From NCBI GenBank assembly GCA_022707705.1, contig JAKJAC010000013.1, positions 294 through 36,493 of the forward strand: DNA of 36,200 nucleotides. Direction: 5' to 3'. The translations under genes were made by a program, and so were the position numbers. This DNA comes from Chloroflexota bacterium (lineage in GTDB: Bacteria > Chloroflexota > Anaerolineae > B4-G1 > SLSP01). Below the pieces are notes generated by a model, which saw nothing but the letters and a program-made list of their open reading frames with translations, searched no databases and was not told the origin of the DNA. Of the stretch, positions 1-36,200 are shown piece after piece. Position 1 is the first letter of the stretch, and the number at the start of each line of letters is the position of its first letter.

Positions 1-196
1 CGCGCCGGGCGAGAAACGATTTCACGGTGGCGTGTTCATAGAATGGATGCCGTTGTGGGTCCATTAACTCGAAGCGCTCTGATAGCAGGGATGGTACCCA
101 CAGAGGATCGTCTTTGTAGACCTCCCATTGAAAGTGAATGAAGGTCTTGATATCTGCTGCCGTTTCTACCGGGGTGATGCTAAGTGCTTTGGCCAT
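1..196 (-). CDS. GNAT-like acetyltransferase family protein, N-terminal part
   Basis: Reading leftward from an ATG at 194-196, 65 codons run to the window edge without a stop. The start is fixed by a strong AGGAGG Shine-Dalgarno (complement of 201-206) five bases upstream. The peptide starts MAKALSITPVETAADIKTFI and contains WEVYKDDPLWVPSLL and LMDPQRHPFYEHA. From memory this pattern, with a W/Y-x-D-P-x-W-V-P-x-L segment followed by a D-P-x-x-H/N-P-F-x-E-H-A segment, opens a family of about 380-residue GNAT-fold proteins of unknown substrate. The catalytic acetyl-CoA-binding part lies outside the window, so the assignment rests on the N-terminal pattern only. It is divergent from clpB. Confidence 0.6.
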   Translation of the reverse strand, partial: MAKALSITPVETAADIKTFIHFQWEVYKDDPLWVPSLLSERFELMDPQRHPFYEHATVKSFLARR

Positions 197-224
197 AATG
201 CCTCCTCATAATAGCTTCATGCAG

Positions 225-258
225 CTGTTTCTATCGAGCCGCGGTTCGATAGAAACAG
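225..258. promoter_or_regulatory. Perfect 13-bp inverted repeat between divergent genes (candidate operator)
   Basis: The arms CTGTTTCTATCGA (225-237) and TCGATAGAAACAG (246-258) are exact reverse complements around an 8-nt centre that is itself largely self-complementary (CCGCGG). A further partial half-site, TCGATAcAAA, follows at 262-271. The element lies 29 nt upstream of the leftward acetyltransferase-like start and about 190 nt upstream of clpB. It has no T-tract and sits at 5' ends, so an operator is more likely than a terminator. It does not match the CIRCE/HrcA heat-shock box. Confidence 0.5.
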
Positions 259-450
259 TTCTCGATACAAAATCTAGAATAACAACAATGATTATACGAG
301 CATTATCCCTGGGGTCAAAGAAGATGGGGTTTATGACTGCTCGAAGTCCCATTGCAGGGGGCGAGTCATCGAGATCTTTCCGGTGCCCATCTAATGTGGT
401 TCTAACATTGTTCGACTAGAATACTGTAAAACACAATTGAGGTGAATATC

Positions 451-3027
451 ATGGACATGAATCGTTATACCGAAAAAACTCAAGAAGCACTGTTGAGAGC
501 GCAGGACCTTGCTGTTGAATATGGACACCCTCAAATTGAGCCCGAACACCTGCTATTGGCTCTTTTGGAACAACCTGAGGGGGTTGTTCCACAGGTGATT
601 CTGCGAATTGGTGGTGACCCGCAGCGTTTGAGCGGTGACTTGCGGCAGGCTTTGAGCCGTCGTCCTCAGGCTCGAGGCGGAACCTCTCAGGTGGGGCTTG
701 CCGCTGCAACCTCGCGGTTGTTGCAGGCCGCAGAACGTGAGGCGGAGGGGTTGCACGATGAATACGTTAGCACGGAGCATCTGCTTCTGGCGATGGCTGA
801 TGCGGGTGCGGGTGACATTTCACAGCTTCTGACAACATTTGGGGCTTCTCGCGATGCGGTACTGCGTGCCTTACAGGGGATTCGTGGCGGGCAGCGTATA
901 ACCTCACCAACGCCCGAAGGAACGTATGCGGCTCTCGAGCGCTATGGACGCGACCTGACGGTTTTGGCAGAGCAGGGCAAACTCGACCCGGTTATTGGAC
1001 GCGATGATGAAGTGCGCCGGGTGATGCAGATTCTTTCTCGTCGAACCAAAAACAACCCTGTGCTGGTTGGCGAGGCGGGTGTTGGCAAAACTGCCATTGT
1101 TGAGGGATTGGCGCAACGCATTGTGCGTGGCGATGTTCCTGAGAGCCTGAAAAACAAGCGCATTTTTCAATTGGATATGGGGGCGCTGATTGCAGGCGCG
1201 AAGTATCGTGGTGAGTTTGAGGAGCGTCTCAAAGCGGTGCTTAACGAATTGGCGCGTGCTGAAGGGCAGATTCTGCTCTTTATTGATGAGCTGCACACAG
1301 TTGTTGGTGCAGGTAAAGCCGAGGGGGCGATGGATGCCGGGAATATCCTTAAACCCATGCTGGCGCGGGGAGAGCTGCACACCATTGGCGCAACAACCCT
1401 GGATGAGTATCGCAAATATATCGAGAAGGACGCCGCGCTTGAGCGGCGCTTTCAACCGGTATATGTTGGCGAGCCGGGCGTAGAAGACACCGTCAGCATT
1501 CTGCGGGGACTCAAGGAGCGTTATGAGGCTCATCATGGCGTGCGTATTCAGGATCCGGCGCTGATTGCAGCGGCCTCTCTAAGCCGGCGCTACATTACCG
1601 ATCGGCAACTGCCTGATAAGGCGATTGATTTGGTGGATGAGGCTGCGGCCCGGCTGAAGATGGAGATTGACTCCAAACCAGAGGAGCTGGATGAGAGTGA
1701 CCGCCGCATCATGCAACTCGAAATCGAGCGTGAGGCACTGCGGAAGGAAAGCGATGGTGCCAGCAGGCAGCGGTTGGGCAAGTTGGAGCAGGAGTTGGCG
1801 GACTTACATGAGCATAATCGTGCATTGCGGGCACGTTGGGAACAGGAAAAGTCGTTGATCCAGCAGTTGCAGACGGCACAACAGGCGATGGAGGCGCTCA
1901 AGGTGGAGATCGAGCAAGCCGAGCGCGCTTTTGATTTGGAACGTGCTGCGCGATTGCGTTATGGGAAAGCTTCAGAACTGCAGAAGGCGCAGGAACTGGC
2001 TCAAGAGCGGCTGCGTCTGGCGCAGGGGGAGCATCCCTTGCTACGGTTGGAAGTCAGCCCAGAGGAGATTGCGCGCGTGGTTGCAGAGTGGACAGGTATT
2101 CCCGTGTCGCGATTGTTGGAGGGTGAGCGTGCTAAGTTGCTGCGCATGGAAGAAGGTTTGCATCAGCGTGTTATTGGACAAGCTGAGGCAGTTGCTGCAG
2201 TTTCGAATGCCGTGCGTCGTTCGCGTGCTGGGTTGCAGGATCCCAACCGCCCCATCGGTTCATTTTTGTTTCTGGGACCCACAGGGGTGGGTAAAACTGA
2301 ATTGGGGCGTGCCTTAGCGGAATTCCTCTTCGATACTGAGGATGCGCTCATTCGCATTGACATGAGCGAATATCAGGAGAAACATACGGTCTCGAGGTTG
2401 ATTGGCGCTCCTCCCGGTTATGTGGGTTATGAGGAAGGGGGACAGTTGACGGAATCCGTGCGCAGGAGACCATATAGTGTGTTGCTGCTGGATGAGATCG
2501 AGAAAGCGCATCCTGAGGTTTTCAATGTCTTGTTGCAGTTGCTTGATGATGGTCGCTTAACCGATGGTCATGGTCGCACGGTGGATTTCAAAAACACGAT
2601 CATCATTCTCACCAGCAATGTGGGTAGCCGTTGGATCAAGGATCTTGGGGTGGAGGCGGCGCGTTCTCAGGTGATGATGGAACTGGATCAAGCGTTTCGA
2701 CCCGAATTTCTGAACCGGATTGACGCCGTGATTCTCTTCCGCAATCTATCTCGCGATGATTTGGCGCAGATTGTGGATATTCAAATACGATATCTTCAGA
2801 CGTTGTTGGCTGAGCGTCACAACACGGTGACCTTGACCGATGCGGCGCGGAACTACCTTGCGGAGGCAGGCTACGACCCTGCCTATGGCGCGCGTCCGCT
2901 CAAGCGCGTCATTCAGCGTGAGCTGCAGGATCCGCTGGCGTTGGCAGTCTTGGAAGGACGCTTTGCCGAGGGAGCAGAAATTCGCGTGGATGTGCGCGAA
3001 GGAAAACTGACTTTTTTGACAGTTTGA
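451..3027 (+). CDS. clpB: ATP-dependent disaggregase ClpB
   Basis: Cytoplasmic AAA+ hexameric chaperone that, with DnaK in known systems, threads aggregated proteins through its pore. The product is 858 residues, the usual ClpB size. A Clp_N double repeat occupies about residues 1-150. The first AAA domain has Walker A GEAGVGKT at 207-214 and Walker B acidic pair D279-E280. A long charged coiled-coil middle domain spans about 400-520, which separates ClpB from ClpA/ClpX. The second AAA domain has Walker A GPTGVGKT at 609-616 and D681-E682 in [13 protein letters not shown] 451 is preferred because GAGG at 439-442 is correctly spaced, while the in-frame GTG at 442 overlaps that site. It is transcribed alone and ends at a strong hairpin. 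No promoter could be named with confidence, though the 225-258 palindrome lies upstream. Confidence 0.97.
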
Positions 3028-3041
3028 CTGCGCTCAAGAGC

Positions 3042-3075
3042 AGGGTCGTGGTGGATTTGGTTCCACCACGACCCT
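3042..3075. terminator. Strong hairpin terminator between convergent genes
   Basis: The arms AGGGTCGTGGTGGA (3042-3055) and TCCACCACGACCCT (3062-3075) form a perfect 14-bp stem with a 6-nt loop. It starts 14 nt after the clpB stop and lies 11 nt beyond the end of the oppositely oriented small membrane protein gene. The trailing T-run is short (CTTTG), so it may act for both strands. Confidence 0.85.
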
Positions 3076-3086
3076 CTTTGGGCTAA

Positions 3087-3308
3087 CTAGAAGACCGCGC
3101 GAATCATGAGCATGACCCCCAGAATGGCGAAGGGGATGCCCACAATGGCGCCGATCACGGTGGCGGTCAGTACCACGCCCACGATTACCAGCACCAAACC
3201 CAGTATCGCTGCGACCAATCGTCCGGTCAACTGCAAAATCACGCACACCAAATTCCAGAGCACCGCGAAGGGCCACAGAAACCACGGAACCGTTGTTGTG
3301 TCAATCAT
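3087..3308 (-). CDS. Small two-helix membrane protein of unknown function
   Basis: The product is 73 residues. After a short polar start (MIDTTTVPWF) it is almost entirely hydrophobic, with two predicted membrane helices at roughly 9-30 and 32-68; the second is glycine/valine/isoleucine-rich and may be two short helices. The start is supported by a GGGAGGT ribosome binding site a few bases upstream on the minus strand. No catalytic motif is visible and I do not recognise a named family; it resembles the many short hydrophobic inner-membrane proteins. It converges on clpB across a shared hairpin. Confidence 0.7.
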   Translation of the reverse strand: MIDTTTVPWFLWPFAVLWNLVCVILQLTGRLVAAILGLVLVIVGVVLTATVIGAIVGIPFAILGVMLMIRAVF

Positions 3309-3358
3309 CGTTTACCTCCCTTTTTCTCTAACAGCTGCTCGTGTCAACACGTCGTTGT

Positions 3359-3391
3359 GTGCTTTCACGTAATTCAATTACGCGGAAGCAC
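3359..3391. other. Imperfect hairpin downstream of the glycosyltransferase cluster
   Basis: GTGCTT (3359-3364) pairs with AAGCAC (3386-3391), and the inner arms CGTAAT and ATTACG pair around a 3-nt loop. It lies between the 3' end of the leftward glycosyltransferase cluster (3418) and the small membrane protein gene. It has no good T-tract on either exit side, so it could be a weak terminator or a processing hairpin. Confidence 0.4.
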
Positions 3392-3417
3392 GAAAAAGGT
3401 TGCATCTTTTTGGGATT

Positions 3418-5697
3418 TCATTCCCGTGAGGTGATCTGGACACTTCCCAAGGGGACCAGTGCATTGGGGAAGGGTGTGCCATTCTCCTGCACCGGAATAC
3501 GGGTGCCATCGCTGACGCGGTATAGACCTGCCCACAAGGAATATTCGCCGGGGGGAAGCTCTGCTGGAATGCTCAAGGTGTGGATATCGGGAATCGTGTC
3601 ACCGGCTTGCCAAACCGTAGTCGGAAACCAACCATTGCGAGGTTCACTGTCGTGCTGCGCGTAAGCGGCGGTTTCTCCCGGTTGCCACAGATGCACAAAA
3701 GCGATGAGCTGCTCTCTGATGCGATCGTGTGCCTCCCAGTGCAGGGTGACGGTGAGTGTGCCGCCTGCCTGCACCATTGCATCGCGGTCATAGCCACGCA
3801 GGGTGATTGCGTTGTCGAACTGTGCAGTTAGTGGCGAGGTGGGAGCCAGGGCATGGGAAGTTTTTGCTGCCACAACCACTGAAGAAACTACGGGCGGTTC
3901 TATGGTGGTGCCATCAACCTGTGCTGGCAAGCGTTCACCAGTTGTGGCATCGAAGAGCCCTATCTCTAGCAGGGCGCGGAGTGGGGTATCAATATCAGCT
4001 GGCAGGGTCAGGCGGTATGCATCGCAGAAACCGCGATCTGTGGGCCATAGTGATGTGGGGAAACGCCCTAGACCTGGATAAGTGCGTCGTGAGCTGATAA
4101 TACTGTTCTCGGGACCAAGGAGCTGCACAAAAACGGTGTAATCGTGAGACATTGGGTGTGCAGCTTGCCAGCAGGCATTCACCACGAGGAGCTCACCAGG
4201 GGAAACGCGAGCCATGTTGCCCTTGATTGCTGCGCTCAGTAGGAGCGCTTCATCGTTGTAAAGTACCGAGGGGGTATTGCCTGAGATGGCGGTGGGTGAA
4301 ATCAATTTGGGAGGTGCAAACGTTGCCAGAATCCGCGCGCCGGGCGCCAATGTCGTCACTGCGACCAAGAGCAGCAGCAACGCTTGGTGTCGGCGCTGTG
4401 GTCGTTCTGTGCCGGACAGTCCCATTGCCAGCAGTCCCGCCCATGCACCGATGGCGGGGAAGAGCAGTCGCCCGTGAGGTGCTTCCACCTGACGCATCCA
4501 TTGTAGCAGCGCCGCGAAAATCCCCAGCACCCAAAAGGCGCAGAGTAGATAGATAATTCGCGCGGTTGGAGCAATATCGGTATCTGCGTTCGAGGATGGA
4601 GCGCGATGAAGCATGCGATAGACGCCTCGCGCTAAGGTACCTAAAGCAACGAATGTGAGCACCGCATAGACCCAATCGTGCCACCAGATGTGCCCCCAGC
4701 CATACGCTCCCCAAAAGGAACGGAGCAGCAGCGGCATTTCCGGCAAGAGAGAAAACAACGAGACCGGAGTGGGGCGCCCCCAGAGTGTTTGAGTGTGATT
4801 GGAGATGCCAAGTGGGTCACCGTAAAGAACCAGGTTTCTACCATACCACCAGGCGCCTGTGAGCAACGCTGTTAATCCGAAAGTTAGAACGGCTTGAAGA
4901 ACGTTTCTGTGACGCCGGAACCCGGTGTGTTCTGCAGGCGAAAGTTCTCTTGTCTGCTGCCAGCTTTTCCAGAGCAGGCACAAGCCCGCGAGCGGGAGCA
5001 GCAGTAGAGCGCTTGTTTTGGTTAGGGCAGCCAATCCAGCCAGGCACCCCGCCATAATGGCATTGCGCGGCGTCACACCACGGCGCAGGAATCGCGCCGT
5101 GGCCCATAGCCCGGCGGTGCAGAGAGCTGCAGCGGCGCTATCGTTGCTGACAACGCTGCTGATGAAGACAAATTGCGGATGGAAGGCAACCAGAGCTGCT
5201 GTGAGCAACGCTGAGCGCCGGTTGCCGAACAGCTCCATGCCCAATCCCCACGCGGCGACAACGGTTAACCAACCGAAGAACAACGAGGTGAGCCGTGTGA
5301 TTCGCACGGCGAGCACTGCGCCGCTGCCGGGAAAACGTTCCTGTTCTGTGTGGATGAGCATGTTCTTGTTGTCGGCTACGGTTCCCGGCGCTTGATAACC
5401 GAAGCCCGGGTTGTGCCAAAACAACGTCTGCAAAGTATCATCCGGGAAAGGGGCACTAATCAGTGCTGCGGTGGCATAATAGAGCGGTGGTTGTGCGACT
5501 TCTTGATTTGCGCCGCTGGTATCATCTGTCATGGAGGGCAAGCCATTTCCCTCGGCAAGCCAACGGACGTAGGCGTAATGCCAGACTTCGTCGGGCGCTT
5601 CAAAGAGTGGTGTTGCCTAGCTGTGGAGGCAAACCAACACGGTGAAGGCGCCGAGCAGAATAGTCAGTGGATGTAGTGCAGAGAAGAAACGTTTCAT
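3418..5697 (-). pseudogene. PMT-type (GT39-like) glycosyltransferase interrupted by an in-frame amber codon
   Basis: The natural start is ATG 5695-5697, overlapping the TAA of the upstream glycosyltransferase (TAATG). It encodes a signal-anchor-like helix (MKRFFSALHPLTILLGAFTV) and then meets TAG at codon 27 (complement of 5617-5619). The same frame continues for 732 codons. Directly after the TAG comes ATPLFEAPDEVWHYAYVRWL, carrying the D-E pair typical of the first periplasmic loop of phospholipid-carrier-dependent glycosyltransferases, then QPPLYY. The first ATG after the stop (5541) falls beyond the D-E pair, so re-initiation would lose essential residues. About ten membrane helices follow, then two C-terminal beta-rich repeats (pattern FVHL...PTTVWQAGD...GLY). 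TAG is a normal stop elsewhere in the window (secD, coaX), so this is a nonsense mutation or a sequencing error rather than a reassigned codon. Confidence 0.85.
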
Positions 5698-8462
5698 TAC
5701 GGCTCCACATGGATTGGAATGATAACAGCGTCTTCTGGCGACGTTATTGTCGTTCCACTTGTGACGGGTAGGCGACTGTCCGCGTTGTACAGACCAACCC
5801 GCAGGTGGTAATCCCCGGCAGGCAATCCTGCCAAAGGATGCGCATCGGCGATAATCTCGCCGGGTACCCAGGTATTGGTAGGCTTAACACCAAGCGCGGG
5901 CCAGCTATCGTGTTGTGCAATCAGTGTGCCAGGATTGTCAGGCGGCACAACGTGGACGAAGACGTTGTAGGGCGTTTCACCGGTTTCCCCTGCGCGCCAA
6001 TAGAGGGTGATGGTAAATGCTTCTTCTGCGCGAGGCTCCGACTGCAATTGATAACCTAAAAGGGTGGCGATATTGGCGCCGAAATCTCCATTGGCAGGCA
6101 GCAGGCCTGCTGGCGGGTCGAACTTGCGTCCGGCGTCAATATGGATTTCAGGTCCGCGCCATTGACCGAGCGCTGCGCCAGAGGGCGTAAGGAGTGTTAT
6201 GGTCAATGGCATTCTACTATCCAGTGCACGGCACGCGATGGAAACCCGGAACTGTGTGGCGAAACGTGTTCCTGCGAGCAGGGGGACGGTGCTGGGGGGG
6301 GCCATAACAGGGAGCGCTGCTGTGTGATCATTTAGCGCAAATCTCAACTCATGCCTCTCTCCTGATGCGATGGTAAGTCTGCTTTCCCAGAATGCCCAAC
6401 CTTCGATTGTATCGCAGGGAAAAACCGTATTTCTAGCTAACCATACCCCGAGCAATTGTAGTAGTGCAGGTTGTTCGCTTGCATTCACCTGCTCAACGGA
6501 GCTGATGTTTGTGGGCAAGGCGGGCGGCGATTCAGATGGCAGCAAGGTGACCGGTTTCAAGATCACTGTGGCAGTAGCCCCCTCTGCAATAGCCACAGTG
6601 AGGGTTGGCGTATAGATACCGGGGGGCGTCCAGGGATCAGGTATCAGTGGATAGCGCCCCAGAACTGGTATTCCTGCGCGCCATCGTGAGGGGCGATAAT
6701 CGCCACTGCCAGGTGTGCCATTGTACCGCCCCCATTCATCCCCGCGTGCGTCGAGCAGACGTAGGGTTACTTGATAGAAGCGATCGTCGTGAGCATCCGG
6801 ATTCTCTGTCATCCAGAATGTCCAGATATCCAGCGCACTTCCGGCTGTTTGGTGGGTTTCAGGAAGCCGGTACCCCCACAGGAATAAGCCAGGTAATGTG
6901 GGGATTTTCGGTTGGGTAGTCAGCTGTGGGGTGGAGGGGAACTCAGGACGGCGTTCAAGCGCAAACAGGCGCAGTCCCAGACCGTGAAATTGTGGCGTCG
7001 GGAGCTCTGTGCCGATATCATCCAGCAATGCTGGAATAATGCCGGTAGGATCAGTGATGTGGTCCAACCAGGTGACAAGCCAGACGCGTTGCGCTTTCTG
7101 AAGACGCAGATTGAGTTCTGGGGTGCTATTCGTGTAGTCGAGTATGTTATTTACATCGAGTAGTTCGTCATCCGGTAATGGTAGCAGGTTCCCAAAGCCG
7201 GCATAGTATGCCCAGGCAGGAAAAACAGAACCGGTCTCCACGATGACGACATCATCGGTTGCACGCTGTTCAGTGATATAGTGGGCAACGCCGCGCCAAT
7301 CCTCGGTGGCATAAGTTGGATTGGCAAGAAGATTGATGTTAGTGGGCACGGAAATCGCGACGAGAACCAGGCTGCACAATCCCATGCCTGCGCGGGTAAG
7401 CACGCGAGCAGAGCGGTTGTGAATTCGGGCTGTCAAACCCCAGCTTATCGCCAACGCTAGAGCTGGCAGCGGTGCGAATGACGATGCATGACGACTGCCC
7501 CATTTGGGCAGATTGCGGAAAACGAAGGCGACAACTCCGAGCGGTAGGAGTTGCAATAATGGATAGAGTCCTGCATAAGGACGATGGCGAGCGATGAGGA
7601 GCGTGGGAAGTGCCACGAGAAGGATCAACCCTCCGGTAGTCATTCCCCATTCTGCCGGTAGATAATTGGTCCCCGTCATCCCGGCAATAGAGATGCGCAG
7701 AAACTCCGCAACCGGAAGATAGCCTTCCCAATATGTAGCATTCGTACCCAGCGACGGCAATGCGCCAATTAGCCATGGTATAAAGAGCAGACCGGCAATG
7801 GCGGCAGGTGGGATCATGATACGAATCCATGAGCGTGTGGTTGACCACGGCTTGCGAGCTAAAACGACCACGGCGAAGAGCACCTGTCCTATTAGCCAAA
7901 ATGCAGAAAGAGTCAGGTTCGCGATGGCGCCCAGTACGGCGCCGCCCCACAACCAGGCATAGCGGCGGCGGGTGTGAGGATTACCTGCAAACAGGGTCTC
8001 TATCAATGCCGTGCCGGCAACCAGGCACCAGGCAATGAAGGCTCCGTACATGCGGGTTTCGCGCGAAGCCCAAATCAGTGGGGTAGCAGTCGCACCGAGG
8101 AATAGCGCCCAGGTTGCAGCGGACCGATTGCCCGTTAGCCGGCGAGCAAGTCGCGCCATAGCTGCAAGCGCGATTAAGCCGTATAGCACTGAAGGAAAAC
8201 GCAGTGCAAATTCACTGGTCCCCGCGAGCGGAATCCAGGCCCGCAGGAGGAAGTAGTGCATGGGTGGGACGAGCTCACCCATGCTGAGCTCAATCATTTT
8301 GCTGAAAGGCAACTGTGTGGTGCTCCACCACAGGTAAGCCTCGTCGTACCACAAGCTCCGCGCGCCGAGGTTCCATGTACGCAAAACAAATCCAGCCAAA
8401 AGCAGAAGTAGCGCTACATGGCGTTGTCCAACCCCTCGTTTCACGGTTGTTCCAGAATTCAT
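5697..8462 (-). CDS. PMT-type (GT39-like) integral membrane glycosyltransferase with long C-terminal beta extension
   Basis: The product is 921 residues. The N-terminal half (about 10-390) is a multi-pass membrane region with the D40-E41 pair in SLWYDEAYLWW, matching the first-loop acidic motif of PMT/ArnT-type enzymes that move sugars from polyprenyl-phosphate onto exported acceptors. Residues about 500-921 are non-membrane, beta-rich and periplasmic by inference, ending in the recurring pattern YNVFVHV...PTNTWVPGE...LRVGLY seen in its neighbours. The start is uncertain: ATG 8462 lacks a clear ribosome binding site, and an in-frame GTG six codons later has a GGA upstream. The gene is coupled to the following glycosyltransferase by a TAATG overlap. 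Donor and acceptor cannot be read from sequence. Confidence 0.85.
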   Translation of the reverse strand: MNSGTTVKRGVGQRHVALLLLLAGFVLRTWNLGARSLWYDEAYLWWSTTQLPFSKMIELSMGELVPPMHYFLLRAWIPLAGTSEFALRFPSVLYGLIALAAMARLARRLTGNRSAATWALFLGATATPLIWASRETRMYGAFIAWCLVAGTALIETLFAGNPHTRRRYAWLWGGAVLGAIANLTLSAFWLIGQVLFAVVVLARKPWSTTRSWIRIMIPPAAIAGLLFIPWLIGALPSLGTNATYWEGYLPVAEFLRISIAGMTGTNYLPAEWGMTTGGLILLVALPTLLIARHRPYAGLYPLLQLLPLGVVAFVFRNLPKWGSRHASSFAPLPALALAISWGLTARIHNRSARVLTRAGMGLCSLVLVAISVPTNINLLANPTYATEDWRGVAHYITEQRATDDVVIVETGSVFPAWAYYAGFGNLLPLPDDELLDVNNILDYTNSTPELNLRLQKAQRVWLVTWLDHITDPTGIIPALLDDIGTELPTPQFHGLGLRLFALERRPEFPSTPQLTTQPKIPTLPGLFLWGYRLPETHQTAGSALDIWTFWMTENPDAHDDRFYQVTLRLLDARGDEWGRYNGTPGSGDYRPSRWRAGIPVLGRYPLIPDPWTPPGIYTPTLTVAIAEGATATVILKPVTLLPSESPPALPTNISSVEQVNASEQPALLQLLGVWLARNTVFPCDTIEGWAFWESRLTIASGERHELRFALNDHTAALPVMAPPSTVPLLAGTRFATQFRVSIACRALDSRMPLTITLLTPSGAALGQWRGPEIHIDAGRKFDPPAGLLPANGDFGANIATLLGYQLQSEPRAEEAFTITLYWRAGETGETPYNVFVHVVPPDNPGTLIAQHDSWPALGVKPTNTWVPGEIIADAHPLAGLPAGDYHLRVGLYNADSRLPVTSGTTITSPEDAVIIPIHVEP

Positions 8463-8576
8463 CTATGCAGATCAATTACCTACAGAAGATGCCTTGGTTT
8501 TTGCAAAAAGTTTACCACGGCTGCGCCTCAATTCTCATCCGTGGAAAAGCGTAATGCCTCAATTATTCACCGGCAT

Positions 8577-9659
8577 CTACGGTTTCGTGACTTCGATAGG
8601 GCCGAATCCCTCTGTCATGCATGCGTCGGGACCGGGGCGGCGCGAAAGTACCTTGACGATGATTTTGTCGCCTGTCTGCAGGGCTTGCATCCCTGGGATA
8701 TTCACGCTATGTGCGGTTGTAGGATTCGTGTCCAGGGGGGTAACCTGCCACTGTTCAGAAGTTGCCACGAAGGGAATGTACACGGTTCCAGTTGTCGGTA
8801 GCGTCGTGGTGATTGGATTCGTAGCAGGTGCAATCTGGTACCACACTTGTGTCGAGGCGGGTGCGACAGTGTTCCAATAGATCATAAGTGTGTCGCCGCT
8901 GATATAGGTGCTTACCTGGTCACCCGAACCCCAATAAGTGGGTTCTGGCAGTCTGCCATTGGGGAATGGAATTCGCTGTAGAATGCCACTATCCCACCAG
9001 GTATCATACCATGGTGCTTGTGCGCCGGTATAGATGGGATTGGCGTAAGTGATTGCAGTTAGTTTGGTGCTCAGCGGTTCAGCGGTTGTGACCAATCTAT
9101 CCCAGGCAAACAGCGCTGTTTGTGTGGCAGACCAGGTGGTCAACGGCGGCATTTGTCCACCGATGAGGTCATTGTGGACATGGTCCAGGGTAATCTGTGT
9201 GCCTCGTGGGTCAAGTCCGATGCGCGCATTGGGTGCGGTGCCCGTGTTGCCACGGCTGTAGACAGCCATGGAGAACTCATAGGGCACGCAAGGTGTGAGG
9301 TTCTCGACGACCTGATAGACTCCTGCCTGGTAGTTGCTACCCTGTTTGAAGTGGACTTGTGCGTGAGACCCGCTGAGAGGGGGCCAGCGCGGCGAAGTGG
9401 GTCTCATATCATCGTATTGCGGAATCAGCGGTTGAGATGGCCAACCGTTCACCCACCAGCGGTACCAATGTGGCGCCAGATAGTAATCGGGTGGGTACCA
9501 GATGAAGCCGCGTGTTTGAGGGTCCTCTTCTTCAAAGTCGCCATTGACGAGCACATTGCCATCATTGGCTTGAACCGCAAGATAGGACTGAGGTGGAAGC
9601 AGCAACAGACTGCAAAGTAGCACAAAGCCCCAAATGAGTCTCAAACGTGATGTTATCAT
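8577..9659 (-). CDS. Secreted protein with carbohydrate-binding-like N-terminal domain
   Basis: The product is 360 residues from ATG 9657-9659. This start places a classical signal peptide at the N-terminus (MITSRLRLIWGFVLLCSLLL, probable cleavage after AVQA near residue 31); the frame stays open 38 codons upstream but that extension is polar and unlikely. The mature protein begins DGNVLVNGDFEEED, the N-V-L-x-N-G-D-F-E pattern that opens many CBM4/9-like beta-sandwich domains. Tryptophan- and tyrosine-rich segments follow, and no protease or glycosidase motif is visible. It lies between glycosyltransferase genes on the same strand, with 114 nt and 175 nt gaps, so it could be an acceptor or a surface partner of that system. 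That role is inference. Confidence 0.7.
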   Translation of the reverse strand: MITSRLRLIWGFVLLCSLLLLPPQSYLAVQANDGNVLVNGDFEEEDPQTRGFIWYPPDYYLAPHWYRWWVNGWPSQPLIPQYDDMRPTSPRWPPLSGSHAQVHFKQGSNYQAGVYQVVENLTPCVPYEFSMAVYSRGNTGTAPNARIGLDPRGTQITLDHVHNDLIGGQMPPLTTWSATQTALFAWDRLVTTAEPLSTKLTAITYANPIYTGAQAPWYDTWWDSGILQRIPFPNGRLPEPTYWGSGDQVSTYISGDTLMIYWNTVAPASTQVWYQIAPATNPITTTLPTTGTVYIPFVATSEQWQVTPLDTNPTTAHSVNIPGMQALQTGDKIIVKVLSRRPGPDACMTEGFGPIEVTKP

Positions 9660-9834
9660 AGGTCTTCTCTCTTTTCCGATAGAATTAGTTGGTGTTTGAA
9701 CGCCTAGAGTGGTGTTGTTAGCTCTTTTCTGACGGATAGTGTTGTTTTGCACTCCAGGAGATGATTCTACCATATTTCGAAGTTGTTCAGTGCTCTCCCG
9801 CTCCCCATAGCGGTTACCAGATTTCTCTATCGTT

Positions 9835-12030
9835 TCATGGCGACAAGATTACGAAGGCATCATCAGGCTGCCGTTCTGTCCCCAGGAAAAGCTCCAGCCG
9901 TGCGCCGGTCTGCGGGTGATATAACCCCACAGCGATACTGGCAGGCGCCCGATCTGTTTCTAGAGTGTGAATGTCCAGAATGCGGTCTCCGGGTTGCCAC
10001 AGCCGGGTTGGGAAGGCTTGTGCCATGGGTGGACCATCGCCGGTCCCCAGGAGTGCACCATCTGCGTCGTAGGCATGCACAAAGACCGTATAGTCACCGT
10101 CTACGGCCTTCAGACTTTCCCAACAGAGATGTACTTCCCACCCACTCGGTCCTGGTTCGACACCGGCGTGTGTGAGCGCGATGGCTTCATTAAAATGCGC
10201 GGGTGTTTCCAGTAAGGGGAACGCGTCGCATGTGGTTTGATTCCCCGGAATCCGAAAGATATTCAGTGCTGCCGCATCACCTGATGGTTGCCCCTCAACA
10301 GTGACCGGTAATCTGGCACCGGTTTTTTCATCATAGAAAGCAACTTGTAGCTTCCAGGCCTGTGTGGGAAGGCTGCTTTCAGGCAGTGGCAATAGCAGAT
10401 GCTCGCGGAGCAGATTCCCTGTGGGAAAGGCTGAGGTGGGAAGATTCCCATGCCCGAGCCAGGCATCATACGTGAGGCGGAGGGTATTGTCGCCAGGACG
10501 CGCGGAGACGAGTTGCACTGCTAAGCCCCAATCCTCGCTGAGCGGGTGTGATGCTTCAAAGTCCAGTGTGAGATCAAGGGCGGAGCGGCAGTAGCTGCTT
10601 TGTGCCAACCAGCATGCCAGGCGGGGCTTGACCAGCCGACCTTCGTAGCTGTGCAGCGTGATGTCATCTGCACCGAAAACGATATTGGCGGTGTTGGTGG
10701 TGAGTGGTGTCGTACTCAAGCGCAGAGGCGGTGTAAAAAGGGGCGCCACACCAAAAAGCAGTACCAAGAGTGCTCCAAGCGGCAACAACCCGCTCCAGGC
10801 TCGCGCCAGGTTTCTGTGAAGCTGTTGCCACCCAATAGCTAGCAACACTGCTAGAGCTGGCGCAGCAGGGAAGAGCAGCCGTCCACCAGTCGCTGGTGTG
10901 AGTGCGTTCCAGCGAATCCATGCAATGACGATGATGGCAAACCATCCGCCCAGAATGAGCAGACTTGCCCGTTCTGGCGAGTAGCGACGCGGGCGCAGCA
11001 GCAGCCCTAGAAATCCGCCACTTAACAGGATGAAGAAATGCCAGTAAAGCGCGCGGGGATAGAAGGCGCAGGGCAACTGTCCCCAGTACGAACGGAGCAT
11101 CAATTGAAAGGTGCCCCAGAAATCCACATGCGTGGTGGTGGACCCCACGATTTCGAGCATGGGAGCAAGCGCTGTGGGGTCACCGTAGAGTTGCCAGTTT
11201 CGTATCAGCCACGGCGCAACCAAAAGCAGCGCTGGTATCCCAAGGAGCAATCCCCAGACCAACACCTGCTTAAACGGTGCTCGCCTTTGCCAGGTATAAA
11301 CCAAGAGTGTGATTCCGGCGAGCCCCAATAAACCGATGCCACTGAGCTTGCTCAATGCTGCAAGTCCTGTGAGGACGCTGAAGCCCAGGAGTCGCGCTGG
11401 GGTGGGGCCGCGCTTCCAGATATCCAGGAGCAGCACCAGCGCCCAGGTTGCCAAAGGGGTGACCAGGTTGTCGTTGTTCACGCCAGCAGCAATGAGGAGA
11501 AATTGGGGATTGAAGGCGACAATAGCGGAGGCAAGCAGCGCCAGATAGCCCCGTGGGGTAACACGACGCGCCAGCGCCCAGGTTCCGATAACCGTAGCAC
11601 ATTGAAGCAGGGTGGAGAGCAATCGCAAGTAGTGCGTCGTGCGCCGGTGACCTTGCCAGGGGAATTCAAGATAAGGGTCGCGGCTCCAGGTGACGCGGTT
11701 GTAGCTTGTATCGCCGGAACCGCAGGCGACGAAGGTCTCGGGGATTGGTTTTGCTGTTGGGGCTTCCAGGGGTAGGTCCCATAATCGCACCCACGCTGCA
11801 CTCAGGAGGTGATAGAGAGGTGGTTGCGAAGCTTCCTGCCGGACATGAAATCCGGCAACTTCTGCTTCTCCGTGGATGGGGAGTCGCCCGGTAATGGCGA
11901 TGTGGCGGATGACTTCGGTATGTTCCAGCTCATCAAGGTTTTCGTAAGCAGGAACGCTGCTATTCCAGGCGAGCGCCAGACTGAAAAAGGCCATCAGGAG
12001 TAGCAATAGACCGATATGTGTTTTGTTCAT
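9835..12030 (-). CDS. PMT-type (GT39-like) integral membrane glycosyltransferase
   Basis: The product is 731 residues. The N-terminal helix is followed by D33-E34 in ENLDELEHTEV and by QPPLYHLLSAAW, the same layout as the amber-interrupted paralogue at 3418-5697. About ten further membrane helices run to about residue 430. The C-terminal 270 residues hold two copies of the beta-rich repeat (LPTSAFPTGN...VAFYDEKTGARLPV and DYTVFVHAYD...PTRLWQPGDRILDIHTL). Its ATG overlaps the stop of the upstream hydrolase gene (ATGA), so translation is probably coupled. Likely role: transfer of a lipid-linked sugar to an envelope polymer or protein on the outer face of the membrane; the substrate is unknown. 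Confidence 0.87.
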   Translation of the reverse strand: MNKTHIGLLLLLMAFFSLALAWNSSVPAYENLDELEHTEVIRHIAITGRLPIHGEAEVAGFHVRQEASQPPLYHLLSAAWVRLWDLPLEAPTAKPIPETFVACGSGDTSYNRVTWSRDPYLEFPWQGHRRTTHYLRLLSTLLQCATVIGTWALARRVTPRGYLALLASAIVAFNPQFLLIAAGVNNDNLVTPLATWALVLLLDIWKRGPTPARLLGFSVLTGLAALSKLSGIGLLGLAGITLLVYTWQRRAPFKQVLVWGLLLGIPALLLVAPWLIRNWQLYGDPTALAPMLEIVGSTTTHVDFWGTFQLMLRSYWGQLPCAFYPRALYWHFFILLSGGFLGLLLRPRRYSPERASLLILGGWFAIIVIAWIRWNALTPATGGRLLFPAAPALAVLLAIGWQQLHRNLARAWSGLLPLGALLVLLFGVAPLFTPPLRLSTTPLTTNTANIVFGADDITLHSYEGRLVKPRLACWLAQSSYCRSALDLTLDFEASHPLSEDWGLAVQLVSARPGDNTLRLTYDAWLGHGNLPTSAFPTGNLLREHLLLPLPESSLPTQAWKLQVAFYDEKTGARLPVTVEGQPSGDAAALNIFRIPGNQTTCDAFPLLETPAHFNEAIALTHAGVEPGPSGWEVHLCWESLKAVDGDYTVFVHAYDADGALLGTGDGPPMAQAFPTRLWQPGDRILDIHTLETDRAPASIAVGLYHPQTGARLELFLGTERQPDDAFVILSP

Positions 12031-12803
12031 TTTGTTTCAGGCAGTGGAATGGTATCGCTGTTGAACCAACTTCGTGCGGTTTGCCAGGCACGCTGACGGT
12101 CAGAATCAAGGATGACGTTGTGCCCACCAAGCTCAAGCCAGAGCAGCTCGTGGGGAGCACCTATCCGCGCAGTGATTCGTGCAATGGTGCGTGGCGGAAC
12201 GACGCGGTCGCGCCGGGCGTGAATGAGCAATGTGGGGGTGCGTATCTCAGGCAGACGGGCATCGAGCGCCTCGAGGAGCTGCGCTACCTCCGCCGTTGCT
12301 TGTAATGAGATTTGCCGATAGACGAAGTGCTCGTGACGGGCTTCGGCATCGTGCATATCGGAGCCTATTTTGGGCACAAAAGGGATTGCGTGGGCGATAT
12401 GGCTGAGCCAGGAAGCCGATAATCCTCGGGTCACGCCGCGACCTGGCAGGGAGAAGACCACAATCTTCTCGATCGGTTCTTCAATAGCAGCATACAAGGC
12501 TACTGCCGCTCCAAGGGAAACACCGGCAATGCCGAGGTGTTTACAGGGCTGCCGGAGCTCTTCCAGTCCAGTCTGTACATCTGCTACCCAATCTTGCCAG
12601 CGGACTTGTGCTAAGTCTTTCGGTGTGGTTCCGTGTCCCCGTAGGCGTATCCCGTAAACGGTCATGCCTGCTTTCGACAGGACTTCCCCAAGCGGGTACA
12701 CTTCATCCGGAGCGGTGAGGAAGCCATGCACCAGTAGTATGCCGGGTTCTCCACCAGGTAGAAAAAACGGGGCTGTTCTGCAATCGGTGTGTGCGCTTCT
12801 CAT
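12027..12803 (-). CDS. Alpha/beta hydrolase, Est30-like carboxylesterase family
   Basis: The product is 258 residues from ATG 12801-12803. The open frame extends to a TTG at 12863, but that extension runs into the opposite secDF promoter. The fold signature is complete: oxyanion HGF at 26-28, nucleophile elbow G94-V-S-L-G98 with Ser96, Asp199 in HARRDR and His228 in GGHNVILD, a spacing typical of monoacylglycerol-lipase/Est30-type carboxylesterases. The L-x-L-G-G-H-x-x-x-L-D ending is characteristic. It is cytoplasmic, with no signal peptide. It is first in the leftward glycosyltransferase cluster and overlaps the next gene by 4 nt. A TATACT -10 box ends 10 nt before the ATG and no ribosome binding site is present, suggesting a nearly leaderless mRNA. 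Confidence 0.85.
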   Translation of the reverse strand: MRSAHTDCRTAPFFLPGGEPGILLVHGFLTAPDEVYPLGEVLSKAGMTVYGIRLRGHGTTPKDLAQVRWQDWVADVQTGLEELRQPCKHLGIAGVSLGAAVALYAAIEEPIEKIVVFSLPGRGVTRGLSASWLSHIAHAIPFVPKIGSDMHDAEARHEHFVYRQISLQATAEVAQLLEALDARLPEIRTPTLLIHARRDRVVPPRTIARITARIGAPHELLWLELGGHNVILDSDRQRAWQTARSWFNSDTIPLPETK

Positions 12804-12813
12804 ATACTGGCTG

Positions 12814-12819
12814 AGTATA
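12814..12819 (-). promoter_or_regulatory. -10 box for the hydrolase-glycosyltransferase cluster
   Basis: TATACT on the minus strand (complement AGTATA) lies 10 nt ahead of ATG 12803. Transcription would start about 3-5 nt before the ATG. No convincing -35 is visible (best TTTTCG at 17 nt). Confidence 0.45.
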
Positions 12820-12856
12820 GCACATTCCGGGTAGGGCGAAAAGGAAAAATCTGGCG

Positions 12857-12884
12857 TTGACAAAAGGTCCCAGAAGGCTATAAT
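12857..12884 (+). promoter_or_regulatory. Near-consensus sigma-70-type promoter of secDF
   Basis: TTGACA (12857-12862) and TATAAT (12879-12884) are both exact consensus hexamers with a 16-nt spacer. The secD ATG is 63 nt downstream of the -10, leaving a leader of about 55 nt. Confidence 0.88.
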
Positions 12885-12947
12885 TCGCCCCTGAGCTCGT
12901 CGGCAGAGGGTTCTTGACCGATTGGACCTATTCTTTAGTGAGGATTC

Positions 12948-14321
12948 ATGAGTAAGAAGACGACAACTTCATTGGCACTGGTTTTGGTGTTGGCGGCTGT
13001 GGCACTCTACCTGGTTGTGCCGCCGGCGCATCCTGAGTGGCTGAGGCGATTATTGGTGTGGCAACCAGAATCTGCGCGTTCCCTGGATTTCCGGTTAGGA
13101 TTGGATTTGCAGGGCGGTCTGCAGGTGCTTATGGTCGCCGATGTGCCGTCTGAGCAGGCTCTTACGGCTGAGACGATGCGCGCTGCGGCGCAGATTGTGG
13201 AGGGACGTGTCAACGCGCTAGGTTTAAGCGAACCGGTGGTGCAGGTACAAGGTACCCGGCGTATCATCGTCGAACTTCCTGGCATTGCCGACCCCGAGCA
13301 GGCAATCGACACGATCCGGGATACGGCATTGCTTGAGTTTGCCGAGCCTCCTGTGGGCTCCGGCGACGCCGCATTGGAGCCTGGGACGATTGTGAGCACC
13401 ACTTATGGTATGGGTGAAGGGAGTGTGACGCCACCGGGTTACTACAAGACGGTGCTTATTGGCGACGCCTTGGATTCCGCATTTAGCACCATCGATGATC
13501 GTTCGGGTCAACCGCTGGTGATTGTTCGTTTCAAGACAGCTGATACGCAGCTTTTCTACGAATACACAAGCGGCAACATCGGGCGCCCTCTATGCATGGT
13601 GCTTGACAAGACCATCCTTTCTTGCCCTACCATTCGCGATGCCATTCCTAATGGTGAAGCTCAGATTTCTGGGGGATTCACCTCGGATAGTGCACAGCAG
13701 CTAGCCATTCAGTTGCGATATGGCGCGTTGCCGGTCCCGCTGAGAATCGAAAGTTATCGCGCTATTGGTCCCTCCCTGGGTGCGCAGTCGGTTGAAAAGA
13801 GTATCCGCGCGGGTGTTGTGGGCCTAATCGTGGTGTTCCTGTTTATGTTGATCTATTACCGGTTGAATGGTCTCGCAGCAGATTTGGCGCTGGCGCTTTA
13901 TGTGTTACTTAACCTGTTGCTTTATAAATTGCTGCCAGTGACGATGACTCTGCCAGGTATCGCCGGTTTCTTGCTCTCGGCAGGTATGGCGGTGGACGCC
14001 AATATTCTGGTCTTCGAGCGCATGAAAGAGGAACTGCGTCACGGTCGCTCATTGGAGCGCGGTGCGGAAGCGGGTTTTAGCCGCGCCTGGACCTCGGTGC
14101 GGGATTCGAATTTGGCGACGCTCTTGACCTGCGGCATTCTCTGGTTCTTTGGAAATGCTTTTGCCGCAAGTCTCGTCAAAGGTTTTGCGTTGACGTTGGC
14201 ACTCGGTACATTGATCAACATGTTCACAGCGCTGGTTGTGACCCGAACTTTTGTGCGTTTGGCGCTGGGGTTGTTGGGGGAAGAACGTGTTCGGCGTCAC
14301 CCCTGGCTTCTGGGCATTTAG
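12948..14321 (+). CDS. secD: Protein translocase subunit SecD
   Basis: Inner-membrane subunit that works with SecF and SecYEG to pull exported proteins out on the trans side, using the proton motive force in characterised systems. The product is 457 residues. Helix 1 is at about 8-25, followed by the family motif GLDLQGG at 51-57, a periplasmic P1 region and a C-terminal block of five helices from about 280 containing AGMAVDANILVFERMKEELR-like sequence, the usual TM4 region. GTGAGG upstream supports ATG 12948. The P1 domain is shorter than in E. coli SecD (615 residues), as is common outside Proteobacteria. It is followed 12 nt later by secF. Confidence 0.96.
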   Translation: MSKKTTTSLALVLVLAAVALYLVVPPAHPEWLRRLLVWQPESARSLDFRLGLDLQGGLQVLMVADVPSEQALTAETMRAAAQIVEGRVNALGLSEPVVQVQGTRRIIVELPGIADPEQAIDTIRDTALLEFAEPPVGSGDAALEPGTIVSTTYGMGEGSVTPPGYYKTVLIGDALDSAFSTIDDRSGQPLVIVRFKTADTQLFYEYTSGNIGRPLCMVLDKTILSCPTIRDAIPNGEAQISGGFTSDSAQQLAIQLRYGALPVPLRIESYRAIGPSLGAQSVEKSIRAGVVGLIVVFLFMLIYYRLNGLAADLALALYVLLNLLLYKLLPVTMTLPGIAGFLLSAGMAVDANILVFERMKEELRHGRSLERGAEAGFSRAWTSVRDSNLATLLTCGILWFFGNAFAASLVKGFALTLALGTLINMFTALVVTRTFVRLALGLLGEERVRRHPWLLGI

Positions 14322-14333
14322 GAGGCTGATGAG

Positions 14334-15263
14334 ATGATTGATTTTGTCCGCAATCGCAGAACCTATTTTGTGGTGGCAGGGGTGCTAGTAGCGCTGAGCG
14401 TGATTGGGATGTTGACTTCCTATGCCGTCTACGGGCAGTTGCTGCGTGTCGGTATTGATTTCAGAGGCGGTAGCCTTTTCTCGGTACGGTTTGCCAAAGC
14501 GGTTAGCGAGGAGACAATTCGTGAGGCTTTTGTCGCCGAGGGCTATGCTGGTACGATTGTGCAACAGCTTGGTGATCCCACTGACTTCGCGTGGCAGATT
14601 CGAACCAGTTTCGCAACGACGGACCAGGTCAATGCGGTGCTGGAGCGGCTAGATGCAAGCACCGGCGCCGTGGATCGCGGAAACTCTGTGGTGGATACTG
14701 TGGAGGCTTCGGTCGGCGCAGAAGTGGCACGCAGCGCTGCACAAGCGGCAGGCGTGGCTGCGCTTGTGGTGCTTGCGTTTATCTGGTTTTCATTCCGTAG
14801 GGTACCCAATCCAATGCGATATGGCATTGCTTCGGTAGTGGCGATGCTGATCAATGTCGTTGTTGCCATGGGGTTTTATGCGCTCATGGGTTTCCTGCAA
14901 GGTTGGGAGGCGGATGCCCTCTTCCTTACGGCAATTCTTACTGTGATTGGCTTCTCGGTGCAGGATATCATTGTGGTTTTTGACCGCATTCGCGAGAATA
15001 TTCCCCGCCATCGTGGTGAGCCCTTCTCCATGATCGTGAATCGCAGTATTATGGAGACGCTGCACCGTTCACTGGCAACGCAGCTAAACGCCATGTTTGT
15101 GATGATTGCGATTCTGTTGTTTGGTGGAGCTACTCTCAAGCCTTTCATTGCCGTGATGCTCGTCGGGATGCTCAGCGAAACCTTTACTTCGATGTTTGTA
15201 GCAGTTCACATTGTCGGATTGTGGGAGGAACGCGGTCGCTTACGTCCGGCGCGAGCAGCGTGA
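14334..15263 (+). CDS. secF: Protein translocase subunit SecF
   Basis: Partner of SecD in the export-assisting membrane complex. The product is 309 residues: helix 1 at about 12-35, motif GIDFRGG at 40-46, a short periplasmic domain, then five helices with the conserved VIGFSVQDIIVVFDRIREN segment. The start is set by GGAGG at 14321-14325, which overlaps the secD stop codon, eight bases from ATG 14334. It is co-transcribed with secD and closed by a hairpin terminator. Confidence 0.96.
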   Translation: MIDFVRNRRTYFVVAGVLVALSVIGMLTSYAVYGQLLRVGIDFRGGSLFSVRFAKAVSEETIREAFVAEGYAGTIVQQLGDPTDFAWQIRTSFATTDQVNAVLERLDASTGAVDRGNSVVDTVEASVGAEVARSAAQAAGVAALVVLAFIWFSFRRVPNPMRYGIASVVAMLINVVVAMGFYALMGFLQGWEADALFLTAILTVIGFSVQDIIVVFDRIRENIPRHRGEPFSMIVNRSIMETLHRSLATQLNAMFVMIAILLFGGATLKPFIAVMLVGMLSETFTSMFVAVHIVGLWEERGRLRPARAA

Positions 15264-15273
15264 TGAAATTCTG

Positions 15274-15302
15274 AGCGGGTCCCGAAAGGGACCCGCTTTT
15301 TG
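15274..15302 (+). terminator. Intrinsic terminator of secDF
   Basis: AGCGGGTCCC pairs with GGGACCCGCT around a GAAA tetraloop (15274-15297), followed directly by a T-tract ending near 15301. Confidence 0.93.
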
Positions 15303-15327
15303 CACCAGCTAGATTCCGTGCTATAGT
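15300..15327 (+). promoter_or_regulatory. Promoter of the VWA giant gene, overlapping the secDF terminator
   Basis: TTGCAC (15300-15305) and TATAGT (15322-15327) are separated by 16 nt. The -35 box uses the last T of the terminator tract. The expected start site coincides with ATG 15335, implying a leaderless transcript. Confidence 0.6.
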
Positions 15328-15334
15328 GCTGTTT

Positions 15335-18300
15335 ATGCGTTTCCTAGATCCCGGCAGCTTATGGCTTCTAGCACTGGCACTGCCGATTATTGTCGTGTAC
15401 CTGCTGCGCCTGCAGCGCAGAGAGATGTCTGTTGCCAGTATTTTGCTCTGGCAGGCGGCAGCTACGGATCACCACGCCAATCGCCCCTGGCAGAAATTGC
15501 GCCGCCACTGGTTGCTCGTGTTGCAACTGCTGATTTTGGCTGTCTTGGCTGTGACTGCGGCGCATCCAGCTATCCCTTCATCTATCACCTCTTCTCAGGG
15601 ACAGGTATTGGTGTTGCTTGACGCTTCTGCGAGTATGCAGGCGCGTCGGGCGCATGGAGGCACACGTTTTGAGGCGGCGCTTGTGGAGTTACGCGACCTG
15701 GCTGATTCCCTGGAGCCGGCGGCACGCGTGACGCTTATTGAGGTGAGTGCCGTGCCTCAAGTGCGCTTACGCGAGGGTGATGCGGTTGCGTTGCGCCGCA
15801 TCTTGTCCGGGCTGCTGCCCACGGATGGCGTTGCAGATTGGAAGGCAGCAGCTGAACTGGCTGCAGGTTTGGCGGCCGGAGAGGATAGCGCTACTATGCT
15901 CGTCACCGATTCGGCGCTATCGCAACCGCTTCCCGCATTGCCGGGCGCTTTGCAGCTGGTCACTGTGGGAGATGCTTCTGCCAACGTGGGGTTGGTAGCC
16001 TTTTCCTTGCGGCGTAGCGCGGAGACTTACACCGCCTTTGTTCGGGTGAAGAATGCCGGTCCCGCGCGACCTGCTGTGTTGTTGGTGTTGGGTGAAGATG
16101 ATGTATTTGCCCGGCGGGTTCTGGATTTACCTGGTGAAGGTGAGGTTACGTTCTCGGTCCCCGATCTTCCTGCTCGACGCTGGTTTGAGGCGCGTCTTGA
16201 GGAAACCGGCGATGTCTTTTCGCTTGATGATCACGCCTGGATTACCCCGCCTGTTTTGGGTAGTGGGCATGTGTTGCTTGTGACTTCTGGGAATCGCTTT
16301 CTCGATCTGGCTTTGCGTGGGCTGCCGGGTATTCAGGTCGTGCAGACTGCTGCCCTATCGCAAGAAATCCCCGAAGCGGAGGTTGCGGTGCTCGACCAAA
16401 TCAGCAACACCGTGACCTTGAAGGGCAATGCCTGGTTGATTGCACCTGAAACAACAACACTCTGTGGCGAACCGGTGGGCGTATTCACGCCTACAGCGAC
16501 CCTGCATCCCATTTCCCATGCGGTCCTGCAATATGTGAGTTGGGATGATGTTCATATAGCCCGCGCCACGCGCTATACGGTGCCTGCAGACGCCCTCACG
16601 CTGTTGGAGACCTCGGAGGGTCCTCTGTTGTGGGCGCTGAACCGTCCCGGGCAAAGGGTGGTCTGTCAGGCGTTTGCATTGCAGGATTCCGACCTCCCTC
16701 TCCGCGTGGCTTTCCCAATCCTTTCCAGCAATTTGATGAGCTGGTTATTGCCGCAGATTTCGGAGAGTCCGATTTTCCCGTTGCCTGCTGGCGAACCCTG
16801 GACGCCTTCCTTGCCTCTCGAGACCATTGCTGCATCATTGATCACACCCGATGGACAGCGCGTGGACTTGTCGGGCGACACGCATTCTCACTTGCCACAG
16901 CGAGCGGGTCTTTACCGGCTTGAATTGGAAACCGCTGCAGGAACGGAGGTGCGTTACACGGCGCTGGCATTGCTGAATGCTGATGAAAGTGACCTGCATG
17001 CTCGCTCTGTGATCGTGGAAGGGCAGACATCATTGGAAGGCGATGCGGCGACTACCGGTTGGCGGGACCTGAGCCGATGGGGCATTATCGCGGCTTTGGT
17101 TTTGGTTTGCGTTGAGGGAGTTGCCTGGTGGGGGCGCAACGGCGTTTTCCGCGAAGTGGCCTTGCATTTTGGCCGTTGGCGCGATGAGTGGCGTTCTCTG
17201 CTACTGCGGGCAGTGTTGTTGTGCCTCTTGGGCCTCGCCTTAGCGGATGTGCGTGTTGTGCAATCCACCCGCGATCTAGCGACGATTTTCGTTGTGGACC
17301 GTTCCGCCAGCGTCGAAGCGTATCGCGAGGAAATTGATGCCCTGTTATCCACTGCATGGGAGAGCAAAAGTGCGCGGGATCAAGCTGCGGTTGTGGTTTT
17401 CGGTGATGATGTTGAGGTTGAGCAACCGCTGACGGTGGGGGCGTTGGCTGTTGGTGCAGCTGTCGTGCCGCAGCGTGATGGCACCGATATTGCCGCCGCG
17501 ATTCGGCTCGGCATCAGCCTGATTCCGGAGGGTGCGCCAGGGCGTTTGGTGCTGATTACGGATGGGCTGGAAACGCGCGGCGATGGCGCCATGGCATTGG
17601 CTGAAGCGCGCGAGCTTGGTATTGAAACGCTGGTCGCGGGGGTGGACCAAAGCTCATCATTGCCGGAAGTGTGGGTCGAGGAAGTGCGCCTGCCTGCGCA
17701 GGCGCATCCAGGGGATACAGTGACGGTTCAAGTGCTCCTGGGGACCACGATTGCACAACCTGTACAGCTGGTTTGGTCGGTTGGGGAGCAAGCGGGTGAG
17801 GCGGTATGGCAGGTCTCGGAGGACCAGAATAGCTACCTGATCTCGTTCACAGCTTACGGGGTGGGGCTAATGCCGGCACACTTCTGTGTGATAGCAGAAC
17901 TGGACCGCCATCTTGAAAACAACTGTGGTGGAGGCTGGTTACGTGTTGAAGGGGCGCCGCAGATATTGATTGTGGGATTGCCTGAGGACCGTGCGATGGT
18001 AGCTGCTGCGCTATCTCAGACCAACCTGGAGGTCGTACAGCGTTTGCCCGGTGAATTACCGCTATCGGCGCAGGCACTGAGTGATTACGCTGCTGTGGTG
18101 TTGGTCAATACTCCGGCGCGTGCTTTGCCCCTACAGGCGGGAGCAGCTATCCATACCTATGTGCGTGACTTGGGCGGTGGGTTGGTGGCAATAGGGGGTC
18201 CCGAGAGCTATGGGGTGGGGGGATGGTCCTCCACAGCCCTGGAGGCAGCGCTGCCTGTTGTTGCGCAGGTACAAGATCCGCGTCGTTTTCCACCTCTAGC

Positions 18301-19840
18301 CGCCATCATTGTGATAGATAAATCAGGCAGTATGGGCACCGCGGATGCCGGTGGGGTGATACCGAAGATACGGTTAGCCGCAGAAGCCGCATCCCGTGTC
18401 GCGGAGGCGCTGAATGATGACGATACGCTTGCTGTAGTGGCTTTTGATGATCGCCCTGCTGATACATTGGGTCCAGTTTCAGGGCGTGACCGGGCGCTAT
18501 TGATGGAGCGTTTGTTGCGTTTGCAGGCAGGCGGCGGCGGCATCTACGTGCGCGATGGGCTTGCCTATGCGGCAGAGTTGTTCGAAAGCCGTTTCGAACC
18601 GACCCCGGAGCAACAACGGCACGTTTTATTAGTGGCGGATGGCAGCGATGCTGAGCAACAGGCAGGTGCTTTGGCGCAGGTGACTGCTCTGCGTGCTAAG
18701 GGGGTCACGGTCAGCGTTATTGCTATCGGCGCTGGCAGTGATGTCTCATTCTTGCAGGAGGTCGCCCAGGAAGGTCAGGGACGTTTCTATCTCACGGAAC
18801 AAGCTGCGGATTTACCGGTGATTTTCACTGAGGAGATGGCGCGTGTGCGGCGTTCCTATATTGTAGAACAGACTTTTTCTCCGCTGCGCGGGGCGCCGTG
18901 GGACCTGCTCGAAAGTTTCACGGCGATGCCATCATTGAAAGGTTATGTAGCAACAACACCGAAATCAGGCGCAGAGGTGTCTTTGTGGGGTGCTGTGAAG
19001 ATGGATCCATTGTTGGCTGTGTGGCAGTATGGATTGGGGCGCGCTGTTGCATGGACTTCTGACGCGACCGGGCGTTGGGCTGCTGATTGGCTCGTATGGG
19101 AGGATTTCCCGAGATTTTGGGGCGGCATAGTTCGCTGGGTATTGCCCTTGCCTGTTGATGAGGGCATGGCACTGACCGTGGAGCCTGAAGGTGAGCAGGC
19201 GCGCGTTATCCTTGATGTGTGGGATGTTGAGACAGGAAACGCTACTGAGGGCCTCGCCCTGCTCCTGGAGGCATCGCAACTGGAGGGAGTCGCGCCTTTG
19301 GCGGCAACAGAGTTGCGCCAGACTGCGCCAGGGCGCTACGAAACGACGCTCAGGTTAGGCGATGCTATGGCGCCATGGTTGTTTCGCGTTTCCGGGCAAC
19401 GCCAGTTTGCTATGGGATGGATATCACCCTACGCGATTGAATTTGCTCCTGGCAACAGCGAGGAGGCAATAGCGCGCTTGATGGCACGCGGACAGGCGCA
19501 ACCCTTGCTAGAGCCCTCACAGGCATTTGCCCCAACGTTGAAAGGACGTCAGGCTGGCTTACCTCTGCGGCATGTGTTGATGGTGGTGGTGGCATCGCTT
19601 TGGATTCTGGATGTGGTGGCGCGTCGTCTAGTGGTCAGTCAGGGGACTATACGGAGTTTTGTCAGCCGGTTGCTGCGGGTGAGGCGCACGCACTCCCGTG
19701 GGTTGCGGGAGCATCGCAGGGACTCCGGAAATCGCCCGACAGATGGTCTAGATGACTCCGTTGTGGCAAGCGAGACTTCTGAAAGCATCGCCCTGGCAAC
19801 GCAATTGAAGGAGCGTCTGCGGAGGAAACCGCCGAATTAA
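15335..19840 (+). CDS. Membrane-anchored BatA/VWA giant protein with three VWA regions and an amidotransferase-like segment
   Basis: The product is 1501 residues from ATG 15335; an in-frame GTG three codons earlier overlaps the -10 box. The N-terminus is BatA-like: a helix at about 9-27, the segment LQRREMSVASILLW and a second helix at about 56-76. VWA region 1 has D96-A-S-A-S100. Two helices near 587-608 and 630-650 separate the halves. VWA region 2 has D655-R-S-A-S659. A GATase1-like segment with GGGLVAIGGPESYGVGGW lies near 945-962. VWA region 3 has the complete MIDAS start D995-K-S-G-S999. A final helix precedes a basic tail. The first ~610 residues resemble BatA/VWA proteins and the rest resembles the ~900-residue VWA/amidotransferase-like proteins, so it looks like a fusion. 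Role unknown; VWA domains bind partners via a metal. Transcribed alone. Confidence 0.88.
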   Translation: MRFLDPGSLWLLALALPIIVVYLLRLQRREMSVASILLWQAAATDHHANRPWQKLRRHWLLVLQLLILAVLAVTAAHPAIPSSITSSQGQVLVLLDASASMQARRAHGGTRFEAALVELRDLADSLEPAARVTLIEVSAVPQVRLREGDAVALRRILSGLLPTDGVADWKAAAELAAGLAAGEDSATMLVTDSALSQPLPALPGALQLVTVGDASANVGLVAFSLRRSAETYTAFVRVKNAGPARPAVLLVLGEDDVFARRVLDLPGEGEVTFSVPDLPARRWFEARLEETGDVFSLDDHAWITPPVLGSGHVLLVTSGNRFLDLALRGLPGIQVVQTAALSQEIPEAEVAVLDQISNTVTLKGNAWLIAPETTTLCGEPVGVFTPTATLHPISHAVLQYVSWDDVHIARATRYTVPADALTLLETSEGPLLWALNRPGQRVVCQAFALQDSDLPLRVAFPILSSNLMSWLLPQISESPIFPLPAGEPWTPSLPLETIAASLITPDGQRVDLSGDTHSHLPQRAGLYRLELETAAGTEVRYTALALLNADESDLHARSVIVEGQTSLEGDAATTGWRDLSRWGIIAALVLVCVEGVAWWGRNGVFREVALHFGRWRDEWRSLLLRAVLLCLLGLALADVRVVQSTRDLATIFVVDRSASVEAYREEIDALLSTAWESKSARDQAAVVVFGDDVEVEQPLTVGALAVGAAVVPQRDGTDIAAAIRLGISLIPEGAPGRLVLITDGLETRGDGAMALAEARELGIETLVAGVDQSSSLPEVWVEEVRLPAQAHPGDTVTVQVLLGTTIAQPVQLVWSVGEQAGEAVWQVSEDQNSYLISFTAYGVGLMPAHFCVIAELDRHLENNCGGGWLRVEGAPQILIVGLPEDRAMVAAALSQTNLEVVQRLPGELPLSAQALSDYAAVVLVNTPARALPLQAGAAIHTYVRDLGGGLVAIGGPESYGVGGWSSTALEAALPVVAQVQDPRRFPPLAAIIVIDKSGSMGTADAGGVIPKIRLAAEAASRVAEALNDDDTLAVVAFDDRPADTLGPVSGRDRALLMERLLRLQAGGGGIYVRDGLAYAAELFESRFEPTPEQQRHVLLVADGSDAEQQAGALAQVTALRAKGVTVSVIAIGAGSDVSFLQEVAQEGQGRFYLTEQAADLPVIFTEEMARVRRSYIVEQTFSPLRGAPWDLLESFTAMPSLKGYVATTPKSGAEVSLWGAVKMDPLLAVWQYGLGRAVAWTSDATGRWAADWLVWEDFPRFWGGIVRWVLPLPVDEGMALTVEPEGEQARVILDVWDVETGNATEGLALLLEASQLEGVAPLAATELRQTAPGRYETTLRLGDAMAPWLFRVSGQRQFAMGWISPYAIEFAPGNSEEAIARLMARGQAQPLLEPSQAFAPTLKGRQAGLPLRHVLMVVVASLWILDVVARRLVVSQGTIRSFVSRLLRVRRTHSRGLREHRRDSGNRPTDGLDDSVVASETSESIALATQLKERLRRKPPN

Positions 19841-19907
19841 ATCAAGGCTTGCTTGAAGATTGTTTCAATGAGGGAAACAGAAGACGCGGCATTGTGCATC
19901 ACTCTTG

Positions 19908-19956
19908 GGGTGGGCTTTCTGTGACGCAGCATAACTGCCTCACGAAAAGCCCACCC
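19908..19956. terminator. Long hairpin between convergent VWA and rpiR genes
   Basis: GGGTGGGCTTT (from 19908) pairs with AAAGCCCACCC (ending 19956), with an inner GTGA/TCAC pair and a loop of about 20 nt. It lies between the stops of two convergent genes. There is no strong T-tract, so bidirectional termination is likely but not certain. A smaller TGTTTC/GAAACA hairpin precedes it at 19861-19879. Confidence 0.6.
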
Positions 19957-20006
19957 TGTGGTTCCGCAGTCTACATTGAGGATGCTGCAGTTCGGAACCG
20001 TGATAG

Positions 20007-20019
20007 GTTGCTGCAATGT
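20007..20019. repeat. 13-nt repeat, copy 1 (beyond the 3' end of rpiR copy 1)
   Basis: GTTGCTGCAATGT here recurs exactly at 20889-20901, so the two copies flank the rpiR paralogue at 20027-20863. The core TTGCTGCAA is a 9-nt palindrome, as expected of a dimeric repressor half-site pair. Confidence 0.45.
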
Positions 20020-20026
20020 TGACTAT

Positions 20027-20863
20027 CTAGTTGCCTTGGGCCTGTTTGGTTTCCTTGAGGGCGTTCTCTATTTGAGCCATGTATGCAAGAGCTGTCTCTT
20101 TCTTACTATTCAACAGGGCGTCTTTGAGAGTTGCCACAATCAACAGCGAAACTGAGAAGCTGCTTATGTCGAGTGGGCTGTGTCCAGGAGTGGTGATTAC
20201 CGTCTCTGCCTCGCGTGCGGCAAGTGTAGTGCCATTATCGGTAATGCAAACGGTCGGAATGCCTTTGGCGCCGACCAGTTTGACGGCGTGTCCGGTGTCA
20301 ATTCCTGGCGTACCGAAGACCAGCGCCAGCAGTACATCGCCGGGTTGCATCGTGTTCACGGATTGGGCAGTTTCTGCCATACCAGGCGTGAAATGGAAAA
20401 TCGGGATATCGAGCGGCGCCAGACTCTCTGCCAGATATTGTGCAATGTTGTAACTTGGGAATTCTCCGACAACCCAGATGCGCTGGGCAGATTTGAGCGT
20501 CTTCAATGCTTGTGCCAGGTGCGGAGCCTCGGTGGTCGCAAATTGCTCCAGGTCCTGTGATTTGCTGGCGAAGAGAGCGTGCACCAGGTCTTCCTCATTG
20601 CCTGCTTCAACGGCTTTGCGATATGTTTGTACGATTTCCCCCCGCACATGCGCTTTGATTTCTCGAGAGAGTTCTCGGAAACCACTGTAACCGATTTCCT
20701 GTGAGAATCTCACTACTGTAGCAGGATCAATACCCACACGACGAGAGAGCTCGGTCGCCGTCAGAAATGCAACATCCAAAGTCTGGTTCAGAATGAAATC
20801 TGCCAGACGGCGAAATCCAGGGGTAAGATTGCCGTAATGCTCTTCAATTCTTTCCCGAAACAT
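20027..20863 (-). CDS. RpiR/MurR-family transcriptional regulator, paralogue 1
   Basis: The product is 278 residues. The N-terminal HTH_6 domain (about 1-77) is well conserved: LTPGFRRLADFIL, TATELSRRVGIDPATVVRFS and GYSGFRELSREIK. A SIS-fold domain (about 120-260) follows; in family members it senses sugar phosphates. Here the usual S-x-S-G phosphate-binding loop is replaced by LVFGTPGIDTGH, so the ligand may differ. AGGAG upstream fixes ATG 20863. It is the last of three tandem paralogues on this strand and converges on the VWA gene. Confidence 0.9.
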   Translation of the reverse strand: MFRERIEEHYGNLTPGFRRLADFILNQTLDVAFLTATELSRRVGIDPATVVRFSQEIGYSGFRELSREIKAHVRGEIVQTYRKAVEAGNEEDLVHALFASKSQDLEQFATTEAPHLAQALKTLKSAQRIWVVGEFPSYNIAQYLAESLAPLDIPIFHFTPGMAETAQSVNTMQPGDVLLALVFGTPGIDTGHAVKLVGAKGIPTVCITDNGTTLAAREAETVITTPGHSPLDISSFSVSLLIVATLKDALLNSKKETALAYMAQIENALKETKQAQGN

Positions 20864-20888
20864 GTCAATCTCCTTTTTTCCGTGTAAT

Positions 20889-20901
20889 GTTGCTGCAATG
20901 T
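20889..20901. repeat. 13-nt repeat, copy 2 (upstream of rpiR copy 1)
   Basis: An exact copy of GTTGCTGCAATGT, with the palindromic core TTGCTGCAA, lies 26 nt ahead of ATG 20863 on the minus strand. This is where an operator of that gene would be expected. Confidence 0.45.
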
Positions 20902-20919
20902 ATAGCTGGATGAAAGAAA

Positions 20920-21795
20920 CTATTCTTTTATTTGTGGTAAGGTTGCTTCATAGGCGGCAGTCTGTGCTCTCATGGCAAGGATTTCACTCAAGTACTCATT
21001 GTAGGCAGTGAAGGCCTCCGCAGTTTGGGAAGCATTGGCACCAGCCAGGGCTTCCCAAATTAATGCAATGATGGCAATGGCTGCACCACTGTTAGGAATT
21101 CCGGTGTTATCAAGTGTTGGTACCACGACGACGAGTTGGGCTTCTCTGGCCGAGGTGTACAGGTTGTTGTCGGTGAGTGTGATAGTCTGAGCGCCTTTTT
21201 CGTGCGCCATGCGCACCACATAGCCCGTATCGAAACTGGGTTGGGTGATTGCCAGGGTGACCAGTGTGTGTCCTGGTTGCATCTTGCTTAACGTGGTCGT
21301 GGCACTTAATGCATCCGGTGAAAAGGCTTCAGCCCGGATACCGGCGACCTGCAACATGCGTGCCAGGAATTGGGCGATGGCTAAAACTGGACCCTCGCTG
21401 GTAATCCATACCTGAGGAGTTTGTTTGAGTATTCGTAACGCCTCACCTAACTTTGGGGTCTCTGTCATGCTGAAATCTGTCAGGTTCTGACGAGTGTTAT
21501 CCACCAATTGGTGGATAAGGGCTTCCTCGCTTTCAGCTTCTGCTCCTTTGCGATAGGTGGTCGTCACCTGGTCACGTACGTAGTGCTTGATTTCGCGTGA
21601 GAGCTCTCTATAGCCGCTGTAGCCGATCTCCTGTGCAAATCGAACAACCGTGGCGGGGTCTACGCTGACGCGACGGGAAATCTCGGTCACCGTCAGAAAT
21701 GCTGCATCCAGGGTATGATTCATAATGAAGTCAGCAAGTTTGCGAAATCCTGGTGTAAGGCTGTCATAATATTGACGAATTTGATCTTGAAACAT
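20920..21795 (-). CDS. RpiR/MurR-family transcriptional regulator, paralogue 2
   Basis: The product is 291 residues from ATG 21793-21795. The frame is open to 21825, but the later ATG has AGGAG nine bases upstream and aligns with its sisters (MFQDQIRQYYDSLTPGFRKL). The HTH_6 domain is intact (TVTEISRRVSVDPATVVRFAQ). In the SIS-like domain the phosphosugar loop reads LAITQPSFDTGY instead of S-x-S-G. It shares the DPATVVRF and GYSGYRELSREIK blocks with both neighbours. The 80-nt gap to the preceding paralogue shows no clear promoter, so co-transcription is likely. Confidence 0.9.
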   Translation of the reverse strand: MFQDQIRQYYDSLTPGFRKLADFIMNHTLDAAFLTVTEISRRVSVDPATVVRFAQEIGYSGYRELSREIKHYVRDQVTTTYRKGAEAESEEALIHQLVDNTRQNLTDFSMTETPKLGEALRILKQTPQVWITSEGPVLAIAQFLARMLQVAGIRAEAFSPDALSATTTLSKMQPGHTLVTLAITQPSFDTGYVVRMAHEKGAQTITLTDNNLYTSAREAQLVVVVPTLDNTGIPNSGAAIAIIALIWEALAGANASQTAEAFTAYNEYLSEILAMRAQTAAYEATLPQIKE

Positions 21796-21875
21796 AAGTT
21801 GAGTCTCCTTTGGTTGGATGGTCATCTACACGGCAGGCATTTCCTGGGTCTTTGCACAATTTGCTACAGGATATT

Positions 21876-22790
21876 CTAAAGGGCGGCGGGGAAATCAGGA
21901 TCAGCCCATCGCAATTGTTGGGACCAAAGAGCGATAGACTCATTGGTCCGTCCGCCAGTCTGCTGGCGTAATTCCATTAAACGGCTAAGGTGCAGGCGTT
22001 GTTCTTCCTGGTTTTGTTCTATGCTTTGCGGACGCTGCTCTCCGAGGCTTTTCTCGATGAGTGACAGTAACACCGCAATCAGCGCCAGACCTGTGAAGGG
22101 TGATGTCGTCTGACCGATGATCAGCGCGAGTTTGGCTTCTTTAGCTGCCGATTGGAGTCCATTGCTGCTTATGCAGAGCGTGTGCACGCCTTTTTCTCGA
22201 GCTAATTGCAGTATATATCCAACATCAATCTGTGGTCCTTCATTTCCTAAAGCTAGCAGCGCATCTCCATTTTGCATGTGACTCAAGCGCATCGCAGCTT
22301 CCAGAATATCAGGATGAAAAGCGACGGCGGACTGATCCATGTTTCTCAAGCCTTGTGCGAAAGCCTGCGCCAAGCCATTCAGTGCGCCTTCTGCCACAAT
22401 CCAGATTGTTGGGGCTTCATTGAGCACCGCACAGATTTCCCCTAGGCGTTCCAGATCAACCATAGTCAGGTGTTGTAGCTGCTGATGGAATTCCTCCAAC
22501 GATGCGGTGAAGTGTTCTCCTTGTGTGGTAAAGGGTACGTCCGGCGTCTTGCCTATCGTGATTCGATCATGAACATACCGTTTGATCTCTTGAGACAATT
22601 CGCGATAGCCAGAGTATCCCAGGTCTTGCGCAAAGCGAACTACTGTCGCTGGATCTACCTCTACTCTACGCGCCAATTCAGTTGCCGTGAGGAAAGCTGC
22701 ATCGAGCGTGCAGTTGATGAGGAAATCCGCTAATCTCCGGTGGCCCGGTGAGAGCCGTTCGTAGCTGTCTCGGATACGTTCTCGGAACAT
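21876..22790 (-). CDS. RpiR/MurR-family transcriptional regulator, paralogue 3 (first in the operon)
   Basis: The product is 304 residues. HTH_6 covers about 1-77 (LSPGHRRLADFLI, TATELARRVEVDPATVVRFAQ, GYSGYRELSQEIK). The SIS-like domain has LGNEGPQIDVGY where the S-x-S-G loop is expected. The C-terminus is about 20 residues longer than in paralogue 1. ATG 22790 aligns with its sisters, and a weak AGGT lies upstream. It is first in the leftward triplet, with a good promoter and a perfect palindrome in front, so it probably governs expression of all three. Confidence 0.9.
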   Translation of the reverse strand: MFRERIRDSYERLSPGHRRLADFLINCTLDAAFLTATELARRVEVDPATVVRFAQDLGYSGYRELSQEIKRYVHDRITIGKTPDVPFTTQGEHFTASLEEFHQQLQHLTMVDLERLGEICAVLNEAPTIWIVAEGALNGLAQAFAQGLRNMDQSAVAFHPDILEAAMRLSHMQNGDALLALGNEGPQIDVGYILQLAREKGVHTLCISSNGLQSAAKEAKLALIIGQTTSPFTGLALIAVLLSLIEKSLGEQRPQSIEQNQEEQRLHLSRLMELRQQTGGRTNESIALWSQQLRWADPDFPAAL

Positions 22791-22820
22791 AGATTGACCT
22801 GTTAGCCTTTGATAATGCGC

Positions 22821-22844
22821 CCTAACTGGTATCTACCAGTTAGG
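22821..22844. promoter_or_regulatory. Perfect 24-bp palindrome, candidate operator of the rpiR triplet
   Basis: The arms CCTAACTGGTA (22821-22831) and TACCAGTTAGG (22834-22844) are exact reverse complements with a 2-nt centre. It lies in the leader, downstream of the -10 box at 22868-22873 and 31 nt before ATG 22790, a position suited to road-block or autoregulatory repression. Confidence 0.7.
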
Positions 22845-22867
22845 TGGATCAGTTTTTGCATACAAAT

Positions 22868-22895
22868 ATTATAACACGCCCAAGAAGAAACGCAA
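22868..22895 (-). promoter_or_regulatory. Promoter of the rpiR triplet
   Basis: On the minus strand, TTGCGT (22890-22895) and TATAAT (22868-22873) are separated by 16 nt. The expected start near 22860 leaves a leader of about 70 nt that contains the 22821-22844 palindrome. Confidence 0.65.
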
Positions 22896-22943
22896 GCGTC
22901 ATTTGGCAGAAAATCCAAAACTTGATTACATTGGATAAATCAG

Positions 22944-22971
22944 TTGATTATTGTTGGATGTGGGCTACAAT
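22944..22971 (+). promoter_or_regulatory. Promoter of the lipoprotein gene
   Basis: TTGATT (22944-22949) and TACAAT (22966-22971) are separated by 16 nt, 48 nt ahead of ATG 23020. Confidence 0.55.
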
Positions 22972-23019
22972 TCCGAAATTCCTGGGTCAGATAATGACAC
23001 ACTGGTGAGGGTATGTCGG

Positions 23020-23559
23020 ATGCCTAGAATGTGGCGATTCATCGGTTGGGGTTGTTTGTTACTTATCTTGGCGGCGTGTGGGCGCGAGCGTGTGCCGGTC
23101 ACAGCGACACCTAAGGCGTCGGTGGTTCTATCGCAATGGGCGCTTGAAGCTGAGGCGAGCTCCAGCTATGCTGTTCCCGATTGGGGACCAGCTCGCGCAA
23201 CGGGAGAACCGGATGTGCAAGCGTGTGCTGATGATCCTCGAGCTTGGGCCTCGGCACGGGGCAACGGGCTGGAGTGGTTGCAATTGCGTTATGTGGAGCC
23301 GGTTTATGCCACGGAAGTTCGCATTTTTCAGACTCTGGGACCAGGCACTATTGCGCGCGTGCACCTGATTGATTCAGGCGGTGGTCAAAAGTTGGTGTGG
23401 GAAGGGACGGATACATCTACAATTTGTCCGGGGGTGTTTACAGCATCATTCCCGCGAACCGAATATCTGGTCACCGGTGTGCGTATTGAACTGGACGAGT
23501 CACGCACCGGTTTCTGGAATCAAATTGATGCGGTCTCATTGGTTGGCATATTACCATAG
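23020..23559 (+). CDS. Lipoprotein with galactose-binding/discoidin-like domain
   Basis: The product is 179 residues. ATG 23020 has GTGAGGG eight bases upstream; a longer open frame from 22951 overlaps the promoter and is rejected. The signal peptide ends in lipobox LAAC with Cys20. The mature part has DWGPARATGEPDVQACADDP, WASARGNGLEWLQLRY and VEPVYATEVRIFQT, the A-T-G-x-P-D plus W-x-x-L-x-Y-x-x-P-V-Y-x-T-E-x-R-I pattern of discoidin-like beta-sandwich domains found in bacterial surface proteins. It is membrane-anchored and outward-facing by inference. It is divergent from the RpiR triplet, so the regulators could control it. It ends 4 nt from the convergent DprA-like gene. Confidence 0.8.
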   Translation: MPRMWRFIGWGCLLLILAACGRERVPVTATPKASVVLSQWALEAEASSSYAVPDWGPARATGEPDVQACADDPRAWASARGNGLEWLQLRYVEPVYATEVRIFQTLGPGTIARVHLIDSGGGQKLVWEGTDTSTICPGVFTASFPRTEYLVTGVRIELDESRTGFWNQIDAVSLVGILP

Positions 23560-23563
23560 CCCG

Positions 23564-24520
23564 CTAGCGTTCTAGAAGGCGCCGCCGCAGCGCTTCGGGG
23601 ATAGCGCCGCCGCGCTCCAGGATGCGTAGCGCCTCAGTTGGCGGTAGTGGCGGCAGCACTGATGAAACTTCCATGAGGTCGGTTGTGTCTGGCATAGCTG
23701 GCAGCGAAGTGTTTTCAAGGAGCCACAGAGGCACATCGCCTGGTTCATCGGTGATGCGATAGCCGGGCATGGGGGTTGCTGAAGCGGGATCAGGGGTGAG
23801 CCAGAGGATGGGTAGTTTGTTGATGGGGATGTCCGGTGACTCATGGCTGACCCATAGAATACGTTCGGCAGCTGCCATCTCCACTTGAAACAATGCGGAT
23901 TCCCATTTTGCGTTGGCGGGAGCAGCCGGATTCAATGGGCTGAGTAATAGAAGCCGCCCGTCATTCAATAGACGCTGCTCTTCCCCGGTGATTTCGATTG
24001 TACCCAATCCTTGTCGAACAAAGAGCAGCGCGTCCCCCTCAGAATCAGCCATCTCCCCAAGTAGAATTGTGGCCTGAGTGCTGCCACGCAACGCAGCTAG
24101 CAGCGAGGTGTCGCCGAGCACCTGGCTCAGCGTTTCCTGGAGCAGCAGGGTTGTAACGGTCTCCACGGGGGCTGGTGGGATCGCGAGCATGGAGCGTTCG
24201 AGCAGCTTGAGATTGCCCTGGTAGAAAAGCAACGCCGGGCGAAGTTTCAAGTCAAGGGTTTGCAAGGCTTTAGGATAGAGAGCCTCGTTCCAACGTAGTG
24301 CTGTGACGGTTTCGAGTGTTTTTGGGGGTTTTAGGGCGTTCGCCTCAGCATTATTGAGACCTGCTTGTGAGGCAGTTGTCGGCAGCGAATCAAGTACGGA
24401 TTCTGCAGAGAGTCCTTCCGCAGCCCAGGAACTAAGCAGGTTTTTGGCGCGTGTGGTGGGAAGCACACCGCTGTAAAGAAGCCAATACCAGAGTTGTGTC
24501 TCGCGACCTGAGTGGGTCAT
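23564..24520 (-). CDS. DprA/Smf-like protein with degenerate nucleotide-binding motifs
   Basis: The product is 318 residues. The N-terminal ~100 residues follow the DprA plan: a [21 protein letters not shown] helical region, then [19 protein letters not shown] and [15 protein letters not shown], matching the W-x-x-x-x-Y-P-x-x-L and P-x-x-L-Y-x-x-G-x-L signature ahead of the Rossmann-like domain. However, the G-S-R and G-x-A-x-G-I-D motifs of true DprA are absent. What remains is loosely similar ([33 protein letters not shown]). It may be a divergent relative that no longer loads RecA onto ssDNA. Its ATG overlaps the dtd stop by 4 nt. Confidence 0.5.
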
Positions 24521-24972
24521 GGAGCAGCTGGTGGTTCCTTTTCAAGAATAATCGTGACCGGACCATCATTCACGAGTTCGACGCGCATATGTGCACCAAA
24601 AATGCCTGTTTCCACCGGCAGCTGCTGGTCGCGTAGCGCGTTGCAGTACAATTCTACAAGCGGTGCGGCGATTTGTGGCGCAGCAGCTTTGGTGAACGAA
24701 GGACGGAACCCGCGTCGGATATCGCCGTGAAGTGTGAATTGCGAGATGACCAGCACTGCGCCGTCAATATCCTGCACCGAGAGGTTCATTTTGCCCTCCG
24801 CATCACTAAAGATGCGAAGATTGGCGGTCTTGTGTGCTAGCCAGCGAGCCTCTATCTCACTATCACCTTCTGCGACGCCCAAGAGAACCAACAAACCGGG
24901 TCCGATAGACCCCACAACACCACCTTCGACCGTAACTGCAGCTTTGGACACGCGCTGAATGACCGCTCGCAT
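24517..24972 (-). CDS. dtd: D-aminoacyl-tRNA deacylase
   Basis: Cytoplasmic homodimeric proofreading enzyme that removes D-amino acids (and glycine from tRNA-Ala) mischarged on tRNA. The product is 151 residues, the normal length. It starts with the typical [15 protein letters not shown]. The active-site S-Q-F-T-L motif is at 77-81 and the Gly-cisPro motif N-D-G-P-V-T at 135-140; both are complete. GGGAGA just ahead of ATG 24972 overlaps the end of acpS. It overlaps the DprA-like gene by 4 nt, so it belongs to the leftward M16-acpS-dtd operon. Confidence 0.96.
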
Positions 24973-24975
24973 CTG

Positions 24976-25349
24976 CTATCTCCCTAAGGCGACCACTGAA
25001 GCGATTGCCAATCCCCCATCGTGCGTCAGGCTGATTGCCCACTCACTCAAATGTTGGGATTGCGCAAGCGATTGGGCATAGCCGTTAAGTGTAATGGTAG
25101 GGCGTCCACTGGGCGTGCTGAGGATTTCGACTTCATGCCAACGTATCCCAACGGGCGAGAGCAGCCTCAATCCCACACCTAATGTCTTGGCTACCGCCTC
25201 TTTTGCTGCGCCGCCACTTCTGAGGGTCGCCGGTGAAGCTTCAGGAGCTCCTGCGGCGTGAAGATGCGCTCCAGAAAACGTTCGCCATGTTGAGCGAGCG
25301 CCCGCTCTATCCGCGCTATTTCGATGACGTCAATGCCGGTTGCCAGCAT
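24976..25349 (-). pseudogene. acpS: Holo-[acyl-carrier-protein] synthase, frameshifted
   Basis: AcpS moves 4'-phosphopantetheine from CoA onto acyl carrier protein. From ATG 25347-25349 the frame reads [20 protein letters not shown] (metal ligand D7) through [20 protein letters not shown], then hits TAG at 25191-25193. The rest is in another frame: [15 protein letters not shown] (with the second catalytic Glu), WHEVEILSTPSGRPTITLNG and WAISLTHDGGLAIASVVALG, ending at 24976. Adding one base around 25205-25213 joins the halves to SEVAAAAKEAV, giving a near-normal length. It lies 20 nt after the M16 gene and 3 nt before dtd in a tight operon. It is either a recent mutation or a sequencing/assembly error; as an essential enzyme in most bacteria, an error or a second copy elsewhere is likely. 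Confidence 0.88.
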
Positions 25350-25369
25350 GATGAGTCTGCCTCACAGAT

Positions 25370-26650
25370 TTAGCCCCTGGGAGGACCGGAAATGCCCAGG
25401 GCAAAGGCTTCAGGGTCCAACCAGCGCTGTGCTGCAGCTTGTACATCTGCAGCGGTGATGGCTTGGATGCGCTCTTGGTAGCGCTGCAGATAATCAAGCC
25501 CCAGCTGGTAGCGTTCGATATAGGTAAGTGTACCGGCTACACCTTCATTTGTCTCAAGGCGCAGTGGCAGGCTGCCGGTCAGATATGTCTTGCTGTCCTC
25601 TAGTTCTGTTGCAGGTATGGGTTCATCGCGGAGGCGGTGAATTTCGTTGAGAATGAGGGAAACCGCTTTCTCTACCTGTGAGGGGTGGACGCCTGCAATT
25701 GCCTGCCAGGGTCCGGGACCGGCGCCACCTTCGAGGCTGCTGTAGACGTAATATGCCAGTCCGTTCTGAGAGCGAACCTGTTCGCCCAGGCGCCCCATCA
25801 TTCCGAAAACTCCCAGAACGGTGTTTGCAAGCTGGCATGCAAGGAAATCTGGTGAGTGACGCGAAGGTCCGGGCCAGCCCAGCACCAGGTCGGTTTGAGT
25901 CTTCTCGGATAAGGGCACATATTGCTCACGACGCACGGTGAGCGCTGGTACCTCGGGCAGCGCTGAACGGGTGGGGCGGTCACCGCTCCAATCTCCGAAG
26001 ACACTTTGCACCGTTTCCAAGGCGACCTGTGCTTTGACAGCGCCGACTATGGCAATGACCATCCCCTGTGGCTTGATGGTGTGTTCATGAAATGCGTGCA
26101 AATCCGCTTTCTTCAATTTTGCAACGGTGTTGGGGTCGCCCGTAACCTGACGCTGATAGGGATGACCCACGGGGTATGTCAATTCATGGAAGGCGCGGGC
26201 GGCGCGAGCGCGGGTGTCGAATTCCTGTTCCCGCAAGGCGCTGAGTAACTCGGCGCGCGCGTGCTCGATTTGCTCGGGGGCAAATGAGGGGTTGCGCATC
26301 ACATCATTGCAGATATCCAAAAGGAGCGGGAGCAATTCCGCTAAGCCCTTCGCTCCGAATGAAGTGATATGGACGCCTGCCGAAAAGCCAAAAGCTGCCC
26401 CGACAGTTTCCACTTCTTCGTAGAGCTGCTCGAAGGGACGCTGATACGTTCCACGCTCCATGACATCCACTGTAAAACTAGCCAGGCCCTCATGCTCTAC
26501 GGGATCATCCTGTGACCCGGAAATGAGATAGCCGTCGATAACTACTGAGGGGCTGACGAAGTTTTCGCGAGCCAGTACAGTGATTCCATTAGGTAGGGTT
26601 TGACGTAATACGTCTCCAGGACCGGGCAATGCCATCTTGTTTCTGCCCAT
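25370..26650 (-). CDS. M16-family peptidase-like protein lacking the zinc motif
   Basis: The product is 426 residues, two M16 half-domains. The N-terminal strand QTLPNGITVLAREN is typical. At the position of the inverted zinc motif H-x-x-E-H the protein reads S58-F-T-V-D62, just before MERGT, so it cannot bind zinc as usual. The C-terminal half keeps the R-x-x-x-G-L-A-Y-Y-V-Y segment (QVRSQNGLAYYVYSS) that the partner subunit contributes to substrate binding in heterodimeric M16B enzymes. AAAGGAG fixes ATG 26650. It is probably the non-catalytic partner of the adjacent upstream peptidase, 76 nt away. Confidence 0.9.
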   Translation of the reverse strand: MGRNKMALPGPGDVLRQTLPNGITVLARENFVSPSVVIDGYLISGSQDDPVEHEGLASFTVDVMERGTYQRPFEQLYEEVETVGAAFGFSAGVHITSFGAKGLAELLPLLLDICNDVMRNPSFAPEQIEHARAELLSALREQEFDTRARAARAFHELTYPVGHPYQRQVTGDPNTVAKLKKADLHAFHEHTIKPQGMVIAIVGAVKAQVALETVQSVFGDWSGDRPTRSALPEVPALTVRREQYVPLSEKTQTDLVLGWPGPSRHSPDFLACQLANTVLGVFGMMGRLGEQVRSQNGLAYYVYSSLEGGAGPGPWQAIAGVHPSQVEKAVSLILNEIHRLRDEPIPATELEDSKTYLTGSLPLRLETNEGVAGTLTYIERYQLGLDYLQRYQERIQAITAADVQAAAQRWLDPEAFALGISGPPRG

Positions 26651-26726
26651 GCTATCTCCTTTGGGGCAAGTGATCCCACGCTTTCAACTGAGAGTGACGG
26701 CGATGCAGATTCTTTGTTGTTTGAGT

Positions 26727-28004
26727 TTAGTGTTCGCCCTGATTGGAAAGATAATGCCCCACTGTGATGTTTTGCGGACGCAGGTAGGTATCGGCAACAC
26801 GCAACACGTCTTCAATGGTCACCGTTTCCAGTTTCTCCAGATAGCGTAGAAACCAGCTGGTATCGGCAAAAATCTCACTGTAGCCCAACCAGAAAGCCTG
26901 ATTGGTGATACTTTCGCTGGAGAATGCAAAGAGCGCGCGCGCCTGGCGCTTCGCTTTTGCCAGTTCTTCTGCTGTGATTGGGGTGGTGCGGATCGTGTTG
27001 ATTTCGGCGCGGATAGCATTCTCGACCTCTGCAGGGCTATGCTCTGGCAGCACGGTGGCGCTGATGCGGTAGAGATTGGGGTCCACGCTGGGAATCAGGC
27101 TGGCACTGACATCGGCTGCAATCTCGCTTTGAACCACTGCGCGATAGAGCCGGCTGGTATAGTTGGTGAGACTGCCTCGTCCTACCAGGGAACCGGACCC
27201 ACCCGCAAGCACCGTGCTCAGGATCGTGAGGGCGTGGATGTCTGGATGAGTCGCTTCAGGGGTGTGAAAAGCCAGCGCAAGATAATCGGTGCCGGCGTCA
27301 CCCTCGATGGTTACCCGGCGTTCACCTTTCTGAAGCGGCTCTTGCGCTGTGACTTGAGGTAAGGTGTCACGTGGCGCGATTTTCCCGAAAGTGCGTTCGA
27401 TCATACGCAGCATCTCGCCGGCGTTGAAATCACCTGCAGCGGCGAGAATTGCATTGTTGGGCGCATAATAGGTGTGGTAGTGTGTGTAGAGGTCCTCGCG
27501 GGTCATGGTCTGTAGGTCACACAGATGCCCAATGGTATCGTGACCGTAGGGGTGAACGCGGAAAGCGGCGGCGCTCAGTTCCTCGTCTAGTAGAAAGGTG
27601 GGGTCGTTTTCGTTTCCTTGACGTTCACTGATGATCACCGTGCGCTCAGCTGCCACCTCATCTGGATCAAAGAGCGCGTTAGCCATGCGGTCGGACTCGA
27701 TATCGAGCGCCATGTAAGCTTTAGCAGAGGGCAACGTTTCAAAATATGCGGTAAAATCATACCAGGTCATGGCGTTTAGATAGCCGCCCTCTCGCGCAAT
27801 CGCTTGATCGAGTTTCTGCCGGGGCCAGCGTTCGGTGCCTTTGAACATCATGTGTTCCACCCAATGCGAGATTCCCGTGATCCCTAGATGTTCGTTACGA
27901 CTTCCAACGCGGTACCATATCCAGACACTGGCTACAGGAGCACTGTGCGTCTCGCGTAAGACTACTGTCAAGCCGTTTTCAAGCGTCGTTTTTAGCAAGT
28001 TCAC
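26727..28004 (-). CDS. M16-family zinc peptidase, catalytic subunit
   Basis: The product is 425 residues. The inverted zinc motif is complete: H47-W-V-E50-H51 with the distal ligand E127 in TVIISERQG, 76 residues later as usual. Family context TLENGLTVVLRE and MMFKGTERWP is clear. The start is GTG 28002-28004 with AGGAGG upstream. In known M16B pairs (processing-peptidase-like, PqqL/YmxG relatives) a catalytic and a non-catalytic subunit form a clamshell heterodimer that degrades or trims peptides; the next gene is the expected partner. No signal peptide is evident, so it is probably cytoplasmic. Confidence 0.93.
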   Translation of the reverse strand: MNLLKTTLENGLTVVLRETHSAPVASVWIWYRVGSRNEHLGITGISHWVEHMMFKGTERWPRQKLDQAIAREGGYLNAMTWYDFTAYFETLPSAKAYMALDIESDRMANALFDPDEVAAERTVIISERQGNENDPTFLLDEELSAAAFRVHPYGHDTIGHLCDLQTMTREDLYTHYHTYYAPNNAILAAAGDFNAGEMLRMIERTFGKIAPRDTLPQVTAQEPLQKGERRVTIEGDAGTDYLALAFHTPEATHPDIHALTILSTVLAGGSGSLVGRGSLTNYTSRLYRAVVQSEIAADVSASLIPSVDPNLYRISATVLPEHSPAEVENAIRAEINTIRTTPITAEELAKAKRQARALFAFSSESITNQAFWLGYSEIFADTSWFLRYLEKLETVTIEDVLRVADTYLRPQNITVGHYLSNQGEH

Positions 28005-28068
28005 AGATGCCTCCTGGTGCTGATGTGCGCGTATTCATGCGTGTTGCTTATCGCGCTCAGACTCATGT

Positions 28069-29400
28069 TTAGCAGCTTTTCCCCGGGATACCCTGCCCAT
28101 TGTAACCGCGTCCGATGCCCAGATAGTCGAAACCAAGGTCCAGCATAGTTTGAGGGTCATAGATATTGCGCCCATCTACCAACACGGGGGAGCGCAGCAT
28201 GGTTTTGATTCGATACAGGTCAAGGTGCTTGAATTCGTTCCACTCTGTAACAAGAATGAGCGCATCTGCGCCTTCAGCTACGGCGTAGGCGTCCGCTAGC
28301 ATCTCCACTTCGGGGAGGATATCTTTCGCTCCATTCATGGCGACAGGGTCATAGGCGCGGACTTTGGCGCCGGCGCGCAGCAGAGCGCGGGCAATATCGA
28401 CAGAAGGCGCGTCGCGCATATCATCCGTATTGGGTTTGAAGGCGAGTCCAAGCAAGCCGATGATTTTTCCTTTGAGGTCCTCGCCCAGAATCTCGCGAAG
28501 CTTACGGATAGGCGCCTGGCGCTGGTCAGCATTGATATCCATCACAGCGTGAAGCAGGTGAGGGTGACGTCCTTCAGTCTCAGCCATGTAAGCCAAAGCT
28601 TTGACATCTTTAGGGAAACAGGACCCTCCCCAACCGATGCCAGCGTCCAGGAAGTAACGCCCGATACGCTTATCCAGACCCATGCCGGCAGCAACTTCCT
28701 TAACATCGGCGCCAAGGGCTTCGCAGATATTCGCAATCTCGTTGATGAAAGAGATTTTTGTCGCCAGGAAGGCATTCGAGGCATATTTGATCATCTCTGC
28801 CGTGCGCAAATCGGTGATCATGATGGTAGAACGGAGCGGCAGATGCAACTGCGCCACTTTGGCTGCGGCTTCCTTGCTTGTGGAACCGAGCACGGTGCGA
28901 TCGGGGTTCATGAAATCGCTAATTGCAGAGCCTTCTTTCAAAAACTCTGGGCAAGAGACGACCGCAAATTCGGGGGCATCGGGGCGCCGATTGTGGATAA
29001 TCTCAGCAACCCAATCTCCAGTGCCTACAGGAACAGTAGATTTGTTAACCACAACGAGCGGGTGTTCCATCGCGTCGGCAATGGATTCCGCTGCCATGCG
29101 TACATAACGCAGGTCAGCCTGCCCATCAACATCCGACGGTGTGCCGACGGCAATGAAGACGAACTCGACATCTTTGAGCGCCTCCGCATAGGAGGTGGTA
29201 AAGAGCAGCCGTCCAGCCTTGACATTGCGCTCCACCAGCTCTTCAAGTCCTGGTTCGTAGATCGGCATGATGTTGCGTTTGAGGTTTGCGATGCGTTCTG
29301 CATTGATATCCAGGCAGATGACCCGATTACCGAGGTCAGCAAAACAGGCTCCACTGACCAACCCTACATAGCCCACGCCAATCACGGCGATGTGTTTCAT
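28069..29400 (-). CDS. ugd: UDP-glucose 6-dehydrogenase
   Basis: NAD-dependent oxidation of UDP-glucose to UDP-glucuronate, a precursor for acidic exopolysaccharides and envelope glycans. The product is 443 residues from ATG 29398-29400, supported by AGGAG upstream; the frame is open to 29466 but that extension covers the promoter. The Rossmann motif G8-V-G-Y-V-G13 opens the protein. NKSTVPVGT and the active-site segment [16 protein letters not shown] with nucleophile Cys261 are intact. The C-terminal domain has [20 protein letters not shown]-mannose dehydrogenase is less likely given the overall pattern. It may supply sugar to the envelope glycosyltransferases nearby, which is inference. Confidence 0.95.
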
Positions 29401-29438
29401 GTGCGAACTCCTTTGTATTTCTGGGGTTACGATTGAAG

Positions 29439-29466
29439 ATGATACCACACTTGTTGGGTTTTCCAA
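29439..29466 (-). promoter_or_regulatory. Promoter of ugd
   Basis: On the minus strand, TTGGAA (29461-29466) and TATCAT (29439-29444) have a 16-nt spacer. The -10 is preceded by TG one base upstream (extended -10). It lies 38 nt from ATG 29400. Confidence 0.62.
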
Positions 29467-29488
29467 CTGTTGAGTCGTGGCGCGGATT

Positions 29489-30310
29489 TCAAAGCAGCAT
29501 GATCAATGTGCTTAAGGCGCTGGACACCACCAGTGCAACCGCATCTGTGAAGCGGAAGTGCAGTTCAACCATTGAGGTGCGCCCTTTTCCGCCGTGATAG
29601 CCGCGCGCCTCCATGGCAAGCGCCAGAGCTTCGGCGCGCTGCAAGCTGTTGAGGAAAAGCGGAACGAGCAGCGGCAGTGCTTGCCGTACGCGACGCAGGA
29701 TACCGGTCTTTCCGGTGCCCCATTCGGCGCCGCGCGAAGCCTGCGCTTTGGCGATGCGTTCGGCTTCCAACGCGAGCAGCGGCAGAAAGCGGAGCGTGAC
29801 TTGCGCCATGAGTACAAGATCCTGGGTGGGTATGCCCAGTGTAGCTAGAGGGCGCAGCAGCGCTTGCAGACTATGAACCAGCTCCGATGTGGAGATGATT
29901 GCGGATGTCAGGCTGATGAGCAAGATCAACGCGGCGAAACGCACGATAATGATGCTGCCGATCAACAGGTCCATTTTCGAGGTGTGCAGTGGCCCCAGTG
30001 TGAACCATGCGGGGAATTCGTTTCCTGGGGAGGCAAAGAGAATCTGTAGCAGGGCCAGGAACAGGATGAATGGCAACGGTGCAACTAAACCGCGTAACGC
30101 ATAGCTCAAGGGGATTCGAGCGGCAACGAGCGCAAGAAGAACGACCACCAGCGCCAGTCCAAGACCGCTAAGATGGGGCGCAGCAGTAATGGCAATCAGT
30201 AGCAACGCACCGCTCACCAGCCGTGCACGTGGATCGAGATGGTGAAGCGGCGAGTCTGTTGCCAGATATTGTCCTACTGTGACATACCGTTGGAACTCAA
30301 AATCATGCAC
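29489..30310 (-). CDS. ecfT: ECF transporter transmembrane subunit EcfT
   Basis: Membrane coupling subunit that links the ATPases to the substrate-binding S-component. The product is 273 residues from GTG 30308-30310, which overlaps the ecfA stop and has GGAG about ten bases upstream; the longer frame to 30397 would bury 30 residues inside ecfA. It has five to six helices, then the cytoplasmic coupling region with both Ala-Arg-Gly signatures: QASRGAEWG near 192 and AMEARGYHG near 236. Its overlap with ecfA implies translational coupling. Confidence 0.92.
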
Positions 30311-32042
30311 GGCTTGTGATCTCCATGAGTTGTGCCACCAGCACTTCCGCGGTGAGCACGTTGGGAGATAGGGGCCAACCGCGTGCGCGAAGCGCACTGG
30401 CTATCTCAGCAACGACGGGTAATCCTAACCCCAGGCTGCGCAGCTGTCCTTCCTCGGCAAAAACATCGCTGGCAGCCCCGCTCAGAATGCTGGAACCGCC
30501 AGCCATGACGGTTAGGGTTTCAGCCATGCGCGCCAGGTCTTCCATGCGATGGGAGGAGATGACCAGCGTCATGCCTGTATTGCGGAGCGCTTGCAGGTGT
30601 GCCAGCAATTCGCGCCGCGAGATAGGGTCAAGACCCGCAGTTGGTTCATCAAGTAGCAAGATAGCGGGTTGAAGCGCCAGGACGGATGCCAAAGCAACTT
30701 TGCGTCGTTCACCTCCGCTCAAGGCAAAGGTTAGACGATCTTTGAAGGTGTCAAAATCCAACCCGACCAATCCCATTGCCCAGCGAACACGCTCGCGTAG
30801 AGTGGCGCCTTGCAACCCCTGCAGGCGAGGACCAAAGGCAATTTCGTCGCCGACGTATTGCTCGAAAATCTGTAGTTCCGGCATCTGAAAAGCCAGTCCT
30901 GCAGAACGACGGACAGCGCGCAAGTCTACGCGCGGATCGTTGAGGTTGAAATCCCCAATGCGTACCTTGCCCTCTTGTGGGCGCAATAGTCCATTAAGGT
31001 GCTGCAACAGGGTGGATTTTCCTGAACCCGTGGCTCCAAGCAGCCCGTGTGACCCGCCCTCGGGAATGACCAAGTTCACATTGTGCAGCGCGCGGTGTTC
31101 TAAGGGCGTAGCTTTAAGATAGACATGACCCAGCTTCTCTACTTCAATCAGCGTGCGTCCGGCAGGCGGCGCTTGTGACGCTACAGATGGCGCCGCCGTC
31201 GTGTTGTGGGGCAGAGCGTCTAGCGCGCTGGTCAAGGCAGGGGCAGTGAGCAGATTGGGCGGCAACTCGGGAAAACTTTGGCGCAGGCGTTGCGTCAACA
31301 GCGCAATCGGTGGTAATTCCAGACTCAATGCCTGGAGCGCGTGGTCCTCTGCAAAGACTTGTGCAGGGGGCGCATCGAGCGCCACACGTCCCTGGTCCAT
31401 GACAATGACGCGTTTGGCTTCGGTCGCCTCGTCCATAAAATGTGTGATGGTGATGACGGTGATGCCCTCTGCATGGAGCTGTGCCATCATCAGCCGCACT
31501 GTACGCCGCCCTGCAGGATCAAGCATCGCCGTAGCTTCATCAAAGACAATGCAGCGTGGCTGCATCGCAAGTACGCCTGCCAGTGCTACGCGCTGCATCT
31601 GACCCGCAGAGAGGTGATGCGGCGGACGCAGACGCACATCCCAGACATTGACCGTCTCAAGGGCTTTGCGCACCCGCGCACGGATTTCGTCTGGTGGCAA
31701 TCCTATGTTTTCAGGACCAAAGGCTACATCTTCTTCAATAGTGGCGGCAATAATCTGATCATCTGGGCGCTGAAAGACCATTCCAACAGTCTGGCGGATA
31801 GCGCGACGGTGTGTCTGGTCGCGGGTATCCATTCCGGCGATGCGGACGACCCCGGATGTGGGGAGTAACAGAGCATTGAGGTGGCGGGCTAATGTGGATT
31901 TTCCGGAGCCGTTCGCACCGATGATGGCGACGTATTCCCCAGTTTCGATTTGCAGCGTTACGTCGCTGAGCGCCGGTTGCGTGGCGCGATCGGTTGCAGC
32001 GTAGGCGAAACGCAACTCTTCGAGTTCGATGAGCGCCGCCAT
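30303..32042 (-). CDS. ecfA: ECF transporter ATPase, two ABC domains fused in one chain
   Basis: The product is 579 residues and drives vitamin uptake. Domain 1: Walker A G42-A-N-G-S-G-K-S-T50, Q-loop region MVFQRPDDQI, signature LSAGQMQRVALA (A in place of the second G) and Walker B CIVFDEATAMLDP. Domain 2: Walker A at 336-344 (GATGSGKST), LAFQMPELQIFEQYV, canonical LSGGERRKVALA and ILLLDEPTAGLDP. EcfA1 and EcfA2 are usually separate genes of about 280 residues; here they are joined through a linker near 265-300. The LSAGQ/LSGGE asymmetry suggests unequal catalytic sites. The ribosome binding site is weak. It heads the ecfA-ecfT operon. Confidence 0.95.
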   Translation of the reverse strand: MAALIELEELRFAYAATDRATQPALSDVTLQIETGEYVAIIGANGSGKSTLARHLNALLLPTSGVVRIAGMDTRDQTHRRAIRQTVGMVFQRPDDQIIAATIEEDVAFGPENIGLPPDEIRARVRKALETVNVWDVRLRPPHHLSAGQMQRVALAGVLAMQPRCIVFDEATAMLDPAGRRTVRLMMAQLHAEGITVITITHFMDEATEAKRVIVMDQGRVALDAPPAQVFAEDHALQALSLELPPIALLTQRLRQSFPELPPNLLTAPALTSALDALPHNTTAAPSVASQAPPAGRTLIEVEKLGHVYLKATPLEHRALHNVNLVIPEGGSHGLLGATGSGKSTLLQHLNGLLRPQEGKVRIGDFNLNDPRVDLRAVRRSAGLAFQMPELQIFEQYVGDEIAFGPRLQGLQGATLRERVRWAMGLVGLDFDTFKDRLTFALSGGERRKVALASVLALQPAILLLDEPTAGLDPISRRELLAHLQALRNTGMTLVISSHRMEDLARMAETLTVMAGGSSILSGAASDVFAEEGQLRSLGLGLPVVAEIASALRARGWPLSPNVLTAEVLVAQLMEITSRA

Positions 32043-32083
32043 GCCTATTTTGCTCGGTGATGTTGATTGGTCATATGGGCTGC

Positions 32084-32112
32084 ATTATAGCCTTTGTGGA
32101 GCTGCGTGTCAA
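32084..32112 (-). promoter_or_regulatory. Consensus promoter of ecfA-ecfT
   Basis: On the minus strand, TTGACA (32107-32112) and TATAAT (32084-32089) are exact consensus hexamers with the ideal 17-nt spacer. The predicted leader is about 35 nt. Confidence 0.88.
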
Positions 32113-32127
32113 AGCCACACTTAGCGG

Positions 32128-32133
32128 TATAAT
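32128..32133 (+). promoter_or_regulatory. -10 box for the S-component operon
   Basis: TATAAT on the plus strand. The possible -35 (GTGTCA at 16 nt) is weak and overlaps the opposite TTGACA box, so the two divergent promoters share sequence. The leader to ATG 32242 would be about 100 nt. Confidence 0.5.
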
Positions 32134-32241
32134 AGTTGTGGTAAACGAAGTCATAACACGACATCACATTGCAGCGCCGGGAAGAGGTTCCCTTGTGCTT
32201 CATGTGTTGCTGTGGTTGAACTATGTGCTGGAGGTGATTGA

Positions 32242-32799
32242 ATGCAAGAATCTCGTACACGAAAGGTCGTGATTGCTGGAGTCTTGGGTGCGATTGCGGC
32301 ATTCCTCGGGTGGACGCATTGGGGATTTATCCCCTGGTTCAGTGGCGCCTCGCTAACGATAATGCATGTACCTGTGATCATTGGCGCGGTATTGGAGGGT
32401 CCAGTAGTGGGTGTTGCGGTCGGGCTGATTTTCGGCTTGTTTAGTATGTTGCAGGCAGCGATAGCTCCAACGGGACCAACGGACGTGTGGTTTACCAATC
32501 CGTTACTCGCGGTGTTGCCGCGGCTTTTCATCGGACCTGTGGCGTGGTTAGTGTGGCGGGCTTTGCAGCGTTGGCCCGTGGCAGGGTTGATTGGCGCCGG
32601 CATTGGAGGAAGCCTTACAAATACGGTACTGGTGCTTGGTGTTATCGGTTTGTTAGGCTATGTGCCCTGGGCTGTGTTGCCTCCGCTGGTGGTGGCTAAC
32701 GGTTTGCCAGAGGCAGCAGCTTCTGCAATCATCACTCTTATAGTGGTTGCTGCGTGGCGTCGCATTGAAATCGGAAAGCGCAAAGGCGCCAATCTTTGA
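32242..32799 (+). CDS. ECF transporter S-component, probably pantothenate
   Basis: The product is 185 residues and binds the vitamin for the EcfA-EcfT module encoded divergently. It is nearly all hydrophobic with about six helices. The segment SLTIMHVPVIIGAVLEGPVV followed by GLIFGLFSM, NPLLAVLPRLFIGP and NGLPEAAAS fits the DUF3816/PanT-like branch of S-components. An almost complete anti-ribosome match, GGAGGTGAT (32230-32238), fixes ATG 32242. coaX begins 50 nt after its stop, so pantothenate is the best-supported substrate by context. Other vitamins handled by this branch are not excluded by sequence alone. Confidence 0.85.
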   Translation: MQESRTRKVVIAGVLGAIAAFLGWTHWGFIPWFSGASLTIMHVPVIIGAVLEGPVVGVAVGLIFGLFSMLQAAIAPTGPTDVWFTNPLLAVLPRLFIGPVAWLVWRALQRWPVAGLIGAGIGGSLTNTVLVLGVIGLLGYVPWAVLPPLVVANGLPEAAASAIITLIVVAAWRRIEIGKRKGANL

Positions 32800-32849
32800 T
32801 TTGTTGAGCGTTATCTTTCAGCGCATTCTGGGTTTGGGGAGACGTTGCT

Positions 32850-33638
32850 ATGTTATTGGCTGTAGACATCGGGAACACTAACATTGTTTTTGCAGTGCAT
32901 GATGAAGATTCGTGGCACCATCACTGGCGCGTGCAGACGGTCAAAGAAAAGATGCCAGATGAGTATGGACTGCTCTTTAACGCTTTTCTGCAAGAGGCAG
33001 GTCTAGATGCGAAGAAATTCGACCATGTGGTCTTGGGTAGCGTTGTACCGCCTGTTACCTGGAAACTTGAGCGGATGTTGCAGAAGCAGACGGGGCGTGC
33101 ACCGCTGTTGATTAGCCACCAGATAGAAACCGGCTTGACCTTTTGCGTGAAAAATCCGGCTGAGGTAGGCGCCGACCTTATCGCTGACGCTGTCGCGGCT
33201 TATGCGCGTTTCGGTGGCGCGTGCATCTCTGTGGATTTTGGCACAGCAACAACTTTCGTCTCTGTTTCGGATCGAGCGGAGTTTCTGGGGGTGGCGATTG
33301 CGCCGGGCGCCAACCTGATGGCTGCTTCGTTGGCGGGTGGCACTTCTCAGCTGCCGCAAATTGCATTGGAGCTACCTGAATCAACGATTGGCACCGATAC
33401 CATGTCGGCGCTCAGTGCCGGGATCATGTTGGGTTACATGGGTCTGGTGGAGCACTTGATTACCCACATCCGTGCAGAGATGATGCAGCGTGGAATCCCC
33501 GGACCAATTCCGGTCGTTGCGACTGGCGGTTTAGGGCAATTCATCGCACCGATGACGGCGTGCTTTGATGTGTATGATCCCTGGCACACGCTGAATGGTA
33601 TGCGATTGATTGCGCTGCGGAATACAGTAAGTGGTTAG
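32850..33638 (+). CDS. coaX: Type III pantothenate kinase
   Basis: First step of CoA synthesis: phosphorylation of pantothenate. The product is 262 residues. The phosphate-binding motif D6-I-G-N-T10, GSVVPPVT, VDFGTATTF and GVAIAPGANL are all present. The usual G-x-D-R segment reads GADLIADAVAAY, with Leu in place of Arg, a departure also remembered from some other CoaX branches. GGGGAG precedes ATG 32850. It is co-oriented with the S-component 50 nt upstream, so uptake and trapping of pantothenate are encoded together. It ends 75 nt before metH. Confidence 0.95.
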   Translation: MLLAVDIGNTNIVFAVHDEDSWHHHWRVQTVKEKMPDEYGLLFNAFLQEAGLDAKKFDHVVLGSVVPPVTWKLERMLQKQTGRAPLLISHQIETGLTFCVKNPAEVGADLIADAVAAYARFGGACISVDFGTATTFVSVSDRAEFLGVAIAPGANLMAASLAGGTSQLPQIALELPESTIGTDTMSALSAGIMLGYMGLVEHLITHIRAEMMQRGIPGPIPVVATGGLGQFIAPMTACFDVYDPWHTLNGMRLIALRNTVSG

Positions 33639-33713
33639 TGCCTCTGGTCAATGACCCGCGATCTGTGTCTCACCACTCGCTGACTCTCCGCGAATCTTCT
33701 TGGAGGCTGAACT

Positions 33714-36200
33714 ATGCCTGACCCCTTTGTTATTCCCTTCTCTCGACGCGATTATCTGGATGCACTGGAAGACCATGTCGTTCTCTTTGACGGCGCAACC
33801 GGTACGCAGCTGGCGCGAATGTCGCCGACAGCTGCTGATTTTGGCGGGGCGCATACTGAGGGTCTGAACGAGATGCTGCTGTTGCATCGCCCTGACCTTG
33901 TTGAAGCCACACACGCAGCGTATTTCAACGCTGGCGCCGAGGTGGTCGAGACCAATTCTTTCCGCGCTAACCGGTTGACGCTAGCGGAATTTGGCGTGGG
34001 GGAAATGGCATTGGACCTCAATCGCCGTGCGGCACAGTTGGCGCGCCGTGTCGCTGACCGGGTAGCGTTTGAGGCACACGCGCCGCGCTTTGTGGCGGGC
34101 TCTATGGGACCAACGGGGCGGTTGCTCTCGCTGGAAGATGTCACGGGCGAGACGAGCTTTGATATGTTGGTCGAGGTGTATGCTGAAGCCGCGCAGGGAT
34201 TGTTGGAGGGTGGGGTAGATGTTCTGTTGCTTGAGACGCAACAGGATTTGCTCGAGCTCAAGGCAGCGATTCACGGCGTTTGGCGTGCTTTCCGGTGTTT
34301 GAATCTGCGCGTGCCATTGCAGGCGCAGATTACGCTCGATGCGGGTGGAAGGATGTTGACCGGACCGGATATCGTAGCGGTAGCGGCGACACTTGCGGCA
34401 TTGCCTGTGGATGTCATGGGCATTAATTGCTCTACCGGTCCAGAGGAGATGCGTGATGCGGTAAGACGGTTGGTCACACTCAGCGCTCGACCTGTTTGTG
34501 TTATGCCCAATGCGGGGATGCCGCAAAACGTCGGCGGCAAAGCGATCTATACTCTGGCGCCAGGGGCATTTGCGATAGCAATGGCGGAGTTTGCTGCATG
34601 GGGTGTTCGCGCGATGGGGGGGTGCTGTGGTACTGGTCCGGAGCACATCGAGGCGCTGCGGAGTGCCTTGGATTGTAGAGGGGTAGAGGGGCAGCGAGGT
34701 AGAGAGATATCGGTCTACAATCATCCTGTTTTGCCCTATCTCGCTAGCGGCGTCCAAGCGGTGGCGTTGCATCAGGAACCACGTCCATTATTGGTGGGGG
34801 AACGCATCAACACACAAGGTTCCAAGGTGGCGCGGACGTTAGTGCTCGAAGAGCGTTATCCGGCGCTGGTGGCGCTGGCTGAGGAGCAGGTGAGCGCCGG
34901 GGCGCATGTGTTGGATGTGTGTGTGGCGTTGACCGAACGTGCTGATGAGGCAGCAACGATGCGGCATGTTGCGGCATTGCTGGCGCGCAACACAGCTGCG
35001 CCATTGATGCTGGATACGACTGATTTGGCAGTGATGCGTGCAGGGCTTGAGCGTTATCCTGGACGCGCCATCATCAACTCGGTGAACCTGGAAGGGGGTG
35101 AGGCGCGGGCGAGAGAGATTCTCACCCTGGCACGGGAGTTCGGCGCGGCGTTGATTGTGTTGACGATAGACGAGGCGGGAATGGCAAAAACCGCAGAGCG
35201 TAAGCTGGCAGTAGCCCGGCGCCTCTACGCGTTGGCGGTGGATGAGATTGGCCTTCCGCCGCACGCGCTGATTTTCGACCCATTGACTTTCACCCTGGCA
35301 ACCGGGGATCCGGAAAGCGCAGGTGCAGCTCTGGAGACGCTGACAGCGCTGCGCCGCATTAAGGTGGAATTGCCTGGTACACTGACCAATCTGGGCGTGA
35401 GCAATGTCTCCTATGGGCTTCGCCCTGCGGCGCGACGGGTGCTCAATAGCGTCTTTCTCTTCCGGGCGGTAGAAGCGGGCCTTGATGTTGCTATTGTCAA
35501 CCCCGCACAGATTATGCCTTACGCCGATATTCCGCTCGCGGAACGCGCGCTGGCGGATGAGGTGATTTTCAACCACCGCGCGGATGCACTGGAGGACTTC
35601 ATTGCGGCGTTTGAAGGTCAACGCGCTACAGATTTGGTCATCGAGACAACCTCGCTCGACCCCACCACGCAGCTTTACGAAGCAGTGTTGCGCCGCCGCC
35701 GTGAAGGTGTCGAGGCGTTGGTCGAAACCTGCCTGACTTTGCATCCTCCATTGGAGGTATTGAACGCCATTCTCTTACCGGCAATGAAGGAAGTGGGGGA
35801 GCGCTTCGGCGCAGGTGAACTGATATTGCCCTTTGTGCTGCAATCTGCCGAGGTGATGAAATCTGCCGTGGGGCGGCTAGAGCAAGCACTCGATCGCTCG
35901 GAGGGCGTTTCAAAGGGCGTGGTAGTGCTTGCGACCGTCTTTGGCGATGTGCATGACATCGGCAAAAACCTGGTTAAGACAATCCTCGCTAACAACGGCT
36001 ACACCGTTCACGATTTGGGCAAGCAAGTGCCTGTGGACGAAATTCTTGATCAAGCAGTGGCGCTTAGGGCAGACGCCATTGGGCTGAGTGCGCTGCTCGT
36101 GGCGACAAGCCGAGAGATGGCGCGTGCGGTGGAAGAATTACAGCGACGTGGATTGGCGATTCCGCTATTGGTGGGGGGCGCGGCGATCAATCCAGCCTTT
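33714..36200 (+). CDS. metH: Methionine synthase, cobalamin-dependent (truncated by window end)
   Basis: It transfers a methyl group from methyl-tetrahydrofolate via cobalamin to homocysteine. 829 codons are visible, with no stop before the edge. Homocysteine-binding domain (about 1-320): FDGATGTQL and zinc ligands C239 (INCSTG) and C304-C305 (GGCCGTG). An unusually basic, low-complexity linker follows near 318-335 (LDCRGVEGQRGREIS). Pterin-binding domain from about 360: LLVGERINTQGS, INSVNLE and TNLGVSNVSYGL. Cobalamin-binding domain from about 660: a helical cap, then D745-V-H747-D-I-G750 with the cobalt-ligand histidine. Whether the reactivation domain follows cannot be seen. TGGAGG precedes ATG 33714. 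No cobalamin or SAM riboswitch was recognised upstream; it is probably co-transcribed with coaX. Confidence 0.94.
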   Translation, partial: MPDPFVIPFSRRDYLDALEDHVVLFDGATGTQLARMSPTAADFGGAHTEGLNEMLLLHRPDLVEATHAAYFNAGAEVVETNSFRANRLTLAEFGVGEMALDLNRRAAQLARRVADRVAFEAHAPRFVAGSMGPTGRLLSLEDVTGETSFDMLVEVYAEAAQGLLEGGVDVLLLETQQDLLELKAAIHGVWRAFRCLNLRVPLQAQITLDAGGRMLTGPDIVAVAATLAALPVDVMGINCSTGPEEMRDAVRRLVTLSARPVCVMPNAGMPQNVGGKAIYTLAPGAFAIAMAEFAAWGVRAMGGCCGTGPEHIEALRSALDCRGVEGQRGREISVYNHPVLPYLASGVQAVALHQEPRPLLVGERINTQGSKVARTLVLEERYPALVALAEEQVSAGAHVLDVCVALTERADEAATMRHVAALLARNTAAPLMLDTTDLAVMRAGLERYPGRAIINSVNLEGGEARAREILTLAREFGAALIVLTIDEAGMAKTAERKLAVARRLYALAVDEIGLPPHALIFDPLTFTLATGDPESAGAALETLTALRRIKVELPGTLTNLGVSNVSYGLRPAARRVLNSVFLFRAVEAGLDVAIVNPAQIMPYADIPLAERALADEVIFNHRADALEDFIAAFEGQRATDLVIETTSLDPTTQLYEAVLRRRREGVEALVETCLTLHPPLEVLNAILLPAMKEVGERFGAGELILPFVLQSAEVMKSAVGRLEQALDRSEGVSKGVVVLATVFGDVHDIGKNLVKTILANNGYTVHDLGKQVPVDEILDQAVALRADAIGLSALLVATSREMARAVEELQRRGLAIPLLVGGAAINPAF

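Follow-up and report, generated by a model that had tools for sequence, protein, structure and literature searches.

An in-frame TAG interrupts an otherwise open glycosyltransferase frame (called GT1 here) in a draft Chloroflexota genome, which raises the question whether the codon is decoded, marks a lost gene or is an error of the assembly. We analysed the whole stretch of 36,200 nucleotides around it (called the window) and compared it with related genomes. Our reading, to which we assign a probability of roughly 90%, is that GT1 carries an isolated nonsense base and that, until very recently, it encoded an ordinary glycosyltransferase under selection. A tryptophan codon, TGG, reads TAG in one assembly, and a decoding mechanism is neither needed nor supported.

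A membrane glycosyltransferase frame with one internal stop codon

The features of the locus are the following:
3418-5697, minus strand: GT1, frame of a PMT_2-type membrane glycosyltransferase, 759 codons before the terminal stop, interrupted by one TAG (translation, Pfam and orthologs)
5617-5619, minus strand: the TAG, codon 27 of GT1, TGG (Trp) in 4/4 congeners (ortholog codon table)
5587-5592, minus strand: D-E pair, codons 36-37 of GT1, inside the invariant P-D-E-V-W-H block in the first loop past helix 1
5697-8462, minus strand: GT2, intact paralog upstream of GT1, whose TAA overlaps the GT1 ATG (TAATG)
9835-12030, minus strand: GT3, a further intact paralog of the cluster, 80% identical to the copy in the sister genome

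Translation of the minus strand reproduced the layout proposed in an earlier sequence-only reading of this DNA: GT1 opens with the ATG at 5697 and runs for 26 codons to the TAG at 5619-5617, beyond which 732 codons stay open up to a TGA. Across the whole frame (3418-5697) exactly one internal stop and no second lesion were found. That reading had also called the product a glycosyltransferase, which the Pfam matches bear out, as both PMT_2 (PF13231; 43.9 bits, cut-off 26.1) and PMT (PF02366; 35.7 bits, cut-off 22.7) exceed their cut-offs; DUF2142 was rejected as the family of GT1 at 20 bits, below the Pfam cut-off of 30.1. A search of solved structures with the GT1 family profile gave no match. 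The P-D-E-V-W-H block with its D-E pair shows no variation across 11 aligned orthologs. In GT-C enzymes generally, acidic residues of the first loop, which follows helix 1, have a catalytic role, and the D-E pair of GT1 is a putative catalytic element. As already noted from the letters, neither ATG nor GTG lies in frame between the TAG and this pair; TTG is absent there as well, and the earliest possible starts past the TAG, TTG 5541 (codon 53) and ATG 5532 (codon 56), both lie beyond the pair. The GT1 region was found in a single place in the assembly, with no second copy or strain variant.

GT3 is weakly similar to the GT1 copies of relatives and has no Pfam match. The window is collinear with a contig of the sister genome (G002:C172) except for clpB (442-3027). 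This gene, on the plus strand, adjoins the glycosyltransferase cluster here and at L010 and L012, and is absent from that place in the sister contig. Elsewhere in the window, 20027-22790 on the minus strand holds three tandem, mutually similar ORFs of 278-304 aa that by eye resemble RpiR-type regulators. Promoter-like and terminator-like sites in the GT1 region were no commoner than in shuffled sequences.

Codon 27 encodes tryptophan in the congeners

Uninterrupted GT1 orthologs are present in 4/4 congeneric genomes (70-78% protein identity, shared gene order, no other stop), and such conservation of the remaining codons in four congeners means that the open frame of GT1 is not due to chance. 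All four carry TGG (Trp) at codon 27, within the block LHGWATPLFEAPDEVWHYAYVR, and the more distant orthologs carry Trp, Ala, Leu, Val, Phe, Ser and other residues at this position but never a stop. The stop at codon 27 is confined to one draft assembly. Given TGG and no other stop in all four congeners, a single G-to-A substitution on the coding strand is the minimal event. The sequence-only reading had called for this comparison with close relatives, which quickly settles the former identity of codon 27. It had also named relatives with a shorter protein starting past the TAG as evidence against its view; all congeners have the longer protein. Apparent stops in two neighbouring genes at L010 lie upstream of likely start codons and were discarded.

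GT1 evolves like its intact neighbours

Against the nearest congener, dN/dS (NG86) was 0.149 for GT1 as compared to 0.130 for GT2, 0.125 for GT3 and 0.121 for the gene at 8577-9773. Among changes private to this genome, the ratio of amino-acid to synonymous ones was 35:42 in GT1, compared with 99:133 for GT2, GT3 and the 8577-9773 gene together (Fisher p=0.69). Because the substitution pattern is like that of intact neighbours and a second lesion is missing, any real mutation in GT1 must be recent. A long-standing pseudogene was rejected on these grounds, with a single lesion and no sign of relaxed selection. If the base is real, translation would end after a 26-residue peptide containing most of the first membrane helix, and functional GT1 would not be made.

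Other conserved genes in the assembly are broken

The assembly is a draft of 4.8 Mb in 456 contigs and 77.6% complete. A second gene in the window also reads as interrupted:
24979-25349, minus strand: acpS (holo-ACP synthase), in two pieces owing to a 7-bp deletion near 25209 (in tblastn the sister protein matches in two frames, and the aligned DNA shows a gap of 7 bp)

The intact sister copy matches the NCBIfam acpS model. In this genome PF01648 matches the two fragments and nothing else, and the genomes G001, G002 and G003 have one unsplit match each. Of all the breaks this one carries the most weight: a cell that loses its only holo-ACP synthase is not expected to survive, although a second one could lie in the missing 22% of the genome. 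An assembly whose one acpS gene looks disrupted should not serve to infer gene loss.

Approximately 290 gene pairs from stretches of this genome and of the sister genome G002 were compared in both directions, the base rates thus referring to sampled stretches. Broken here and intact in the sister genome were an HdrA-like gene (L145, about 9150, plus strand; 8-bp deletion between flanks that are each 97% identical), a BMP-type lipoprotein gene (L142, about 5920, minus strand; +1 in a G run) and a TtuA/NcsA-like gene (L152, about 4360, plus strand; -1 frame break). One further conserved gene here is broken with an offset of -56, like acpS and the three just named without an N run; seven further broken genes coincide with N runs, and a few other frame breaks near gene ends are less clear. 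Among the compared pairs, G002 had no internal frameshift with at least 85% identity on both sides except one at residue 29, which probably lies upstream of the true start.

Convincing in-frame stops were equally rare in both genomes, with 1 here and 1-2 in G002 per roughly 105,000-109,000 aligned codons. The one found here, in 288 genes compared, is the TAG of GT1; those of G002 are a TAG at a Trp codon (L176:5998-6000) and perhaps one TAT-to-TAG change. Many other listed stops fall within the first ~30 residues, where a wrongly placed start codon is the best explanation. Among the matches listed for ABC-transporter domains, taken as a base rate in six genomes, none contained a stop. Scanning coding potential de novo for interrupted genes proved too weak and was abandoned: the scan did not pick up the TAG of GT1, and the three candidates it ranked highest, in L116, ran antisense to real genes.

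Spurious pseudogenes arising from low-coverage assembly are documented (PMC11017572). We give about even odds to the GT1 TAG being an assembly error or a minority variant in a rough draft, and somewhat less than even odds to a real, recent null allele of the strain. The breaks in other conserved genes of this assembly tip the balance slightly towards the former. Against it, the frame breaks in this genome are mostly indels whereas the lesion in GT1 is a base change, and in-frame stops are as rare here as in G002. The likely answer therefore lies within the options listed in the sequence-only reading, namely recent pseudogenisation or a base error; of the others on that list, phase variation does not fit a base substitution and readthrough found no positive support.

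UAG serves as an ordinary stop codon

In the window, TAG terminates secD, coaX and the lipoprotein-like ORF at 22951-23559, as had been pointed out before, and also the gene at 8577-9773. Among reciprocal-best ORF pairs it terminates 69/186 ORFs here and 54/186 in G002, fractions that are approximate because antisense ORFs are probably included among the pairs. RF1 is intact (prfA, 500.9 bits, open frame without internal stop), PylS is absent (no TIGR02367 match in this genome), and the 40 tRNAs found in the 77.6% complete assembly include Trp-CCA and none with a CUA anticodon. The 117 nt downstream of the TAG fold no better than shuffled sequences (z -0.59), and for the RNA stretch across the codon folding is a little better than the average (z -1.66). 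Reporters in E. coli put average TAG readthrough at <1% of wild type (PMC11126739).

Functional readthrough, by which a near-cognate or suppressor tRNA would read UAG usefully and full-length GT1 would be made, is unlikely given these data. The missing signs of decay, the many residues tolerated at codon 27 in relatives and the further TAG that replaces a Trp codon elsewhere in the sister genome, in a gene unrelated to GT1, would agree with it; however, a recent origin accounts equally well for the missing decay, the stop is conserved in no relative, RF1 is intact, no CUA tRNA is among the 40, the downstream RNA is not unusually structured and the reporter rates are low. Programmed readthrough was rejected since the stop is not kept in orthologs, four congeners having TGG and all other orthologs read having sense codons.

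The TAG in the sister genome (G002, L176:5998-6000, plus strand) stands opposite TGG in the present genome, in an unrelated conserved ORF of 224 aa with flanks 96% and 92% identical. The third congener, G003, has no TAG at this position. The two TGG-to-TAG cases, one per genome, gave the only hint of anything further. As they lie in unrelated genes, are each private and occur where TAG otherwise terminates genes normally, chance is enough to account for them. Weak, unrecognised amber suppression by which the genus tolerates UAG at former Trp codons, with both genes still expressed at a low level, is highly improbable by comparison.

Equally little speaks for re-initiation at TTG 5541 or ATG 5532 yielding a shorter working enzyme. 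A GAGG-like stretch is located ~8 nt upstream of TTG 5541, but the product would be devoid of helix 1 and of the block invariant in 11 orthologs, and the protein is longer in all congeners. Still less probable is phase-variation-like switching of GT1: surface-glycan genes are common targets of phase variation, but here a base was substituted rather than a repeat length changed or a segment inverted, and no homopolymer or tandem repeat is present at the codon. The TAG completes an inverted repeat at 5613-5632 (minus strand; 6-bp arms, 8-nt loop), as a templated mutation would; this evidence is weak because 6/170 Trp codons of the window would give a similar inverted repeat if mutated to TAG. 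Reassignment of UAG to an amino acid in the lineage, to which an in-frame UAG in a conserved frame could point, is practically negated by routine termination at TAG in both genomes, the single convincing in-frame TAG in 288 genes compared, the intact RF1, the absence of PylS and the lack of a CUA tRNA among the 40 found, findings that sustain the case made against it from stop usage in the sequence-only reading.

Comparison with known systems

To us the GT1 stop looks like either a commonplace mutation of recent date or an error in the assembly, and not like a new reading of the code; its significance is little. If the stop is real and fixed, it would mean that one member of the cluster of three membrane glycosyltransferases was lost recently.

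GT1 resembles PMT_2 and PMT-type glycosyltransferases in passing both cut-offs and in the acidic pair in the first loop past helix 1, and differs from them in the internal stop, seen in one genome, and in a long extension at the C-terminus that the Pfam match does not cover. With systems of UAG recoding (pyrrolysine, suppressor tRNA, amber-reassigned codes) it shares an in-frame UAG within an otherwise open frame; unlike in those systems, RF1 is kept, PylS is absent, no CUA tRNA is among the 40 found, TAG is an ordinary stop and the codon is unconserved in relatives. In contrast to the spurious pseudogenes of drafts (Cooley and Wright 2024, PMC11017572), the base in GT1 was read from the assembly consensus and nonsense changes in this genome show no clear excess. 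GT1 is like these spurious pseudogenes in having one internal stop in a conserved frame, private to an assembly in which conserved genes are frameshifted.
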